Assembly (NCBI RefSeq): GCF_020149915.1
Contig: NZ_CP083760.1
Location: forward strand, 1,364,001 to 1,428,000
Direction of reading: 5' to 3'
Source: Candidatus Sulfidibacterium hydrothermale
Lineage (GTDB): Bacteria > Bacteroidota > Bacteroidia > Bacteroidales > F082
Length of the DNA stretch: 64,000 nucleotides
Positions 1 to 64,000 of this stretch are shown here, in pieces. The first letter of the stretch is position 1, and each line of letters opens with the position of its first letter. Under the pieces are notes generated by a model. It was not told the DNA's origin and searched no databases. It saw only the letters and a list, made by a program, of their open reading frames with translations. The translations under genes and the position numbers were made by a program.

Positions 1-1533
1 TGAGTATTTTTGTAAGCTTCCCATAGACAGCCGTCCGTTGGAAGCAGCACCCTGGAAAGTGGTCAATCCGTACCAGCGTTTTCTTTCTTTGGTCCAGATG
101 TTGGCTCCGCCGGTGATCTGGAATTTGAGCCCTTTAATGGGAAGCTGGTAAGTGGCCCGCAGAGAAGCTTGCGAACGAAGCTGTTTGGAAACATCTTCAA
201 AATCGTTCAGCCAGGAATACGGATTAGAAAGTCCAAGATCGATATCCAGATTTTCTACGTCATCGCCAATGATGGGACTGTAGGTGAGAACACTTTTGAT
301 GAAACTCCGGTTGGCACCGGCCTTGTCTCCATCCTGGGCAAAAGTACCTTGACTATAGTAAAGGGACAACCGTCCGTCAATTTTAAATTTTTTGGTAAGG
401 TTTTCGGTCAGGTTGATTCGGAAAGAACCGGACTGCATTCGTGAAGTGCTTACAATACCGGATACATCGGTATAATCGGCCGAAACATAAAAGGTTCCTT
501 TTTTGGTTCCGCCACTAAAAGAAGCCCCAGCAGTATAAGTCCACCCCGGTTTGTAAATTTCATCCTGCCAATTTACGGTTCGGCTGGGAGTTTTGCTGAT
601 AACTGGCTGACCGTTTTCATAAGTTACGGTATAAACCTGATTGTTATCAATATAAAAATTGGGATTTTGGCCGTTCATGATGGCCACTTCATTCCGGTAC
701 TGGGCGTAGTCAACACCATCTAAAACGGAGAGCTTTTTACTGATGTTGGAGATTCCGGTGGTAAAATAACCATCGATGTTCATTTTTCCGGAACGGCCTT
801 TTTTTGTGGTAATTAAAACCACACCATTGGCACCGCGTGAGCCATAAATAGCAGTGGCCGATGCATCTTTAAGTACTTCGATGCTGGCAATGTCGCTGGG
901 ATTTAAACCGGCCAAACCGTTTTGTTTTTCTGAGAGTGAGTTACCGTCTTTTTGGGCCATGGCCGCATCTTCGCCGGCAGAAGTGATCGGTACACCATCG
1001 ACTACATACAAGGGTTGGTTGTTTCCGCGTAAGCTGTTGATACCGCGAATTTGCACGCTAATTCCCATTCCCGGGTTTCCATTGTTGCTGATTACCTGTA
1101 CACCGGCAGCACGACCCTGTAACAACTGGTCGACTGTGTTGTATTCGCGGGCTACGTTGGTTTTTACTTTTACCGTGGAAGTAGCACCGGTAACGTCGCT
1201 TTTACGCATGGTACCATAGCCGACAACGACGAGTTCGTTCAACTGGTTGTTGATGACATGCATCACCACGTTAATGGTTTTTCGGTTTCCTACATATTTG
1301 GAAACTTTTTGGTAACCAATGTAACTGAATACCAGTGAATCCGTTTTTTTTGCCACAATTTTGTAAACCCCGTCTGCATTGGTTACGGTACCGTTGGTGG
1401 TCCCTTTAATAACGACGTTTACACCGGGCAAAGAGGTTCCGGACTGTTCAGTTACTCTTCCCGTGACCAGATGTTGCCCGTAACCCGTGGCTGTCATCAG
1501 GCTGAGAAGAATAATTGCAAGTAAAGATCTCAT
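1..1533 (-). CDS. SusC/RagA-family TonB-linked outer-membrane transporter (partial)
   Basis: Outer-membrane transporter that, with a SusD-like lipoprotein, imports oligosaccharides or peptides using TonB energy. The left window edge cuts it: 511 codons of a protein normally near 1000 residues. Read from ATG at 1533 on the minus strand it shows a signal peptide (MRSLLAIILLSLMTATGYG), a carboxypeptidase-D-like beta-sandwich with the motif VTGRVTEQSGTSLPGVNVVI, the linker NELVVVGYGTMRKSDVTG typical of SusC proteins, and a plug domain with LYVVDGVP and EVLKDASATAIYGSRGANG. The start of the barrel follows. A SusD partner would be expected just beyond the window. The HTCS gene upstream on the same strand is its likely regulator. 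The substrate cannot be told from the sequence. Confidence 0.93.
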   Translation of the reverse strand, partial: MRSLLAIILLSLMTATGYGQHLVTGRVTEQSGTSLPGVNVVIKGTTNGTVTNADGVYKIVAKKTDSLVFSYIGYQKVSKYVGNRKTINVVMHVINNQLNELVVVGYGTMRKSDVTGATSTVKVKTNVAREYNTVDQLLQGRAAGVQVISNNGNPGMGISVQIRGINSLRGNNQPLYVVDGVPITSAGEDAAMAQKDGNSLSEKQNGLAGLNPSDIASIEVLKDASATAIYGSRGANGVVLITTKKGRSGKMNIDGYFTTGISNISKKLSVLDGVDYAQYRNEVAIMNGQNPNFYIDNNQVYTVTYENGQPVISKTPSRTVNWQDEIYKPGWTYTAGASFSGGTKKGTFYVSADYTDVSGIVSTSRMQSGSFRINLTENLTKKFKIDGRLSLYYSQGTFAQDGDKAGANRSFIKSVLTYSPIIGDDVENLDIDLGLSNPYSWLNDFEDVSKQLRSQASLRATYQLPIKGLKFQITGGANIWTKERKRWYGLTTFQGAASNGRLSMGSLQKYS

Positions 1534-1597
1534 AAAGCTTTGTTTTAATTTTTGAAAATAATTTTTTTTGGTAAAAAATGTTAAAATTTCACATGGC

Positions 1598-1605
1598 CAA
1601 ATATA
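1598..1605 (-). promoter_or_regulatory. Putative -7 box (TATATTTG) of susC
   Basis: Read on the minus strand this is TATATTTG, matching the Bacteroidota -7 consensus TAnnTTTG. It lies about 65 bases before the susC start. No good TTTG -33 box is seen at the usual spacing, which fits a promoter needing an activator such as the adjacent HTCS. This is inferred from consensus only. Confidence 0.4.
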
Positions 1606-1820
1606 GATCAGTAAAAACCGAAACAGGTTTGCCTGTGGTTAAAATAGGTTGAAATGAGGTTTAAATATGGAAAATATTTCTTCCATAAAACGATTGCGGT
1701 GTTGTTCGTGATTTGGATGATAATGCTTTGAAATATAAATCGTTAAACCTTATATGATGGGGTGTGATTTTGTACAAAAAAGTTGGATTCCGTACGAAGG
1801 CCTGTGTGTAGTAGTCAAGA

Positions 1821-4800
1821 TTATTTTTTTTGATCGGTCAAAAATGATGAAGGAGATTTCCCAAATTGCCGTTTAAAAGATGTACTGAAATATTTGGCAT
1901 CGGTAAACCCGCAACGGTAAGCCACTTCATTGACATTAAAACGTCTTGTGAGCAATAATTTTTTTGCATGATTCAGGCGGATCATCCGGATAAATTCGGC
2001 CGGTGACATGTCGATCAGTGATTTCAGTTTGTGATAAAAAGCAGTACGACTCATTCCTGCAGCGGAGTAAAGCATCCGGACAGAAAGGTCCGGATCGGCA
2101 ATGTTTTCTTCCACCAGCGTGGTGATTTTTTTTACGAAAGCTTTATCAAATTCATTCTTAAATTCAAATTCCATTCCTTCACCGGTTGTGTGAATAAATT
2201 TTTCTTTCAGCGCTTTTCTGTTCAGTAACAGGGTTTTGATTTTTGCCATTAAAATGGAAGAGTCAAAGGGCTTGGTGATGTAATCGTCGGCTCCGGCTTC
2301 CAGTCCCTGCAAAATATTCTCCTGGCTGCTGAGTCCTGAAAGCAGGATTACCGGAATGTGCGATGTGGATGCATTGGATTTTATATTGATACACAGCTGG
2401 CGTCCGTTCATCCGGGGCATGGCCACATCCGACAGTACCAGGTCGGGCAATTGTTGTTGGACTTTCAGCCAGGCTTCCTGACCGTTGGAACAAACCAATA
2501 CCTGATACTCTTTTTGCAGCACTTTTTGGATGTAATTTCGTAAATCCGTATCATCTTCCACCACCAGGATTTTTAACTTGTCTTCTTTTTCTGTATTTGT
2601 CCCGGTTGATGTCGGGCTTTCCTCTTCTTCAGCAGAATCCACATAAACATCATCATGAATATCGGGTGTTCCTATTGGCAGGGTAAGGGTAAAGGTGGTT
2701 CCTTCTCCTTCTTTGCTTTTAAAAGTTAATGAGCCTTTGAGCACTTTGGCCATATCATAGGCCAGCACCAAACCAACGCCGCTGCCGCTGATTTGTGATT
2801 TTACCGCATTGCTTGCCCGGAAGAACAGCTTAAAGATTCGTTTTTGTTCCTTTTTGGGAATACCGATTCCGGAATCGGTAACCACAATTTGCCAGGTTTT
2901 CTGGTGTTGGATGATGCGTACATTAACAAATCCGCCGGGTTTGTTGTATTTGATGGCATTGGAGAGCAGATTATTCAATATTTTGTCCAGCAATTCAGGG
3001 TCGCAGTAAACTTCTAGCTTGTGCAATGCGGTTTCCAGATTTAATTGTAATTGATGTTTTTCTGCCAGCATCCGGAAAGCAAAGATTTTCCTTTTTACAA
3101 AAGCAACGGCATCCATACGTTCTGGACGGACATTTTTGATTTCGTCAATTTTTTTGAAATCAAGAAAGCGGCCGATTTTGTTTTGTAACTTTTGGGCGTT
3201 TTTCAGCGCCATGTTGAGTTTTTCGGTAAGGTTTTCGTCTTTGCTTTCGCGAATCACATCGCCAATGGGAGCCTGAATGAGAGATAATGGCGTTTTAATT
3301 TCATGGGCCATGTTCACCAGGAAACGGAGCCGTTCGCGGGCGCTGTGCATGTCATGCATCAGTTTGTTGTAGTATAAAACCAACAAGACAATGGCGATAA
3401 TAAGAGCCGCATAGAATAAAAATGCCCAGGGCGTTCGCCAGATTGGCGGGCTGATAATTACCCGGATGTCGCGTTCTACAGGCATCCGTCCGGAAATGGC
3501 AAATGGTTTCAGGCGTACTCTGAAAATATAATCTCCCGGTGGTACATTGGAATACGATGTCCGGCCCACCGGCGAAACCGGCGACCAGGTTTTGTCATAT
3601 CCCTCCAGTTTCCAGCTGAATCGTGCCTGTTCAGGATGGATAAAATCGATGTTGGTAAAGGTAATGGTAAACGAATTTTCGTTGTATTGTAAATGTAATG
3701 TCCGGGCATCATTAATCGGACGGGTAAGAATTTTTCCGGATGCTCCGGTAATCTTTTTCTGATTCACATAGAGCCCGGTAAAAATCAGATTCATCGTAAG
3801 ATATGGTTTACCTAGCGTAGCCGGATTGAACATGACTACGCCGTCGGTACCTCCAAAAAGTAATTGCCCGTCACGGGTTTTGCAGGATGCATTGTAGCGG
3901 AACTCTCCGGGAACGGCACCATCGGATGCAAAATAATTTAGAATTCCCGAATCGGAAGGATCGATGCGCGATAACCCTGTGGCTGTAGCGGCCCACAGTT
4001 TTCCGTTGTCATCTTCCTGTAGTGCGTAAACATGGTTGGAAGCCAGCCCTTTTTCCTCATTAAAAAGCTGTAATATTTTCCCGTCCAGGTTAATTTGGGC
4101 CAATCCTCCGCCATCGCTGCCTATCCAAATTCGTTGGCGGTTGTCCACCAAAAGACAAGTAATTCGGTTCAGTTTGTTTTCAAAGGCAAGATGTTTTTTA
4201 ATGTCGCTGGTGTTTTTGTTGACTATAAAAAGGCCACGTCGGGTGGAAATGAGCATTTTATCCAATGGGTAAGGATGCAGGTCGGTAACTTCGGGGAGCG
4301 AAAACCGGTCCAGGATACGGGTGTTGAAATGGTAAGACAATAACCGGACTTGGCGGCCCGACCGGCCTGTCCAGAGTGTTTGACTGTTATTGTCGAAGTA
4401 CATGGCTTTCGGATTGCGGATGTGCAGGAGAATTTCGGGCAATGGGGCGTATTTTTTTTCTGCCGGACCGTAAATTTTTAAGTTGTTCAGAAAATATCCT
4501 ACCCATAAACTGCCGTCATCTGAGTGGGACATGGCTGTGACAACCCGGTTACGTCCGGCATCGGATATTTTTCCGAGTCGTTGCCAATGGTTGTGTTTTC
4601 GGTCCCAGAGAGATACATCTTTTTCTGTTCCAAAAGCCAGCCATCCGGGCTTGGGCTCCACAATGGCACGTACTACATTATTCCGGAGTGATTGTGTGTT
4701 TCCCTTTTCGCGCCGGAGCATCCTGAAATGGGGAAGTAACGGATTCAGAATATCCACGCCTCCGATATCCGTAGAAATAAAATAAACATGTTCACGGCCG

Positions 4801-5735
4801 ACGAGGATGCCGTAGATGACATTGGAGCTGATGGATTCTTCATCGTCGGGATTGTGTGTGTATTGCTTGATGACTTCGTTTTTTCGTAAGTCCACCAGAA
4901 AAAGTCCGGCGCCATCAGTACCCACCAGCATGGTAGTGTCGTTGCCTTGTACAATGTCCCAAACCGGATATTTTTTAATGTTCACGTTGCAAAGGCTTTC
5001 CTGATACCGGTTTTTTTTCAGGTCAAAATAGTAAAGTCCGGTATTTTGGGTGCCAAACCAGATTCGTTTATTAAATGCATCGTACGATAACGCTCTGACC
5101 TGTACGTTTTTGCCCAGTTTTGGATTCCATTTTCCCATCTGGCGGGTTCTTTTAAAGTCTTTGGAGAGCCATAAAATGGCGTTGGTTGTACCCAGAAGGT
5201 ATCCGTCACCATAGGAAAGAATGCCACGGACATTTTTTTTTACCGGTGTCGGGATGAATTGTTTTCTGTCATAATCGTATACCACAAGCCCGTTGGGGGT
5301 GCCCAGCAACAAGTGGTGATTGTTGTCGAGAAAGGCTGCTGCCACATATTTTCCGTTGTAAAAAGAAAAAGCTTTTACCGGATTAAAGCGATCCTGCAGC
5401 CGGTTCAGCCGGTACACATAACCCCGGTTGGAAACCACAAAAATATTGTTGCTGGTGTCGATGAGCAGATAATTGTATGAAAAGCCACGACTGGCAATTT
5501 CTTCCAGTTTTTCCAGCGGATAATGAACAAAGTGTTTCCCGTCGAAGCGGTCGATGCCGGCACTGGTGGCAATCCATAAAAAGCCTTCTTTGTCTTCCAC
5601 TGTTCCGTAAGTCCGGTTGGAACTCAGCCCGTCTTTCCGCGATAAATGCCGGAAACCTTCAGCATAAGAGGGGATGCCGGTCAGAAATAAAAAAGCCAAA
5701 AATCCGGCAAATAATAATCTGGACAAATATTTCAT
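1821..5735 (-). CDS. Hybrid two-component system regulator (HTCS), Reg_prop/Y_Y_Y sensor
   Basis: One-polypeptide sensor kinase and transcription factor of the kind that controls polysaccharide utilisation loci. A signal peptide (ends near SYAEG) leads into a periplasmic sensor of two beta-propellers made of Reg_prop repeats (about 30-660) and a Y_Y_Y domain (about 670-760). A membrane helix follows (about 765-790), then HisKA with the phospho-acceptor in NMAHEIKTPL (His811), an HATPase domain (DSGIGIPKKEQ and GSGVGLVLA), a receiver with phospho-acceptor Asp1103 in SDVAMPRMNG, and a C-terminal AraC-type DNA-binding domain ending near KSPSSFL. All catalytic residues look intact, and 1304 residues is normal for the family. 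It lies directly upstream of susC on the same strand, so it probably senses the sugar imported by that system. Confidence 0.95.
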   Translation of the reverse strand: MKYLSRLLFAGFLAFLFLTGIPSYAEGFRHLSRKDGLSSNRTYGTVEDKEGFLWIATSAGIDRFDGKHFVHYPLEKLEEIASRGFSYNYLLIDTSNNIFVVSNRGYVYRLNRLQDRFNPVKAFSFYNGKYVAAAFLDNNHHLLLGTPNGLVVYDYDRKQFIPTPVKKNVRGILSYGDGYLLGTTNAILWLSKDFKRTRQMGKWNPKLGKNVQVRALSYDAFNKRIWFGTQNTGLYYFDLKKNRYQESLCNVNIKKYPVWDIVQGNDTTMLVGTDGAGLFLVDLRKNEVIKQYTHNPDDEESISSNVIYGILVGREHVYFISTDIGGVDILNPLLPHFRMLRREKGNTQSLRNNVVRAIVEPKPGWLAFGTEKDVSLWDRKHNHWQRLGKISDAGRNRVVTAMSHSDDGSLWVGYFLNNLKIYGPAEKKYAPLPEILLHIRNPKAMYFDNNSQTLWTGRSGRQVRLLSYHFNTRILDRFSLPEVTDLHPYPLDKMLISTRRGLFIVNKNTSDIKKHLAFENKLNRITCLLVDNRQRIWIGSDGGGLAQINLDGKILQLFNEEKGLASNHVYALQEDDNGKLWAATATGLSRIDPSDSGILNYFASDGAVPGEFRYNASCKTRDGQLLFGGTDGVVMFNPATLGKPYLTMNLIFTGLYVNQKKITGASGKILTRPINDARTLHLQYNENSFTITFTNIDFIHPEQARFSWKLEGYDKTWSPVSPVGRTSYSNVPPGDYIFRVRLKPFAISGRMPVERDIRVIISPPIWRTPWAFLFYAALIIAIVLLVLYYNKLMHDMHSARERLRFLVNMAHEIKTPLSLIQAPIGDVIRESKDENLTEKLNMALKNAQKLQNKIGRFLDFKKIDEIKNVRPERMDAVAFVKRKIFAFRMLAEKHQLQLNLETALHKLEVYCDPELLDKILNNLLSNAIKYNKPGGFVNVRIIQHQKTWQIVVTDSGIGIPKKEQKRIFKLFFRASNAVKSQISGSGVGLVLAYDMAKVLKGSLTFKSKEGEGTTFTLTLPIGTPDIHDDVYVDSAEEEESPTSTGTNTEKEDKLKILVVEDDTDLRNYIQKVLQKEYQVLVCSNGQEAWLKVQQQLPDLVLSDVAMPRMNGRQLCINIKSNASTSHIPVILLSGLSSQENILQGLEAGADDYITKPFDSSILMAKIKTLLLNRKALKEKFIHTTGEGMEFEFKNEFDKAFVKKITTLVEENIADPDLSVRMLYSAAGMSRTAFYHKLKSLIDMSPAEFIRMIRLNHAKKLLLTRRFNVNEVAYRCGFTDAKYFSTSFKRQFGKSPSSFLTDQKK

Positions 5736-5768
5736 TTACGGCACAGGGATTTTGTTTTTTTAGTAAGA

Positions 5769-5776
5769 CAAATATA
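5769..5776 (-). promoter_or_regulatory. Putative -7 box (TATATTTG) of the HTCS gene
   Basis: Minus-strand TATATTTG fits TAnnTTTG and lies about 34 bases before the HTCS start codon. No convincing -33 box is visible. Confidence 0.4.
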
Positions 5777-5906
5777 TATCATTTTTTTACAGCTATTTTG
5801 GATTATCCTGTTTTATGGCGTTTAAATGATTATAAAATAGCATATTGAAAAAACAGGGTTTGTTTTCCCGGTCAATAGTTTTTAGGGTGTCTTTGAATTC
5901 GGGAAA

Positions 5907-8195
5907 TTACCCGTTGATTTTTGAAAGCAGTTTCCGGGCTTCCTGGTCGTGAGGGTGGTTTTTAACCCATTGTTTCAAATAATGGACGGCTTGGTTTTTC
6001 TTTCCGTTTTTCAGGTAAAATCCGATTAATTCCGAAAGATATCCCGGATTTTCCGGTTCCAGTTGATAAGCCGACAGGAAAGCTTTTTCGGCTTCGGGCA
6101 TCCGGTGCAGATATTGCAACACTTTAGCCAGATTCAGAAAAATACGCGGCCGGTCAGGCATTTTTTCAGAAGCCGTTTTCAGATAACGTGCCGATGCATC
6201 ATAATTACCCATTTCGGCTTCCAGCAATCCCAGCGAATAGTAAGTTTCCGGTAGTTCGGGATGGCTTTTTATGACTTCTTTCAACAGCTTTTCAGCCTTG
6301 TTGTTTTCATGTAATTTATTGTAAACGATGGCGAGGTTGACTTTGGCCGGATAAAACTGGTTATCAATACGCAGGGCTTCTTCAAAATTTTCCCTGGCTT
6401 TTTGCAGGTCGCCCAGATTGGAATAAAGCACGCCGAGATTATGCCGGCTCGGTGCAAAATCGGCCGAATAATCCATGGTTTCCACATATTCTTTTACGTC
6501 TTTCCAGAACGAGGTTCGAAGCGTTGTATCCATCTGTTTTACCGGAATTTGCGATAGCCGCAGTACAGCTGAAAGACGTACCAGACGTGTGGAGTCATTC
6601 AATAAAGGTCCCAGTGTGGTGATCATGTCCTGTACGCTGGTCGGGACAAAAGCTTTTACCGCTTCATTACGCACCATGGGATTCGGGTCTTTTAATTTTT
6701 TTCGGATGGTTTGTTGTGCTGGTACCGAAGGCGGAATTTGTCCGAGATACATTACGGCAGAAGCCCGGATAATGGGCGTTGTCATGCTGTCGTGGATAAT
6801 GTGCAACAACTCGTGGCTGGCAGTAGTGTCCCCTTGTAAAACTTTTTCAAAAGTTTCGCCAAACTGATGCGGATGTTTTTTGCCATACCATCGTGCGGCA
6901 AAGCTGGCTGCCCATTGGGCTGATTTATCGGTATGACACTGACTGTTACAGGCATTAGGCGTGCCCAGTTTCACACTTAAATCGGGTCGCGGAATACGCA
7001 TGCTGTGGTCGCGCCGGAAATCCACGCCCATGTAATAACGTCCGGGCATGTGGCAGTTGATGCATTTAGAACCTTCACCCACCGGAATAATTCTTTTGCC
7101 GTGGTCAAGTACCAGTGGCTTTCCTTTTTGTCCGGGAAACTTATGGTGGGTATGACTGAAAGTATCGTACACCTTTTTTTGATGGCACTGTTCGCAAAGC
7201 CGGTTGTCGCCGTTGTATTTTACTTTCAGGCTGTGTACATCATGACAGTTGGTGCAACGTACTTTTTCGTGGTACATGCGGCTTTGCGTAAACGACGAAT
7301 AAACGTAATCTTCTTCTTTAATCTGGCCGTCCACAAAATAAACCGGTTCCACGGGCAATTGCGGCGCCATGATGTTGAACATATCTTTGTGGGGATAAAT
7401 AAAATCACCAAACGAACTCCGGCGGGCATGGCAGTAAGCACACTGTCCGATGAGCTGGTCGGCGGTCAGGCTGTCGTCATGGACGCGCAGCGCATAGTTC
7501 GGATATTTTTTTCGCTCGTTTTCCGGAAGCCTGGCCCATTTTAAATGCTCAGAAGCCGGACCGTGACAGGCTTCGCAGCTTACGTTGATTTCTGACCAGG
7601 TGGTGTGGTAAACATGGGTTTTCGGATTGTAGTTTTTCCGCAGGTTGGTCGAGTGGCATTCGGCACACATCCCGTTCCAGTTTTGTCCGTTGTTGGTCCA
7701 ATACAGCCAGTCGTCAGGAGCAATGGTTTCGCCTTTGTGCAGCGAATCGGTCAGGTCGTACCAGCATTTTCTTTGCGTATCCCAGGCTATTTGCAGACAT
7801 TGCAGCCGTCCGCTGTCGAACGGGACAAGATATTGTTGCAACGGCCTGTATCCGAAGGTGTAGGCAATCTGAAAATCGCCTGGCTTGCCACCGGGGCCAA
7901 GGGTATGCACGTAAAATTTTCCGTCTTTTTTATACAACCGGTTTTTGAAACCGTGATGCATGAAAACCGCATTGTTGAAATTGCCCAGAACCGTTTTGTC
8001 TGTTGCGGTATCCATGGCATGAGCATGGTCAGATGTTTTCCACGAAGTAAATTCTTTCGCATGACAGCTTACGCAGTTTTTATTTCCTACAAAAGAAGCT
8101 TTGGCCACATCAATGTGGTTTGAATTCCCGCAGGAAGAAAGTAAAACGGAAGCGACGAAAAGAAAGCCGGGAAAAAAACGGAAAGGATGATTCAT
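5907..8195 (-). CDS. Multiheme c-type cytochrome lipoprotein with HEAT and TPR repeats
   Basis: Exported electron-transfer protein of the doubled-CXXCH/cytochrome c554-like group. The N-terminus is a lipoprotein signal with the lipobox Cys at residue 22 (LLSSC). Seven CXXCH heme sites sit near residues 41, 177, 207, 252, 314, 334 and 378, and an eighth site reads CNSQCH (416-421), a CX3CH variant. After the heme part come HEAT-like repeats (about 450-560) with 'IRASAVMYLGQ' and 'VRNEAVKAF', then TPR repeats to the C-terminus (about 590-755). Members of this architecture occur widely in Bacteroidota; their electron donors and acceptors are mostly unknown. It stands alone, with its own likely promoter, between the HTCS and the ABC genes. 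The cytochrome assignment is firm; the role is not. Confidence 0.9.
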   Translation of the reverse strand: MNHPFRFFPGFLFVASVLLSSCGNSNHIDVAKASFVGNKNCVSCHAKEFTSWKTSDHAHAMDTATDKTVLGNFNNAVFMHHGFKNRLYKKDGKFYVHTLGPGGKPGDFQIAYTFGYRPLQQYLVPFDSGRLQCLQIAWDTQRKCWYDLTDSLHKGETIAPDDWLYWTNNGQNWNGMCAECHSTNLRKNYNPKTHVYHTTWSEINVSCEACHGPASEHLKWARLPENERKKYPNYALRVHDDSLTADQLIGQCAYCHARRSSFGDFIYPHKDMFNIMAPQLPVEPVYFVDGQIKEEDYVYSSFTQSRMYHEKVRCTNCHDVHSLKVKYNGDNRLCEQCHQKKVYDTFSHTHHKFPGQKGKPLVLDHGKRIIPVGEGSKCINCHMPGRYYMGVDFRRDHSMRIPRPDLSVKLGTPNACNSQCHTDKSAQWAASFAARWYGKKHPHQFGETFEKVLQGDTTASHELLHIIHDSMTTPIIRASAVMYLGQIPPSVPAQQTIRKKLKDPNPMVRNEAVKAFVPTSVQDMITTLGPLLNDSTRLVRLSAVLRLSQIPVKQMDTTLRTSFWKDVKEYVETMDYSADFAPSRHNLGVLYSNLGDLQKARENFEEALRIDNQFYPAKVNLAIVYNKLHENNKAEKLLKEVIKSHPELPETYYSLGLLEAEMGNYDASARYLKTASEKMPDRPRIFLNLAKVLQYLHRMPEAEKAFLSAYQLEPENPGYLSELIGFYLKNGKKNQAVHYLKQWVKNHPHDQEARKLLSKING

Positions 8196-8223
8196 GTTTC
8201 TGGATAAAGCGCAATTTAGGCAA

Positions 8224-8254
8224 CAAAAGTAAAGAATCCCATCGGTTTAACAAC
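8224..8254 (-). promoter_or_regulatory. Putative promoter of the multiheme cytochrome gene
   Basis: On the minus strand a GTTG (-33-like, 8251-8254) is followed after 19 bases by TACTTTTG (8224-8231), matching the Bacteroidota arrangement of a TTTG/TTG box, about 19 bases and TAnnTTTG. The start codon lies about 28 bases further on. This is one of the better promoter matches in the window. Confidence 0.5.
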
Positions 8255-8270
8255 CGGAAATAAAAGAAAT

Positions 8271-10718
8271 TTATTCATATTTCAACGCATCTACCGGTTT
8301 TTTCCGCACTGTCAGAAGAGTCTGCAACAGAACAGTAACAAAGGCAATGAGTAAAACCAGTAAAATACCGGCTACGAAAAAACAGATATGCAAATGAATA
8401 TGATAAGCAAAGCTGTTCAGCCATTTTTGGAGGAAAAACCAAACCACCGGAGAAACCAGTAATCCGGCAATTAAAACCAATAGCAGGTATTCTTTAACCA
8501 GCATCAGCACAATTTGTTTTTCGGAACCTCCCAGTACTTTGCGGATGCTGATTTCTTTGGAGCGCTGTTCGATAAGGAAGGATGACAGTCCTGATAATCC
8601 TAAAGCGGAGAGCAGGATAACAAATAAGGAGAAGTACAGAAACAATGAAAGCATTTTCTGGTCGCTGTTGTACAAAGAGTTAAGCTTTTTATCCAGAAAA
8701 GTATAATACATGGTGTAGCCTTTGTTGTATTTTTCCCATACCTTGTGCAGGTATCGCAGGGCCTGTTCTTTTTGGCCGGGACGGATACGGATGATAATGT
8801 ATTGCATAAACCGGGGCCTGAAAATGAAAATCAACGGTTCTACTTTCTGGTGAAGCGATGAAAAATTAAAATTCTTCACTACTCCGATAATGACAGCCGG
8901 TTTGGTGTAAGGGGTATAAAGATAACTCCCGACGGGGTGCTTCAGATGGAGAAACTGTACCGCTGCTTCATTTATAATAAAAGGTTCTACCGAATCATTG
9001 GTATGGGCAGCCGAAAAATTTTTCCCTTCCAGAAAAGGAATTTTTAACAAATCGAAGTAGTGCGGTCCGACAAAAAATCCGTTGAGTGTTTGCAGGTGTC
9101 CTTTTACGGTATCGGTTTTTACCAGGATTTTGTCGGTCAAGTAGCCGGGTAAATTAGAAGCCGTGGCTACTTCCTGAATTCCGGGGCCTTTTTTCAATGT
9201 CTGTACAAAAGCTTTGGCTCTTCCCCGGAAAGCCGTGTCGGCCGGCCGGTTCACAATAAGGACGTTGTTTTTATCGAATCCGGGTGGTTTGTTTTTAACG
9301 TAATGAATCTGGGCGGCCATCACCAGGGTGGCAATAATAATACCGATAGCCACAAAATATTGAATAACCACAAGAACTTTGCGCAATCCGGTAGCCGTGA
9401 AAGCCTGCCGTTTATTTTCCCGAACAACCAGGGCTTGTCCGCGAAGCACTTTCGCCGGGGGCAGTGAGGTAAGAATGATGGCCGGTAAAATTCCGCTGGC
9501 CAGTGCCAGCATAAGCATAAAAAGAAAAAGTAAAAAGCCGAATACCAGACCGGTTCCGGTAAAAAGACTGTCAACCAGCGTGATTTGTTTGTCAACCAGT
9601 TTGTTGAATGCCGGCATTAAAATTTCGACGATGCTGAGTGACAGGATGAATGCTGCAAAAGTAATGATGACCGATTCTGTGATATACTGGGCAATCAGCT
9701 GTTTCCGTGCGGCTCCCATTACTTTTCGAATACCAATTTCCCGGATTCTTTTCAGTGCCCGTGCCGTGGCAAAATTGACGTAATTGATGGAGGCCATCAG
9801 CAATATGAAAAAGGCGACCACGACGAAAATATAAAGGTAGGTGATGTTAATGTTTGAGTGGCTGTCGTAAAGCAATCCTTTAGAAAAATGAATTTTTGAC
9901 ACCGGCTGAAAATGAAAACGGAGATAGCCGGTAATTTGAATTTTTTGCTTTTTGACAAAGTGGGTCATGGCCGTATCTGCAAAATAATCGATCCTTTCGG
10001 TCAGCTTTTGCCGGTTTACGGTATCTGCCAATAGGGTGTAGGTATAACAGTTCATCCAGAACCAGTTGGTTTCCAGCTGTTTTTGCTCTCTCTTATTGAG
10101 TGATGTAACCGATATGATGGCGTCAAATTCAAGATGTGAAGGATGTCCGCGGGGATCAAAAACGCCGGTTACGGTATAGGTCCGGATACTGGTTCTCAGT
10201 TTTTTGCCGATGGCCGGCTCGTTTCCGAAAATTTTTTGTTTCATGGCCAGCGACAGCACCATGCTGTTAGGATGCACCAAACAGCTGTCCGGATTGCCTT
10301 CGGTAAAAGGGTAGTTGAAAATTTTGAATACGCGGGCATCGCCGATGGTCAGGTTGGGAATGTCGTACACTTTGCCGTGGTATTTTACCGAAGAAACATC
10401 ATTTTTGTCTGAAGGATCGGTAAAAAACAGGCGGGTGGATTCGATGATGCCCGGGAAATTTTTTTTCAGCCGGTCGGCCAGCAGGTACGGAGTCAGCGCC
10501 ATTCGTTCGGCCTTTCCGCCGGTTGAGTAAGTTTCGTTTATACGATAAATATGGGGATAGTTTTTCCAGCTTCTGTCGTAGTACAGCGCATTTTCAACGT
10601 AGAGATAAATGAAAACAAAAGCGACAATTCCAATGGATAATCCGGCGAGATTCAGCAAAAAATAATTTTTCTGCCGTATCAAAACCCGGAATGCCATTTG
10701 GAAAAAGCTCTTCCACAT
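8271..10718 (-). CDS. FtsX/MacB-family ABC transporter permease
   Basis: Membrane subunit of a type VII (MacB/LolCE-like) ABC system, which extracts or moves substrates at the periplasmic face rather than pumping across the membrane. From the ATG at 10718 (MWKSFFQMAFRVLIRQKNYF) it has 815 residues. It shows the usual duplicated layout: helix 1, a MacB-type periplasmic domain, an FtsX block of three helices (with REIGIRKVMGAARKQL), one helix that opens the second half, a second periplasmic domain, and a last FtsX block (KEISIRKVLGGSEKQIVLML). An upstream ATG at 10775 would overlap the ATPase gene by 53 bases; the chosen start lies 4 bases after the ATPase stop. It pairs with the ATPase at 10723-11406. 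The substrate is unknown. Confidence 0.9.
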   Translation of the reverse strand: MWKSFFQMAFRVLIRQKNYFLLNLAGLSIGIVAFVFIYLYVENALYYDRSWKNYPHIYRINETYSTGGKAERMALTPYLLADRLKKNFPGIIESTRLFFTDPSDKNDVSSVKYHGKVYDIPNLTIGDARVFKIFNYPFTEGNPDSCLVHPNSMVLSLAMKQKIFGNEPAIGKKLRTSIRTYTVTGVFDPRGHPSHLEFDAIISVTSLNKREQKQLETNWFWMNCYTYTLLADTVNRQKLTERIDYFADTAMTHFVKKQKIQITGYLRFHFQPVSKIHFSKGLLYDSHSNINITYLYIFVVVAFFILLMASINYVNFATARALKRIREIGIRKVMGAARKQLIAQYITESVIITFAAFILSLSIVEILMPAFNKLVDKQITLVDSLFTGTGLVFGFLLFLFMLMLALASGILPAIILTSLPPAKVLRGQALVVRENKRQAFTATGLRKVLVVIQYFVAIGIIIATLVMAAQIHYVKNKPPGFDKNNVLIVNRPADTAFRGRAKAFVQTLKKGPGIQEVATASNLPGYLTDKILVKTDTVKGHLQTLNGFFVGPHYFDLLKIPFLEGKNFSAAHTNDSVEPFIINEAAVQFLHLKHPVGSYLYTPYTKPAVIIGVVKNFNFSSLHQKVEPLIFIFRPRFMQYIIIRIRPGQKEQALRYLHKVWEKYNKGYTMYYTFLDKKLNSLYNSDQKMLSLFLYFSLFVILLSALGLSGLSSFLIEQRSKEISIRKVLGGSEKQIVLMLVKEYLLLVLIAGLLVSPVVWFFLQKWLNSFAYHIHLHICFFVAGILLVLLIAFVTVLLQTLLTVRKKPVDALKYE

Positions 10719-10722
10719 AAAA

Positions 10723-11406
10723 TTAAATTCTGTTGAGGTTTTCACTGATAATTTGTCCGTCGAAAAGATGGACAATCCGGCGGCTGTAACTGGCGTCGTG
10801 GTGCGAGTGGGTAACCATGACGATGGTCATGCCGTCTTTGTTTAGCTCGTTGAGCAGATTCATCACTTCTTCGCCATGTACAGAGTCCAGGTTGCCGGTG
10901 GGTTCGTCGGCAAGCAACAAGCGGGGACGTCCGATAATGGCACGGGCAACTGCGACCCGTTGTTGCTGTCCTCCAGAGAGTTGGCCGGGAAGCAGATCTT
11001 TCCGGTGGGTTATTTCCAGCCGGTCTACCACTTCGGCTACCCGTTTTTTTCGTTCCGATTTTTTTACTCCGAGGTAAATCAAAGGCAACTCGATGTTTTC
11101 CCAAATGCTTAGTTCTTCAATCAGATTGAAATTTTGAAATACAAAACCGATATTTTCTTTACGTAACCGGTTGATTTGTTTTTCGCGCAGTTGGTAAACA
11201 TCTTTTCCCATAAAAAGGTAGCGTCCGGAAGTAGCGGTGTCGATCATTCCCAGAATATTCAGCAGTGTGGTTTTTCCACATCCCGAAGGGCCCATAACCG
11301 AAACAAATTCCCCTTCTTCTACCCGCAGGTCAATACCAGCCAATGCCATGGTTTCCATGTCGGCCGAACGAAAAATCTTTTTTAATTCGTGTACTTCAAT
11401 CATCAT
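10723..11406 (-). CDS. ABC transporter ATP-binding protein (LolD/MacB type)
   Basis: Nucleotide-binding subunit that powers the FtsX-like permease encoded just downstream. It carries Walker [11 protein letters not shown]-loop NFNLIEELS, signature LSGGQQQR, Walker [10 protein letters not shown] and the H-loop in MVTHSHHD. The start at 11406 ([12 protein letters not shown]) gives 227 residues, the usual length for LolD-like subunits. A longer reading from 11508 adds 34 unfamily-like residues and would run across a probable sigma54 promoter at 11491-11505, so it is not favoured. The two ABC genes form an operon with a 4-base gap, divergent from the sigma54 activator/kinase pair that may regulate them. 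Confidence 0.92.
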
Positions 11407-11490
11407 TTTTTCAGGTTCCACAAAGGTAATCTTTTCTGTACAAGGGAAACAACCGGTTATTTTACCGGTAACTTTTTCTGTATTGGCTTT

Positions 11491-11505
11491 ACGAAATCTG
11501 TGCCA
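11491..11505 (-). promoter_or_regulatory. Candidate sigma54 (-24/-12) promoter for the ABC operon
   Basis: The minus strand reads TGGCACAGATTTCGT. This matches the -24 half (TGGCAC) exactly and keeps the spacing and the invariant G of the -12 half, with T in place of the last C (consensus TGGCACGNNNNTTGC). It sits about 85 bases before the ABC ATPase start and within 150 bases of a divergent gene for a sigma54-dependent activator. The match is by eye only. Confidence 0.45.
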
Positions 11506-11513
11506 CAAGCAGT

Positions 11514-11604
11514 AAGTTGCTGATTAGTAACTTGTTTTGAATATTTTAGTGCTTCGTTGTAACAAAAAGTGTTCGAAAACGTTCATTTTTTAGAGCAAAT
11601 GAAC
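11514..11604. promoter_or_regulatory. Inverted repeats that may bind the sigma54 activator
   Basis: Two short dyads lie upstream of the candidate sigma54 promoter: AAGTT...AACTT at 11514-11533 and GTTCATTT...AAATGAAC at 11581-11604. NtrC-type activators bind dyads of this kind 80-150 bases from their promoter. They also lie in the leader of the activator gene itself, so autoregulation is possible. Function is inferred from position. Confidence 0.3.
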
Positions 11605-11645
11605 ATTTATCCGTAATTTTAACCCAAAATTAATTTCCCTGAAAG

Positions 11646-13022
11646 ATGACAAAAGTAAATGCCCGTATTCTGATTGTGGATGATGATCCTGATATTCTAC
11701 TTGCGGCTAAAATGTTTCTCCGCAAGTATTTTCATATTGTTCATACCGAAAAAAATCCGGCGCACATCCCTGATTTGTTGCGTAATGAAACATACGATGT
11801 TATTTTGCTGGACATGAATTTTTCGCGTGATGCCAACAGCGGAAAAGAAGGTTTCTACTGGTTGAACAAAATTCTGGAGATCGATCCGGCAGCCATTGTC
11901 ATTTTTATTACCGGTTATGGTGATGTGGAACTGGCGGTACAGGGAATAAAGGAAGGCGCTACGCATTTTATCCTGAAACCATGGGATAACCAGAAGTTGC
12001 TGGCGACCATCGAAGCCTCGCTGAAGATCCGGGTGTCGAAGGTGGAATTGGAAAATCTGCGTTCGACCAACAAATTATTGGTAGCCGATCAGGATCATGT
12101 TTTCAGTAATATTATCGGACAGTCGAAAGCGATGGAACGGGTGTTGAAAACGGTGGAAAAAGTAGCAAAAACCGATGCCAATGTGTTGATACTCGGGGAA
12201 AACGGAACCGGAAAAGAAGTGATTGCCCGTGCCATTCACCGGGCATCGCCCCGTAAAGACAATATGTTTATCAATGTGGATTTGGGAGCGATTACCGAAA
12301 GCCTTTTTGAAAGTGAATTGTTTGGTTATAAAAAAGGTGCGTTCACCGATGCCCGCGAAGACCGGGCCGGCCGTTTTGAAGCGGCCAATCACGGAACCCT
12401 TTTTCTGGATGAAATCGGAAATCTGCTTCCCGGTTTACAGTCGAAATTATTGAGTGTTCTGCAAAGCCGCAAAGTGGTTCGTTTGGGGTCACATAAAGAA
12501 ATTCCGGTGGATGTCCGGTTGATTTGCGCTACCAATATGCCGTTGTATGAAATGGTAAAAGAGAATAAATTCCGTCAGGATTTGCTTTACCGGATTAATA
12601 CGGTGGAGATTACCATTCCACCATTGCGTGAGCGGGTAGAAGATATTGAACCGTTGCTGAACCATTTTCTGGAGATTTACACCAAGAAATATAAAATGCC
12701 CCAGAAACGGATTGGTCCGGGAACCCTGAAAAGGTTGCAGATGCACAGCTGGCCCGGAAATGTTCGTGAGCTGCAGCATGCCGTGGAGCGGGCGGTGATT
12801 CTGAGTGAAGGAAATATGCTGGAGCCGCAGGACTTTTTTATGAATGAAGTGCCGGAAAGTACAAACGAGATTTTCCCTGTGAATATGAATCTTGAAGAAA
12901 CCGAAAAAATGTTGATCCGCAAAGTGGTGGACAAACATGGCGGTAACATCAGCCGGGCGGCAAAAGAACTGGGACTGACACGGGCTTCGCTTTATCGCAG
13001 AATCGAAAAATATGGTTTATAA
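11646..13022 (+). CDS. Sigma54-dependent response regulator (NtrC family)
   Basis: Phosphorylation-controlled activator of sigma54 promoters. The order is receiver (1-125, acidic DDD at 12-14, phospho-acceptor Asp56 in LLDMNFS, Lys111), AAA+ domain (about 153-385) with Walker A GENGTGKE (184-191), sigma54 contact loop GAFTDA (231-236, a common variant of GAFTGA) and Walker B LFLDEIG, and a Fis-type helix-turn-helix at the C-terminus (GNISRAAKELGLTRASLYRRI). The 458-residue length is typical. Its stop overlaps the start of the kinase gene by 11 bases, so the two are translationally coupled. The divergent ABC operon with a -24/-12-like site is a likely target. Confidence 0.95.
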   Translation: MTKVNARILIVDDDPDILLAAKMFLRKYFHIVHTEKNPAHIPDLLRNETYDVILLDMNFSRDANSGKEGFYWLNKILEIDPAAIVIFITGYGDVELAVQGIKEGATHFILKPWDNQKLLATIEASLKIRVSKVELENLRSTNKLLVADQDHVFSNIIGQSKAMERVLKTVEKVAKTDANVLILGENGTGKEVIARAIHRASPRKDNMFINVDLGAITESLFESELFGYKKGAFTDAREDRAGRFEAANHGTLFLDEIGNLLPGLQSKLLSVLQSRKVVRLGSHKEIPVDVRLICATNMPLYEMVKENKFRQDLLYRINTVEITIPPLRERVEDIEPLLNHFLEIYTKKYKMPQKRIGPGTLKRLQMHSWPGNVRELQHAVERAVILSEGNMLEPQDFFMNEVPESTNEIFPVNMNLEETEKMLIRKVVDKHGGNISRAAKELGLTRASLYRRIEKYGL

Positions 13023-14367
13023 AAAATTCAGGGTGCAGGTCGTTTTACGTATCCTGCTGATGGTCTTTACGTTGTTGTTGATTTTTGCATTGTACCATGA
13101 GCCGGCTTACCGTATCAGTACCCTTATTCTCTCGGTATTGTTCATTGCCCAGGTGATATTTCTTATCCGGTACACCGAACAAACCAACCGTAAACTGGCC
13201 CGTTTTTTCTCTTCTATCCGCAATGCCGATTTTATGGGCTCTTTTATGGATGAAAGTCCGGGTAAAAGCTTTGATGAATTAAACCGTGAGCTGAACGAAG
13301 TGATTGAAGCTTTTAAAAGGACGAAAACCGAAAAAGAAGAAAATTTCAATTATCTCCTTACGGTTATTCAGCATGTGAGTATCGGGGTGTTGGTGTATTC
13401 GCGCAGCGGCAAAGTGGATGTGTATAACAATGCGGTAAAGAGTTTGTTGCAGGTAAAACATTTGCGTCACATTCATCAGCTTTCACCGGTTTCGGAAGAG
13501 TTGAGTAAGACGCTTTTAGAAGCCCGTGCGGGAGAAAAAAAGCTGGTGAAAGTGTTTGTCGGCAATGAATTGCTGCAATTGTCCATTCATGCCACCGAGT
13601 TTTTGATGCATGGCGAAAAATATCTTTTGGTTTCGTTGCAGGACATTCATCCCGAGCTGGAACAAAAAGAGGTGGAGTCGTGGCAGAAACTGATCCGGGT
13701 ACTTACCCATGAAATTATGAATTCCATTACGCCCATTTCGTCACTGGCTTCTACGGTACAGGATATTTTGCAGGAATTTCAGAAAGAGAAAGAATCGTTT
13801 ACCGAAGAAGAAAAAGAAGACCTTGAGAACATGGCCAGTGCCCTGGCCACCATTGAGCGGCGGAGTAAAGGACTCTTGAATTTTGTGGAACTTTACCGGA
13901 ATCTGACCCGGATTCCGAAGCCGAATTTTCGTTTTTTCCCTGTTGCCGATTTGTTTCAAAGAGCATTGGAGCTGTTGGAGCCGAAGCTGACGAAGTATGA
14001 TATCCAGATCAATACGCGGATTTTTCCGGGAGATTTAAAATTACTGGCAGATCCCGATTTGGTGGATCAGGTTTTAATTAACCTGTTGCTCAATGCCATT
14101 GATGCGGTTAAAGATTCGGAAGTCAGACAGATCAGCCTTACGGCTTCGGTTAATCTGAATAACCGGACGCTGATTGAAGTGGCCGATACCGGAATCGGAA
14201 TCAGCAGAGAAGCCCTGGATAAGATATTCATGCCTTTTTTTACATCGAAAAAGAATGGCTCGGGAATCGGCTTGAGCCTTTCGCGGCAGATTATGCAAAT
14301 GCACAAAGGAAGCCTTTCCGTACGTTCAGCCCCCGGAAAAGGAGCCACCTTCATTTTGGTATTCTGA
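13012..14367 (+). CDS. Sensor histidine kinase (NtrY/AtoS-like), partner of the sigma54 regulator
   Basis: Membrane histidine kinase expected to phosphorylate the response regulator encoded just before it. Two helices near residues 9-28 and 34-53 leave only a tiny periplasmic loop, so it probably senses a membrane or cytoplasmic signal. A HAMP-like linker and PAS-like domain (about 115-215) follow. The H-box is RVLTHEIMNSITP (His233), and the ATPase domain has the N-box LLLNAIDAVKD, DTGIGISREAL and GSGIGLSLSRQ. The start codon lies inside the end of the regulator gene (11-base overlap). It is complete at 451 residues with no missing catalytic motif. Confidence 0.93.
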   Translation: MVYKKFRVQVVLRILLMVFTLLLIFALYHEPAYRISTLILSVLFIAQVIFLIRYTEQTNRKLARFFSSIRNADFMGSFMDESPGKSFDELNRELNEVIEAFKRTKTEKEENFNYLLTVIQHVSIGVLVYSRSGKVDVYNNAVKSLLQVKHLRHIHQLSPVSEELSKTLLEARAGEKKLVKVFVGNELLQLSIHATEFLMHGEKYLLVSLQDIHPELEQKEVESWQKLIRVLTHEIMNSITPISSLASTVQDILQEFQKEKESFTEEEKEDLENMASALATIERRSKGLLNFVELYRNLTRIPKPNFRFFPVADLFQRALELLEPKLTKYDIQINTRIFPGDLKLLADPDLVDQVLINLLLNAIDAVKDSEVRQISLTASVNLNNRTLIEVADTGIGISREALDKIFMPFFTSKKNGSGIGLSLSRQIMQMHKGSLSVRSAPGKGATFILVF

Positions 14368-14460
14368 CCGGGAGTCTGAGGATGTGGGGATGTTTGATTT
14401 TAGATGGATGATGTTGAAATCAAAATATTGAAAATTAGCTGCTTTGTCATACTATTCGTA

Positions 14461-14604
14461 GGTCCTGCCGAAGGCATTATTTTGTGACTACGAACGAGAG
14501 GATATTCATTGATTTTTTGTTATGCTGAACGCAGTGAGGCATCTTCTTTGCTGCAGATTGTTTTAACGAGTTCCTTCACTTCGCTGTGCTCCGTTCAGGA
14601 GGAC
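14461..14604 (+). repeat. Dispersed ~144-bp direct repeat, copy 1
   Basis: This block and 15012-15154 are near-identical direct repeats (shared cores include ACTACGAACGAGAGGATATT and TTTTAACGAGTTCCTTCACT). Each contains imperfect inverted arms, one starting CTGAACGCAGTGA and the other ending CTCCGTTCAG. A fragment of the same type (CTGAACGCAGTGAAG) recurs near 31171. They bracket the broken GIY-YIG gene. Confidence 0.85.
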
Positions 14605-14627
14605 AAATTTTTTTTGGGGAAAAGGTT

Positions 14628-14982
14628 TTAATCTTCAATTTCGTCATTTAAGAATTTCCATTCAGGATTAAATTCATTGATTAATTTCTCCTTTTTTCGT
14701 CGTACCCATCCTTTTATTTCTTTTTTCCCTGTCAATGGCATGTTGAATATATTCAAAGCGTTCATAATAAATAAGATGGTAGCAATTGTATTTGCCTGCA
14801 AAAGAAGTTTTAGTAGTTTTTGCATTTTCCTCATGTTGTTCCAGCCGATAAGGTAAATTGTTGGTTACGCCGGTATAAAGTACGGTTTTATTTTTGTTGG
14901 TTGTAATGTATACAAAGTAGTTATGGGTTCCGATGGGTTTCGTTTTTTTGTTGATTAGATGATGTTTACAAAAATAATATTT
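14628..14982 (-). pseudogene. GIY-YIG endonuclease domain protein, frameshifted remnant
   Basis: On the minus strand, from about 14982, one frame reads YFVYITTNKNK, then LYTGVTNNLPYRLEQH, SFAGKYNCYHLIYYERFE and HAIDREK. This is a clear single-domain GIY-YIG (UvrC N-terminal-like, YhbQ-type) nuclease. At a run of six A's near 14724-14732 the frame breaks, and the expected continuation EIKGWVRRKKEKLINEFNPE is found in the next frame, ending at 14628. One extra A explains the break. No ATG start precedes the domain before an in-frame stop at 14983-14985, so the start is also lost or non-standard. A sequencing error in the A-run cannot be excluded. It lies between two direct repeats, as a small mobile or repeat-borne gene would. 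Confidence 0.75.
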
Positions 14983-15011
14983 TTATAATCTCATCATTTT
15001 GTCTCCCATAG

Positions 15012-15154
15012 GAGTCTGCCGAAAGCATTATTTCATGACTACGAACGAGAGGATATTCATTGATTTTTTGTTATGCTGAACGCAGTGAAGCATCTTCTTT
15101 GCGCAGATTGTTTTAACGAGTTCCTTCACTTCGCTGTGCTCCGTTCAGGAGGAC
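15012..15154 (+). repeat. Dispersed ~144-bp direct repeat, copy 2
   Basis: Second copy of the repeat at 14461-14604, same orientation, with a few substitutions and small indels. The rest of the 15155-15316 gap is AT-rich and shows nothing else recognisable. Confidence 0.85.
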
Positions 15155-15316
15155 AGTAGTTGTAGGTAAAATATTTAATACCATGATAGCTCATTATTCA
15201 TCGTTCTACATTTATCCTTTCCCAATAATCAGTAACTGATGACTATTTTTTTTCCACAAAGGGAAAGACAAAATTTCGAAGGTGCAAAGGGGAGGTAATA
15301 CGAAAGTGAAATTACG

Positions 15317-15324
15317 TACTTTTG
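15317..15324 (+). promoter_or_regulatory. Putative -7 box (TACTTTTG) of the M28-family gene
   Basis: TACTTTTG fits TAnnTTTG and lies 18 bases before the ATG at 15343, implying a very short leader. No clear -33 box is seen. Confidence 0.45.
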
Positions 15325-15342
15325 TAGAAATAAAAAAAGTAA

Positions 15343-16338
15343 ATGAAGGCTAAGATTTTTCTTCTGATGCTGTTCTTTTCTGTTTTTGCGGTGGTATCCT
15401 GCAACAGCCGGACAGCAGATAATAAAAAGGCAGATAACAAGAAAGATGCCGTATTGATTCCTGATTTTAATGCCGATTCGGCGTATGCTTATGTGGCTGC
15501 GCAGACGGCTTTCGGCTCGCGGGTGCCCGGTACGCCGGCACATGCGGCCTGTGAGCAGTGGATTGTTCAAAAGCTGAAAAAGTTTGCCGATACGGTGGTG
15601 ATACAGAAATTTAAAGCCCGCACTTACGATGGGGTACTCCGCAGCGGAGAAAATATTATCGGTTTTTTTTTGCCGAAAAAACAAAAGCGTATTTTGCTGA
15701 TGGCGCACTGGGATTCGCGTCCGTTTTCGGACCACGACCCCAACAAAGCCAACTGGAATAAGCCGATTATGGCAGCCAACGACGGTGCCAGTGGTGTTGG
15801 CGTGTTGCTCGAAATGGCGCGGCAGTTTCATCTGCATCATCCGGATGTGGGAATAGACATTGTGTTTTTTGATTTGGAAGACTGGGGACCGCCGGCGTAT
15901 CTGCATTTGCAGGGAAAAGAAAACAGTTGGGCCCTCGGCGCGCAGTATTGGGCGCATCAGGCGAAAAAATCGGGCTACTCGGCCACCTTCGGCATTTTGC
16001 TGGATATGGTGGGGGCAAAAAATGCTACTTTTCTTAAAGAATATTACTCGCGGCAGTATGCCCGTTATTACGTGAATTTGATTTGGCGGACAGCCCGCGG
16101 CCTGGGTTACGATAATTATTTCCCCAATCGTGATGGTTATCCTATCGACGACGACCATTTATACGTGAATAAAATTGCGGGCATTCCGTCGGTGGACATC
16201 ATTCAGCTTGACCCGGACAGTCCCAACGGTACTTTTTGGAAGTACTGGCACACGCAGGGGGATACGCTGGACAAAATTGATAAAAACACCTTGAAAGCAG
16301 TGGGACAGGTGCTGCTGACGGTAATTTATTCCATGTAA
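15343..16338 (+). CDS. M28-family lipoprotein, glutaminyl-peptide cyclotransferase-like
   Basis: Zinc-dependent enzyme of the M28 fold, closest in its motifs to glutaminyl cyclases, which convert N-terminal glutamine of exported proteins to pyroglutamate. A lipoprotein signal ends at Cys20 (AVVSC), so it is anchored in the periplasm or outer membrane. The metal site is visible as AHWDSRP (His122), NDGASGVGVLLE (Asp147) and FFDLEDWG (Glu179/Asp180), with a later DDDHLYVNK. It has 331 residues, normal for bacterial glutaminyl cyclases. In Bacteroidota many Sec-exported proteins carry Gln after the signal peptide (SusC here does), which makes this activity plausible. An aminopeptidase role is the alternative. 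Confidence 0.82.
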   Translation: MKAKIFLLMLFFSVFAVVSCNSRTADNKKADNKKDAVLIPDFNADSAYAYVAAQTAFGSRVPGTPAHAACEQWIVQKLKKFADTVVIQKFKARTYDGVLRSGENIIGFFLPKKQKRILLMAHWDSRPFSDHDPNKANWNKPIMAANDGASGVGVLLEMARQFHLHHPDVGIDIVFFDLEDWGPPAYLHLQGKENSWALGAQYWAHQAKKSGYSATFGILLDMVGAKNATFLKEYYSRQYARYYVNLIWRTARGLGYDNYFPNRDGYPIDDDHLYVNKIAGIPSVDIIQLDPDSPNGTFWKYWHTQGDTLDKIDKNTLKAVGQVLLTVIYSM

Positions 16339-16406
16339 AGTTTGTTAGAATTGAAGATGCTTTGCTGCATTTTGTAGGATGCTATTTTTTGTTATTTCTT
16401 ATTACT

Positions 16407-16429
16407 CGTCCGCGTTGCAAACGCGGACG
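16407..16429 (+). repeat. Perfect palindrome, 10-bp stem with GCA loop
   Basis: CGTCCGCGTT-GCA-AACGCGGACG forms a perfect hairpin 69 bases after the M28-family stop. No T-run follows, so it is not a standard terminator. Its form, a GC-rich palindrome around TTGCAA, resembles the degenerate element at 20570-20598, so it may be a single REP-like copy. Confidence 0.6.
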
Positions 16430-16444
16430 ATGATTTACTGTGGA

Positions 16445-16630
16445 CTTTGCAAGAGGGATAGGAACGGCAGCCCGCAGGCCGGAAGGCCGTGAGGCTGCGG
16501 AATGCCGGCGCGACAGGTGAAGCGCCCGGCAGCCGCATAGTCCGAACGGCTTTGCGGATGAGGACTAAAGTGGATAGCCCGCCCGCTTGCCCTGATAAAA
16601 ATTATCCTGACATCGATTCGCGGGCATGAC
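16445..16630 (+). other. GC-rich multi-hairpin element (candidate structured RNA or repeat)
   Basis: Several stems can be drawn in an otherwise gene-free stretch: GGCC-GGAA-GGCC inside GCAGCC...GGCTGC (16468-16498), GCCGG...CCGGC (16504-16530), AGTCC...GGACT (16539-16565), GATAA-AAA-TTATC, and GCCCGC...GCGGGC closing the 3' part. Its 3' end (GTGGATAGCCCGCCCGCTTG, then CCCTGAT) is matched in kind by the element near 31480-31510, so it is a repeated unit. The stems are seen by eye; transcription and function are unknown. Confidence 0.5.
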
Positions 16631-16672
16631 CTTAAACTTTTTATTTTTGTTTAAAATTTTAAAACATAACCT

Positions 16673-17774
16673 ATGTACACACCCGAAGCAATGAAAGGCC
16701 TGTCGGAGCGACTTGCGGCCTTGAGGAGGTATCTTTGACGTGGATCGCACGTTGATGGAAATTGAAGAGGAAGAAGAAAAAACACAGGCTCCCGATTTTT
16801 GGAACGACCCGAAAAAGGCGGAAGCGTTGCTGAAAAAAATTAAGGCCAAAAAGAAGAAGATAGAAGCTTTTTCGAAAGCCGAAGAGGCGGTGGAAGATGT
16901 GAAAGTGCTGGAAGAATTTTTCAGGGACGGGGAAGCGTCGGAAGAAGAGCTGAATGCCCGGTTTGCGGATGCGCTGCGTCAGATTGAAGAACTGGAATTT
17001 TTGCAGATGCTCGGGCGGGAAGAGGACAGCCTGAATGCCATTTTGAAAATCAATCCGGGTGCAGGCGGTACCGAGAGCCAGGACTGGGCCGAGATGCTTA
17101 TGCGGATGTATATCCGGTACGGCGAGCGAAAAGGCTTTAAGGTGAAAGAGCTGGAATTTCAGGAAGGCGATGTGGCCGGCATTAAATCGGTGTCGCTGGA
17201 ATTTGACGGGGATTATGCCTTTGGCTATCTGAAAGGGGAAAACGGGGTGCACCGGCTGGTGCGGCTTTCGCCTTTCGACTCGGCTAACCGGCGACATACT
17301 TCGTTTGCCTCGGTGTATGTGTATCCGGTGGTGGACGATTCCATTGAAATTGAAGTGAACCCGGCGGACATCAGTTGGGATACTTTTCGCAGCAGCGGGC
17401 CCGGCGGGCAAAATGTAAACAAGGTGGAAACGGCCGTACGGCTGCGCCATGAACCTTCGGGACTGGTGATTGAGTGCCAGGAAACACGGTCGCAGCAGCA
17501 AAACCGCGAAAAGGCTTTGCAGATGTTGCGGTCGCAGTTGTACGAAATAGAATTGCGCAAAAAACAGGAAGCGCAGGCACGGATAGAAGCCGGAAAGAAA
17601 AAAATAGAATGGGGTTCGCAAATTCGTTCGTATGTTCTGCATCCGTACAAACTGGTGAAAGATTTGCGTACCAACTACGAAACGTCGAATGTGCAGGCGG
17701 TGCTGGATGGCGACCTGGACGATTTCATCAAAGCTTATCTGATGATGTTCGGCGGAAATAATGCAGAACAGTGA
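16673..17774 (+). CDS. prfB: Peptide chain release factor 2 with programmed +1 frameshift
   Basis: Terminates translation at UGA and UAA. The gene starts at ATG 16673, reads 21 codons to an in-frame TGA at 16736-16738, and continues in the +1 frame from 16737 (GAC GTG GAT). The site is canonical: AGGAGG upstream, then TATCTTTGAC. The joined product is 366 residues, as in other RF2 proteins (E. coli 365). It keeps the UGA-reading SPF motif in [12 protein letters not shown] and the catalytic GGQ at residues 244-246 ([13 protein letters not shown]). The frameshift lets RF2 control its own level: low RF2 slows stopping at TGA and favours the shift. The AGGAGG acts here as a frameshift stimulator although leaders in this genome rarely show such sites. 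The next gene overlaps its stop codon. Confidence 0.97.
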
Positions 17775-18397
17775 TGTGGGATTATATCTATTATCTTGAC
17801 CTGGCCGGGACTTTTGCCTTTGCCGTTTCGGGGGCACTGTCGGGCATCGAAAAACGGTATGATGTTTTCGGGGTGCTTTTTGTCGGATTTATTACGGCTG
17901 TGGGCGGCGGTACCACCCGCGACATGATGCTGGGACTGACGCCCGTAAGCTGGATGAAGAATCCGGTGTATCTTTATGTGATTGTTGGTGCTGTTGTTTT
18001 TACTTTTTTGACCAGCCGGAAGATTATGAAATGGCGTAAGACGCTGTTTTTGTTCGACAGCATCGGGCTGGGGGTGTTTACCGTGGTAGGTATCAAAAAA
18101 ACGCTGGAACTGGGGCTCTCGTGGGAAATTGCCATTATGATGGGGGTTATTTCGGCGGTGCTCGGGGGAATTCTGCGTGATGTGTTCAACAACGAAGAAC
18201 CGCTGATTTTGCATAAAGAGATTTATGCCACGGCCTGTTTTGCCGGTGGTTTGATGCTGCTGGCCGGAACGCTTGCCGGTATTCCGGTTGTTGTTAACGT
18301 GCCGGTGGCCATGGTGCTGATTATCCTTATTCGTATTTTGGCGGTAAAATATCAATGGTCGCTGCCTGTTTTTGGTAAAAACCGAAACCGCGGATAA
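17774..18397 (+). CDS. TRIC/UPF0126-family membrane protein
   Basis: Small integral membrane protein with seven predicted helices in two repeats, the bacterial TRIC (YicG-like) fold. Each repeat carries a glycine-rich segment: VGFITAVGGGTTRDMMLG near residues 35-53 and VISAVLGGILRDVF near 122-135. Bacterial members form trimeric potassium or other small-cation channels in vitro; some have been linked to glycine uptake. The ATG at 17774 shares a base with the prfB TGA, so it is translationally coupled to prfB. A GTG three bases upstream is possible but less likely. The protein is 207 residues, normal for the family. Confidence 0.85.
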   Translation: MWDYIYYLDLAGTFAFAVSGALSGIEKRYDVFGVLFVGFITAVGGGTTRDMMLGLTPVSWMKNPVYLYVIVGAVVFTFLTSRKIMKWRKTLFLFDSIGLGVFTVVGIKKTLELGLSWEIAIMMGVISAVLGGILRDVFNNEEPLILHKEIYATACFAGGLMLLAGTLAGIPVVVNVPVAMVLIILIRILAVKYQWSLPVFGKNRNRG

Positions 18398-18406
18398 TAC
18401 CGATTG

Positions 18407-18528
18407 CAAATCAAAATGCGCTTTTGGGATTGAAATGAACCAAAAGCACTTTGATTTAACATCGGCATTTATCATTGTAGATTTTAAAATGCACTTTTAG
18501 CACATTTTAAAATACAATGGGGATAAAT
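18407..18528. other. Two consecutive long inverted repeats after the TRIC gene
   Basis: First dyad: arm AAATCAAAATGCGCTTTTGG (18408-18427) pairs with CCAAAAGCACTTTGATTT (18440-18457). Second dyad: arm ATTTATCATTGTAG followed by ATTTTAAAATG (18467-18491) pairs with CATTTTAAAATACAATGG onward (18503-18528). Both could fold as long hairpins at the 3' end of the prfB operon. Neither has a terminal T-run, so they may be insertion remnants or RNA-stabilising stems rather than classical terminators. Confidence 0.5.
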
Positions 18529-18608
18529 AGTGGTTGTGGTTGTCGTTTTTGTCAATTAGAACTTATTATAAATTAGCGGGGTGTTACCCATTTTCCGTCA
18601 GGATTCTT

Positions 18609-18616
18609 TAATTTTG
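18609..18616 (+). promoter_or_regulatory. Putative -7 box (TAATTTTG) of the arsC-like gene
   Basis: TAATTTTG fits TAnnTTTG and lies 24 bases before the ATG at 18640. It may drive both the arsC-like gene and fumC, which follows 29 bases after it. Confidence 0.4.
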
Positions 18617-18639
18617 ACTGTTCATAAAAAACAGAAGAA

Positions 18640-18981
18640 ATGGTTACGATTTATCACAATCCCCGCTGTAAAAAATCGCGTGCCGGGCTGCAGTATCTGC
18701 AGAGCAAAACCGACGATATTCAAATTGTGGAATATTTGAAAAACCCGCTGACGGAAGAAGAACTGAAAAAATTACTGATGCTGTTGAACAAAAAACCGCA
18801 GGAAATGATCCGCACACAGGAAGCGGTGTATAAACAGAATTTTAAAGGGAAGAATTTTACGGACGACGAGTGGATAAAAATCATGGTGGAAAACCCGAAA
18901 TTAATCAAACGTCCCATTGTGGTAAAAGGAAACAAAGCCGTTTGGGGCGATCCGGCAGAAGAAATTGACAAATTATTTTAA
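18640..18981 (+). CDS. ArsC/Spx-family thioredoxin-fold protein
   Basis: Small thioredoxin-fold protein of the ArsC family. The N-terminus reads [14 protein letters not shown] with the redox Cys at position 10, as in glutaredoxin-coupled arsenate reductases, and a later [13 protein letters not shown] contains the conserved Arg-Pro-Ile-Val. The protein is 113 residues, normal length. Arsenate reductases need Arg residues around the active Cys, and these appear present, but no ars transporter or repressor is nearby. A general redox or Spx/YffB-like role is therefore equally possible. It lies 29 bases before fumC and may be cotranscribed with it. Confidence 0.8.
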
Positions 18982-19010
18982 ATACTCACTTTATTTTAAA
19001 ACATAAAATC

Positions 19011-20396
19011 ATGGAATACAGAATAGAACATGATACGTTAGGCGAAGTGCAGGTCCCGGCCGACAAATACTGGGGCGCACAAACACAACGTTCAAAAATG
19101 AATTTTCCTATCGGCCCGGCAGCTTCCATGCCGCGCGAAATTATTGATGCTTTTGCTTACCTGAAAAAAGCAGCTGCATTAACCAATGCCGAACTGGGCG
19201 TACTGGATAATGAAAAAGCCAAAGTGATTGCCCAGGTTTGTGATGAAATTCTCGAAGGGAAACTGTACGATAATTTCCCGTTGGTGATTTGGCAGACCGG
19301 CTCGGGTACGCAGTCGAACATGAATGTGAACGAAGTGATTGCCAACCGCGGTCATGTGCTGAAAGGCGGAAAACTTACCGACAAAGAGAAATTTTTGCAT
19401 CCGAACGACGATGCCAACAAATCGCAGTCGTCGAATGACACTTTCCCGACGGCAATGCATATTGCAGCTTATAAAATGCTGATGGAAGTGACCATTCCGG
19501 GGGTGAAACATCTGCGTGATGCCCTGGCGAAAAAAGCAGAAGAATTTAAAGATATTGTGAAAACGGGTCGTACCCACTGGATGGATGCCACACCGCTGAC
19601 ACTCGGACAGGAATTTTCGGGTTATGTTGCACAGCTCGACCACGGACTGAAAGCATTGGAAGCCACGCTGGACCATCTGACCGAACTGGCTCTTGGCGGA
19701 ACGGCGGTAGGTACGGGACTGAATACACCGAAAGGTTATGCCGAAAAAGTAGCCGCAAAAATTGCCGAGCTGACCGGCTATCCGTTTAAAACCGCACCGA
19801 ATAAATTTGAAGCGCTTTCGGCACATGATGCCATTGTGGAAACTTCGGGTGCTTTAAAACAGTTGGCTGTCAGTCTGATGCATATTGCCAACAATGTGCG
19901 GTATCTGGCTTCCGGTCCGCGTTGCAGCATTGGCGAAATTAACCTTCCGGCCAACGAGCCCGGCTCGTCCATTATGCCCGGAAAAGTAAATCCGACACAA
20001 AACGAAGCGCTAACGATGGTTTGCGCGCAGGTTATCGGTAACGATGTAGCCATTACCGCCGGTGGCATGCAGGGACATTTTCAGTTGAATGTTTTTAAAC
20101 CGGTGATGATTGCCAACCTGTTGCAGTCGGCCCGGCTGCTGGGTGATGCTTGTGTTTCGTTTGCCGATCGTGCCATTGATGGTACGGTAGCCAACGAAAA
20201 GCGGATTAAACATAATCTTGAAAATTCGCTGATGCTGGTAACAGCGCTGAATACGCACATCGGTTACGAAAAAGCAGCTAAGATTGCCAAGAAAGCGCAT
20301 GCCGAAGGAACTACCTTGCGCGAAGCAGCTCTGGCCCTCGGCTTTGTCACCGACGAAGAATTTACCGAATGGGTGGACCCGCGGAAAATGATTTAA
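19011..20396 (+). CDS. fumC: Class II fumarate hydratase
   Basis: Iron-independent fumarase of the citric-acid cycle, interconverting fumarate and malate as a cytosolic homotetramer. Family signatures are clear: [30 protein letters not shown], the catalytic-His region [21 protein letters not shown], and the fumarate-lyase signature [15 protein letters not shown]. The C-terminal [13 protein letters not shown] is complete; 461 residues matches the family. The presence of WMDA and PLTLGQEF favours fumarase over aspartase. A strong terminator follows at 20414-20450. Confidence 0.96.
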
Positions 20397-20413
20397 TCGT
20401 AGGTTTGTTTTAG

Positions 20414-20450
20414 AAAAAATCCGGGATGTTTTGCATTCCGGATTTTTTTT
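20414..20450 (+). terminator. Rho-independent terminator after fumC
   Basis: AATCCGGGATG...CATTCCGGATT stem, flanked by an A-run and followed by eight T's, 18 bases after the fumC stop. It ends at the edge of the first REP-like cluster. Confidence 0.85.
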
Positions 20451-20460
20451 GTGCTTTGGT

Positions 20461-20598
20461 TGGTACGCGAAATATTCGCGCACCAGGTGAAAAATATGGC
20501 ACGCGAAGCATTCGCGCGAAGTGATGCAGTGGCACGCGAAGTATTCGCGCGCCAGTAGTTATATTTAAAACTGGTGCGCATTTGCAATGCGTGACAGT
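20461..20598. repeat. REP-like palindrome cluster A (four copies)
   Basis: Imperfect palindromes of the form TGGCACGCGAA-NN-ATTCGCGCGCCA, about 25 bases. Copies: 20461-20485 (variant TGGTACGCGAA...), 20497-20518 (last arm trimmed), 20530-20554 (best copy) and a degenerate one at 20570-20598 (GGTGCGCATT-TGC-AATGCGTGAC). They lie immediately after the 3' end of the transposase gene at 20604-21152, as REP sequences flank RAYT genes in other bacteria. Confidence 0.85.
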
Positions 20599-20603
20599 TG
20601 TCA

Positions 20604-21152
20604 TTATTCAATAATTTCTACATCCAACAGTCCTTTTCCACCACAATAGTCGATGGCTGAACTAAAAACGTAATCTTCAGGACGAAAAACAATACCTTGT
20701 GCTACCGGATTATTATGTAAATAGGATAAGCGTTGTTCCAGCATTTTATTTGTATCCAATTCTACCGGATGATTTCCATCCTGCCAAACTTTGTAGTTGG
20801 TTATTCGTTTTAATGGCCTTCCGGATGCTTTGAATGCTTTCAGTAACCATTGTTTTCTGCTTTCTTTTATATTCCTGATTTCTTTTATTATTGCTTTTGA
20901 TGTAAACTTTTTAAAATCTCTTATGATGCCGGATAATTGTTCATTGCCTGACCTGCTGATAATTAAATGTAAGTGACTGGGCATGATACACCATGCATGA
21001 ATGACCAATCCTTTTTCTTTTTGACAATATCTTAACGAATCCAATACAATTTCACTATAAGCTTGCCGGGTAAATAAATCAATCCAGTTAACAATGGTTG
21101 GGGTAATGAAATAGATGCCATCTTCGTTGTGAAATTTGTATTTTTCTGACAT
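20604..21152 (-). CDS. REP-associated tyrosine transposase (RAYT, Y1_Tnp family)
   Basis: Single-strand DNA transposase/endonuclease of the HUH superfamily, related to IS200/IS605 TnpA. The HUH motif is MPSHLHLII (His60, His62); the candidate nucleophile is Tyr144 in LSYLHNNPVAQG, and the family ending PEDYVFSS follows. RAYTs are usually single-copy domesticated genes that recognise and spread short REP palindromes. Here palindromic TGGCACGCGAA...TTCGCGCGCCA elements lie on both sides (20461-20598 and 21209-21293) with a further cluster at 23081-23204, which fits. It is complete at 182 residues, and no terminal inverted repeats of an insertion sequence were seen. Confidence 0.92.
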   Translation of the reverse strand: MSEKYKFHNEDGIYFITPTIVNWIDLFTRQAYSEIVLDSLRYCQKEKGLVIHAWCIMPSHLHLIISRSGNEQLSGIIRDFKKFTSKAIIKEIRNIKESRKQWLLKAFKASGRPLKRITNYKVWQDGNHPVELDTNKMLEQRLSYLHNNPVAQGIVFRPEDYVFSSAIDYCGGKGLLDVEIIE

Positions 21153-21208
21153 AACACAAAGGTATAAATTTACTTTGTAGCGTGGATTAGTGGAAGGCGA
21201 AATAATGG

Positions 21209-21293
21209 TGGCACGCGAAGCATTTGTGCGCCAGGAAATGATATGATGGTGGCACGCGAAACATTCGCGCGCCGGTTAGTGTATTCGCGCGCC
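21209..21293. repeat. REP-like palindrome cluster B
   Basis: Copies at 21209-21233 (TGGCACGCGAAGCATTTGTG...), 21250-21273 (TGGCACGCGAAACATTCGCG...) and a half copy at 21280-21293 (GTATTCGCGCGCCA). The last lies 2 bases from the stop codon of the XRE regulator gene, so REP copies sit between that gene and the RAYT gene. Confidence 0.85.
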
Positions 21294-21295
21294 AA

Positions 21296-21877
21296 TTAAT
21301 TAAAAAACCGGATGGCGGGGAAGTAGCGGACTTTTTCTTTCTTTTTGTAAAGAAAGATGTTGATGATAATGATTCCAAAATTATAAATGTACAACAGAAC
21401 GATGAACGGAAGGGAAAGAACCTGTTTAAACGTGAGCATATCACCTGGCTGCCGGGTAGCCATGCTGATGAAAAAGAAGATGAACAGAAACAAAAGCAAG
21501 ATGTTCCAGCTTATCTGAAAGTTTAAAACAGATTTTCCGACATTTTCCACGGATACCGAAGATTCTTTTTCCTTTATCCATATCCACAGTGGAATCAGGA
21601 TGCTCAGCGGCGGAAACAACAAAAATCCGAACTGCGACAGTTGAAGCGTGGTGATGATGGGGTCGTTTTTTTGCCTGTTTTCCGTATGGATAAAAGTTTC
21701 CGGAAGGACATCCAGAGCCGAAGCCATTCTTTTTAGCGAATCGCCGCGGGGAAAGGTTTCGCCGTTTTCTATCCGTTGAACGGTTCGCAGGCTCAGCCCT
21801 GATTTTTCGGCCAGCGCTTCCTGCGAAAATCCTTTTTGGGTTCTCAGCTCTTTTATTTTCCGGTAGTTGATTTCCAT
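21296..21877 (-). CDS. XRE-family regulator with C-terminal membrane segments
   Basis: The N-terminal 65 residues form a Cro/C1-type helix-turn-helix (LRTQKGFSQEALAEKSGLS, LRTVQRIENGETFPRG). The rest carries three hydrophobic segments (about 80-100, 118-140 and 150-178), so the DNA-binding domain is tethered to the membrane. Such proteins are common in Bacteroidota, with unknown signals. The start at 21877 overlaps the 3' end of the upstream metallopeptidase-like gene by 25 bases, implying coupled expression, so the regulator may act on that gene or with its product. The 193-residue frame ends right beside a REP half-copy. Confidence 0.85.
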   Translation of the reverse strand: MEINYRKIKELRTQKGFSQEALAEKSGLSLRTVQRIENGETFPRGDSLKRMASALDVLPETFIHTENRQKNDPIITTLQLSQFGFLLFPPLSILIPLWIWIKEKESSVSVENVGKSVLNFQISWNILLLFLFIFFFISMATRQPGDMLTFKQVLSLPFIVLLYIYNFGIIIINIFLYKKKEKVRYFPAIRFFN

Positions 21878-22965
21878 GATGATGTGGCGGTTTTGTGTTT
21901 TTCCATAATCTGTTGCAGCGATGCAGCCAGTATCTTGTTGAGCCAGGCTGTGCTAAGATAGCTTTTTTTCCAGTCGGGATTGATTTTGTCCAAAACAAAA
22001 CACATGCCTGTACCGAGATAATAAAAAGTAAGTCGGCCGCCGGTACCTTTTCCGCAGTGTCTTATCACGTTTATCTGGTTTGTGTAGTCATCTGTAAAAT
22101 GAAGGTCGGGATGTAACGGTACATAATCTGTTTGGGCTATTTCGGCCATTTTTATTTCGGTGTATTTGGCTGTGCCTTCCACCGACTGTTGGAAAACAGC
22201 GTATTTGTAATCGTTGTTGCTGCCGTAACGACAGTGCAGATAATTTTTGTACAAAGCCAGGATGTCATTCAAAAAAAAGCTGTCGTACAGGCTTTCGCGA
22301 AGGTTATCCGACCGGTAAATTTTAAACGACAGGTAACCCTGCATGTGTGCGATGGTGTTCAGCAGGCTGTCGCGGTAAGGAAAAGGATAATGCAGCATCC
22401 AGGAAGCATCTTTTCCGTAGCCGATTTTCAGACTTTTGATTTTTCTTCGGTAAGCGGTATCCGAATCCTGAAAAACATGAAACATTTCGTGCTGGGCGGT
22501 AATAATCCATCGTTCTTTTGTCATGCCGGTTATTTCGGGTGATGACAGTACCACTGCCGGAACATGATCGACATCCATACTGGCTGCCATGCCGCCCGAA
22601 TCGGAAACCGGCAGTCCGTAAACATCCATCTTGCCGATTTTTTCGACAAACCGGCCGCGACGCGCTGTTGCCGGAAAGTTTATCCGGTATTCAAAATGCT
22701 TTTTCTTGTAAACAAAAGGCATGTTTATTTTTGTCCATCCCGGCCAAACGTTATCGCCTTTGGTTTTCCACAAATGATAAGCTTCGCTGATGACTTCGAT
22801 GTCTGTCGGCGCGAGTTTGGGAACCGATGCGGAAAGATTTTGAGCATAGGTTAAGGCAGACGGCCAAAAAACAAGCAGGATAAAGAGTGTTTTGTGAAAA
22901 GCGATGTTTTTCTGTTTTGTCTGCCGAAAATGTGCAGTCCTGTTGGAAACGTTTTTTGATTTCAT
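21853..22965 (-). CDS. Secreted HEMFH-motif putative zinc metallopeptidase
   Basis: Not recognised as a named family. The 370-residue product begins with a basic stretch and a hydrophobic core ending TYAQ, a likely signal peptide with a long n-region. Around residues 157-164 it reads TAQHEMFHV, a match to the HExxH zinc motif (His159, Glu160, His163). A later EGTAKYTEIKMAE offers a Glu as third ligand, the arrangement of gluzincins. The central region is rich in Tyr and Asn with no other known motif. The 3' end overlaps the membrane-bound XRE regulator gene. The substrate is unknown; the peptidase call rests on the motif and its spacing only. Confidence 0.6.
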   Translation of the reverse strand: MKSKNVSNRTAHFRQTKQKNIAFHKTLFILLVFWPSALTYAQNLSASVPKLAPTDIEVISEAYHLWKTKGDNVWPGWTKINMPFVYKKKHFEYRINFPATARRGRFVEKIGKMDVYGLPVSDSGGMAASMDVDHVPAVVLSSPEITGMTKERWIITAQHEMFHVFQDSDTAYRRKIKSLKIGYGKDASWMLHYPFPYRDSLLNTIAHMQGYLSFKIYRSDNLRESLYDSFFLNDILALYKNYLHCRYGSNNDYKYAVFQQSVEGTAKYTEIKMAEIAQTDYVPLHPDLHFTDDYTNQINVIRHCGKGTGGRLTFYYLGTGMCFVLDKINPDWKKSYLSTAWLNKILAASLQQIMEKHKTATSSWKSTTGK

Positions 22966-23080
22966 GATATTTTTTGCAAAAGGTGAATGGCAAAAATATT
23001 ATGAGAACGCTGCTTTTTATAACGTCTTTATCCCGTCATTTAGACGGTATTTCCTTTGTAATCAAAGTAATTAGTATGCC

Positions 23081-23204
23081 TGGCACGCGAAACATTCGCA
23101 CGGATATGCTGGCACGCGAAACATTCGCACGGATATGCTGGCACGCGAAACATTCGCGCGCCAGGTATAGTTGTTTGAATTAATAAGCGAAGTATTCGCG
23201 CGCC
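23081..23204. repeat. REP-like palindrome cluster C with 29-bp tandem units
   Basis: Three copies start at 23081, 23110 and 23139, spaced exactly 29 bases. The first two are truncated after CATTCGCA and joined by CGGATATGC; the third keeps the full CATTCGCGCGCCA arm. A fourth, lacking the start of its first arm, is at 23184-23204. The tandem spacing shows local duplication of a REP plus linker. The remaining part of 22966-23080 is unremarkable. Confidence 0.85.
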
Positions 23205-23215
23205 GGTGTGAATTT

Positions 23216-23659
23216 TTACCGGTAAGCCAGGTAGAAGCCAAGGGAGATCAGGGTGGCCAGAGTGGCTGAACCGTAATAGATCATGGCGTATTTGAATTTC
23301 AGCAGGTGATTAATGGATTTGCTGGTGAAGATTTTTCCGATTTGTGCCAGAATCAAGGCAAACAGCATTACGCTGAAATGCTCAACAGACCAAAATCGTA
23401 ATGAAAGAATCCGGTTTACATCGGCTACTGATTTCACTACATATTTGTTGGTCGGTTCCATGAAAAAATAAAGGAGAAAACCGAGAATAAGTCCTAAATA
23501 TAGCAGGATGATAAAACTGTTCTCAAGGTAAATACAGGTTTTGCCGTAATGTTCTTTTTTTTGAAAATATCCTTTTGTTACCCGAAAAGTCAGAACGATG
23601 GAAATGACCACAAAGAGCAGGCTGGTCCAGATGTGTATGTTCAGAATCAGATTGTACAT
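23216..23659 (-). CDS. Small four-helix membrane protein, unknown function
   Basis: 147 residues from the ATG at 23659 (MYNLILNIHIWTSLLFVVIS), with four hydrophobic segments (about 5-25, 45-65, 95-112 and 122-143). A longer reading to 23701 adds 14 polar residues and is less likely because the shorter start places the first helix at the N-terminus. The helix pattern with conserved-looking HIW and EHF resembles small Bacteroidota cytochrome-b561-like or DUF-type membrane proteins, but I cannot assign a family. Its 3' end abuts a REP-like element. It is divergent from the DUF3667 gene. Confidence 0.75.
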   Translation of the reverse strand: MYNLILNIHIWTSLLFVVISIVLTFRVTKGYFQKKEHYGKTCIYLENSFIILLYLGLILGFLLYFFMEPTNKYVVKSVADVNRILSLRFWSVEHFSVMLFALILAQIGKIFTSKSINHLLKFKYAMIYYGSATLATLISLGFYLAYR

Positions 23660-23768
23660 GCGTTCATTTTTCTTGTCAAATGTACATCCTTTTTTGTACA
23701 TGCAAAAACATAAAAACCGGCGTATGCTTTAAAATGATTATTTTCGTTCCGCAGACCAAAATGTTTCA

Positions 23769-24632
23769 ATGGATTCCGGGAAAAAAATTACGTGTTTAAA
23801 TTGTGGCCGGCGTTTTTCGGCAGACTATGCTTTTTGTCCGTATTGCGGGCAGGCTAACAAAAAGCATGATTTAAGTTTTAAGTATGTGTTGTCGGAGTTT
23901 TTGTCGGCTAACTTTAATCTGGATTCGAAAATATTTGTTACGCTCAAATTGCTGTTGTTTTCGCCCGGAAAACTTACCCGCGATTATCTCGACGGAAAAC
24001 GTATGCAGTATATTTCTCCGCTCCGGTTATATTTATTTATCAGTCTGATTTATTTTTTCCTTCTTTCGGTGGTTCCTAATCGTGCCGGTGACAAGATGGT
24101 TCATGTTGATGCTTCGCAAAAAACTGCGGTTACCGCAAAAAAGGAAGCGGCTGTTGAAATACGTACCGCTACCGTAAATCCGGATACGTTAAATGCTTTT
24201 GAAAAGACGATTCTTGCCAAAGCCGACCGTTTGCAATCAGAAGAAGGTCAGAAGACTTTTTGGCAGAACATGCGGAAAAATATCTCCACCGGCATGCTGG
24301 TATTGTTGCCGTTTACTGCCTTGTTGCTCTATTTCTTGTTTTACCGCAACAGTTATTATTTTGAACATCTCATTTTCATTGTGCATTTGCAAACCGTGTG
24401 GTTTATTATTTCCGGTGTTTATATGCTTATTCAGCTGGTCTTTCACTGGAAAGCATTGTTTTATTTTGAGTTGGCGTTATTGTTATGGGTTACTTTTTTG
24501 TGGTTTAAACAGTTTTACGGAAAAAGTACCGGAAAAACGATTGGAAAAATGATACTTTTCTTTCTCGCTTTTGGTTTGCTCATGATACTCTTTTTTGTCA
24601 TTATGGCTGTGATTAGCTTGTTGTTTTTGTAA
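23769..24632 (+). CDS. DUF3667-type membrane protein with N-terminal zinc ribbon
   Basis: The N-terminus has a zinc ribbon, CLNCGRRF...CPYCGQ (Cys9, 12, 23, 26). It is followed by NKKHDLSFKYVLSEF and SPGKLTRDYLDGKR, YISPLRLYLFISLIYF, which mark DUF3667, a family frequent in Bacteroidota. Four or five membrane helices lie between about 90 and 285. A charged soluble segment (about 115-165) separates the first helix from the rest. Function unknown. It may be cotranscribed with nothing else: the next start is 140 bases on. Confidence 0.85.
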   Translation: MDSGKKITCLNCGRRFSADYAFCPYCGQANKKHDLSFKYVLSEFLSANFNLDSKIFVTLKLLLFSPGKLTRDYLDGKRMQYISPLRLYLFISLIYFFLLSVVPNRAGDKMVHVDASQKTAVTAKKEAAVEIRTATVNPDTLNAFEKTILAKADRLQSEEGQKTFWQNMRKNISTGMLVLLPFTALLLYFLFYRNSYYFEHLIFIVHLQTVWFIISGVYMLIQLVFHWKALFYFELALLLWVTFLWFKQFYGKSTGKTIGKMILFFLAFGLLMILFFVIMAVISLLFL

Positions 24633-24771
24633 AGGGATGACAAGCCGCAGAATCCTTTAAAATTTCTTTAGATTTCAATTTTACTTTTGAAAGTTCAGGT
24701 GGATAATGTTGCGTTAAAAACGCAGTATGTCTTTGTTTTTTGCCGTAAAACCATATTTAAAATTACTGATT

Positions 24772-25485
24772 ATGAAAGTATTACTGTGGGTTTTTGCGTT
24801 TTCTCTTTTCTCCCTGAATACCGCGTATTTCCGGGGAACGGACAAAGAAAAAATTCCGGTGAATTTCCCGTTGGTTGTTTCCGGTGGTCATTTACAGGTT
24901 TCTGCTCACGATACGTTGTTCACCTTTCAGAACGATAGCGTGGGCATTCTCCCTCCGGGCTGGACAACAGCCCTGACCGGACGGGGTAAACCTTGTCGGT
25001 GGGAAGTGATTGACGACCATGGGAATAAAGTGTTAGCGCAACTTTCGTCCGAAACGCCTGATTATCGTTTTAATCTGATTGTCAATGATAATCTGGAGTA
25101 TAAGAATGTTGAAATTTCTGTACGGTTTAAAGGGGTAAAAGGCCATGGTGACCAGGGGGGAGGTCCGGTGTGGCGTTACCGCGATGCCAATAATTATTAC
25201 GTGGTACGGGCTAATCCGCTGGAGAACAATTTCCGGTTGTATAAAGTGGTGAACGGAAACCGCCGGATGCTGAAAAGTGCCAGTTTGCGGATTGATACCG
25301 GAAAGTGGTACACCATTAAAGTGGTGATGAATGGAAACCGGATCGTTTGTTATTTCAACGGGAAGAAAGAACTGGAAGCGGTGGATGATACCTTTTCGCA
25401 ACCGGGAAAAACCGGATTATGGACCAAGTCGGATGCGGGAACCTGGTTTGATGATTTCAGGGTGGCTCCGGCCGGAACTTTTTAA
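24772..25485 (+). CDS. Secreted LamG/DUF1080-like concanavalin-fold protein
   Basis: 237 residues from ATG 24772 (MKVLLWVFAFSLFSLNTAYF), a clear signal peptide; an upstream ATG at 24727 only adds 15 residues before it. The mature part has the jelly-roll pattern of DUF1080/LamG proteins: WEVIDDHGNKVLAQ, VEISVRFKGVKG, GPVWRYRDANNYYVVR, GKWYTIKVVMNGNRIVCYF and KTGLWTKSDAGTWFDDF. Such domains bind or cleave carbohydrates, or serve as protein-binding sandwiches. It lies 27 bases before the TolC-like gene and so appears to lead the efflux operon, an unusual partner. Periplasmic or outer-surface location is inferred from the signal. Confidence 0.8.
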   Translation: MKVLLWVFAFSLFSLNTAYFRGTDKEKIPVNFPLVVSGGHLQVSAHDTLFTFQNDSVGILPPGWTTALTGRGKPCRWEVIDDHGNKVLAQLSSETPDYRFNLIVNDNLEYKNVEISVRFKGVKGHGDQGGGPVWRYRDANNYYVVRANPLENNFRLYKVVNGNRRMLKSASLRIDTGKWYTIKVVMNGNRIVCYFNGKKELEAVDDTFSQPGKTGLWTKSDAGTWFDDFRVAPAGTF

Positions 25486-25512
25486 TGAAAGGTTTAATTT
25501 AAATTACAGCAT

Positions 25513-26772
25513 GTGAGGAAGTTACTTTTTCTGTTTTGGGGATTGGGAATGGCGTTGGCATTGTCTGCCCAGCAAATACAGCCGCTTACGTTTAACGCGT
25601 GTCTCCGGATGGCTGCCGAACACAGTTATCTGGTGCAGTCGGAACAGTCGCAGGTAACGGTTGCCCAGCAACGGGCACTGTTGAAAAACACCCAAAGTAT
25701 TCCGAAAATATCGGGTGAGCTGGCCGGCGAAGGCCATTTTCTGGGTAGCTATCATTTTGGCCAGGAATGGGCACTGGTACAGGCCGACTGGTCGTTGGGC
25801 GATTTTTTGAAAAAAACAGGATGGGCAGCCCGGCAAGATGTGCTGACGCGGCAGTTCCGGATGCAGCAAAAACAACTCGAAGCTATGGGAAATGCCGCCG
25901 TATTGTACGTGGCGATTCTTCAAACACAAAAAGCGGGCGAACTCATAGAGGCCCGTTTGAAATTGATGCAAAAGCATAAGCTGTTGGCTGAGTCGATGTG
26001 GAAAGCCGGATTGCGTACGCAGCTGGATGTGTTGCAGACAGAAACACAAATTACGCAGCTGCAGGAAGATTCGATACGCCTGCGGATGAATGAAATCAAT
26101 TTGCGTCGTACACTGGCCCGGCGACTGGGGTTTCGTAACGGCGACAGCCTCCGGCTGATCTCTTTTTCTTCCGGCTCTTTCCGGAAAATTTATCTTCCGG
26201 AAACCGGACGGCAGGATATTCACGGTAATCTGAAAATCAGGATACTACAATCTGAAATAGCGGCATGGAAACTGCGAACGGATGCGGTACAGGCCAAGCG
26301 GTTTCCTCATGTCATGCTGGGCGGTGGCTGGTTTGCCGACGGCGATCCCAAAGGCGACGGAAATTATTGGCTGATCAATGGTGGAATACGCATCCCTATT
26401 TATGAAGGAAAAGCCGTAAAACGGCAGGAATCGGCTTTTCTTGCCCAAAAAGAATCACTGGATTACCAACTTCAAAATGTGCAACGCGAAACCCTGATCA
26501 AAACCAATCGCCTTCTTGAAAAAATGAAACAGCTGCGTCACATGATACAAATACAACAGACGCGGATAAATACCCTGAAAGAATCGTCGCAATTTGCTGA
26601 AGTGAATTTTAAAGCCGGATTGATCACCAATCTCGAGTATCTTGATATTCAGCAGAAATTAACGGATGCCCGGCTGAAACTGGAACAAAGCCGGCTGGGC
26701 TTTGCTATGAATTTAATTGATTATTATGTGATTACAAATCAAACGGAACGCCTTGCCCGTTTGGGAAAATGA
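25513..26772 (+). CDS. TolC-family outer-membrane efflux protein
   Basis: Outer-membrane channel of a tripartite efflux pump. It begins with GTG at 25513; the ATG two bases upstream is immediately followed by a stop in its frame. A signal peptide (RKLLFLFWGLGMALALSAQQ) precedes two repeats of long amphipathic helices typical of TolC/NodT proteins, including LTFNACLRMAAEHSY at the mature N-terminus and LKESSQFAEVNFKAG and DARLKLEQSRLG near the C-terminus. The 419-residue length is normal. Its stop is followed within 14 bases by the adaptor gene and then the RND pump, so the operon supplies all three parts. Confidence 0.93.
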   Translation: MRKLLFLFWGLGMALALSAQQIQPLTFNACLRMAAEHSYLVQSEQSQVTVAQQRALLKNTQSIPKISGELAGEGHFLGSYHFGQEWALVQADWSLGDFLKKTGWAARQDVLTRQFRMQQKQLEAMGNAAVLYVAILQTQKAGELIEARLKLMQKHKLLAESMWKAGLRTQLDVLQTETQITQLQEDSIRLRMNEINLRRTLARRLGFRNGDSLRLISFSSGSFRKIYLPETGRQDIHGNLKIRILQSEIAAWKLRTDAVQAKRFPHVMLGGGWFADGDPKGDGNYWLINGGIRIPIYEGKAVKRQESAFLAQKESLDYQLQNVQRETLIKTNRLLEKMKQLRHMIQIQQTRINTLKESSQFAEVNFKAGLITNLEYLDIQQKLTDARLKLEQSRLGFAMNLIDYYVITNQTERLARLGK

Positions 26773-26785
26773 TAAAATATTGCCT

Positions 26786-27727
26786 ATGAAAAAATACTTC
26801 CGGACAATTTTTGTGCTTTCCGTTTTGTTGATAGCTGGTGCGTGTCAACAGCCGGGAAAGAAACAGACGGCTTCTTCTCCGACGGTGAAAATTACGGTAA
26901 AAACAGCCCCGGTGGTAACCGGTTTGATGCAGGATACCATCGGTATTTACGGTGAAGTGAAGTTGCGAAACGACCTGTTACTTGCTTCGCAGTTCGACGG
27001 CCGGCTTTCCGGTTTCTCATTGCTTACCGGTGACCGGGTGCACCGGGGTGAACAGGTGGGGATTATTGTGCCTCCGTTACGGGAAGCGTTGCTCCGGGTG
27101 ATGAACCAGGTGCCGGCCTCACAACGTAAAACATTATCGGAAGAGATCAAGGAAATTCCGTTGATCTGTCCAATGGATGGCGTGGTATTGAAAATTTTTC
27201 ACCGGACGGGCGATGTGGTGCGGAAAGGAGAACCCATTGTTCGCATAGCCGATCTGAAACATCTTGATGTTTATGCTGATTTGCCGGTACAATATGTCCC
27301 GTTGGTGCAAAAACGCAAAACCATGACGGTGCAATTTATTAATTATCCGCATGCTGCTTTGGAATTGCCGGTTTCGGCTTTTGCCGGTAAAGTGGATTCG
27401 GAAAAGCAAACCCTGTCGTTGCGATTGGCATTGAATAATCCGCAAGAAAGTTTCCGTCCCGGGATGCGGGTAAAATTGTGGTTTCCGGGGGCTTTGCATA
27501 AAAATACCCTTAGGGTGCCCCGCTCGGCTTTGTTGGAACAGGAAGGGATTTTTTATGTGTTTGTTGTAAAAAACGGAAAAGTCCGGAAACAAAAAGTAAC
27601 CGTAGGTATCCGGCAGGCCGCACAAGTGGAAATCCTTTCCGGATTAAAAGCCGGAGAATGGGTGGTTACCGATAAAGCTTACTCGTTAACAGACGGAATG
27701 GCTGTAAAAGCAGATATGAAGAAATAG
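26786..27727 (+). CDS. RND efflux periplasmic adaptor (membrane fusion) lipoprotein
   Basis: Links the RND pump with the TolC-like channel. The start at 26786 (MKKYFRTIFVLSVLLIAGAC) gives a lipoprotein with Cys20 as lipid anchor; a reading from 26753 would overlap the tolC gene and put an odd leader before the signal. The 313-residue protein is short for the family: a lipoyl half-motif (SQFDGRLSGFSLLTGDRVHRG), a very short hairpin, the second lipoyl half (CPMDGVVLKIFHRTGDVVRKG), then beta-barrel and membrane-proximal domains ending with GEWVVTDKAYSLTDGM. It belongs to the HlyD/CusB-like group. Confidence 0.92.
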   Translation: MKKYFRTIFVLSVLLIAGACQQPGKKQTASSPTVKITVKTAPVVTGLMQDTIGIYGEVKLRNDLLLASQFDGRLSGFSLLTGDRVHRGEQVGIIVPPLREALLRVMNQVPASQRKTLSEEIKEIPLICPMDGVVLKIFHRTGDVVRKGEPIVRIADLKHLDVYADLPVQYVPLVQKRKTMTVQFINYPHAALELPVSAFAGKVDSEKQTLSLRLALNNPQESFRPGMRVKLWFPGALHKNTLRVPRSALLEQEGIFYVFVVKNGKVRKQKVTVGIRQAAQVEILSGLKAGEWVVTDKAYSLTDGMAVKADMKK

Positions 27728-27735
27728 CGTTTTAC

Positions 27736-30700
27736 ATGAACAAATTATCAGAATTTGCGGTAGAGAACAGACGGGCGATTATTTTTACTACGCTTTTGTT
27801 GTCGCTTATTGGCGGGTATTTGCTGTTTCGTATTCCCGAAGGCGTATTCCCGGATGCCACTTTCCCGCGCATTGCCATTGAAGTGGATTACGGACTGGCT
27901 CCGTTGAAAGAGATGGAAATGCGGGTGGCCAAACCGATTGAAGAAGCGATGATGATGGTTGAAGGCGTGCGGACAGTACGGGCTTCCATCAGTCGTGGGG
28001 CGTTGGAAGTCAATGTGGATTTTCAATGGGGACAGGATATGTTTCGGGCTTACCAGCTGGTGCAGGCGCAGGTGAGTGGTATTCAGCATCAGCTTCCGCC
28101 CGGAGTGAAAATTGAAGTCCGCCGTTTTACCACCAGCACTTATCCTGTGGCCGGCTTTGCGTTGACTTCCGATAAACGGAACCTGTTACAACTGCGCGAT
28201 TTGGCCATCTTTACCATTCGCCCCCAGCTGGCTGCTATTCCGGGCGTGTACAATATTGAAGTGATGGGCGGACACCAGCGGGAGTATTGGGTGAATCTGG
28301 ATCCACAAAAGCTGGTCGCTTTGCACCTCGATTATAAAAAGGTGGAAAAAGCCATTCGCCAGGCCAACAATTTGCAGTTTGTGGGACGGCTGAACGAGTC
28401 GAACAAGCTTTATCTGAACATTGCCGACAACCGTTTTGTAAAAATGGAGGATATCGAAAAAACCATTGTAGCCCATCGCGGAGTGCAACCGGTTTTCTTG
28501 TCCGATATTGCTACGGTGAAACCGGCCGTAAAAGAGACTTTTATTGCCTGCGAAAGTAACCTGAAACCGGCCGTGTTGATAACGGTGATTAAACAACCGG
28601 GGACCAATGCCGTTTCCATTATGAAAACGGTGGAGAAACGGTTGGCTTCACTGAAAAAAGTCATGCCGCCCGATGTTCGTATTCAAAAATGGTACGACAT
28701 GACCGATTTTATCCGGGGAGCCATCGGCAGTGTCCGCGATGCGATTTTTCTGGGAGCATTTCTTACATTCCTCATTCTCCTGCTCTTTTTGAAGAAATTA
28801 CGGATTACGCTGGTAACGGTGACCATCATTCCGGTAGCACTGCTCATCAGCTTTATTTTTATAAAGTTGTCAGGGATGAACCTGAATATTATGAGTTTGG
28901 GCGGACTGGCAGCAGCTATCGGTATTTTGACCGATAATGCCATCGTGGTGATCGAAAATGTAGAACGCTACCTTGAAGAAGGTTTCGGGCGGAAAGAAGC
29001 GGTGATTCGTGCTACTTCGGAAATTATTCCGCCGTTGCTTGGTGCTACATTGACCACGTTGGTGGTTTTTGTCCCGCTGGTTTTTCTTTCCGGGGTTCCC
29101 GGCATCTTTTTTAAGGCACTGGCTTCCACATTGGCTATTGCGGTGGTGGTATCCATGTTGCTGGCGGTATTTTTAACCCCGGCACTCACGGTCAGTTTTA
29201 TTTCTACCCGGAAGAAAAAACCGGGAAAGTTTATGCCGGTACTGGTAAATCTTCAGCAAAAAGCATTAAAGGGGTTGATGCGGTGGCCTGTTGTTACCCT
29301 TTTGGTGGTGTTGATTTTTGCTGCGGTGGCGGTTTTTTCTTACCTGCGTATTCCAAATGGTTTTTTGCCTGAATGGGACGAAGGAACCATCGTGCATGAT
29401 TATCTGGCTCCGCCGGGTAGCTCCATCGAAGCAACCAAAAAAATGCTGAAACCTATAGCGCAATACATTATGAGCTTGCCCGATGTGGAGAGTTATTCGC
29501 TCCGTACCGGCCGTAGTCTGGCACATCCCCGAACCCACACCAACGATGGCGATTTTGTGATCATGCTGAAAAAAGGACATAAGCTCTCGTCTTTCGAAAT
29601 TATGGATAAAATCAGGGCTTTTGACCGTACGCATGAACCACGGTTGCAACCCGAATTGTTCCAGGTGTTGCCTGACCGCCTGAAAGACCTGAGCGGAGAA
29701 ATTGCTCCCATTACCATCAAAGTTTTTGGCGAAAACCTGGCTCTTATCCGGCAGACGGCAGCACAAATTGCTGATTCCCTGAAAAATATCCGTGGCGCAG
29801 TGGATGTGTACAAAGGGTTTTCAAAAACAGAACCGGAGTTACGGATTCGGGTAAATGAAGAAGCGGCTGCCCGTTTCGGCGTGAGTGTAAAAGAAGTAAG
29901 CGATGCCGTGCATATGGCGCTTTGGGGCGACGATGTGTCGGGTATCATGGAAGGACTGAAAATGATCCCCGTCCGGGTGCGTTATCCCAAACAAAAATAT
30001 CTTCATGCTGAAGCCATCAAAAAGTTACCGGTTTACCTGGCATCCATCAACCGGGTTGTCCGGTTGGGTGAAATTGCCGATATTCAGAAATTGCCGGGAA
30101 AAGCCGATGTGGACCACGAAAACCTTGCGCAGGTGGTTAATGTAAAAGCCCATATAGCGCACCGTGATTTAGGGAGTATTATCCGTGATGTGAAAACCAT
30201 GCTTGCCCACATTCCTTTGCCGCCGGGTGTTACACTTGACATTGGCGGGCAGTACAAAAGCCAGCAGGAAGCTTTCCGGCAGCTCATCATGATCCTTTCT
30301 TTGGGCATTTTGCTGGTTTTTGCCATTTTGTTGTTCGAATTCAAGTCTTTTCGTACTTCCGGAGTGATCTTGCTGGGTACGGTATTATCGGTTAGCGGTG
30401 TTTTCCTTCTGTTATGGATTACCCGTATTCCGCTGGATATTTCTGCTTTTATGGGAATGATTATGATTATTGGCGTGGTGGTGAATAACGGCATTTTACT
30501 GATCGATTATACCGAAAAATATTTAAAGGAAAATTCTGATGTCCAACAGGCACTGCTCATGGCCGGACAAGTGCGTATGCGTCCCATCCTGATGACCATG
30601 CTGGCCACCATTTTTGGCTTTTTGCCGTTGGCACTGGCCCTGGGCGAAGGTTCTGAGATGCTGCAACCCCTTGCCGTATCCATGATTGGCGGCATGATGC

Positions 30701-30765
30701 TTTCTATTTTTCTCTCCCTTTTGATTATTCCGGCTTTGTATTGGATGGTGAACCGGAACCGGTAA
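27736..30765 (+). CDS. RND-family efflux pump (CusA/AcrB-like)
   Basis: Proton-driven inner-membrane pump of the resistance-nodulation-division superfamily. It shows 12 membrane helices in the usual 1+5+1+5 order, two large periplasmic loops, and in helix 4 the proton-relay Asp region GILTDNAIVVIENVER. Other landmarks are FRIPEGVFPDATFPRIAIEV near the N-terminus and MIIGVVVNNGILLIDYTEKY in helix 10. At 1009 residues it is slightly short for the family. The whole operon (secreted LamG-like protein, TolC, adaptor, pump) is contiguous. Metal versus organic substrates cannot be told; no Met-rich metal site was noticed. Confidence 0.93.
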   Translation: MNKLSEFAVENRRAIIFTTLLLSLIGGYLLFRIPEGVFPDATFPRIAIEVDYGLAPLKEMEMRVAKPIEEAMMMVEGVRTVRASISRGALEVNVDFQWGQDMFRAYQLVQAQVSGIQHQLPPGVKIEVRRFTTSTYPVAGFALTSDKRNLLQLRDLAIFTIRPQLAAIPGVYNIEVMGGHQREYWVNLDPQKLVALHLDYKKVEKAIRQANNLQFVGRLNESNKLYLNIADNRFVKMEDIEKTIVAHRGVQPVFLSDIATVKPAVKETFIACESNLKPAVLITVIKQPGTNAVSIMKTVEKRLASLKKVMPPDVRIQKWYDMTDFIRGAIGSVRDAIFLGAFLTFLILLLFLKKLRITLVTVTIIPVALLISFIFIKLSGMNLNIMSLGGLAAAIGILTDNAIVVIENVERYLEEGFGRKEAVIRATSEIIPPLLGATLTTLVVFVPLVFLSGVPGIFFKALASTLAIAVVVSMLLAVFLTPALTVSFISTRKKKPGKFMPVLVNLQQKALKGLMRWPVVTLLVVLIFAAVAVFSYLRIPNGFLPEWDEGTIVHDYLAPPGSSIEATKKMLKPIAQYIMSLPDVESYSLRTGRSLAHPRTHTNDGDFVIMLKKGHKLSSFEIMDKIRAFDRTHEPRLQPELFQVLPDRLKDLSGEIAPITIKVFGENLALIRQTAAQIADSLKNIRGAVDVYKGFSKTEPELRIRVNEEAAARFGVSVKEVSDAVHMALWGDDVSGIMEGLKMIPVRVRYPKQKYLHAEAIKKLPVYLASINRVVRLGEIADIQKLPGKADVDHENLAQVVNVKAHIAHRDLGSIIRDVKTMLAHIPLPPGVTLDIGGQYKSQQEAFRQLIMILSLGILLVFAILLFEFKSFRTSGVILLGTVLSVSGVFLLLWITRIPLDISAFMGMIMIIGVVVNNGILLIDYTEKYLKENSDVQQALLMAGQVRMRPILMTMLATIFGFLPLALALGEGSEMLQPLAVSMIGGMMLSIFLSLLIIPALYWMVNRNR

Positions 30766-30835
30766 TCTTTTGGTAGGGGGTGATTGGAAGTTTGTGATGG
30801 TTCCGTTCACATAACCTTGTGTTACCTATTTCAAT

Positions 30836-30960
30836 TCCGGTATGGTGCGATTGGAAGTTATCCCGAAGGGATAGAATGTGAATAACCCTGTCCGAAGGGC
30901 AGGGAAACAGATACCGGAAAGATTTTGAACCCTGCAGGGGTTCAATAGGAAGTAAATGAA
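30836..30960 (-). repeat. Hairpin-string repeat, inverted copy
   Basis: Read on the minus strand it contains GAACCCCTGCAGGGTTC, CCCTGCCCTTCGGACAGGG, TTATTCACATTCT and ATCCCTTCGGGAT. These correspond in order to the hairpins of the 393-bp tandem repeat at 39.2-40.2 kb (AACCCCTTCGGGGTT, CCCTGCACTTCGTACAGGG, TTATTCATGTTTA and ATCCCTTCGGGAT). It is therefore a diverged inverted copy of that dispersed element. Confidence 0.75.
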
Positions 30961-31027
30961 TGCGTTAAGTTTCGGGCGTGGACGCACCGAAACAGTGTTG
31001 TTGTTTAGAAGGAAAGTCAAGTGTCTC

Positions 31028-31277
31028 ATTTCAGGTTGGGCCAAACCTGAAATGTGGAAGCGGGGGATTTTGCGGGATAAAAACCGGTAGAGCGTTTGTT
31101 TTTTCCATCTTTCAGATTTTCAACATGAAGGCCCGGTTGCTGCTGCAAAAAGTTTTTGTTTACAATCGTTGTCTTTCTGAACGCAGTGAAGAATCTTTAA
31201 CGCAGGTGATTATGGTTTGTTATTTCGCTTGCCCTGATTGTTTTTCCCCATCTTTCAGGTCTGGTTCGACCTGAAAG
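31028..31277. repeat. Short palindromes and repeat fragment between RND and MutS-like genes
   Basis: Two hairpins share the stem TTTCAGG/CCTGAAA: 31028-31053 (ATTTCAGGTT...AACCTGAAAT) and 31252-31277 (CTTTCAGGTC...GACCTGAAAG). Between them, near 31171, is CTGAACGCAGTGAAG, a fragment of the repeat at 14461 and 15012. No coding sequence is apparent in this stretch. Confidence 0.6.
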
Positions 31278-31317
31278 AAGAAAGGGTGTTCGTCATGAAA
31301 AACGACTACCTGCAGCA

Positions 31318-31545
31318 GGCTGGCCTGGTGTGTTGGTGGGCGAAGCGGTAGCTTGGGGTGCGGGCGGCGGATGTGAAGCTTAAAGCCCGGATGCTTGTCA
31401 GCCGGGCGGACAGGCTGTAGCGACCGGCAGGAAGCTCGCAGCCTGCCTTAGCGCCACACCGCCGGCCGTGCCGCAACTACAGTGCAGCCCCCGCCTGCTG
31501 CCCTGATGATTATTTTCATGAATTGTTTTTCCTGCCGGGATTTGT
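31318..31545 (+). other. GC-rich structured element, second copy type
   Basis: A gene-free, GC-rich block with many stems, for example GCCCGG...CCGGGC at 31385-31406 and GGCAGG...CCTGCC near 31427-31447. Its 3' part (ACAGTGCAGCCCCCGCC, then TGCCCTGATGATTATTTTC) parallels the end of the element at 16445-16630. Possibly a dispersed structured RNA or repeat; no coding frame is convincing. Confidence 0.4.
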
Positions 31546-31608
31546 TGTCGGTACGACCAAACAGGAAGGGGGGCGAAATTTTGTTTTTCAACAACCCGGC
31601 CCAACCGT

Positions 31609-33228
31609 TTATTTTTCGAAGTGCGACCGTTGTTTATCCATTTCGTAGGAAATTTCCTTTGCCTCGGCAATGATTTCCGGCGGGTAGCCGTTCACTTCGA
31701 GAATTTTAATGGCATTGCGGGTTTTCATCATCCCGGTTTTGATTTTGTAGTCGAACGAGATATTGCGGTTGTCCACCTGCTCGCTGAAATGATACAGGTC
31801 GTATTCGTCTTTCAGCAGTTCGGTCAGTTCAATGTCGTGGGTGCTGATAAAAACCAGGTTGTTACCGCGGTTGAGCCATGAGAGAACGGCTTTTCCGCCC
31901 GAAACGCGTTCGATGGTGTTGGTGCCTTTGTAAATCTCGTCCAGCAGAAAAAGGTGTGGCTCTTTTTGGCGGCTCACCTCGATCATCTCTTTGATGGTTT
32001 GTACTTCTTCAAGGTAAAAGCTCTTGTCGTTCATCATGTCGTCGTTTAGCAGAATGGCCGAGTACAGTTTTAGCCGGGGAAGCGCAAACGAGCGGGCAAA
32101 GGAAGTGTTCAGCGTGAGCGCCATGAGCGTGTTAATGCCAACCATGCGGATAAAGGTGGTTTTTCCCGACATGTTTGAACCGGTTATCAGAATAGATTTG
32201 TTATTGATGTTCAGTGTGTTGGACACGCAGTCCGGAATAAGGGGAATGTAAATATCCTCGAAATGCATTTTTTTGATGTCGGCAATGATTTCCGGTTTGC
32301 AGAAATAGGGAAGGCCGGCACGCAGCGAGGCAATCGACAGGGCTATGTCCACTTTTCCGGTAAATGCAAAAACTTCCTGAAGTTCTTTTTCATGATCTTT
32401 CATTTGCCGGAATACCCGGAAAAGAAAAATAGGCTCCAGTAAAAAATAAATCTTAAAGATTTCCGATAGCGTGGACAGAATGTAAAACGGATCTCCGCGC
32501 ATATAATCATCTATTCGGAAAAAGTTGGTTTTCCCGGCGATGATGTGGAAAATTTCGATGCTTTTTGGGACAACAGAACTCTCCCGTTTTAAAAAATCAA
32601 ATTTCCATAAGTAATTGACCGTATGGTCAAGAAAAAGCAACTGCCGCATGGAATAAGTATAGACGTAAATGTTTTTTTTGTTCAGATAGTGAAAAACGGC
32701 ATTGGTAACGGTTATGGCTGTGGAAACAAGCATGATAACCGGATTGAAGTTTGTGATTAAAAGGATCAGTGCCAGCAGGTTGGTTAATCCCAAAACATAA
32801 GCAAACGGCAGCCAGCGGGGTGGCCGGATAAATGAACGCTGAAAAAGGTCACACACATAATAAGCATCATTGTCGGCCAGCTTTCTCAGGTGGTACTGTA
32901 AATCGGTGCGCAGCGGTTCGTTATTTTCAAACCGTTCAATCCATTTTTCCAGGGTGTTGATTTCGTCTCTGTTTTCAGGGATGTGTTGCATGTGGTCGTA
33001 CAAAACCTGTTGCCCGATGCGCGATGAGGTGCGGTCGCAGTACTGAAACAAGTCGTTAAAATTCAGGTCGCTGAGTGTTTTGCCTGACAGTTTTTGAAAA
33101 CTTTTTCGTGAATTTCTGTCGGCATAACGGCCGATGGCATCAAAATTAAAATCTTCTGTTTTGGGCTGTCCGAAAGACTGGCGGATTTGTGCCTTGATTT
33201 TTTTCTTTTTACGGTGAAAAAGGTCCAT
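31609..33228 (-). CDS. MutS-like ATPase with membrane segments
   Basis: A 539-residue protein whose C-terminal half is a MutS-type ABC ATPase: Walker A ITGSNMSGKTTF (near 345), Walker B region HLFLLDEIYKGTNT and the following STHDIELTELL. The mismatch-binding domain I of true MutS and the Smr domain of MutS2 are absent. Instead residues about 138-180 form two hydrophobic helices (LPFAYVLGLTNLLALILLI and PVIMLVSTAITVTNAVFHY). This membrane-type MutS homologue is common in Bacteroidota but its job is not established; it is unlikely to be the main mismatch-repair protein. It stands alone with its own promoter, 73 bases downstream of the hybrid kinase gene. Confidence 0.88.
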   Translation of the reverse strand: MDLFHRKKKKIKAQIRQSFGQPKTEDFNFDAIGRYADRNSRKSFQKLSGKTLSDLNFNDLFQYCDRTSSRIGQQVLYDHMQHIPENRDEINTLEKWIERFENNEPLRTDLQYHLRKLADNDAYYVCDLFQRSFIRPPRWLPFAYVLGLTNLLALILLITNFNPVIMLVSTAITVTNAVFHYLNKKNIYVYTYSMRQLLFLDHTVNYLWKFDFLKRESSVVPKSIEIFHIIAGKTNFFRIDDYMRGDPFYILSTLSEIFKIYFLLEPIFLFRVFRQMKDHEKELQEVFAFTGKVDIALSIASLRAGLPYFCKPEIIADIKKMHFEDIYIPLIPDCVSNTLNINNKSILITGSNMSGKTTFIRMVGINTLMALTLNTSFARSFALPRLKLYSAILLNDDMMNDKSFYLEEVQTIKEMIEVSRQKEPHLFLLDEIYKGTNTIERVSGGKAVLSWLNRGNNLVFISTHDIELTELLKDEYDLYHFSEQVDNRNISFDYKIKTGMMKTRNAIKILEVNGYPPEIIAEAKEISYEMDKQRSHFEK

Positions 33229-33261
33229 AATGTTTTATTTTTCCCTGAAGGGAATTTTTTT

Positions 33262-33269
33262 CAAAATTA
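33262..33269 (-). promoter_or_regulatory. Putative -7 box (TAATTTTG) of the MutS-like gene
   Basis: Minus-strand TAATTTTG fits TAnnTTTG, 34 bases before the start codon. The short leader also contains the hairpin TTCCCTGAAGGGAA (33241-33254). Confidence 0.4.
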
Positions 33270-33301
33270 AAGCGATTTGGGAGAAATAAAAGGAAATGCT
33301 T

Positions 33302-35095
33302 TTATGATTTACCGGGATTTCCGTAAATCTGTAGTTGTTGTTTAATGGCTGAGACCAGTTCGCTTTTATCGATGGGCTTGGCCAGGTAACTGTCAAATCC
33401 CTCTTTCAGTAACCGTTCTTTATCACCGGCCATGGCGTAAGCTGTCTGGGCAATGAACGGAATTTTCCGGTATTCCGGATATTTTTCGCGAACGGTTTTC
33501 AGCAGCTTAATGCCGTCCCAGTCGCCGGGCAGGTTAATATCGAAAAGCATCACCTGAAAGAAATGTCCTTTTTCTGCTTCTTTAGCAATGGTTTGCATAC
33601 AGTCATCGCCGTCCACGGTGAGGGTAACCTCTCCGAAAGGTTTCAGCATTTTTTCAAGGATAATCCGGTTCATGCGGTCGTCTTCCACCACAAAAACATC
33701 TAGGTTGCCTAACTCGGCAGCCGGTGTGACTTCTTTTTCCGGAAGATGGGCCGGCATTTCTTCTACAGCCGATTTCTCACTGCAGGGTAAATGCAGGGTA
33801 ACGGTAGTTCCTTTACCGGGAGTCGATTCCAGAAAAAAGCTTCCTTTCATCAGCCGGATGTATTTTTGGGCTAACCGGAGACCGATTCCGGTTCCGCTGC
33901 TGCTGATTTCTGACGGATTTTCATCAAACAGCTTTTTTTGCTGGCTTTCCGGAATGCCGGGGCCATTATCTTTGATCTCAATGCATACGGTATCCGATTC
34001 TTCCGCATAAAAAGCCGAAAGGGTTACAAATCCGTTTTCGGTATATTTTACAGCATTATCCACAATCTGCGAAAGTGCTTTTTCCAGCCCGGTTTCATCG
34101 GCTAAAACCGGGGGCAAATCCGGGTCGGTTTTGCTTTTGAAGATCAGTTTTTTTTCGTCGGCAGCCGGTTTCCATTTTTCAAAAACTCTTTTAATGACTT
34201 GCTCCGGTTTGACCGGTTTAATTTTTAGTACCAACCGGTTTGATTCCAGTGCCGACAGGTCGATGACATTATCTAATAGTTTCAGCAGCCGGTTTCCGCT
34301 TTTTTCGATAGACGCAGCGTAATCATAAAGTTCTCGGTTTTCTTTTAAAGCCAGCTCGGTTTCGAGCATGTTGGCAAAACCGATGATCCCGCTGAGCGGA
34401 GTACGCACATCAAACCCCAGATTGGCAATAAAAGCATTGCGCAAATAATTGGCTTCTTCTACTTTTTTTAATTCGGTTTTTAATTCGGTCTCTTGTTGCC
34501 GTAGTTGTTCCAGTTCTTTTCTGATGCCGGCAGTTTGTTGGTTTACCTGTTCTTCCAGCGCTTTTTCCTGTTGGTCAACTTCTTCTTTTAAAAGGTCAAG
34601 TTTGTTTTTTTCTTCGGTCAGCGCACGGAATTTCTTTTTTGCTTTGGTATAATAAACTACGAGCCAGACGATTCCGGTGATAAAGACAAAAAGGAAAAGA
34701 TAAAATCCGTATGGAGTATGTGGCGCGCGTTTTTTATTCGATACGGCAGGGGGGAAGGCTTGTGTTTCGAGACTGTCAGCCATTTTTAATACTTCGTAAG
34801 CCTGTTGATACTCTTTTGCTGTGCTCAATTTTTTGGAAAGTGTTTTGCAAAAGCTGATTTTATCTGGTAACGGATAAGCGGCATTGGGAAGGTGGATGAG
34901 TTTTTGGGTGTGTAAAAGAGCCGAGTCGGGTTTTTGAATGTATTCGGAAAGAATGGTTTGCTTTAATTCTTCTGCCTGACGGGTTGTTTTTGCCGTGGCC
35001 AAAACAGGCAAAGCAAATAAAATCCACACCAGCGACAAATAAAAAATACTTTTAAAAAAAGCCGAATGAAGCCGGATATGGTTTTTGCTGTTCAT
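33302..35095 (-). CDS. Hybrid histidine kinase/receiver lacking the phospho-acceptor histidine
   Basis: Layout: signal or first helix ending near ATAKT, a short periplasmic part (about 35-125), a membrane helix (about 128-150), a coiled coil (about 155-215), a HisKA-like domain, an HATPase domain and a C-terminal receiver. The H-box reads FIANLGFDVRTPLSG: where kinases have SHE(I/L)RTPL this has GFDVRTPL, so the phospho-acceptor His is Phe228. The nucleotide sequence confirms TTT. The ATPase motifs are intact (DNAVKYTENG, DNGPGIPESQ, GTGIGLRLAQ), as is the receiver (VVEDDRMNR and the acceptor Asp in LFDINLPG). It may bind ATP and receive phosphate from another kinase, acting as a pseudokinase-type signalling scaffold. 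It is divergent from the acyl-CoA carboxylase operon. Confidence 0.88.
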   Translation of the reverse strand: MNSKNHIRLHSAFFKSIFYLSLVWILFALPVLATAKTTRQAEELKQTILSEYIQKPDSALLHTQKLIHLPNAAYPLPDKISFCKTLSKKLSTAKEYQQAYEVLKMADSLETQAFPPAVSNKKRAPHTPYGFYLFLFVFITGIVWLVVYYTKAKKKFRALTEEKNKLDLLKEEVDQQEKALEEQVNQQTAGIRKELEQLRQQETELKTELKKVEEANYLRNAFIANLGFDVRTPLSGIIGFANMLETELALKENRELYDYAASIEKSGNRLLKLLDNVIDLSALESNRLVLKIKPVKPEQVIKRVFEKWKPAADEKKLIFKSKTDPDLPPVLADETGLEKALSQIVDNAVKYTENGFVTLSAFYAEESDTVCIEIKDNGPGIPESQQKKLFDENPSEISSSGTGIGLRLAQKYIRLMKGSFFLESTPGKGTTVTLHLPCSEKSAVEEMPAHLPEKEVTPAAELGNLDVFVVEDDRMNRIILEKMLKPFGEVTLTVDGDDCMQTIAKEAEKGHFFQVMLFDINLPGDWDGIKLLKTVREKYPEYRKIPFIAQTAYAMAGDKERLLKEGFDSYLAKPIDKSELVSAIKQQLQIYGNPGKS

Positions 35096-35292
35096 GAAAT
35101 ATCAGGATAACAAACAGCAAAGATGCTAAATTTTTATTGGAAGATAAAATTCTTTTTTCTCCGGGCGGGGAAAGCCGTGAACAGGGGCGTGAAAACGCCA
35201 CTTGGTTTTTCCGATATTTTATATCTTTACCCCGCCAAAAAATAGACGTTCTTTATTAATTTATTGAGAATAAACCTGTTAAATATTTTTGA

Positions 35293-36801
35293 ATGATTAA
35301 AAAGATTTTAATTGCCAATCGGGGCGAAATTGCCATCCGGGTGATGCACAGTTGCCGTGAGATGGGCATTCGTTCCGTAGCCGTTTATTCCGAAGCCGAC
35401 CGTAATTCACTTCATGTGCGTTATGCCGATGAAGCTTATTTGATTGGCCCGGCATCCTCTGCGCAAAGTTACCTGAACATTGAAAAAATTATTGAAGTAG
35501 CCAAGAAATCCGGTGCGGATGCTATTCATCCGGGCTATGGTTTTTTGTCTGAAAATGCTGAGTTCTCAGAGCGTTGCAAAGAGGAAGGAATAATTTTTAT
35601 TGGTCCTGATGCCTATGCCATTCATACCATGGGCGACAAAATTACGGCCCGGAAAACCATGCTTGCTGCCGGTGTTCCGGTGGTTCCGGGTACTACCGAA
35701 CCCATTACCGACCTTCACGAAGCGGTGAAAACCATCAAGGAAATTGGCCTTCCGGTGATGGTGAAAGCCAGTGCCGGCGGAGGCGGAAAAGGGATGCGTC
35801 TGGTGGAAAGAGAAGAAGATATTGAATCTTCGGTACAGGCAGCCAAGTCAGAAGCACTGGCTGCTTTTGGTGACGATGCCGTGTATATTGAAAAATATAT
35901 CAATTCGCCACATCATATTGAGTTTCAGATTCTGGCCGACCAGCACGGAAACTGCATTCATCTTTTCGAAAGGGAATGTTCGGTGCAGCGTCGTCATCAG
36001 AAAGTAGTGGAAGAAACTCCGTCGCCTATTATGACCCCTGAAGTGCGTGAAGAGATGGGACGCCATGCCGTGGCTGCTGCCAAAGCGGTGAATTATGCCG
36101 GCGCCGGCACCATCGAGTTCATTGCCGACGACAACCTGAATTATTATTTCCTGGAAATGAATACCCGTTTGCAGGTGGAACATCCCATTACCGAACAGGT
36201 AGTCGGGGTGGACCTCGTGAGGGAACAAATTCATATCGCCAACGGCGAAAAACTTCGGTATCGCCAGGAAGATCTTTCGCAGCATGGTCATGCCATCGAA
36301 GTGCGGGTGTATGCCGAGGATACCGACAATAATTTTATGCCCAGTCCGGGAAAAATCCATCACATTCATTATCCGCTCGGACCGGGTGTGCGTCATGATT
36401 CTTATGTTTATAACGGTTACGAGATTCCCATTTATTACGATCCGATGATCTCGAAACTGGTGGTTTGGGGAAATACCCGTGAAGAAGCGGTTGCCCGGAT
36501 GAAACGTGCCCTGGAAACGTTTAAAATTTCCGGTGTGAAGACTTCTATTCCTTTCCTGAAAAGGATTATGGAAGCCGACGATTTCAAAAAAGGCCGTTAT
36601 ACCACTCATTTTATTCAAAATCACCGGGAAGCGCTCAAATCGAAAGAAGATTGTTCCGATACCTGTGTTGATTTGGCGGCCATTACGGCTTTTGTTGATT
36701 TTATGAAAAAACGGGAAAAAGCAATGCCCTCGCCTAACGGAAAGGCAACGATGAGCCCGTGGAAAATTTTTGGACGGAAAAAAGCCGTAACCCGATTGTA
36801 A
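35293..36801 (+). CDS. accC: Biotin carboxylase subunit of acyl-CoA carboxylase
   Basis: Carboxylates the biotin of the carrier protein using ATP and bicarbonate. It begins MIKKILIANRGEIAIRV, has the glycine-rich ATP-grasp loop KASAGGGGKGMRLV, the bicarbonate/biotin site MNTRLQVEHPITEQ, and the C-terminal biotin carboxylase domain with AEDTDNNFMPSPGKI. At 502 residues it is about 50 longer than AccC, with a C-terminal tail seen in subunits of propionyl-CoA-type carboxylases. It heads a three-gene operon with the biotin carrier and carboxyltransferase, which together make a complete cytosolic acyl-CoA carboxylase, probably acting on propionyl-CoA. The symbol is used loosely; a pcc role is as likely. 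Confidence 0.93.
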   Translation: MIKKILIANRGEIAIRVMHSCREMGIRSVAVYSEADRNSLHVRYADEAYLIGPASSAQSYLNIEKIIEVAKKSGADAIHPGYGFLSENAEFSERCKEEGIIFIGPDAYAIHTMGDKITARKTMLAAGVPVVPGTTEPITDLHEAVKTIKEIGLPVMVKASAGGGGKGMRLVEREEDIESSVQAAKSEALAAFGDDAVYIEKYINSPHHIEFQILADQHGNCIHLFERECSVQRRHQKVVEETPSPIMTPEVREEMGRHAVAAAKAVNYAGAGTIEFIADDNLNYYFLEMNTRLQVEHPITEQVVGVDLVREQIHIANGEKLRYRQEDLSQHGHAIEVRVYAEDTDNNFMPSPGKIHHIHYPLGPGVRHDSYVYNGYEIPIYYDPMISKLVVWGNTREEAVARMKRALETFKISGVKTSIPFLKRIMEADDFKKGRYTTHFIQNHREALKSKEDCSDTCVDLAAITAFVDFMKKREKAMPSPNGKATMSPWKIFGRKKAVTRL

Positions 36802-36819
36802 TGCTAAAAACGAAAAATC

Positions 36820-37320
36820 ATGTACGAAGTAAATATAAACGGAGAAGATCGTAAAATTGAAATCATCGAACGTAATGAAAACCGGATAAAGGTTCTTCTG
36901 GGTGATAAAACATACGACCTGGACATCTTGGAAGTGGAACCCGGAATTTATTCGGTGCTTTACGAAGGAAAAAACTTCAATTTTGAGCTGGATCCGCAAA
37001 GCGGCAAAAAATATACAGTGGAAACCGAAGCCGAAGTTATTCCGGTGGAAATTGTGGATGCCGAAACGCGTTATATGCGAAGCCGTAAAGGTGGTGCCGA
37101 CGATGATGCGGAATACATTTCGACCCCTATGCCCGGTCAGGTAGTGAAAATTTTGGTGGAAGAAGGGCAGGAAGTGAAGGCCGGTGAAACGGTGATTATT
37201 ATCTCGGCCATGAAAATGGAAAGCGAGTATAAAGTGCAAAAAGACCGTGTCATCAAACAGGTGCTGGTGAAAGAAGGGGATAACATCGAAGGCGAACAAC
37301 CCCTGATCACTTTTGAATAA
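36820..37320 (+). CDS. Biotin carboxyl carrier protein of acyl-CoA carboxylase
   Basis: A 166-residue carrier whose C-terminal biotinyl domain has the canonical AMKMES motif; the biotinylated Lys is residue 132. The preceding STPMPGQVVKILVEEGQEV is typical of the biotinyl fold. The N-terminal ~90 residues contain a small beta domain (EVNINGEDRKIEIIE...) found in carriers of propionyl-CoA and methylmalonyl-CoA enzymes rather than the Ala/Pro linker of AccB. It lies 18 bases after the biotin carboxylase gene and 31 before the carboxyltransferase. Confidence 0.92.
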   Translation: MYEVNINGEDRKIEIIERNENRIKVLLGDKTYDLDILEVEPGIYSVLYEGKNFNFELDPQSGKKYTVETEAEVIPVEIVDAETRYMRSRKGGADDDAEYISTPMPGQVVKILVEEGQEVKAGETVIIISAMKMESEYKVQKDRVIKQVLVKEGDNIEGEQPLITFE

Positions 37321-37351
37321 CCCGTATTTTTAATTTTAAAATTGTTGGAAA

Positions 37352-38884
37352 ATGTCAATGGATTCAAAAATAAAAGCTTTAGAAGAAAAACATAAACAAG
37401 CCGAACTCGGAGGCGGACAGGCCCGTATCGACCGGCAACATAAAGCCGGCCGCAAAACAGCCCGCGAACGTATTAACGACCTGCTTGACCCGGGTACTTT
37501 TGTGGAAATCGACAAGTTTGTCACCCACACGGCCACCGATTTCGGAATGGAAAAAAACAAATTCCTCGGCGACGGCGTGGTAACCGGTTACGGAAAAATT
37601 GACGGCCGGTTGATGTATGTTTTTGCCCAGGATTTTACCGTTTTTGGCGGTTCGCTCAGCCGTGCCAACGCCAATAAGATTATTAAAATCATGGATCTGG
37701 CCATGAAAATGGGTGCGCCGGTAATTGGTTTGAACGATTCGGGCGGAGCCCGTATTCAGGAAGGCGTGCAAAGTTTGGCCGGTTATGCCGACATTTTTTA
37801 CCGCAATGTGCGCAGCTCAGGCGTAATTCCGCAAATCTCAGCGGTTTTAGGACCCTGTGCCGGCGGTGCCGTGTATTCTCCGGCCATCACCGATTTTATC
37901 CTCATGGTGAAAGAGTCGTCGTACATGTTTGTTACAGGACCGGAAGTCATCAAAACCGTTACCCACGAGGAAGTAACCAAAGAAGAGCTCGGCGGTGCCA
38001 TGACGCATAACAAAAAAAGCGGTGTGGCTCATTTTACGGCCGATGATGACGAGCAGGCCATGATGTTGATTCGTGAACTAATGAGCTTTTTGCCGCTGAA
38101 CAACATGGAAGATCCGCCGCGGAAACCGTCGTCGGACGATCCCAATCGGGTGGATACCAAACTCGATTCCATTGTTCCGGTGGACCCCAACAAACCGTAC
38201 GACATGAAAGAAATCATTCTGTCGGTGGTGGATAACGGTCATTTTCTGGAAGTGCAGCCGCATTATGCACAAAATATGATTGTTGGCTTTGCCCGGCTCG
38301 ATGGTCGTTCAGTAGGTATTGTGGCCAACCAGCCGCAGGTGCTGGCCGGGGTGCTGGATATTGCCAGTTCCATTAAAGCAGCTCGTTTTGTCCGCTTCTG
38401 CGACGCTTTTAACATTCCGCTGATTACTTTTGAAGATGTACCCGGATTTTTGCCCGGGACCACTCAGGAATTTGGCGGAATTATTAAACACGGTGCCAAG
38501 CTGCTTTATGCGTTTGCCGAAGCTACGGTTCCGAAAATTACAGTGATTACCCGTAAAGCTTATGGCGGTGCTTATGATGTGATGTCATCCAAGCATATCG
38601 GTACGGATGTGAACTTTGCTTATCCTACGGCAGAAATTGCTGTGATGGGGCCCGAAGGTGCTGTAAATATCATTTTCAAGAACCTGAGTCCCGAAGAACG
38701 AAAAGCCAAAGTGCAGGAGTATCGCGATAATTTTGCCAGTCCGTTTAAAGCAGCCGAAGTGGGCTATATTGACGAAATTATCTATCCGCGGAATACCCGG
38801 AAAAAACTGATTCAGGCGCTGGAAATGACGGCGAACAAATCGGAAAGCAATCCGCCGAAAAAACACGGAAATATTCCGTTGTAA
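37352..38884 (+). CDS. Acyl-CoA carboxylase carboxyltransferase subunit (PccB/MmdA type)
   Basis: Transfers carboxyl between biotin and an acyl-CoA. The 510-residue length and the two crotonase-fold halves ([20 protein letters not shown] in the first, [19 protein letters not shown] and [19 protein letters not shown] in the second) match propionyl-CoA carboxylase beta and methylmalonyl-CoA decarboxylase alpha, which are homologous. The adjacent biotin carboxylase gene points to an ATP-dependent carboxylase; no sodium-pump decarboxylase membrane subunit is nearby. In Bacteroidota this enzyme links propionyl-CoA and methylmalonyl-CoA in the succinate-propionate route. A terminator follows. Confidence 0.92.
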
Positions 38885-38904
38885 AAGGCAAAAGATCAAT
38901 TAAA

Positions 38905-38947
38905 GAAAAAGCCATCGTTAGGGAGATTTCCCTTCGGTGGCTTTTTT
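38905..38947 (+). terminator. Rho-independent terminator after the carboxylase operon
   Basis: AAAAAGCCATCG...CGGTGGCTTTTTT stem with a loop that itself contains GGGAGATTTCCC, 21 bases after the stop of the carboxyltransferase gene. Confidence 0.85.
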
Positions 38948-38961
38948 GTTGGACAAGACTT

Positions 38962-39039
38962 GTGAAATCCCAAAAGACAAAAAAACAAATTGCAAATGAA
39001 ATCCCAAGGTCCAAAAACCAAAACACAAAGAAACTATTA
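38962..39039 (+). repeat. Degenerate partial copy leading into the 393-bp tandem repeat
   Basis: AAATCCCAAAAGACAAAAA..., GCAAATGAAATCCCAAGGTC and CAAAACACAAAGAAACTATT match the A-rich internal part of the following repeat units, so a partial unit precedes copy 1. Confidence 0.75.
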
Positions 39040-40290
39040 CTTTAAGTACTTTTCACTTCAAATTTTAAGTACTTCAAATGCCTAAAGTGGGAAATCCCAA
39101 AAGACAAAAAAACAAATCGCAAATGAAATTCCAAGGTCCAAAAAACAAAACACAAAGAAACTATTACTTTAAGTACTTTTCACTTCAAACTTCAAGTACT
39201 TCAAAGCTTTTTATGCCGCAAGACATGCACTGGCAGACAAACACAGATGAGATGTTTTGAAGTCCCGTAGGGACGACTTATCATCATTGACTCTGAATTT
39301 ATTCAGATGCCGGTATTCAACCCCTTCGGGGTTATGATTTTTTGATGTGTTTATTCCCCCTGCACTTCGTACAGGGTTATTCATGTTTAATCCCTTCGGG
39401 ATTAGTTACAAACACAAGATATGGCTCTCTCACTTTAAGTACTTTTCACTTCAAATTTTAAGTACTTCAAATGCCTAAAGTGAGAAATCCCAAAAACAAA
39501 AAGACAAATCGCAAATGAAATCCCAAGGTCCAAAAACCAAAACACAAAGAAACTATTACTTTAAGTACTTCTCACTTCAAACTTCAAGTACTTCAAAGCT
39601 TTTTATGCCGCAAGACATGTGCGCTGGCAGACAAACACAGATGAGTTGTGTTGAAGTCCCGTAGGACGACTTATCATCATTGACTCTGAATTTATTCAGA
39701 TGCCGGTATTCAACCCCTTCGGGGTTATGATTTTTTGATGTGTTTATTCCCCCTGCACTTCGTACAGGGTTATTCATGTTTAATCCCTTCGGGATTAGTT
39801 ACAAACACAAGATATGGCTCTCTCACTTTAAGTACTTTTCACTTCAAATTTTAAGTACTTCAAATGCCTAAAGTGAGAAATCCCAAAAACAAAAAGACAA
39901 ATCGCAAATGAAATCCCAAGGTCCAAAAACCAAAACACAAAGAAACTATTACTTTAAGTACTTCTCACTTCAAACTTCAAGTACTTCAAAGCTTTTTATG
40001 CCGCAAGACATGTGCGCTGGCAGACAAACACAGATGAGTTGTGTTGAAGTCCCGTAGGACGACTTATCATCATTGACTCTGAATTTATTCAGATGCCGGT
40101 ATTCAACCCCTTCGGGGTTATGATTTTTTGATGTGTTTATTCCCCCTGCACTTCGTACAGGGTTATTCATGTTTAATCCCTTCGGGATTAGTTACAAACA
40201 CAAGATATGGCCTCTCGCTTTAAGTACTTCCCACTTCAAACTTCAAGTACTTGAAATGCCTAAAGTGGGAAATCCCAAAAAGCAAAAAAT
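39040..40290 (+). repeat. Tandem repeat, 393-bp unit, three copies plus a partial fourth
   Basis: The phrase CTTTAAGTACTT recurs at 39040, 39433, 39826 and 40218, giving exact periods of 393, 393 and 392. Copies 2 and 3 are identical except for the last few bases; copy 1 differs by small indels (for example GACATGCACTGG against GACATGTGCGCTGG), and copy 4 stops around 40290. Each unit holds two CTTTAAGTACTT...CAAGTACTTCAAA sub-repeats, an A-rich stretch, and a string of hairpins (GAAGTCCCGTAGG, AACCCCTTCGGGGTT, CCCTGCACTTCGTACAGGG, ATCCCTTCGGGAT). No credible gene lies in it: identical 66-residue minus frames in copies 2 and 3 are by-products. The rest to 40595 is A-rich and gene-free. Confidence 0.93.
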
Positions 40291-40595
40291 CAAATTGCAA
40301 AAAAACAAATCACAAAAAATCTCAAGCGCCAAAATACAAAATTCAGAGCGCTAATCAACAGGTAACTAATCACTAATAACTCATCGTCCTACATTTATCG
40401 TTCATCATTTTGAATGACCAATGTCCTTTTCCATCACTAAAGCTAAAACATCAAACATTTCCCATCTCCCATCCAAACCTCCTCCATCTCATTTGTCTTG
40501 GTAATTTTGCTTTTGGGTTGTTGTTTGTTTTTGCCACATCAACAAATTGTTCTATTTTTACAGTACTTTTAACGTTATCGCAAAAACATTCGGAC

Positions 40596-41582
40596 ATGGT
40601 TAATTTAGAAACACAATATCTGGGATTGAAACTGCGTAATCCTATCATAGCGGGTAGTTCGGGACTTACAAATTCAGTAGAAAATATTATTGAACTGGAA
40701 AAGAACGGCGTGGGGGCCGTGGTCTTAAAATCGTTGTTCGAAGAGCAGATTCATCATGCGGCCAGTCATGCGATTATGCAGGATGAATCGGCTAATCTGT
40801 ATCCGGAAGCAGAAGATTATATCCGGCATTATACTTCTCAAAACGAAGTAGGGAATTATCTCCGGCTGATTGAAGAAACAAAGAAATCGGTTTCTATTCC
40901 GGTAATTGCTTCCATTAATTGCATTAGCAATACGGAGTGGACGGATTACGGGCATAAGATTGAAGCCGCCGGCGCGGATGCCCTGGAATTGAATGTGGCG
41001 GTTTTGCCTTCCGATCCGGAAAAGGGAAGCAGCGACAATGAAAAGATTTATTTTGATATTGCCCGTAAAATGACGGAAGAACTGAATATCCCGGTTTCTA
41101 TGAAACTGAGTTATTATTTTTCCGGGTTGGCCAAAACGTTTATCAGTTTATCATGGACCGGTATAAAAGGAATGGTACTTTTTAACCGGTTTTATTCGCC
41201 CGACATAGATATTGAACACGAAGAAGTAAAATCTTCCTTCGTTTTTAGTACACCTGCCGAAATAGCCTTGCCCTTGCGTTGGATAGCCATGTTGTCGCCT
41301 TATGTCGAATGCGATCTGGCGGCATCTACCGGAGTGCATGATGGTTCCGGAGTGATCAAACAACTGCTGGCCGGTGCCTCGGCTGTTCAACTTGCTTCCG
41401 TGCTTTATAAAAAAGGATTTCAGGAGATCGGTAGTATGATCGAGACGCTGGAAAGCTGGATGGACAGGCATAATTATACTTGTATTGATGATTTTAAAGG
41501 AAAACTGAGTGTGGCTAAAAACGATAACCCGGCAGCTTATGAACGGGTGCAGTTTATGAAACATTTTTCAGGAATTGAATAG
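40596..41582 (+). CDS. Dihydroorotate dehydrogenase-like flavoprotein (paralogue 1)
   Basis: TIM-barrel FMN protein of the dihydroorotate dehydrogenase-like group. The start at 40596 (MVNLETQYLGLKLRNPIIAG) aligns with its paralogue at 53405; a longer frame to 40410 adds 62 residues with no family likeness. FMN-binding landmarks include AGSSGLTNS, VVLKSLFEEQI, VSMKLSYYFSG and DLAASTGVHDG. The Asn-x-Ser-x-Pro-Asn signature around the catalytic base of true DHODs is not seen at the expected place (here ELNVAVLPSD), so the substrate is probably not dihydroorotate. It shares roughly half its positions by eye with the second copy. It follows the tandem-repeat block and precedes an outer-membrane protein gene by 32 bases. 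Confidence 0.82.
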   Translation: MVNLETQYLGLKLRNPIIAGSSGLTNSVENIIELEKNGVGAVVLKSLFEEQIHHAASHAIMQDESANLYPEAEDYIRHYTSQNEVGNYLRLIEETKKSVSIPVIASINCISNTEWTDYGHKIEAAGADALELNVAVLPSDPEKGSSDNEKIYFDIARKMTEELNIPVSMKLSYYFSGLAKTFISLSWTGIKGMVLFNRFYSPDIDIEHEEVKSSFVFSTPAEIALPLRWIAMLSPYVECDLAASTGVHDGSGVIKQLLAGASAVQLASVLYKKGFQEIGSMIETLESWMDRHNYTCIDDFKGKLSVAKNDNPAAYERVQFMKHFSGIE

Positions 41583-41614
41583 GGAAGGTGCGTGTTTAAT
41601 CTGTTTGGTGGTTG

Positions 41615-43120
41615 GTGAGAAATTTCAATAAAAAATACTTTTTTGTTTTCTTTCTGGTGGGAATCCTTTTTTCGCCGTATGAAGGACATGCTCAATTATT
41701 TAATTATTATTGGGCACAGAGTTTTAATTCGGTTTCTACTATGTTATCGGGTGCGGTGGTAGCTGGTGACGGGGGCAGTAGTTCTATTTATTATAATCCG
41801 GCTAATATTTCTGAAGCCGGTAATAATTCCAACCTGTCTCTTTCTGCCGTGATGTTTTCCTGGCGTTCTTACAGCCTGAAGAATTTGCTGGGCGAAGGAA
41901 CGGATCCGGGAACCATGAATTTTGTGGTGCAGCCGCGGTTTGTAACCTATATTTACAAACCGCCCAATGGACGGTTTACGGTGGGAGCTACGGTTTTTAC
42001 CCGGTTTCATGAACGTACCGAGATTAATTATACCCTTCAAAAAGAGGTTGACATATTGAAAGATCAGCCAGGCGATGAGCAGTATAATGCTTATTTCGAT
42101 TTTCGTAACCGGTATGACGATACCTGGGTCGGAATCGCTTCATCTTACAAGCTGGCAGAAAATTTGCACATCGGAATCAGTGCTTTTGTTTCATCGGTTT
42201 CCATGCAATATTTGCAGGAGATCAATAACTCTGCTGTTACCGTGAAGGACTCTGCTATTTTTTCTGCTGTTTACGGTCAACAGATGATGGTTAACTTCAA
42301 CGATTTCCGGATGCTTTTTAAGATTGGGGCCAGCTATCGGATCAAAAACTGGCAATTTGGAATAAACATTACCACTCCGTCTTTCAATATCCTTGCTTTA
42401 AATAAAAAGTTGTTACATTCCCAAAATCAGGCAAATATAACTTACCAAGGGCGTCCTTTGCCCGATTATGTTATTTTTGATGCGCAAGAGGGGAGTGAGG
42501 TTAAATCACGCTCACGTCTTCCGCTGTCTATTGCTGCCGGGCTGGTTTATAGTTTTCCGCATTCAAAAAACCGGTTTTATTTTAGTGCAGAACATTTTTT
42601 TCGTTTAAAACCCTATTTAACTTTAGAAGCTTATTCCAATCCGAAGGATGAAGATGAAATGTTTAAGCACGAATGGCTTTCGGTGGCTTCCGGTTCGAAA
42701 AATTTCACCAATATTGCGGTCGGTTTTAGCTGGAAGAACTCGAAAAATGTGGGTTTTATGATGGGCTTTCGTACCGATTTTAATTACCTGAAAGATTATA
42801 ATCTGGGACCTTACGAGGATTATAACCGGTTGCCCAATATCAATGCCGATAATTATCATATTACTGGCGGAGCAGAGTTTACCATCAAAAAACAAAAGAT
42901 TGTTGCCGGAGTGGAATTTACTTTCAGTAATTCCAAAAATCAAAAACAGATTGCCAATTTTACCGATCCTCTTGAATATAACGCGGTAGATCATATCCCG
43001 CTCCAGGGAGTACTGACCAATACGGTAAAGATGCATTATTACTCGATCAATCTCTATTTGTCGGCGGTTTTGAATTTTGGTGGGAAAAATCGAGAAAGGA
43101 TTACTATTTCGCGGCAGTAA
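41615..43120 (+). CDS. Outer-membrane beta-barrel protein, OmpP1/FadL-like
   Basis: A signal peptide (KKYFFVFFLVGILFSPYEGHAQ) is followed by a long beta-strand-rich sequence with the N-terminal AGDGGSSSIYYNPANISEAG, similar to the NPA-containing hatch of FadL-type transporters of hydrophobic compounds. No ATG precedes the signal peptide in frame; the start must be GTG 41615 or TTG 41612. GTG is chosen because another exported protein here (the TolC homologue) uses GTGAGRAA in the same way. 501 residues is normal for the family. It is followed closely by a T9SS cargo gene and a TonB receptor gene, suggesting one surface-exposed system. Substrate unknown. Confidence 0.8.
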   Translation: MRNFNKKYFFVFFLVGILFSPYEGHAQLFNYYWAQSFNSVSTMLSGAVVAGDGGSSSIYYNPANISEAGNNSNLSLSAVMFSWRSYSLKNLLGEGTDPGTMNFVVQPRFVTYIYKPPNGRFTVGATVFTRFHERTEINYTLQKEVDILKDQPGDEQYNAYFDFRNRYDDTWVGIASSYKLAENLHIGISAFVSSVSMQYLQEINNSAVTVKDSAIFSAVYGQQMMVNFNDFRMLFKIGASYRIKNWQFGINITTPSFNILALNKKLLHSQNQANITYQGRPLPDYVIFDAQEGSEVKSRSRLPLSIAAGLVYSFPHSKNRFYFSAEHFFRLKPYLTLEAYSNPKDEDEMFKHEWLSVASGSKNFTNIAVGFSWKNSKNVGFMMGFRTDFNYLKDYNLGPYEDYNRLPNINADNYHITGGAEFTIKKQKIVAGVEFTFSNSKNQKQIANFTDPLEYNAVDHIPLQGVLTNTVKMHYYSINLYLSAVLNFGGKNRERITISRQ

Positions 43121-43199
43121 ACCCGATAGGAGTAAAAAGCGGTTAGTGATACAAAAGATATCGATTTTTTTATTACTTTTACTTCCAAATGCTCTGATT

Positions 43200-44156
43200 A
43201 TGAAGAAACCTTTACTTTTAATTATCGTTTTTTTGTTTGGGACTTTTTCCGTTTTTGCCCAAACAGCAGACACATTGGAAAATCCGGGCTTTGAAAGATG
43301 GGAAGTCCCCATTGGTCTCTCGGATAATAATCCTGAACCGGTTAACTGGAGTGGAATCAAAACCAGTGATAACAGTAGTGTAAATCCGTTGGCTCCGGTA
43401 AACTGGGCACGCTGCGATACTGCGCATAGTGGGAAATATTCCCTTAAGTTGTTTAATATTTCTTCTTTGGGGTTAGTAGCCACCGGAACCATGTCCAATG
43501 GTCGTTACCATACGGAGGTCAGTAATACCAAAAGCTATGTTTATACGGATACTGCAAATGCGTTATGGCATACGCGTTTTACAGCCCGTCCGGATAGTAT
43601 CGTCGGATGGTTTATGTGTAAACCGGTAAAAGGGGATCATGGCAATGTTCTGGCTATTTTGCATACCGGGTTTGCTGAAACGCCGCTTGTAAATGCGGAT
43701 TCTTCTACCTGGATTGCAAAGGCTTCTTTTGACTTGCCCGACACGGAAGTGGCAGAGTGGACGAGGTTTTCTGCTCCGTTCAAATATTACTCTGACAAAA
43801 CCCCCGAATTTATTCTGATTGTTCTTACCTCCGGCAATGGTGCTGATGCCCTGGCTGGTAGTGTGGCGTATTTTGATGATTTAGACGTGGTATTTAATTC
43901 TACCGGTATTCCGGTTCATCCCAAAGGCGATTTGCGGGTATATGCTTATAAAAAAGAAATTCATGTTCAGTTGGATCAGGTGCCACCCGGCTTGTACACA
44001 GTGAGAGTATTGAATATTCTCGGACGGGTGGAGTATTCTATTAAAATACAAAACGGAGAAAAGAAAATTATTCACACCAATCTTCCGGCCGGTATTTATT
44101 TGGTTCAGGCCGTACAGGGAAACAATAACATCGTGAAAAAGATCATGATTCGTTAA
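43200..44156 (+). CDS. Secreted T9SS cargo protein with PCMD-like domain
   Basis: Starts at ATG 43200 (MKKPLLLIIVFLFGTFSVFAQ); an upstream frame start at 43077 overlaps the previous gene. The 318-residue product has ENPGFERWEVPIG and HSGKYSLKLFN followed by a jelly-roll of the putative carbohydrate-metabolism (PCMD) type, with AYFDDLDVVFN closing it. The last ~75 residues (KGDLRVYAYKKEIHVQL...YTVRVLNILGRVEYSIKIQ...NLPAGIYLVQA...KKIMIR) form a type A T9SS C-terminal sorting domain. So it should be exported by T9SS and attached or released at the surface. It lies between the FadL-like and TonB receptor genes. Confidence 0.87.
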   Translation: MKKPLLLIIVFLFGTFSVFAQTADTLENPGFERWEVPIGLSDNNPEPVNWSGIKTSDNSSVNPLAPVNWARCDTAHSGKYSLKLFNISSLGLVATGTMSNGRYHTEVSNTKSYVYTDTANALWHTRFTARPDSIVGWFMCKPVKGDHGNVLAILHTGFAETPLVNADSSTWIAKASFDLPDTEVAEWTRFSAPFKYYSDKTPEFILIVLTSGNGADALAGSVAYFDDLDVVFNSTGIPVHPKGDLRVYAYKKEIHVQLDQVPPGLYTVRVLNILGRVEYSIKIQNGEKKIIHTNLPAGIYLVQAVQGNNNIVKKIMIR

Positions 44157-44170
44157 AGGTAAACTGGTTT

Positions 44171-46588
44171 ATGAAAAAAAGAAAGGGATGGCTTTTCTAT
44201 TTGGCAGGAATTTTATTCTTTTTTCCTTTGTTTTCCCGGGCACAAACCGGAACAATTACCGGAAGAGTGGTGGAAGCCGGAACGGGAACCAGTCTGATAG
44301 GAGCTAATATTTTTCTGAAGACAGATGTTTCCAAAGGAACTATTGCCGATTATAATGGTTTCTTTCGTCTTGTTTTACCTGTTGGCAAACATAATATTGA
44401 AATTTCCTATACCGGTATGGAACCGGTTTTTAAAACGGTTACGGTTCAACAAAACAAGGTTTTGCGTTTGGGAACCATTGCAATGAAACCCCGTAGTTAT
44501 ACGGTAAAAGAGTTGGTAGTCAGAGCCGGACAGTTTAATAAAAATGTGGAAGACCAGACGGTTTCTATTGAAGTGATGAAACCGAAGATTATCCAGGACC
44601 GGAATACCCGCAATATTTCTTCTATTCTGGATTTAACGCCGGGGGTGACTATTTTGGATCAGGAACCGCAAATTCGGGGGGGAAGCGGTTTTACGTACGG
44701 CGTAGGAGCCAAAGTGGCTGTTTTTGTAGACGGAATGCCCATTGCCAGTGCCGATGCCGGAAAACCGGACTGGTCATTTATCCCGGTAGAAGATATCCGG
44801 CAAATTGAAGTGGTCAAAGGCGCTTCTTCTGTCCTTTCCGGATCGTCGGCACTCAGCGGTGCCATCTATGTCCGGATGAAATATCCCGGTTTAAAACCGC
44901 ATACTTACATCAATACTTATTTTGGAACGTATTGCCGGCCGAATAAAATTATTGATAAATGGTGGAATGGTTTGGCTCCGATTACCGGTATCGGCTTTAG
45001 CCACTCGCAGCGCTTGGGTGACGGTTATACCGATTTGGTAGTGGGTGGAACCATGAGTTATGATCATGGATACGAAGGTCCTCCGAAAGTAACCCCGCCG
45101 GCAGTGGACTCATCGGATATCTCAAAAAGTGATATGGCCAACCGGCTGATGCGGTTTAATTTTAATCTGCGTCGCCGTTCTAAAAAAACAAAAGGCCTGA
45201 ATTTTGGTTTGAACGGAAACTTTATGTGGCAGAGAAAAGCTTCCGTTTTGGCGTGGCTCGATGATACGGCCGGCTTTTACAGAGGTTATCCCGGAGCCGT
45301 GTTACTCAACGACCTGTTCACTTTTTATGTGGATCCTTTTATAAATTATTATACCAAAAACGGTGCACGACATCAGTTTATCTCGCGAATTATGTATTCC
45401 AATTCACGGGCTAATCTCGGACAGTCAAACCGGTCGCTCATGATTTATAACAAATATGAGTTCCGGAAAAGATTGAAAAGATTATGGGATGTGGATTTGA
45501 TTACCGGTTTTGTAAGTGATTACAGCCGCTCAAGGGCTTCTATGTATTCCGGTTCGGGTTCTGATACCAATTTTTTGTGGAATCCGTCGTGGTATGCTGA
45601 AATGGAAAAAAAGATCGGGCGGGTAAATCTTTCTTTGGGTGTTCGTCTGGAATATTTTAATCTCAACAATAACATTACTAAATTCAAGCCCATCTTTCGT
45701 TTTGGTTCTTCCTTTCACATGGCCGAAGAAACCTATCTGCGGGCATCTATTGGCCAGGGATACCGTTTCCCGACCATTGCCGAACGGTATATCAAAACTA
45801 CCGTGGGAACCTTTGGCGTTTTTGATAATCCGGACCTGCAGCCTGAGTCAAGCTGGAATGCCGAGATTGGAATAAAGCAGGCATTTAAGCTGAGTAAATT
45901 TCGCGGATATGCCGATGTGGCTTTCTTTTATCAGGAGTATAAAAACACGGTGGAATATCTTTTCGGATTTTGGGATTCAACCTACACCTTTGCCATGGCG
46001 GGATTCAAGTTTGTAAATACTGGTGCTTCACGGGTTACCGGTGTGGATGTTTCTTTAACCGGCCAGGCTACATTCAATTCGCATGTTTCCATGACGGTAA
46101 TGGCAGGTTACACTTATGTGCGGCCTGTAGCACTGGAGCCGGATAAGGTTTTTGCCCACGATTATAATCCCGGCGGACAAACGGCTTTTTCATATAATAC
46201 CACCAGTGTGGATCCTGAATCGCGAATTTTGAAATACCGGTTTTTGCATACGGCTAAACTGGATATTGAACTGGATATCCGCCGGTTTGCCATCGGAACA
46301 TCCATGCGCTATTTTAGTAAGATTGTGAATCTGGATAAGGCCATTTTCGATTTTGAAGATGCCACGCTGGCCACAGGAGGTACTTTGCAGGCTATCCTGT
46401 ATCGAAATTATTACTATCATCATAACAACGGGAATATGATTTGGGATGTGCGGATGAGTTATGATTTGTCGAAACACAGCAAAATATCCTTATTGAGCAA
46501 CAATGTGACAAACCGCATGTATTCGCTTCGTCCACTTAAAGCAGAACCCCCGCGAACCATTACTTTTCGTTATAGCCTGAATCTGTAA
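44171..46588 (+). CDS. TonB-dependent receptor with carboxypeptidase-like N-domain
   Basis: An 805-residue outer-membrane receptor. Signal peptide to about residue 25 (FSRAQ), a CarboxypepD_reg-like domain (about 27-105: GTITGRVVEAGTGTSLIGAN), a plug (about 120-235: SSILDLTPGVTILDQEPQIR, FVDGMPIASADAG, IRQIEVVKGASSVLSGSSA) and a 22-strand barrel ending TFRYSLNL. It lacks SusC signatures and belongs to the single-component siderophore/vitamin/metal receptor group. It lies 14 bases after the T9SS cargo gene, so the two are probably cotranscribed. The stop is 2 bases from the convergent cyclophilin stop. Ligand unknown. Confidence 0.92.
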   Translation: MKKRKGWLFYLAGILFFFPLFSRAQTGTITGRVVEAGTGTSLIGANIFLKTDVSKGTIADYNGFFRLVLPVGKHNIEISYTGMEPVFKTVTVQQNKVLRLGTIAMKPRSYTVKELVVRAGQFNKNVEDQTVSIEVMKPKIIQDRNTRNISSILDLTPGVTILDQEPQIRGGSGFTYGVGAKVAVFVDGMPIASADAGKPDWSFIPVEDIRQIEVVKGASSVLSGSSALSGAIYVRMKYPGLKPHTYINTYFGTYCRPNKIIDKWWNGLAPITGIGFSHSQRLGDGYTDLVVGGTMSYDHGYEGPPKVTPPAVDSSDISKSDMANRLMRFNFNLRRRSKKTKGLNFGLNGNFMWQRKASVLAWLDDTAGFYRGYPGAVLLNDLFTFYVDPFINYYTKNGARHQFISRIMYSNSRANLGQSNRSLMIYNKYEFRKRLKRLWDVDLITGFVSDYSRSRASMYSGSGSDTNFLWNPSWYAEMEKKIGRVNLSLGVRLEYFNLNNNITKFKPIFRFGSSFHMAEETYLRASIGQGYRFPTIAERYIKTTVGTFGVFDNPDLQPESSWNAEIGIKQAFKLSKFRGYADVAFFYQEYKNTVEYLFGFWDSTYTFAMAGFKFVNTGASRVTGVDVSLTGQATFNSHVSMTVMAGYTYVRPVALEPDKVFAHDYNPGGQTAFSYNTTSVDPESRILKYRFLHTAKLDIELDIRRFAIGTSMRYFSKIVNLDKAIFDFEDATLATGGTLQAILYRNYYYHHNNGNMIWDVRMSYDLSKHSKISLLSNNVTNRMYSLRPLKAEPPRTITFRYSLNL

Positions 46589-46590
46589 AT

Positions 46591-47229
46591 TTATTTGGGC
46601 TCAATCAGATACATGGTGTCGATTTTTACCGGCGGAACCAGTAACTGGTGATCGGTAGGTTGCTGTTGTATTTTTTTTACCACATCCATTCCTTTGATTA
46701 CCCGGCCAAAAGCAGCAAATCCTTGTCCGTCAGGATTGCGTTTCCCGCCATAGTCCAGTTCGGGTTGTTTTCCGATGCAAATAAAAAACTCGCTGGTAGC
46801 CGAATTGGGTTCGTTTCGGGCCATCGAAAGGGTGCCATTCAGGTGATGGATGCCGGTTTGTTTAGTGGTTTCCAGCTTGATAGGGGGCATCATGGCCTCG
46901 ATGTCTTTAAATAATCCCCCTTGAATAACTTCGATTTTTACTTTCTTCTTAGGCTGGTTTTTCAGGGTAACTGCACGGTAAAAAACCGCATCGTGGTATT
47001 TGCCCAGCCGGATGTATTTTTCAAAATTCGCTACGGTAATCGGCGCTTTTTTAGGATAGAGTTCAGCTACAATTTTCCCGAAACGGGTTTTCATGACCAC
47101 CAAAGGATGTGTCTGTTTTTTGACTTTTTCTGTTTTTTGCTTTTTTCCGGTTTGCTTTTCCCCCGTGGAATGACAAGCAGTTAAAACACCAACGAGAACA
47201 GCCAAAGAAATAATGACGATTTTTTTCAT
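46591..47229 (-). CDS. Cyclophilin-type peptidyl-prolyl isomerase lipoprotein
   Basis: Proline isomerase acting on exported proteins. Lipoprotein signal with Cys19 (VLTAC) then a lysine-rich linker. The cyclophilin domain (about 42-212) has VFYRAVTL with the catalytic Arg, IEVIQGGLF, GTLSMARNEPNSATSEFFICI and GFAAFGRVIKGMDVVKKI. An insertion between FYRA and QGG (KNQPKKKVKIE) is longer than usual. Complete at 212 residues. It converges on the TonB receptor gene and has its own promoter. Confidence 0.9.
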   Translation of the reverse strand: MKKIVIISLAVLVGVLTACHSTGEKQTGKKQKTEKVKKQTHPLVVMKTRFGKIVAELYPKKAPITVANFEKYIRLGKYHDAVFYRAVTLKNQPKKKVKIEVIQGGLFKDIEAMMPPIKLETTKQTGIHHLNGTLSMARNEPNSATSEFFICIGKQPELDYGGKRNPDGQGFAAFGRVIKGMDVVKKIQQQPTDHQLLVPPVKIDTMYLIEPK

Positions 47230-47248
47230 GAGAATGATTTTATCTGGT

Positions 47249-47256
47249 CAAAAATA
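47249..47256 (-). promoter_or_regulatory. Putative -7 box (TATTTTTG) of the cyclophilin gene
   Basis: Minus-strand TATTTTTG fits TAnnTTTG and lies 19 bases before the start codon. Confidence 0.4.
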
Positions 47257-47347
47257 ATAATTTTTTATCTCCCGGGTTACCGGAGAATGTACCGGTAACG
47301 GGGGAAATATCTGAGTGGACAATGCCAAAGTCATAAATTATTTAGTG

Positions 47348-47355
47348 TACTTTTG
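47348..47355 (+). promoter_or_regulatory. Putative -7 box (TACTTTTG) of the PPDK-N protein gene
   Basis: TACTTTTG fits TAnnTTTG and lies 17 bases before the ATG at 47373. The same octamer, equally close to the start, precedes the M28-family gene at 15343. Confidence 0.45.
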
Positions 47356-47372
47356 TAAAAAAATATTTTGTC

Positions 47373-50300
47373 ATGACTGTGAATAAGTCGTTGAGATACA
47401 TGAATTTGCTGGAAGTAATGAATAAAGTCAATCACATTACCCGGCAAAACAGGGATGTGGACAGTACGTTAAAACATGTGGTGGAACTCCTTTCGGAACA
47501 GGAAGATCTGGCTCATTTTGACTTTTTCCGGATTATTTACGGCGATCGGGAGTATTTTGTCAAAGGAAAAAACAAAGTAGAAGGAACGGCCGTTTGTGAT
47601 GACAAATATTTTGTAACCCATTCCGGAAAAAAATGTGCAATTCACTATTGTACACGAAAGGAAGATGCCACGGATGAGAATTTCAGAAAAAATCAGGAGT
47701 ATTTCCTGAATAGCCTGACCAACATTTTACGGCGTTATCTGAACAAACAGGAACGTGTTCAGCATCCGGAGTGGCAGGAGGCCGATAAAAAAGAAAAAGA
47801 ACAGGCCAAAAAAGGAATTATCAGTAGCCGTTTTCTGCAGCGGTTTTTGAATAAAAACACCCATACCCGCGATGTGTATCATGACCTGATGCCTTTTAAG
47901 GTCAAGGAAATTCTGTTAATTTCCAGTTTGTATGATGCCTATGCCATTGAACGGGAAGGCCGTTTTTCGGAACACATGCTGGGGCAGTATGGTCAGCTGA
48001 ACCTGACTTCCATTCCGCGTATTACCGGTGCCTCCACAGTAGAACAGGCTTTCGATTTGCTGAAAAGAAGACATTTTGACCAGATCATTTACATGGTGGG
48101 AGTGGATAAAAAAACACCGGTAACCGCCAGCAAGCGGATTAAAGAAAAATATCCGTATATCCCCATTTTCCTGTTGCTGAACAACAACAGTGATGTGGAA
48201 TATTTTAAAAGTGAACAGACCAAACTGCGGTTTATCGACCGGATTTTTGCTTGGAACGGCGATAGTAATATTTTCTTCTCTATGATCAAACTGCTTGAAG
48301 ATCATATGAATGTGGAAAATGATACCCGCCGGGGAAAAGTGCGGGTAATATTACTGGCCGAAGATTCTCCCATTTACTCGTCGCGGTACCTTTCATTCTT
48401 GTATCGTGTGCTGATGGAGCAAACCAAGCGCATTATTGACGATGTAAGTACGGATGAGTTGTATAAAGTGTTGCGCATGCGGGCCCGGCCGAAAATTTTA
48501 TTTGCCCCTACCTTTGAACAGGCGGTGGATATCATTGATAAATACAAAGATTACCTGCTTTGTCTGATTACGGATGTGAAGTATGAACGGCACGGGAAAA
48601 TTAATGACAATGCCGGTGTGGAACTGTTAGCTTATGCCCGGAAAGAACTGAAAAACCTGCCTGTGATCATGCAATCGGCTGATCCTGCTTATGCGGAAGT
48701 TGCTAAAAAATATCATTCGCTTTTTATTGATAAAAATTCGGAAACCCTTTACGAAGATTTTCAGGATTTTATTACGAACTATCTTGGCTTTGGCGATTTT
48801 GTTTTTAAAGACAGCAAAGGCAATGCCATAGCGCGGGCAGCCAATATCCGCGAATTTGAAGAGCAGTTGCATAAGATTCCGGACGATTCTTTGATTTTTC
48901 ATGCCAGCCGGAACCACTTTTCCATGTGGCTGATGGCACGACAGGAAATTAAAGCGGCCAATTTTATTAATCCCAAAAAAGTATCCGATTATAAAAGTGT
49001 ACAGGCCTTGCGTGAAGCGTTGATTAAGATGATCCGCGAACACCGCGATGAAGCCGAATCGGGCAACCTGATTCCTTTTGAGCCGGAAATGACCATCAAT
49101 CCGGAAAACCTTTATACGCTTTCCGAAGGCTCTCTTGGCGGAAAAGGACGTGGACTGGCGTTTATTAATGCGCTGATTCATAATTTTAATTTCTCGCGTT
49201 ATGTTTCGGATATACACATAAAAACGCCGGTTACTTTTATTATCGGTACCAAAGAATTTGAAGAATTCATCAATAAAAACCAGCTGAATAAACTGGCGCT
49301 TTTTGAGAAAGATACCCGGAAGATAAAAGAGGCTTTTCTGAATACGGAACTTTCGGAAGATCTGTCGGAAAAACTGGCGGCTATCCTGCGTCATATCAAA
49401 AATCCGGTAGCGGTGCGTTCGTCCAGCCTTTTTGAAGATTCGCTGACCTTGCCGTTTGCCGGGATTTTCGAAACCTACATTTTACCCAACAGTCACGAAA
49501 ACTTTATTGTTCGCCATAAACAATTGTGCGATGCGGTAAAATTGGTGTATGCATCGTTATATTCCACTATATCAAAAGATTATGTAAAAGCTATTAACTA
49601 TAAACTGGAAGATGAACGGATGGCAGTGGTGATAGAAGAAGTGGTAGGAAACCGGTATGACGATCTTTATTATCCGCATATCAGCGGCGTAGCCCAGTCG
49701 TACAATTACTATCCTTTTGCACACATGAAACCGGAAGAAGGTTTTGCCATTGCTGCCGTGGGATTGGGGAAATATGTGGTGGAAGGAAACCGGGCTTACC
49801 GTTTTTCGCCCAAGTATCCGGGAGTGGAAATCAATTCGCCAAAAGATCAGTTCAAGAGCTCACAGGTGAATTTTTATGCCGTAGATCTGAATAAAAAGGA
49901 TCTGGATCTGATGGAAGGTGAAGATGCCGGACTGACGCTGGAAGACATCAGTGTGGCCGAAAGACAGGGAACATTAAAGCATTGTGCATCGGTGTACAAC
50001 CCGGATAATGATACCATTTATCCGGGGTTGACCAAACCGGGGCCCCGGATTGTGAATTTTGCCAATATTTTGAAGTATAATTATATCCCTTTGGCAAAAA
50101 CGCTTAGCGTGCTGCTTGAGCTGGGCAAAGAAGCCATGGGAACGGCAGTGGAAATGGAGTATGCCGTTGATCTGAACAAAGATAAAGAGGGAAAAGCAAC
50201 ATTCTATATTTTGCAGATCAAACCGCTGATTTCGCAAAATGTGGATTTTGAAGCGGATATGGATAAAGTGGATCCCAAAGATATTTTACTGTTTACCAAA

Positions 50301-50783
50301 ACCGGAATGGGAAACGGATTTTATGAAAATATACAAGATGTAATTTATGTCGTTCCCAAAAAGTTTGATAAAACCCAAACCGAAGAGATGGCCCTGGAAG
50401 CCGAACGGTTTAACGAAAAAATGATGGAGAGTGGGAAACAGTATATTTTGATTGGTCCCGGACGCTGGGGAACACGTGACAAGTGGATTGGCATTCCGGT
50501 GCGGTGGGCGCAGATTTCCAATGCCCGTGTTGTGGTGGAAACCAGTTTGCATAATTTCCCGCTGGATGCCTCTTCCGGTTCTCATTTTTTCCATAATGTA
50601 ACCAGCATGAATGTGGGATATTTTACCATTCAGCACGACAGGGAAGAAAATATCCTGAATTATGAAATGTTGGATGAGCAGGAAATCGTTGAAGAGGGGG
50701 CTTTTTTTCGGCATGTTCGCTTTAAGTCGCCGCTGAAAGTAAAAATGGATGGCCGGAACCGGATTTATGTGATTCACCGGTAA
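47373..50783 (+). CDS. Receiver-like/PPDK N-terminal (PEP/pyruvate-binding) domain protein
   Basis: A 1136-residue protein of unknown role. Residues 1-170 are helical with no known motif. Two receiver-like folds follow: about 175-315 (KEILLISSLYDAYAIEREG), lacking a clear acceptor, and about 320-465 (VRVILLAEDSP, with Asp in LCLITDVKYERHG). From about 580 to 960 comes a PPDK N-terminal ATP-grasp domain (SEGSLGGKGRGLAF, PVAVRSSSLFEDS, FAGIFETYIL), and the C-terminus has LIGPGRWGTRDKWIGIPV. The phosphohistidine and PEP/pyruvate-binding domains of PEP synthase are absent, so it cannot be a complete PEP synthase. Related proteins occur across Bacteroidota. It may be a phosphotransfer regulator or an ATP-grasp enzyme with an unknown acceptor. 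Confidence 0.82.
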   Translation: MTVNKSLRYMNLLEVMNKVNHITRQNRDVDSTLKHVVELLSEQEDLAHFDFFRIIYGDREYFVKGKNKVEGTAVCDDKYFVTHSGKKCAIHYCTRKEDATDENFRKNQEYFLNSLTNILRRYLNKQERVQHPEWQEADKKEKEQAKKGIISSRFLQRFLNKNTHTRDVYHDLMPFKVKEILLISSLYDAYAIEREGRFSEHMLGQYGQLNLTSIPRITGASTVEQAFDLLKRRHFDQIIYMVGVDKKTPVTASKRIKEKYPYIPIFLLLNNNSDVEYFKSEQTKLRFIDRIFAWNGDSNIFFSMIKLLEDHMNVENDTRRGKVRVILLAEDSPIYSSRYLSFLYRVLMEQTKRIIDDVSTDELYKVLRMRARPKILFAPTFEQAVDIIDKYKDYLLCLITDVKYERHGKINDNAGVELLAYARKELKNLPVIMQSADPAYAEVAKKYHSLFIDKNSETLYEDFQDFITNYLGFGDFVFKDSKGNAIARAANIREFEEQLHKIPDDSLIFHASRNHFSMWLMARQEIKAANFINPKKVSDYKSVQALREALIKMIREHRDEAESGNLIPFEPEMTINPENLYTLSEGSLGGKGRGLAFINALIHNFNFSRYVSDIHIKTPVTFIIGTKEFEEFINKNQLNKLALFEKDTRKIKEAFLNTELSEDLSEKLAAILRHIKNPVAVRSSSLFEDSLTLPFAGIFETYILPNSHENFIVRHKQLCDAVKLVYASLYSTISKDYVKAINYKLEDERMAVVIEEVVGNRYDDLYYPHISGVAQSYNYYPFAHMKPEEGFAIAAVGLGKYVVEGNRAYRFSPKYPGVEINSPKDQFKSSQVNFYAVDLNKKDLDLMEGEDAGLTLEDISVAERQGTLKHCASVYNPDNDTIYPGLTKPGPRIVNFANILKYNYIPLAKTLSVLLELGKEAMGTAVEMEYAVDLNKDKEGKATFYILQIKPLISQNVDFEADMDKVDPKDILLFTKTGMGNGFYENIQDVIYVVPKKFDKTQTEEMALEAERFNEKMMESGKQYILIGPGRWGTRDKWIGIPVRWAQISNARVVVETSLHNFPLDASSGSHFFHNVTSMNVGYFTIQHDREENILNYEMLDEQEIVEEGAFFRHVRFKSPLKVKMDGRNRIYVIHR

Positions 50784-50950
50784 AAGATTCCATGCTCTTT
50801 TTTGCCTCTTTTTGGCGAGCCGAAAAGGAAAAATGCTCACATTCAAACATATTGGATTAGATTGAATATAAATTGATTCCGTAATTATCAGATTTTCTGC
50901 AATTTGTTAAAAACAAACAATATAAAATCATTCTATGCGGCCTAATTTTC

Positions 50951-50958
50951 TAAATTTG
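50951..50958 (+). promoter_or_regulatory. Putative -7 box (TAAATTTG) of the nfnAB-like operon
   Basis: TAAATTTG fits TAnnTTTG and lies 42 bases before the ATG at 51000. Confidence 0.4.
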
Positions 50959-50999
50959 CGCCTCAAAAAACAGATTACTAATGAACTAATTAAGATATT

Positions 51000-51836
51000 A
51001 TGAACAAAATCATTTCAAAGGAGTTCTTCTCGGAAAATGTGGCAAAAATCGTTCTGGAAGCTCCTGATATCGCAAAATCCCGTAAAGCCGGACACTTTGT
51101 AATTATCCGGCTGGATGAAAAAGGGGAAAGAATTCCGTTAACCATTGCTGATGGTGATCCGGAAAAAGGTACCATTACATTGGTCGTGCAAAAAGTGGGA
51201 GTTACTTCCGCTAAATTGCTGGCAATGAAAGAAGGAGATGAAATTTTAGATGTGGTTGGCCCACTCGGACATCCGACACACATCGAAAAATTTGGTACCG
51301 TTTTATGTGCAGGTGGTGGTGTAGGTGTTGCTCCTATGTTGCCTATTATTAAAGCATTGCATGAAGCCGGTAACAAAGTGATTTCGGTACTCGCCGGACG
51401 GACCAAAGAGTTGGTAATCCTTGAAGATGAAGTGAAAAAATATTCTGATGAGGTGATTATCATGACCGATGATGGTTCTTATGGTAAAAAAGGATTGGTA
51501 ACTGCCGGGATGGAAGAAGTCATCCAGCGTGAAAAAGTGGATAAAGCTTTTGTAATTGGTCCGGCCATCATGATGAAATTTGGTAGCCTGACGACCAAAA
51601 AATACAACATCCCGACTGATGTAAGTTTGAATACCATTATGGTGGACGGTACGGGCATGTGTGGCGCCTGCCGTGTTTCCATTGGCGGAAAAACCAAGTT
51701 TGTTTGTGTTGATGGCCCCGAATTTGACGCCTTCCAGGTAAACTGGGATGAAATGATGATGCGTATGGGCGCTTACAAAACACAGGAACACGAAGCTTAC
51801 GAAAAATATTTAAAAACCGTTGAAACTGTTGGATAA
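51000..51836 (+). CDS. NfnA/SudB-like FAD- and 2Fe-2S-binding oxidoreductase subunit
   Basis: FNR-type flavoprotein subunit that, with the next gene product, forms an NADH-dependent ferredoxin:NADP oxidoreductase (Nfn) or the related sulfide dehydrogenase. FAD is bound by the N-terminal barrel (GHFVIIRLDEKGERIPLTIAD), NAD(P)H by CAGGGVGVAPMLPI. Near the C-terminus DGTGMCGACRVSIGG and KFVCVDGPEFD give three Cys and an Asp, the unusual ligand set of the NfnA 2Fe-2S cluster. PyrK is the nearest relative, so it could also serve a DHOD-like partner. Its stop shares a base with the next start (TAATG). 278 residues, normal. Confidence 0.9.
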   Translation: MNKIISKEFFSENVAKIVLEAPDIAKSRKAGHFVIIRLDEKGERIPLTIADGDPEKGTITLVVQKVGVTSAKLLAMKEGDEILDVVGPLGHPTHIEKFGTVLCAGGGVGVAPMLPIIKALHEAGNKVISVLAGRTKELVILEDEVKKYSDEVIIMTDDGSYGKKGLVTAGMEEVIQREKVDKAFVIGPAIMMKFGSLTTKKYNIPTDVSLNTIMVDGTGMCGACRVSIGGKTKFVCVDGPEFDAFQVNWDEMMMRMGAYKTQEHEAYEKYLKTVETVG

Positions 51837-53323
51837 TGGAAAATATAGCTGATTATATCAAAGAAGGTCGCTCCGAAGCATGGCGTGTGGAACTGCGCAA
51901 AGCCATGAAAGCCAAAGAACGTACCAGTTTAGAGCGCGTCAAAATGCCGGAACAGGATCCGCATGTAAGAAATAAAAATATTATTGAAGTAAACCTGGGA
52001 GTTACTGAAGAAATGGCTGTGGCAGAAGCCCACCGTTGTCTCGATTGCCCCGAACCGACCTGTACCATTGGTTGTCCGGTAGGAATTAATATTCCTAAGT
52101 TCATCAAAAAAATCGAAACAAAAGATTTCCTGGGTGCTGCAGCTGCCATTAAAGAAACCAATGCGCTTCCGGCAGTTTGCGGTCGTGTTTGCCCGCAGGA
52201 AAAACAGTGCGAGCTGAACTGCTTCTATACCCAGAAATTACACAAACCGCCGATCGCTATTGGTCACCTGGAACGTTTTGCTGCTGATTATGAAAGAAAC
52301 AGCGGAAAAATGAATATTCCGGAAATTGCCGAATCCAACGGTATTAAAGTGGCTGTAGTAGGTTCTGGTCCTGCCGGACTGGCTGCCGCTGGCGACCTGG
52401 CTAAATTCGGATACGATGTTACCGTATTTGAAGCCCTGCACGAAATTGGTGGTGTGCTGAAATACGGTATTCCTGAATTCCGTTTGCCCAACGACATTGT
52501 GGATGTGGAAATCGAAAACATGCGCAAAATGGGTGTGAAATTCCGCACCGACTTTATCGTAGGAAAAACCGCTTCGTTTGAAGATCTTCGTGCTCAGGGA
52601 TTCCAGGCTTTCTTCGTAGGAAGCGGCGCCGGATTGCCTCGTTTCATGAACATCCCCGGAGAAAACTACAACGGTATTTTCTCTTCCAATGAATACCTGA
52701 CCCGTGTAAACCTGATGAAAGCGGCTCACGACGATTACGATACGCCGGTATTGTTTGGTAAGAACGTAGCCGTTATTGGTGGTGGAAATACTGCAATGGA
52801 CTCCGTTCGTACGGCTAAACGTCTGGGTGCTGAAAGAGCCATGATTGTTTATCGCCGTTCGCGCGAAGAAATGCCGGCCCGTGTGGAAGAAGTACATCAC
52901 GCACTGGAAGAAGACATTGAATTCATGAACCTGCATAATCCGGTAGAATATTTTGCTGATGAATCCGGCCGCGTGAATAAAATGCGTGTCCAGAAGATGG
53001 AGTTGGGTGAACCGGATGCTTCCGGTCGTCGTCGTCCGATTCCGATCGAAGGTTCTGAATTTGATATTGATGTTGATTTGGTAGTGGTTGCTGTTGGTGT
53101 TTCTCCGAACCCCATCGTTCCCAGTAGCCTGAAAGATCTGAAAATGACCGACTGGGGAACCATTGTGGTGGATAAAGAAACCATGCAGACATCCATTCCT
53201 GATATTTTCGCCGGTGGCGATATTGTACGTGGGGGAGCTACCGTAATCCTGGCTATGGGTGACGGACGAAAAGCTGCCGCAGGTATTCATAAATACTTAC
53301 AGGAAAAAGTAAAAGCCAATTAA
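51836..53323 (+). CDS. NfnB/GltD-like FAD and 4Fe-4S oxidoreductase subunit
   Basis: Flavoprotein with two N-terminal 4Fe-4S clusters (CLDCPEPTCTIGCPVG near residue 65 and CGRVCPQEKQCELNC near 105), an FAD Rossmann site (VAVVGSGPAGLAAAGDLAKF) and a second NADPH site (VAVIGGGNTAMDSVRTAKRL). It ends with the FAD-binding IFAGGDIVRGGATVILAMGDG. Listed in databases as glutamate synthase small subunit, but no large subunit is present; beside an NfnA-like partner it is better read as NfnB, which bifurcates electrons between NADH, NADPH and ferredoxin. 495 residues. A terminator at 53333 separates it from the DHOD-like gene. Confidence 0.9.
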   Translation: MENIADYIKEGRSEAWRVELRKAMKAKERTSLERVKMPEQDPHVRNKNIIEVNLGVTEEMAVAEAHRCLDCPEPTCTIGCPVGINIPKFIKKIETKDFLGAAAAIKETNALPAVCGRVCPQEKQCELNCFYTQKLHKPPIAIGHLERFAADYERNSGKMNIPEIAESNGIKVAVVGSGPAGLAAAGDLAKFGYDVTVFEALHEIGGVLKYGIPEFRLPNDIVDVEIENMRKMGVKFRTDFIVGKTASFEDLRAQGFQAFFVGSGAGLPRFMNIPGENYNGIFSSNEYLTRVNLMKAAHDDYDTPVLFGKNVAVIGGGNTAMDSVRTAKRLGAERAMIVYRRSREEMPARVEEVHHALEEDIEFMNLHNPVEYFADESGRVNKMRVQKMELGEPDASGRRRPIPIEGSEFDIDVDLVVVAVGVSPNPIVPSSLKDLKMTDWGTIVVDKETMQTSIPDIFAGGDIVRGGATVILAMGDGRKAAAGIHKYLQEKVKAN

Positions 53324-53332
53324 TTTTGATTT

Positions 53333-53368
53333 ACGGGAAGGGGACATCAGTCTTCTTCCCGTTTTTAT
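53333..53368 (+). terminator. Rho-independent terminator after the NfnB-like gene
   Basis: ACGGGAAG...CTTCCCGT stem followed by TTTTATTTTTT. It separates the NfnAB pair from the DHOD-like gene, though read-through is possible. Confidence 0.8.
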
Positions 53369-53404
53369 TTTTTCCGTATCTTCGAAACATTAAAATTTAA
53401 TATT

Positions 53405-54403
53405 ATGGCAGATCTTAGCACAAAATATCTCGGACTGGATCTTCGTAACCCGATAGTCATCGGAAGTTCCGGATTGACCAACTCCGTTAAAGAAATTGTT
53501 GAACTTGATAAAAACGGCGCTGGTGCCGTGGTTTTGAAATCGATCTTTGAAGAACAAATTATTCTGCAGGCCGAACACAGCCTGAAACAAGCTGAAAAAC
53601 ACGGTATGATGTATACCGAGTTGTCTGAAACGCTTGATTATATTGATGTTCATATCAAAGAAAAGGAGTTGGGAAACTATCTTTCCCTGATTAGTGAAGC
53701 CAAAAGCAAAGTACAGATTCCGGTAATTGCCAGTGTAAATGCCATTACGGCACACGAATGGACTTCCTTTGCCAAACAGATTGAAGGGGCCGGTGCGGAT
53801 GCTATTGAATTGAATATTTTTATTATGCCGTTTAATCTGGACGCTGATTGTGAAAAGAATGAACAGGCTTATTATGATATTCTGAAAAAAGTGAAAAGCC
53901 AGGTGAATATTCCGGTTTCTGTGAAAATCAGCCCTTATTTTTCCAATCTCGGGAAAGTAGTGAAAAACCTGGAAGCCAACGGCGCTGACGGTGTCGTGCT
54001 GTTTAACCGTTTTTCTACTCCGGATATTGACATCCAGAATATGAAAGTAACACATGGTGATATTTTAAGTCATGCTTCGGATATTGCCAATTCGCTGCGC
54101 TGGATTGCCATTTTGGCTAAACGGGTGAACCTGAGCCTGGCTGCTTCAACCGGAATCCATGACGGGGAAGCAGTGGTGAAACAATTGCTTGCCGGAGCTA
54201 CAGTAACACAGCTGACTTCAGCTATTTATAAACATGGCCCTTCCTATATTTTGGATGTGGTGAAATTTGTGAATGACTGGATGGAAAGCAAAGGGTTTAA
54301 CTACGTTGACCAGGTTCGTGGAAAACTGAGCCAGGCTGCTAACGAAAACGCCAATGCTTACGAAAGAATGCAGTTTATGAAATATTTCAGTGAAATCAAG
54401 TAA
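53405..54403 (+). CDS. Dihydroorotate dehydrogenase-like flavoprotein (paralogue 2)
   Basis: 332-residue TIM-barrel FMN protein, MADLSTKYLGLDLRNPIVIG at the start, with SSGLTNSVKEIVELDKNGAG, VVLKSIFEEQI, VSVKISPYFSN and LSLAASTGIHDGE. It is a clear paralogue of the protein at 40596-41582, and likewise lacks the Asn-x-Ser-x-Pro-Asn site of true DHODs (ELNIFIMPFN). Its position beside an NfnA/PyrK-like electron-transfer subunit is suggestive: class 1B DHODs use PyrK. A different small-molecule oxidation driven through Nfn is possible. A bidirectional terminator follows. Confidence 0.85.
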   Translation: MADLSTKYLGLDLRNPIVIGSSGLTNSVKEIVELDKNGAGAVVLKSIFEEQIILQAEHSLKQAEKHGMMYTELSETLDYIDVHIKEKELGNYLSLISEAKSKVQIPVIASVNAITAHEWTSFAKQIEGAGADAIELNIFIMPFNLDADCEKNEQAYYDILKKVKSQVNIPVSVKISPYFSNLGKVVKNLEANGADGVVLFNRFSTPDIDIQNMKVTHGDILSHASDIANSLRWIAILAKRVNLSLAASTGIHDGEAVVKQLLAGATVTQLTSAIYKHGPSYILDVVKFVNDWMESKGFNYVDQVRGKLSQAANENANAYERMQFMKYFSEIK

Positions 54404-54423
54404 ATCAATCCTTTCCTTATAAT

Positions 54424-54455
54424 AAAAAAAGGCTGCCTTTCGGCGGCCTTTTTTT
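54424..54455. terminator. Bidirectional terminator between convergent operons
   Basis: AAAAAAAGGCTGCC-TTTC-GGCGGCCTTTTTTT stem flanked by A- and T-runs, so it can stop both the DHOD-like gene (plus) and the inositol-lipid operon (minus), whose last stop codon is 3 bases away. Confidence 0.88.
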
Positions 54456-54458
54456 ATT

Positions 54459-55388
54459 TTATATCATGGAGGCAAAGTCGGAAAGCCATTTTTTGAATGG
54501 CATTTTATTGGCTATTTTTTCAAAGATAAAGATGCCGGTAACGGCAAGTGAAGCGCCGGCAATGACATCAATTACGTAATGATGGCCGGTATAAACTGCC
54601 GAGAACCAAATCCCTAACAGAAAAATGACAAAGAAAATATTAAACCATCCCAGTTTTTTCTTTATGGCGTAATACAAAACTATTACCGGATAAGAAGCAT
54701 GTAAAGAAGGCATGGCAGCCAGTACATTGGCATTCTTCTCATAAAGTGCTTTAAAAACATTCCATCCCGTAATCTGGTCAAAACGGGCCAGTCCGGCCAT
54801 GTGCCCATGAACTCCCGGTTGGAAATGGAAACCATAAATTTCCACATACCAGGGCGGAGCTTCCGGGTAGAGATAGTAAATGACAAATCCCATCAGGTTG
54901 ACCAATAGAAAAACAAGTGAAAACCGGGTGAAAAGGTTTTTGTCCTTGAAATACAGGTAAACGGCAAAAGCAATGGGCACCGGAACCCAGTTTAAATAAA
55001 ACAGGCCGGTGAGGATATCCAGAAATTTGGTGTGAATAAGGTTAAAGAATTCGTTGGGCGTAAGCAGCTTGCCCTGGTAAGTAATGCCAAACAATGCTTT
55101 TTCCAGTTCGTAGGGTTGCCGGATGTGTACGGGAGAAACTTTGTAATTGGGAAGTCCGCGCATAGAATCGTAAACAATCCAGTACACGATAAAAATGGAA
55201 AATCCTAAAGCAAATTTCCGGGTGGCAGGATGCAGGTAGTATAGTGTAAACCAGAGAACAACAAGAAGAAAATGACCGGTTTGCGGCCCGCCGATCAGGA
55301 AATTCCACAGGAGATATACAAGGGCCAAAGTGCTATTGATCAGTAGGTTCTTTTTTGTAAACCGTATGAACTGCGTCGATTCTTTCAT
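54459..55388 (-). CDS. PAP2-superfamily membrane transferase, inositol phosphorylceramide synthase-like
   Basis: Integral membrane protein with six or seven helices and PAP2-type catalytic motifs: AMPSLHASYPV (first His) and YTGHHYVIDVIAG (second His and Asp). The layout, with SLHASYP and GHHYVIDV and an upstream GLPNYKVSPVH segment, follows the AUR1/inositol phosphorylceramide synthase group rather than small PAP2 phosphatases. Such enzymes move phosphoinositol from phosphatidylinositol to ceramide, releasing diacylglycerol. It is the last gene of an operon that also makes inositol phosphate and phosphatidylinositol, so the substrate fits. 309 residues. A simpler lipid-phosphatase role is the alternative. 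Confidence 0.85.
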   Translation of the reverse strand: MKESTQFIRFTKKNLLINSTLALVYLLWNFLIGGPQTGHFLLVVLWFTLYYLHPATRKFALGFSIFIVYWIVYDSMRGLPNYKVSPVHIRQPYELEKALFGITYQGKLLTPNEFFNLIHTKFLDILTGLFYLNWVPVPIAFAVYLYFKDKNLFTRFSLVFLLVNLMGFVIYYLYPEAPPWYVEIYGFHFQPGVHGHMAGLARFDQITGWNVFKALYEKNANVLAAMPSLHASYPVIVLYYAIKKKLGWFNIFFVIFLLGIWFSAVYTGHHYVIDVIAGASLAVTGIFIFEKIANKMPFKKWLSDFASMI

Positions 55389-55436
55389 GCTTTTATCTAT
55401 TTTTCTTCCATGATGTGATTTATCCCGATCTTGCCG

Positions 55437-55988
55437 TTATTCGGTAATCATTTTTTCGTAAACGTTTTTTTTCGTTTTGGGATTGATACCGAAAAGTTCC
55501 ACATATTTTACTTTAGGCCAGAAACCGGAATTGTCGGCATAAATATAAATGTGATCCAATATGGCATTCTGCCCGTCGATGGTTGTATAAATTATGGCTT
55601 TGAAAGGAGCAATTTGTTTCAGGAGAAAATCTCTTTTGTCGGTGGCAACCAAATCAACTTTATATTCGCCTGGTTTTCCTTTTATAGGGGTAGTTTTTAC
55701 GCCGTAGGCAAACATTTTTTCAACCGTTCTGAGCGGCATGGTCTGGCCGTGTTCCTGATACCTGATCCAATAAACATGTACCGGGTTATTGGACTTTAAG
55801 CGACCCTGTTTGTCAAAATTGGCATCGTACACAATAGTATTTTCATTGTGATTCCGTTGGATATAAAAAAGCCGTTTGAATGTTTTTGGCGGAACCGGAT
55901 ATTTCGGGTTTTCTGCTAATCGCATCGGTGACCAAAACAGGCTGAAAAGCATGGTCAGGACAAAAGTTGTTTTGGTAATGCTTATCAT
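55437..55988 (-). CDS. DUF4833-type exported protein, unknown function
   Basis: 183 residues with a signal peptide (MISITKTTFVLTMLFSLFWS) and a soluble domain with LFYIQRNHNENTIVYDAN, NPVHVYWIRYQEHGQ and LDHIYIYADNSGFWPKVKYVELFG, the pattern of DUF4833. The start overlaps the stop of the SDR gene by ATGA. It is found here between the reductase and the PAP2-type transferase. A periplasmic accessory or lipid-handling role is inferred only from the neighbours. Confidence 0.8.
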   Translation of the reverse strand: MISITKTTFVLTMLFSLFWSPMRLAENPKYPVPPKTFKRLFYIQRNHNENTIVYDANFDKQGRLKSNNPVHVYWIRYQEHGQTMPLRTVEKMFAYGVKTTPIKGKPGEYKVDLVATDKRDFLLKQIAPFKAIIYTTIDGQNAILDHIYIYADNSGFWPKVKYVELFGINPKTKKNVYEKMITE

Positions 55989-56977
55989 AACAATTTCTCT
56001 TTTTTAAACCATGCGATGGCATGGCGGATTCCTTTTTCCAGATCGTATTTTGGCTGAAACCCAAAATCTTTTACCAGCTCATCGGCATTGCACAGCCAGT
56101 TTTTACTTACAAGCTCTTTGTATTTGTCGCTGTTAAGCGTGGCTGGTTTTCCGAATAAACAGGAAATCTTTTCGGTGATGGCTACCACGGTACGAACAAA
56201 AAACCGGGGGAAAACAATCACCACTGTTTTTTTATTTAATTCTTTTTTTATCAGGGCATTGAAAGCTTCTGCAGTATAGTGTCCCAAATCGGTTACAAAA
56301 TATGCTTTGCGGGTAATGTCTGTTGCCAGCACATCCATAACCAGGGTAGCCAAATCGAGAACATAGATGAAGGAAAGATGTTGTTTTTTGGAGCCGATAT
56401 AGGTTTCGATATGTTGTTTGATAGATTTGTAAGCCAGATAGTAATCTTTTTCTCTTGGACCATAAACGCCGGTGGGACGCAGGATAAGATATGGAAAATG
56501 ATCTTGTGCCTGTAAAAATTGTTCGGCTTTTAGTTTGCTTCTTCCGTAATAGGTAATCGGGTGGGGGGTATCGGTGGGCTGTATGGGCTGCAGGGTGGTT
56601 TCGTCTCCCGGGCCATAGGCTGCCAGACTGCTGATGAACAAAAATTTATCAGGAACCTTTTGGGTTTCGATTAACGCTTCAATCAAATTTTTTGTGTATC
56701 CGAAATTAACTTTGTCAAAATGCTCAACCTGGCACGTTTTAATAATGCCGGCAGCATGTACGATATAATGAAACCGGGGTAAATCCTGAAAAGTTTTTTT
56801 TAAGTCCTCTTTATCTGCAAAATTTAATTCGGTAAAATGTATATCGGGATGAGACAGATATTTCCGACTACTGGTTTTTCTTATCCCGGCATAAACCTCA
56901 AACTGACGTTTTATGGCTTCTTCAACAATAAAACTTCCCACAAAACCACTTGCGCCTGTTACCAATATCCGTTTCAT
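55985..56977 (-). CDS. NAD(P)-dependent epimerase/reductase (extended SDR), candidate sphingoid-base reductase
   Basis: Rossmann-fold enzyme with the cofactor motif TGASGFVG at the N-terminus, the dinucleotide and substrate region HAAGIIKTC, and catalytic Tyr-x3-Lys in YYGRSKLKAE. The start is taken at 56977 (MKRILVTGASGFVG) because its ATG overlaps the acyltransferase stop by ATGA. 330 residues. Extended SDRs of this kind act in bacterial sphingolipid synthesis, as ceramide reductase in Caulobacter and 3-ketosphinganine reductase in Bacteroides. Its place next to a GNAT-fold acyltransferase and an inositol phosphorylceramide synthase-like gene makes that role likely here, but the sequence alone does not prove the substrate. 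Confidence 0.85.
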   Translation of the reverse strand: MKRILVTGASGFVGSFIVEEAIKRQFEVYAGIRKTSSRKYLSHPDIHFTELNFADKEDLKKTFQDLPRFHYIVHAAGIIKTCQVEHFDKVNFGYTKNLIEALIETQKVPDKFLFISSLAAYGPGDETTLQPIQPTDTPHPITYYGRSKLKAEQFLQAQDHFPYLILRPTGVYGPREKDYYLAYKSIKQHIETYIGSKKQHLSFIYVLDLATLVMDVLATDITRKAYFVTDLGHYTAEAFNALIKKELNKKTVVIVFPRFFVRTVVAITEKISCLFGKPATLNSDKYKELVSKNWLCNADELVKDFGFQPKYDLEKGIRHAIAWFKKEKLL

Positions 56978-58101
56978 ATTCCTTTTTTGATATAACATCT
57001 TCGTTTAAGGTGTTGTCTCAGCTCATAATCTTTGAACATCAGAAAAGCACTCTTGTTGTCTTCCAGCGCATGGCTCGAAATGGCTGTTTTTACTCCGTTG
57101 TCAATATAGGCTTGCATCATTTCGCTATAAAAAACGGCTGGAATCCCTTTGTTTTGGTATTGGGGTTTTACCGCTTGCAACAGCATGTCTACTTTGTCAT
57201 TCTTTTTCAGTGCTTTCAAAATATGAATGAATCCGAACGGAAACAGTTTCCCTTTTGCTTTTTGCAGCGCTTCGGAGAGCGAATACAAAGAAATGCCAAA
57301 ACCTACGACATCATCATCTTTATCGAGAACAAAGCAGACAAACCGCGGATCAATGGCCGAAAAATAATCTTTGGTATATTTTTCGATCTGTTTTTCGGTA
57401 AGCGGGACAAATCCGTATAACGACTGAAAAGCTTCATTTAACGTATGAAACATTTTTTTTGCGTAAGGCAGGAATTCTTTTGCCTTTTTTACCTCCAAAA
57501 CATGAAGGTTGTATTTCTGTAAAACCAATGACGAGATTCGTTTGATCTTATCCGGCACTTTATCCGGCACTTTAATTTCAAACTGTATCCAGTCTACATC
57601 CTTTACATAACCCAGTTTTTCAAGATGTTCCGGATAGTACGGGTAGTTGTATAGCGTAGCCTGGGTTCCTATTTCGTTAAATCCTTCTACCAACATCCCT
57701 TCAAGGTCCATATCCGAAAAGCCCAGCGGACCATGAACGGCTTCCATTCCTTTTTCTTTTGCCCAGTTTTCTACAGCCTGAATCAGTGCTTTTGAAACTT
57801 CGATGTCGTCAATAAAATCAATCCATCCGAAACGCATGTGTTTTTCATTCCATATTTCGTTGGATTTGTGGTTGATAATGGCGGCTATTCGTCCGACAAT
57901 TTTGTTGTCTTTGTAAGCCAGCCAGTACCGGGCCTCACAAAAGTCAAATGCCGGATTCTTTTTGGGGGATAAGGTAGCCTTTTCAAACATGTGGAGTTGG
58001 GGAACACGGTATTTGTTTCCTTTGTAAAGTTTATCCGGAAAGGCGATGAATTTTTTCAGGTCGGCCTTTGATTTTACCTCTTTGATAACAACGTTTTCCA
58101 T
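56974..58101 (-). CDS. GNAT-fold acyltransferase, candidate bacterial ceramide synthase
   Basis: 375-residue protein, long for a GNAT acetyltransferase. The N-terminal part has ARYWLAYKDNKIVGRIAAII, the acyl-CoA-binding beta4 pattern, followed by FGWIDFIDDIEVSKALIQAV and EAVHGPLGFSDMDLEGML, which define a Bacteroidota family. The C-terminal half forms a second GNAT-like lobe (FVCFVLDKDDDVVGFGISLY). Bacterial ceramide synthases (bCerS) are large GNAT-fold acyl-CoA-dependent N-acyltransferases, and this gene is translationally coupled to an SDR in an inositol-lipid operon. The N-acylation of a sphingoid base is therefore the leading hypothesis. A different amine substrate cannot be excluded. 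Confidence 0.8.
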   Translation of the reverse strand: MENVVIKEVKSKADLKKFIAFPDKLYKGNKYRVPQLHMFEKATLSPKKNPAFDFCEARYWLAYKDNKIVGRIAAIINHKSNEIWNEKHMRFGWIDFIDDIEVSKALIQAVENWAKEKGMEAVHGPLGFSDMDLEGMLVEGFNEIGTQATLYNYPYYPEHLEKLGYVKDVDWIQFEIKVPDKVPDKIKRISSLVLQKYNLHVLEVKKAKEFLPYAKKMFHTLNEAFQSLYGFVPLTEKQIEKYTKDYFSAIDPRFVCFVLDKDDDVVGFGISLYSLSEALQKAKGKLFPFGFIHILKALKKNDKVDMLLQAVKPQYQNKGIPAVFYSEMMQAYIDNGVKTAISSHALEDNKSAFLMFKDYELRQHLKRRCYIKKGI

Positions 58102-58164
58102 GGTAAATAAAGTTTAAAGTTAGACATCTTTGGAACCCCCAATATTAATCATTTCATAGATAGT

Positions 58165-60720
58165 TTAAAAATCAAATTTAAATCGTGCTCTGATTCCATA
58201 TTCTGCCACATGCGGATTATCAAGATAGGTAAACCGTTTTACCAAATCGACCCTGAAAAATTTAAAAATGTTGCCAATGCCCACGCTGCCTTCAATGTAT
58301 GGCGTGTCTTTTAGGATAAAGGTAGTCGGATTGCCATCGGCATCGGTAGGAAACTGCATCAGTCCGGGTGTGACTTCCGGATTGTTTTTGTCGGAAAGTC
58401 CACCGTAAAGTACTTTTACTGAAATGATCGAACGCCATTTTAATTTCTTTATTAAAGGAATCTTATTCAGGATGTAGCCGTTGAAATGATGCTCAAGGAA
58501 AAAGCTGACATATTTGTCATTGGCAAATTCAAGGAAGTTCATCATGTTGTACGACCGGAGCTGGTACGAGTAGGTTTGGTTAGCCCGTGGGATGTCCAGC
58601 AACGGAAAAGGAACTTCCCCGAAAATTTTCCCTACTTCCACTTCCGAATTCAAAAAGCCGAACGGAGCCACATAAAAACGTTTGAAAGCATCCAGCGTAA
58701 CCCGCGTGTAAGAATAATCAGAACTAAATAACCCTTTTATTCCCTGGGTTATTGATACCTGAAAGATGGGTTTGTTGGTGATGATGGGAATGCGATAGTC
58801 CATGCCCTGATAAAACTTTTCGTCCGGTGCAAAGCGGAAACGGGCCGTGATCTCGCTTTCTGTAATCGAACTGACGGTATGGCCGTCTTCGTAGGTAAAA
58901 TAAAGTGTTCCGCCCGGTTCCTGATTGATATTCCGGAAAAGTATATCGGTGGAAAAACCATCAGGCCAGTCTTTGTAATGTTCGATCTTAAACATCCGGT
59001 TATACAGGATTTTGTCGGCAACACCCCGTTTAAACGAAAGTAAAAAGTTGTCTTCGTTGATAAACTGTACTTTCATTCCCGGGAAATTGGTTTCGTACTG
59101 GTATTGGATGGATAGATAGTTTTTGGGGTTGTCTTTCAGTGGTTTGTGGTTGAGAGACATTGTCCCCATAATGGAATATTTGAATCGTTTGTCTTTGAAA
59201 CCATATACTCCGTAACCGCTGATGCGGAATGTTTTGCTGAATTTATCGCTGGTACGGGCCCCCAAACGCAACCTGAAACCTTCCACATCATTAAAGCTGT
59301 AAAAAGTATTTACCGGACCGACATCGATTTTGTTGAAATTCCAGTATCCGGCCACAAACAGCATGATGATGTTCATCGTTCTTTTAAAAGCGGGGACGTT
59401 TTGAACACTGTCCACCATCACATAGATGTTTTTCTCTTTGGGACTAAGCTTTGTAAGTCGTTTCTTGGTCCAAAAAGAAGGAGGCCTGTTTTTATATCCG
59501 GGCAGATAGACGGTTTCGTCTGCTCCTTTGAAAACCGAATCGGCGGGCGCTTTGTTAAAGGTGAAATTCCCGTAATCCACTGTTTTTCGGCCAATCATTC
59601 CCGCCCCTTTTTTGGTGAGGTTAAAATCAACCACCAACTGATCTTTGGTGAGCATCCAAACTTTGTTGTTTATAAACGAAAACTCTTGAATCAGATGAAG
59701 ATAAGTAACGAAATTGAGGTTGATCTGTCGCGGTACATGCATGTCGGCTTTCACAATGGCATACCGGTTGTCGTTAGTAATATAAAGACTGCCGATGAAA
59801 GCAAAGCTCTGTTTGTTTCGCGGAACAAAATCCACTTTTATACAATTATAACCGTTTACGTCTAAGGTGTCCGTAATCCGGAATTTGTACACCGAAGGTG
59901 CAATAGTCGAAACCGGGCTGACAAACGGGTTGGTGAGCAGCATGATGGTGTTGTCGTAAATGTTAATGTCCTGGAACATATTTTGGACAATGAATCCAAC
60001 GCCTTGATTGTCAATATATTCGTGAAAACCGGTCATTTTACTCCCTAAAACATAGACCCGTTTTTTGGGAGGAGATTTTCTGAAAAATACTTCCGATCGT
60101 GTTTCCTTTAAAAATACCGGCAGATAAACTTTTCCGTTTCGTTGGGAAGTGTCGGTATAATTAAAAATGAAATGAATCTTTTTAAAGATTTTTTTGTTTT
60201 CGTAAGCATCAGTGATGTTATTGATGTCAAATTCATTTTTTTCATACTTGTCGTAACTGTAGTAATCCAGAGAGCCTTGCCGGTTTCGTTTTTTGTTGGC
60301 GATAACTTTTTTAATTAAGGCCACGGCAGGGTTGTTCTTGTTCCGGTATCTTTTTCTTTTGCCTTTGATGACCAGTTCGTTCAGCTGTATGTTTTTTTGT
60401 TTAAGCCGGAAATTGATTACCTGGCTTTTCCCGGGACGTACATTTTTTGTCATGGTATAATACCCGATGTAGGAAGTTTGTAACTGATGAACATCTTTTT
60501 TGGTCATCAGCGAGTATTTTCCATTGATATCGGTCATGGTACCAATGGTCGTTCCCACAAAAACTACATTCACAAAAGGAAGTGGTTTCCGGGTACGGGC
60601 ATCGATAACGCTTCCCCTTACTACCGTGATGTTTTGCGCCCGGACAAACCAAGGCTGCAAGACAAAAATCAGGGTAAATAAACCCACCCAGGCCGATGCT
60701 GTGATTCCTTTTCTCCTCAT
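58165..60720 (-). CDS. CarboxypepD_reg/DUF5686 probable outer-membrane barrel protein
   Basis: 851 residues from ATG 60720 (MRRKGITASAWVGLF), a signal peptide ending near VRAQ; a longer frame to 60792 is less likely. Residues about 32-110 are a carboxypeptidase-D-like beta-sandwich (VVRGSVIDARTRKPLPFVNV, IGTMTDINGKYSL), and the remainder is strand-rich DUF5686 sequence. The C-terminus reads YGIRARFKFDF; a terminal Phe preceded by alternating residues is the usual barrel-insertion signal of outer-membrane proteins. So it is probably an outer-membrane beta-barrel. The family's function is not established. Its place inside a lipid-synthesis operon suggests a role in surface lipid placement or export. 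Confidence 0.85.
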   Translation of the reverse strand: MRRKGITASAWVGLFTLIFVLQPWFVRAQNITVVRGSVIDARTRKPLPFVNVVFVGTTIGTMTDINGKYSLMTKKDVHQLQTSYIGYYTMTKNVRPGKSQVINFRLKQKNIQLNELVIKGKRKRYRNKNNPAVALIKKVIANKKRNRQGSLDYYSYDKYEKNEFDINNITDAYENKKIFKKIHFIFNYTDTSQRNGKVYLPVFLKETRSEVFFRKSPPKKRVYVLGSKMTGFHEYIDNQGVGFIVQNMFQDINIYDNTIMLLTNPFVSPVSTIAPSVYKFRITDTLDVNGYNCIKVDFVPRNKQSFAFIGSLYITNDNRYAIVKADMHVPRQINLNFVTYLHLIQEFSFINNKVWMLTKDQLVVDFNLTKKGAGMIGRKTVDYGNFTFNKAPADSVFKGADETVYLPGYKNRPPSFWTKKRLTKLSPKEKNIYVMVDSVQNVPAFKRTMNIIMLFVAGYWNFNKIDVGPVNTFYSFNDVEGFRLRLGARTSDKFSKTFRISGYGVYGFKDKRFKYSIMGTMSLNHKPLKDNPKNYLSIQYQYETNFPGMKVQFINEDNFLLSFKRGVADKILYNRMFKIEHYKDWPDGFSTDILFRNINQEPGGTLYFTYEDGHTVSSITESEITARFRFAPDEKFYQGMDYRIPIITNKPIFQVSITQGIKGLFSSDYSYTRVTLDAFKRFYVAPFGFLNSEVEVGKIFGEVPFPLLDIPRANQTYSYQLRSYNMMNFLEFANDKYVSFFLEHHFNGYILNKIPLIKKLKWRSIISVKVLYGGLSDKNNPEVTPGLMQFPTDADGNPTTFILKDTPYIEGSVGIGNIFKFFRVDLVKRFTYLDNPHVAEYGIRARFKFDF

Positions 60721-60739
60721 ACTTTTTTCCCTGCCCGTT

Positions 60740-61135
60740 TTACCTGAATACAAAATGTTTGTGCATGAAAAAGTTAAAGCCAATTCCCACAATTACTGAA
60801 ACTGTAACTTTTCCAATGATATATTGAAACCCGAAGACGGTTACAATGAAATATAAACCGGCTGTGTTTAACAAGATACTTGAGATCCACACCAGTAAAA
60901 ACCGCATAGCTTGTCCGGACAATTTTCCGTCACTTCGTTTAAATGTCCATGACCGCTCCAAAAGGAAGGCCGTTATCCCGCCAAAAACAAGACCGACAAA
61001 AGATGCAAGCAAATACCAAACGTGTCCGATTTCCAACAGAAACAAAAACAGGGTATAATCTACCGCTGTAGCAGTTACTGCTGAAGTATTAAACCGCAAA
61101 AGAGTATAAATATTTTGTCGTGTAGCTGCCATCAT
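60740..61135 (-). CDS. GtrA-family small membrane protein
   Basis: 131 residues with four membrane helices (VDYTLFLFLLEIGHVW, LLASFVGLVFGGITAFLLE, FLLVWISSILLNTAGLYFI and TVSVIVGIGFNFFMHKHFVF), the GtrA/DPMS-like pattern. GtrA proteins are thought to flip polyprenyl-phosphate sugars or related lipids. The start overlaps the PgpA-like stop by ATGA, so it is part of the same operon; flipping of an inositol lipid or its precursor would fit, as inference. Confidence 0.85.
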   Translation of the reverse strand: MMAATRQNIYTLLRFNTSAVTATAVDYTLFLFLLEIGHVWYLLASFVGLVFGGITAFLLERSWTFKRSDGKLSGQAMRFLLVWISSILLNTAGLYFIVTVFGFQYIIGKVTVSVIVGIGFNFFMHKHFVFR

Positions 61136-61608
61136 AAAACTTTAAAATGGAGAAGAAGTTGAAGAACAACAAGAGCATACACTCCGGCCAGCATATCGTC
61201 CAGCATGACGCTCCAGTCATTTTTCAGTTTGTCAATTTTTCGGATAAATAACGGTTTATAAATATCAAACAACCGGAAAAGGATGAACGCGTACAAATAG
61301 TATTGCCAACGGAGCGGAAGGGCATAAGCGGCAATCCATACCCCGACAATTTCATCAATAACAATAGTTTGCGCGTCATGTTCCCAGGTTTGATGTACTT
61401 TTTTGATGCTGTAAACACCGAGCCACGAGATTAACAAAATGACGATCAGCTGGGAAACCGGAATCCACACCGGATCCACGTGAAGTGCATAGAGCTCCTG
61501 GTTAAAACCATAAAATAAGAGTATGCCAAGAGCAGCTCCTGCAGTACCCGGAGCAACGGGAAAATAACCGGTTCCCAACCCTGATGCCGTCAGTTTGTAA
61601 AGATTCAT
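61132..61608 (-). CDS. PgpA-like phosphatase, candidate phosphatidylinositol-phosphate phosphatase
   Basis: 158-residue membrane protein of the PgpA (phosphatidylglycerophosphatase A) family: GLGTGYFPVAPGTAGAALG at the N-terminus, VIDEIVGVWIA in the middle and the metal-binding VMLDDMLAGVYA near the C-terminus. In inositol-lipid clusters of Bacteroides a PgpA-like enzyme dephosphorylates phosphatidylinositol phosphate to phosphatidylinositol. The gene begins directly after the stop of inositol-phosphate synthase (TAA then ATG) and is followed by gtrA with an ATGA overlap, so that role is favoured over phosphatidylglycerol synthesis. Confidence 0.87.
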   Translation of the reverse strand: MNLYKLTASGLGTGYFPVAPGTAGAALGILLFYGFNQELYALHVDPVWIPVSQLIVILLISWLGVYSIKKVHQTWEHDAQTIVIDEIVGVWIAAYALPLRWQYYLYAFILFRLFDIYKPLFIRKIDKLKNDWSVMLDDMLAGVYALVVLQLLLHFKVL

Positions 61609-62931
61609 TTAGTGTTCGTCTTCGTAATAATCCAGTCCGAGATGGGTGATCAGTTCTTCTCCCATCAAATGGCGCAGTGTGTTTTCAAATTTTATTTTCT
61701 GCAGGAAAATATCATGAATCGGTCGCAATCCTTCTTTGGTTTGCGGTGATTTGAAATAGAACGAAAGCCATTCCTGTATTCCTTTCATCCCGGCACGTTG
61801 AGCCAAATCCATAAACAAGGCCAGATCCAAAACTACCGGAGCAGCCAAAATGGAGTCTTTACACAAGAAGTTTACTTTGATTTGCATTTTGTATCCTAAC
61901 CAGCCGAAAATATCAATGTTATCCCAGCTTTCTTTGTCGTCGCCTTTTGGAGGATAATAATTGATCCGTACTTTATGATACATGTCTTTGTATAATTCCG
62001 GATATTTTTCGGGCTCCAGCACACTGTCGAGTACGCTAAGTTTTGAAACTTCCTTGGTTTTGAATGAGCCGGCATCATCCAATACTTCACCGTCACGGTT
62101 TCCGAGAATGTTTGTGGAGAACCATCCGTTAATGCCTAATAAACGGGCTTTTAAACCAGGACCGAGAATGGTTTTCATCAGGGTTTGTCCGGTTTTAAAG
62201 TCTTTTCCTGCAATGGGAAGACCTTCTTTATGTGCCAGTTCCACAATGGCAGGAACATCATTGGTAAGGTTTGGAGCGCCGTTTACGTAAGGAACACCGC
62301 TTTTTAATGCGGCATAGGCATAAATCATACTGGGTGAAATTCCGGGATCATTGTTTTCCAATCCTTTTTCAAAATTTTCCAGTGTTTGGTGTACATCAGA
62401 CACTTCAACATATACTTCGGTAGAAGCGGTCCAAATCATGATCAACCGGCTGCAACCGTTTTTTTCTTTAAAGCGGGCGATGTCGTCCATCACTGCCTGG
62501 GCCAGCTCCATCTTGGTGGGGGCTTTTTTTACATGTACGCCATGTAATCTTTTTACGTAATCCGGATCAAAAACGGCAGGCATGGGTTCAACAGCCGAAA
62601 GCTCGTCTTTGATTTTATTGAGTAAATCTTTTTCAAGTACTCCGGCATTTAGCGCCGCTTCGTAAGCATTATCTTTAAAAATATCCCAACCGCCAAAAAC
62701 AATATCATCTAACGATGCCAAAGGGACAAAATCTTTTACTGCCGGTTCACGATTCTCGGTACGTTTTCCCAGCCTTATTTTCCCCATTTGAGAGATTGAA
62801 CCCACGGGACGGCCCAAATCTTTCCGGGCAGCAAAAACACCGGCCATAAAAGTGGTAGATACAGCGCCGATTCCCGGCATAAGGATTCCTAATTTCCCTT
62901 TGGGTTCCTGAATGTCTTTTCCTATTTTCAT
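61609..62931 (-). CDS. Myo-inositol-3-phosphate synthase
   Basis: Converts glucose-6-phosphate to inositol-3-phosphate with bound NAD. The N-terminal Rossmann motif is GILMPGIGAVSTTFMAGV, and family regions LNAGVLEKD, NGAPNLTNDVPAIVELAHKEG, AGKDFKTGQTLMKTILGPGL, NTLGNRDG-like LGNRDGEVLDD and YYPPKGDDKESWDNID are all present. 440 residues matches the prokaryotic form. The gene lies between the CDP-alcohol transferase and PgpA-like genes and supplies the inositol head group for the lipid pathway encoded around it. Confidence 0.94.
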   Translation of the reverse strand: MKIGKDIQEPKGKLGILMPGIGAVSTTFMAGVFAARKDLGRPVGSISQMGKIRLGKRTENREPAVKDFVPLASLDDIVFGGWDIFKDNAYEAALNAGVLEKDLLNKIKDELSAVEPMPAVFDPDYVKRLHGVHVKKAPTKMELAQAVMDDIARFKEKNGCSRLIMIWTASTEVYVEVSDVHQTLENFEKGLENNDPGISPSMIYAYAALKSGVPYVNGAPNLTNDVPAIVELAHKEGLPIAGKDFKTGQTLMKTILGPGLKARLLGINGWFSTNILGNRDGEVLDDAGSFKTKEVSKLSVLDSVLEPEKYPELYKDMYHKVRINYYPPKGDDKESWDNIDIFGWLGYKMQIKVNFLCKDSILAAPVVLDLALFMDLAQRAGMKGIQEWLSFYFKSPQTKEGLRPIHDIFLQKIKFENTLRHLMGEELITHLGLDYYEDEH

Positions 62932-62951
62932 TTTAATTGATGTTTAAATAA

Positions 62952-63644
62952 TTACATTATTTTTTTGCAATGATGCAGTCGTTGCCATGCGGTATAATTC
63001 GTAAGAATGGCCATCACAAAGATGGGAATGGTAAAAAAGGAGATGTTTTCGAATAACGGAAACGGTAGCCAGTTTACCGTGATTTTAAAAGTGCCTAAAT
63101 AGAAAGATATGATACCATATACAATGGCACTGATCCCGATAGTAAGAACTCTTTCCGGACGTTGCATGAGCCCTACTTTACATTCAAAACCCAGCCCCTC
63201 GGCACGTGCACGAATGTAACTTACCATAATAGAGCCAATCATGGCCAGAAAGGTGAAAACCGAACTTAAAAAGTAGTGAAACGATACCAAATAATAAGCA
63301 ATGCCAAAAAACATGACCAGTTCGCTGTACCGGTCGATTGTGGAATCGTATAGTGCGCCAAAAGCCGTTTTTTTGTTGGTTTTTCGTGCCAGCTGTCCGT
63401 CAAGCATGTCAAAAATGCCCGCTGATAATAGTACAATACCAAACCAGAAAATATACCGGTAATCATTTCGGTTTCCCGTGTTGGCACCATGAATCAGGAT
63501 GATTGTCGAACCAATAGTTATTAAAAAACCAATGGTGGTAATGGCGTTAGGAGTAATTCCGGTTTTTGCCAGTATGTTAATTGCCGGGTTGAGTGCGTTA
63601 TAAGCACTTTTTTTCAACAGATTCCAGTAGTTGCCTTTTTTCAT
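62952..63644 (-). CDS. CDP-alcohol phosphatidyltransferase, candidate phosphatidylinositol-phosphate synthase
   Basis: Transfers the phosphatidyl group of CDP-diacylglycerol to an alcohol. The full signature is seen: Asp-x2-Asp-Gly-x2-Ala-Arg-x8-Gly-x3-Asp-x3-Asp, written DMLDGQLAR, then eight residues, then GALYDSTID. Membrane helices flank it, and 230 residues is typical. As first gene of the operon, directly before inositol-3-phosphate synthase, it most likely uses inositol-3-phosphate to make phosphatidylinositol phosphate, as in Bacteroides and actinobacteria. Use of glycerol phosphate is the alternative, less favoured by context. Confidence 0.92.
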   Translation of the reverse strand: MKKGNYWNLLKKSAYNALNPAINILAKTGITPNAITTIGFLITIGSTIILIHGANTGNRNDYRYIFWFGIVLLSAGIFDMLDGQLARKTNKKTAFGALYDSTIDRYSELVMFFGIAYYLVSFHYFLSSVFTFLAMIGSIMVSYIRARAEGLGFECKVGLMQRPERVLTIGISAIVYGIISFYLGTFKITVNWLPFPLFENISFFTIPIFVMAILTNYTAWQRLHHCKKIM

Positions 63645-63808
63645 GCGTTTCGAATTTCGTATTTTACTTTTTTGTGGTCAAATCAGTGTTCCCTTTGAGA
63701 AAATCTAGTTGTTCAAGTTCTTTTTTTTCTCTCTTTCGTCACGTTTTTTTTATCCGATTTGCTTACCACAAATTCTCGGCAAATATCCTCCTTTTTTGCA
63801 AATTGCGG

Positions 63809-63816
63809 CAAAGTTA
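63809..63816 (-). promoter_or_regulatory. Putative -7 box (TAACTTTG) of the inositol-lipid operon
   Basis: Minus-strand TAACTTTG fits TAnnTTTG; a transcript from here would have a leader of about 160 bases before the first gene. No good -33 box. The rest of 63645-63980 is AT-rich and has no other recognised feature. Confidence 0.35.
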
Positions 63817-63980
63817 GTTAATATTTACTAATCTGTGAATTTTTCCCTTATTTTTAATTCTATTTTTAGATTATCGTTAACTAATTATCATATAAAGTAT
63901 TAGTAATTAGCACTTATTCGTTGCGCGTGGAGTTTGTATTCTGATTTTTGCTGTTTAAGTCAAAATAGATTGAGGCTTGA

Positions 63981-64000
63981 ATGAAAAAATTTTTGTTCAA
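63981..64000 (+). CDS. Possible start of a divergent gene (partial)
   Basis: ATG AAA AAA TTT TTG TTC would encode MKKFLF, the beginning of a typical signal peptide, cut by the window edge after 20 bases. It would be divergent from the inositol-lipid operon. Only six codons are visible, so this is weak. Confidence 0.35.

Follow-up and report, generated by a model that had tools for sequence, protein, structure and literature searches.

A nine-gene operon of Candidatus Sulfidibacterium hydrothermale predicted to make phosphoinositol dihydroceramide

The stretch of DNA analyzed here, referred to below as the window, is 64,000 nucleotides long, and nine minus-strand open reading frames (ORFs), all intact and co-directional, fill its positions 54459 to 63644 (Table 1). 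Reading of the ORFs agreed with the tight spacing of the nine genes described in the initial annotation. The mips and pgpA genes meet at a TAA-ATG junction with a gap of 0, as had been noted, but there are three ATGA overlaps rather than the four reported, located at pgpA/gtrA, gnat/sdr (SDR start at 56977), and sdr/duf4833. The remaining intergenic gaps are 20, 19, 63, and 48 bp. The strong bidirectional terminator proposed to close the operon was also evident, as a hairpin between the operon and the convergent gene 55 bp away; it is flanked by A/U tracts on both sides, and the two strands fold at -23.6 and -20.9 kcal/mol. Profile matches recovered each of the domain names given earlier, namely, CDP-OH_P_transf, Myo-inositol-1-P synthase, PgpA, GtrA, CarboxypepD_reg with DUF5686, GNAT, SDR/Epimerase, DUF4833, and PAP2_3. 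The operon has a GC content of 41.1% and the remainder of the window one of 44.1%, and, in the order sample, the four genomes of the same family gave no match to the PAP2-type IPC synthase; these two observations raised the possibility that the operon was gained horizontally.

Table 1. Features of the operon and its surroundings, in the direction of transcription (window coordinates)
Feature	Position	Strand	Evidence or remark
PIPS, phosphatidylinositol-phosphate synthase (CDP-alcohol phosphatidyltransferase)	62952..63644	-	Operon's first gene; NF052561, motif, PDB
MIPS, myo-inositol-phosphate synthase	61609..62931	-	PF07994 348.8 bits; PDB 7nwr E 1.2e-169
PgpA-family phosphatase, probably PIP-DAG to PI-DAG as BT_1525	61132..61608	-	PF04608 136.6 bits
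GtrA-family membrane protein, as BT_1524	60740..61135	-	PF04138 72 bits
DUF5686 protein, CarboxypepD_reg plus predicted Omp85/TamA-like outer-membrane barrel	58165..60720	-	PF18939 203 bits, PF13715 73.5 bits
Gap between GNAT and DUF5686 (SPT slot in same-order relatives)	58102..58164	-	63 bp
GNAT-family N-acyltransferase, probable ceramide synthase (bCerS type)	56974..58101	-	YghO homology; SPT-linked tree set
SDR, probable (keto)ceramide reductase (CerR type)	55985..56977	-	ORF extendable to 56998
DUF4833, small all-beta protein with N-terminal signal-like helix, candidate periplasmic accessory	55437..55988	-	PF16117 151.1 bits
PAP2-type phosphoinositol dihydroceramide (IPC) synthase	54459..55388	-	NF052609 319.3 bits; PSLH, HHYVID
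Bidirectional intrinsic terminator	54404..54458	.	Hairpin about 54425-54455; sequence and fold

Six of the genes match by family the inositol phosphoceramide cluster of Bacteroides thetaiotaomicron, described as BT_1522 to BT_1526 with the neighbor BT_1527, where knockouts of core genes are reported to abolish IPC and/or PI (PMC9246714, PMC8791184). The inositol branch put forward in the initial annotation has in this cluster a genetically proven counterpart. As described for B. thetaiotaomicron, the two loci share clustered genes for MIPS, a PgpA-type PIP phosphatase, GtrA, PIPS, and an AUR1-like IPC synthase, and a carboxypeptidase-regulatory-like protein lies nearby in both, a likeness drawn from descriptions and not from a protein alignment. 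The window differs in adding GNAT, SDR, and DUF4833 and in having the barrel gene inside the run. We read the operon, with a probability of about 0.8, as a phosphoinositol dihydroceramide operon that also carries the GNAT and SDR steps of ceramide formation, the product being predicted from the genes alone.

The same gene order was found again in many Bacteroidota loci, beyond chance, which is the result that a synteny search had been proposed to look for, and this recurrence supports the earlier suggestion that the five other genes (barrel protein, GtrA, GNAT, SDR, and DUF4833) belong to the same system. Twenty-six of 114 loci (24 distinct) combine SPT, GNAT, SDR, and the inositol branch, seven enzymes in all, the commonest order being that of the window with an SPT added between the GNAT and the barrel gene. 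To the initial annotation the arrangement had appeared more complete than known short clusters; the relatives do have a fuller operon, but that of the window, taken alone, lacks SPT. In sum, the initial annotation is partly supported: family matches favor its inositol branch and synteny its gene membership, and its completeness claim for this operon alone and its overlap count are corrected. ORFs in all loci were called by a simple longest-ORF script. The 80 named loci rank highest, out of 389 relatives, in similarity to the DUF4833 of the window, so this sample leans to the window's type. Four loci (L093, L095, L096, and L145) have contigs as long as those of L043, L041, L047, and L044, respectively; L093 and L096 were dropped from the complete-locus count, and duplicates stay in the motif and fusion counts given below. 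A set chosen by IPC synthase comprised 34 loci, the window's own included, and L031, L035, L037, and L048 were left out of its tallies because the script gave no IPC-synthase ORF there, though the genome search had placed one. SPT, GNAT, and SDR stand together in only 7 of 30 such loci; a contig end or the 20-kb limit truncates some of the remainder. Among 14 IPC-synthase genomes of the phylum sample, which were not chosen by DUF4833, 12 contain the SPT family and 7 have an SPT within 11 kb of the IPC synthase. No SPT matched at the cut-off used in the other two, G249 and G391, and, as the genome searches scored few first-look candidates per genome (at most five for IPC synthase and at most four for SPT), such absences are no proof.

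The GNAT and SDR, rightly placed in the operon by the initial annotation, can be described further as ceramide synthase- and reductase-like, and their relationship to these bacterial enzymes is new in this analysis. Full-length homology to YghO, the acyltransferase of the Escherichia coli BL21 sphingolipid cluster as reported in PMC9386255, makes the GNAT a probable ceramide synthase-type N-acyltransferase (29.2% identity over 377 aa, E 4e-45). It is of the same family as the acyltransferases of the proteobacterial clusters but of a different subfamily, and no relative with a solved structure was found at E 0.1. The SDR, which carries the YxxSK motif as YGRSK and is 26.4% identical over 322 aa (E 1e-30) to the epimerase of the BL21 cluster, is a probable CerR-type (keto)ceramide reductase; the CerR of Caulobacter is described as periplasmic (PMC11087976). 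In published accounts of Caulobacter (CC_1162-1165 and CC_1154) and E. coli BL21 (ECD_02850-02854), an N-acyltransferase and an SDR/epimerase are linked to SPT (PMC9386255). The BL21 pair is homologous to that of the window, but its cluster carries a dedicated ACP and a fatty acyl-AMP ligase and is without inositol genes. SPT is adjacent in 22 of 25 rows of the tree set to which the operon GNAT belongs, the other three being a contig edge, one further locus, and the window itself, where the operon has no SPT and the slot is only a 63-bp gap. The genome's only strong SPT, which scores 620.9 bits where the cut-off is 640, is at 530 kb, about 0.9 Mb off.

There is another reading, which we consider unlikely though the strongest of the alternatives: the operon would make PI/IPC as in Bacteroides, its GNAT and SDR would act on the inositol lipid or in the synthesis of some other lipid, and ceramide would come from the 530-kb SPT working with either the GNAT and SDR found at 1.87 Mb or a reductase of the BT_0972 type. 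The GNAT at 1.87 Mb, which has a PAP2 protein and an SDR as neighbors, is the closest YghO homolog among the GNATs of the genome (37.6% versus 29%), and ceramide synthesis may therefore not fall solely or mainly to the operon GNAT. Ketone reduction may likewise happen elsewhere than at the operon SDR, since BT_0972, another SDR, is reported to reduce 3-ketosphinganine in B. thetaiotaomicron (PMC9278070), and the Bacteroides cluster as set out in PMC9246714 is without GNAT and SDR. However, the prevailing SPT adjacency in the tree set argues for a ceramide role of the operon GNAT, none of the other SDRs of this genome that were compared (picked by similarity to the operon SDR) matches the E. 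coli epimerase as well as the operon SDR does, and SPT, GNAT, and SDR remain linked in loci without inositol genes.

It is very improbable that the operon is decaying and that its lost SPT is the sign of a pathway about to disappear. The SPT slot is occupied in relatives and four same-family genomes gave no IPC-synthase match, as mentioned above, but the nine ORFs are intact, an intact SPT is present elsewhere in the genome, and the catalytic motifs are retained. The operon PIPS has the full CDP-alcohol motif, D..DG..AR...G...D...D, at residue 79. Across the fetched relatives, this motif is found in 65 of 65 PIPS sequences and YxxSK in 56 of 57 SDRs, and the IPC synthases have PSLH in 75 of 75 and HHYxxD in 74 of 75.

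Profile searches had been proposed as a check on whether the CDP-alcohol transferase and the PAP2 protein fall in phosphatidylglycerol or undecaprenyl-phosphate families, and they favored the inositol assignment. PIPS matched NF052561 (PIPSynBT1523) best by far, at 298.8 bits versus 34.4 for PgsA, and its PDB matches are 6h53 and 6wm5 (E about 3e-18); NF052609 (phosphoinositol dihydroceramide synthase) was the single NCBIfam match of the PAP2 protein at E 0.001. The two scores are below the curated equivalog cut-offs of 350 for NF052561 and 480 for NF052609. MIPS is the sole match in the genome, the operon PgpA is the single PgpA match found, and the only other CDP-alcohol transferase has PssA as its best NCBIfam match, so a PI rather than a PG role fits. 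PgpA is named after phosphatidylglycerophosphatase and the PAP2 superfamily is broad, but these profiles, the adjoining MIPS, and the PssA-like second transferase make it very improbable that PIPS and PgpA serve ordinary phosphatidylglycerol synthesis with an undecaprenyl-pyrophosphate phosphatase as the PAP2 protein, and we reject this reading.

Under the preferred reading as a phosphoinositol dihydroceramide operon, MIPS would convert glucose-6-phosphate to inositol phosphate, PIPS would place it onto CDP-diacylglycerol, and the PgpA-type phosphatase would then yield PI, from which the PAP2-type synthase would transfer phosphoinositol onto dihydroceramide. The SPT encoded elsewhere would supply 3-ketosphinganine, to be N-acylated by the operon GNAT and reduced at the ketone by the operon SDR, in either order. 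DUF5686, DUF4833, and GtrA would be accessory envelope proteins, the first two perhaps helping to move or insert the finished sphingolipid. The family relations, gene order, and SPT location are read directly in the sequence; the inositol steps lean on B. thetaiotaomicron genetics, and N-acyl transfer and reduction on homology to proteobacterial enzymes plus the linkage to SPT.

B. thetaiotaomicron has its SPT, BT_0870, away from the IPC cluster. A 2024 paper describes the SPT, ceramide synthase, and reductase genes as not lying near one another in sphingolipid-producing Bacteroidota, though in other bacteria they are often clustered (PMC11334938). The window and many relatives have backbone and head-group genes in one operon, the window's own SPT excepted, and this sharing ties uncharacterized genes to the sphingolipid pathway: GNAT and SDR become candidate ceramide synthase and reductase for Bacteroidota, and transport of sphingolipids to the outer membrane becomes a role that can be tested for two candidate envelope proteins, DUF4833 and DUF5686. 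No report of a joint SPT, inositol phosphate synthase, and ceramide synthase operon was found in open-licence PMC papers; one may be in print elsewhere.

Loci without inositol genes also bring together SPT, GNAT, SDR, DUF4833, and a DUF5686-like protein, for example, beside aminoethylphosphonate genes, and these five have the appearance of a core for ceramide synthesis to which one head-group cassette or another can be joined. An alternative inositol lipid cluster, of the Bacteroides vulgatus/Prevotella type, consists of an NTP transferase, a CDP-alcohol transferase, and HAD, and its route is proposed to run via CDP-inositol (PMC9246714), in contrast to the PIPS/PgpA/PAP2 route of the window. 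Six Larkinella and Dyadobacter loci hold a cassette of that description with DUF4833, DUF5686, and SDR, five of them with a YghO-type GNAT.

The DUF5686 protein is the single PF18939 match in the genome. Its AF2 model (pLDDT 80.6) has a predicted TamA/BamA-like barrel, which in Foldseek matched TamA/BamA/SAM barrels, including 8us4 (E 7e-8, TM 0.61) and 4n74 (E 9e-7, TM 0.64), with both TM values for the barrel part only and normalized by the TamA barrel. No Pfam POTRA model matched at E 0.001, the N terminus being CarboxypepD_reg, and we therefore do not file the protein as Omp85. The strand pattern of its middle domain prompted a LolA-like reading, which we do not claim. For DUF4833 (AF2 pLDDT 88.3), a search for a known fold found none. 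Open-licence PMC papers yielded no mention of DUF4833 in their full text, and none of DUF5686, including in those on BT_1522, BT_1526, and BT_1527. A 2024 Caulobacter study states that neither a flippase nor a transporter had been identified for these lipids (PMC11087976). DUF5686 and DUF4833 are candidates for sphingolipid delivery to the outer membrane. The wider proposal is tentative and, we think, rather less probable than not: modular operons would join the five-gene core to swappable cassettes (MIPS/PIPS/PgpA/IPC synthase, CDP-inositol type, aminoethylphosphonate, or sulfatase-family transferase), and DUF5686, with its TamA-like barrel and own further domains, and DUF4833 would form a dedicated sphingolipid route to that membrane.

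The distribution of DUF4833 was examined in its own right. A role as an inositol-only factor is ruled out by its presence with SPT, GNAT, and SDR where loci show no inositol genes. A strictly sphingolipid role is unsupported, as 15 of 28 DUF4833 genomes in the phylum sample are missing from the SPT-genome list, in a tally counted by eye; two of the remaining 13, G105 and G381, have an SPT match of only about 490 bits. DUF4833 is fused to PIPS in 12 of 105 DUF4833 ORFs from the fetched loci. Ten f7/g10 loci were opened; nine contain a DUF4833 ORF, GtrA adjoins it in seven of those nine, and the gene after GtrA in L072, the sole one profiled, is a CDP-alcohol transferase. An 896-aa protein of another locus, L025, is DUF5916.

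Nine ORFs, all on the minus strand, filled the operon, as the initial annotation had described, and the convergent gene at its end is preceded by a hairpin flanked on either side by A/U tracts. The single TAA-ATG junction claimed there was likewise found, but three ATGA overlaps were counted and not four. Pfam profiles gave the order, as transcribed, of phosphatidylinositol-phosphate synthase (PIPS), myo-inositol-phosphate synthase (MIPS), PgpA, GtrA, a CarboxypepD_reg/DUF5686 protein, GNAT, SDR, DUF4833, and a PAP2 protein. The source contig is a single 3.27-Mb sequence, of which the window comprises bases 1364001 to 1428000. The operon is real and, judged from its sequence, probably functional for the synthesis of phosphoinositol dihydroceramide (IPC). 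We regard it as a variant of the known IPC cluster, the new part being the joining of ceramide backbone genes to head-group genes. Homology, motifs, gene order, the absence of serine palmitoyltransferase (SPT) from the operon, and the position of SPT elsewhere were established at the sequence level; the inositol and ceramide steps would be those carried over from experiments on homologues.

The MIPS matched PF07994 at 348.8 bits and, in the PDB, 7nwr (E 1.2e-169), which we take to be a Bacteroides thetaiotaomicron structure. The CDP-alcohol transferase scored best on NF052561 (PIPS, BT1523 type; 298.8 bits, cut-off 350), and the single NCBIfam match of the PAP2 protein was NF052609, phosphoinositol dihydroceramide synthase, at 319.3 bits against a cut-off of 480. 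The motifs of both proteins are intact in the window and in relatives; both scores lie below the curated cut-offs, so equivalog-level membership stays below threshold. Phosphatidylglycerol and undecaprenyl-phosphate families had been named at the outset as the alternative, and neither protein had its best match there. A phosphatidylglycerol role for the transferase and PgpA is further disfavored by the PgsA score of 34.4 bits and by the remainder of the genome, which holds one MIPS, one PgpA, and two CDP-alcohol transferases, the second being PssA-like (96 bits against a cut-off of 107). PMC9246714 and PMC8791184 show, by deletions in BT_1522 to BT_1526 of B. thetaiotaomicron, that PI and IPC are products of this cluster. 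In PMC9246714, the strain deleted for BT_1524 (GtrA) had wild-type-like inositol lipids by TLC; that paper also mentions a head-group fragment of phosphoinositol dihydroceramide at m/z 241. BT_1527, a carboxypeptidase-regulatory-like protein, is a neighbor of the cluster. With that neighbor included, six of the nine window genes have a described counterpart, matched by description and not by alignment.

For ceramide synthesis, PMC9386255 reports that E. coli BL21 requires yghO (acyltransferase) and ECD_02852 (epimerase), in the same cluster as spt, to make dihydroceramide. Compared with the BL21(DE3) cluster sequences, the window GNAT was 29.2% identical to YghO over 377 aa (E 4e-45) and the SDR 26.4% identical to the epimerase over 322 aa (E 1e-30), the best epimerase match among the own-genome SDRs compared, a set picked by similarity to the window SDR. 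A quick GNAT tree of 58 rows placed the window GNAT within a 25-row set (SH-aLRT 99), of which 22 directly adjoin SPT. However, the GNAT nearest YghO in this genome is another, at 1.87 Mb (37.6% identity) with a PAP2 protein and an SDR nearby, and in B. thetaiotaomicron the assays of PMC9278070 assign 3-ketosphinganine reduction to BT_0972; both count against a simple assignment of the operon GNAT and SDR to ceramide synthesis. For B. fragilis, PMC10865984 takes BF9343_4218 as its ceramide synthase reference and BF9343_4240 as its reductase reference. The PAP2_3 protein of that 1.87-Mb trio matched IPC synthase weakly (31 bits); the trio is possibly another ceramide-type lipid locus. The genes of L025 and L028 lie about 6 to 13 kb from an alpha-oxoamine synthase that scored 322.8 bits, far below the SPT cut-off of 640. 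This synthase could, we presume, serve sulfonolipid-type synthesis.

Coordinates of the features discussed; L-numbers denote loci fetched from relatives or from the organism's own genome
Feature	Locus	Coordinates	Source
Nine-gene operon	Window	54459-63644	
Strong SPT gene		529855-531075	Own genome
Second GNAT, PAP2_3 protein, OleD/HpnA-like SDR	L024	7888-11672	Own contig, ~1.870-1.874 Mb
Two short acyltransferase-looking ORFs, DUF5916 protein, two tandem window-family GNATs	L025; L028	2237-8564; 5601-6872	Own contig, ~1.186-1.200 Mb
Consecutive SPT-like gene, YghO-type GNAT, and annotated NAD(P)-dependent oxidoreductase	L067	6698-12290	Rubrobacter radiotolerans plasmid (actinobacterial)
PF04116 gene adjoining IPC synthase	L050; L053	10533-11183; 10636-11262	
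PIPS-DUF4833 fusions	L052; L060	8063-9400; 10722-12023	
262-aa ORF, 268-aa ORF, CDP-alcohol transferase, GtrA, DUF4833	L072	4628-8540	
Ceramide core, aminoethylphosphonate genes, CDP-alcohol transferase	L123	4070-16008	Puteibacter caeruleilacunae

The genome has one strong SPT (NF047600, 620.9 bits against a cut-off of 640), outside the operon. Relatives with the window's gene order carry SPT between GNAT and DUF5686, and in the window this gap is 63 bp, without SPT. After the Rubrobacter row comes a gene annotated as LTA synthase family.

The IPC synthase was found (E 1e-30 or better) in 14 of 395 genomes of the phylum sample and 23 of 393 of the order sample, and 33 regions around it were fetched, spanning up to 10 kb on each side. 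With the window's own, these made 34 IPC-synthase loci; one genome-contig scan with DUF4833 as query added the 80 highest-ranking of 389 loci, for a total of 114. SPT, a GNAT, SDR, MIPS, PIPS, PgpA, and IPC synthase occurred together in 26 of the 114 (24 distinct). Segetibacter koreensis, Chitinophaga silvisoli, and Foetidibacter luteolus are cultured relatives that carry this complete operon. Twelve of the 24 share the layout pips-mips-pgpA-gtrA-duf5686-spt-gnat-sdr-duf4833-ipcs, with duf5686 split into two ORFs in one, and one more lacks only duf4833. Eight show spt-gnatY-sdr-mips-pgpA-gtrA-duf5686-pips-duf4833-FAhyd-ipcs, including one without gtrA and duf4833 and one with a pips-duf4833 fusion; the remaining three have other gene orders. 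Differing GNAT subfamilies occupy the GNAT slot in the two main layouts. FAhyd denotes a fatty acid hydroxylase, assigned to PF04116 by profiling L050 and L053. This gene adjoins the IPC synthase in the Chitinophaga-type layout (those two loci, L127, and others), is absent from the window's layout, and possibly hydroxylates the ceramide chain. Among the 14 phylum genomes with the synthase, which are free of the DUF4833-scan bias, 12 have an SPT of the window's family; none was found in the other two (G249 and G391) at a threshold of E 1e-135. SPT lay <11 kb from the synthase in 7 of the 14, with distances judged by eye. Across 30 IPC-synthase loci, GNAT was present in 14, SDR in 10, SPT in 11, and all three in only 7, so clusters without the complete ceramide trio are also common.

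Other loci pair the ceramide genes with different head-group genes. In three loci, from Ancylomarina and a Marinifilaceae MAG (L115, L117, and L121), spt, gnat, sdr, and duf4833 come after a DUF5686-like gene and a 624- to 633-aa gene, the latter coding in L121 for a 633-aa sulfatase-family protein. Puteibacter has a DUF5686-like gene, spt, gnat, sdr, and duf4833, then a LysE-type protein, PEP mutase (421 bits) and phosphonopyruvate decarboxylase (463 bits), both above cut-off, a protein matching cytidylyltransferase/aminoethylphosphonate-aminotransferase, and a CDP-alcohol transferase. This locus reads as a candidate ceramide aminoethylphosphonate route. At these loci the DUF5686-like proteins share only 25 to 26% identity with the window's and were placed by phmmer, not Pfam. 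Six Larkinella/Dyadobacter loci hold an NTP-transferase/CDP-alcohol transferase/HAD cassette with DUF4833, DUF5686, and SDR, and a YghO-type GNAT in five. With its head-group genes differing across loci, the ceramide core looks independent of the head group.

The foremost lead is the two envelope proteins that accompany this core, DUF5686 and DUF4833, which would serve sphingolipid delivery. PMC11087976 places SPT and ceramide synthase of Caulobacter in the cytoplasm and the reductase in the periplasm, and states that flippases or transporters for these sphingolipids had not been identified. The operon gene is the only DUF5686 Pfam match in the genome. The C-terminal barrel of its model (pLDDT 80.6, pTM 0.68, 44 sequences) resembles TamA, BamA, SAM, and TOC barrels (115 matches at E 0.001 or better, families from the 50 best), with TM scores among those 50 of up to 0.64 by TamA-barrel length and 0.24 to 0.29 by whole query. 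The N terminus is a CarboxypepD_reg domain and no POTRA domain was seen in the protein, so from its model we term it Omp85-like and not an Omp85 member.

DUF4833 occurred in 28 of the 395 phylum genomes: nine of the 14 with IPC synthase, where it lies <2 kb from that gene, and 19 of the 381 without it (Fisher p 1.9e-8, the genomes not being independent). Apart from the signal-like helix and one further helix, its AlphaFold model (pLDDT 88.3, 64 sequences) is all-beta, and Foldseek gave no match at E 0.001 in the PDB or viral models. However, the list of genomes with a window-family SPT lacks 15 of the 28, and in the f7/g10 loci opened, DUF4833 adjoins GtrA in seven of nine and, where profiled, another CDP-alcohol transferase, which counts against a sphingolipid-only role. 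The row in L072 (transferase PF01066, profiled there) and like f7/g10 loci comes from genomes off the Bacteroidota-type SPT list and forms another CDP-alcohol lipid cluster with DUF4833. PIPS-DUF4833 fusions made up 12 of 105 DUF4833 ORFs, two of them confirmed by Pfam; ten loci besides L052 and L060 carry them, several in Hymenobacter and Chitinophaga.
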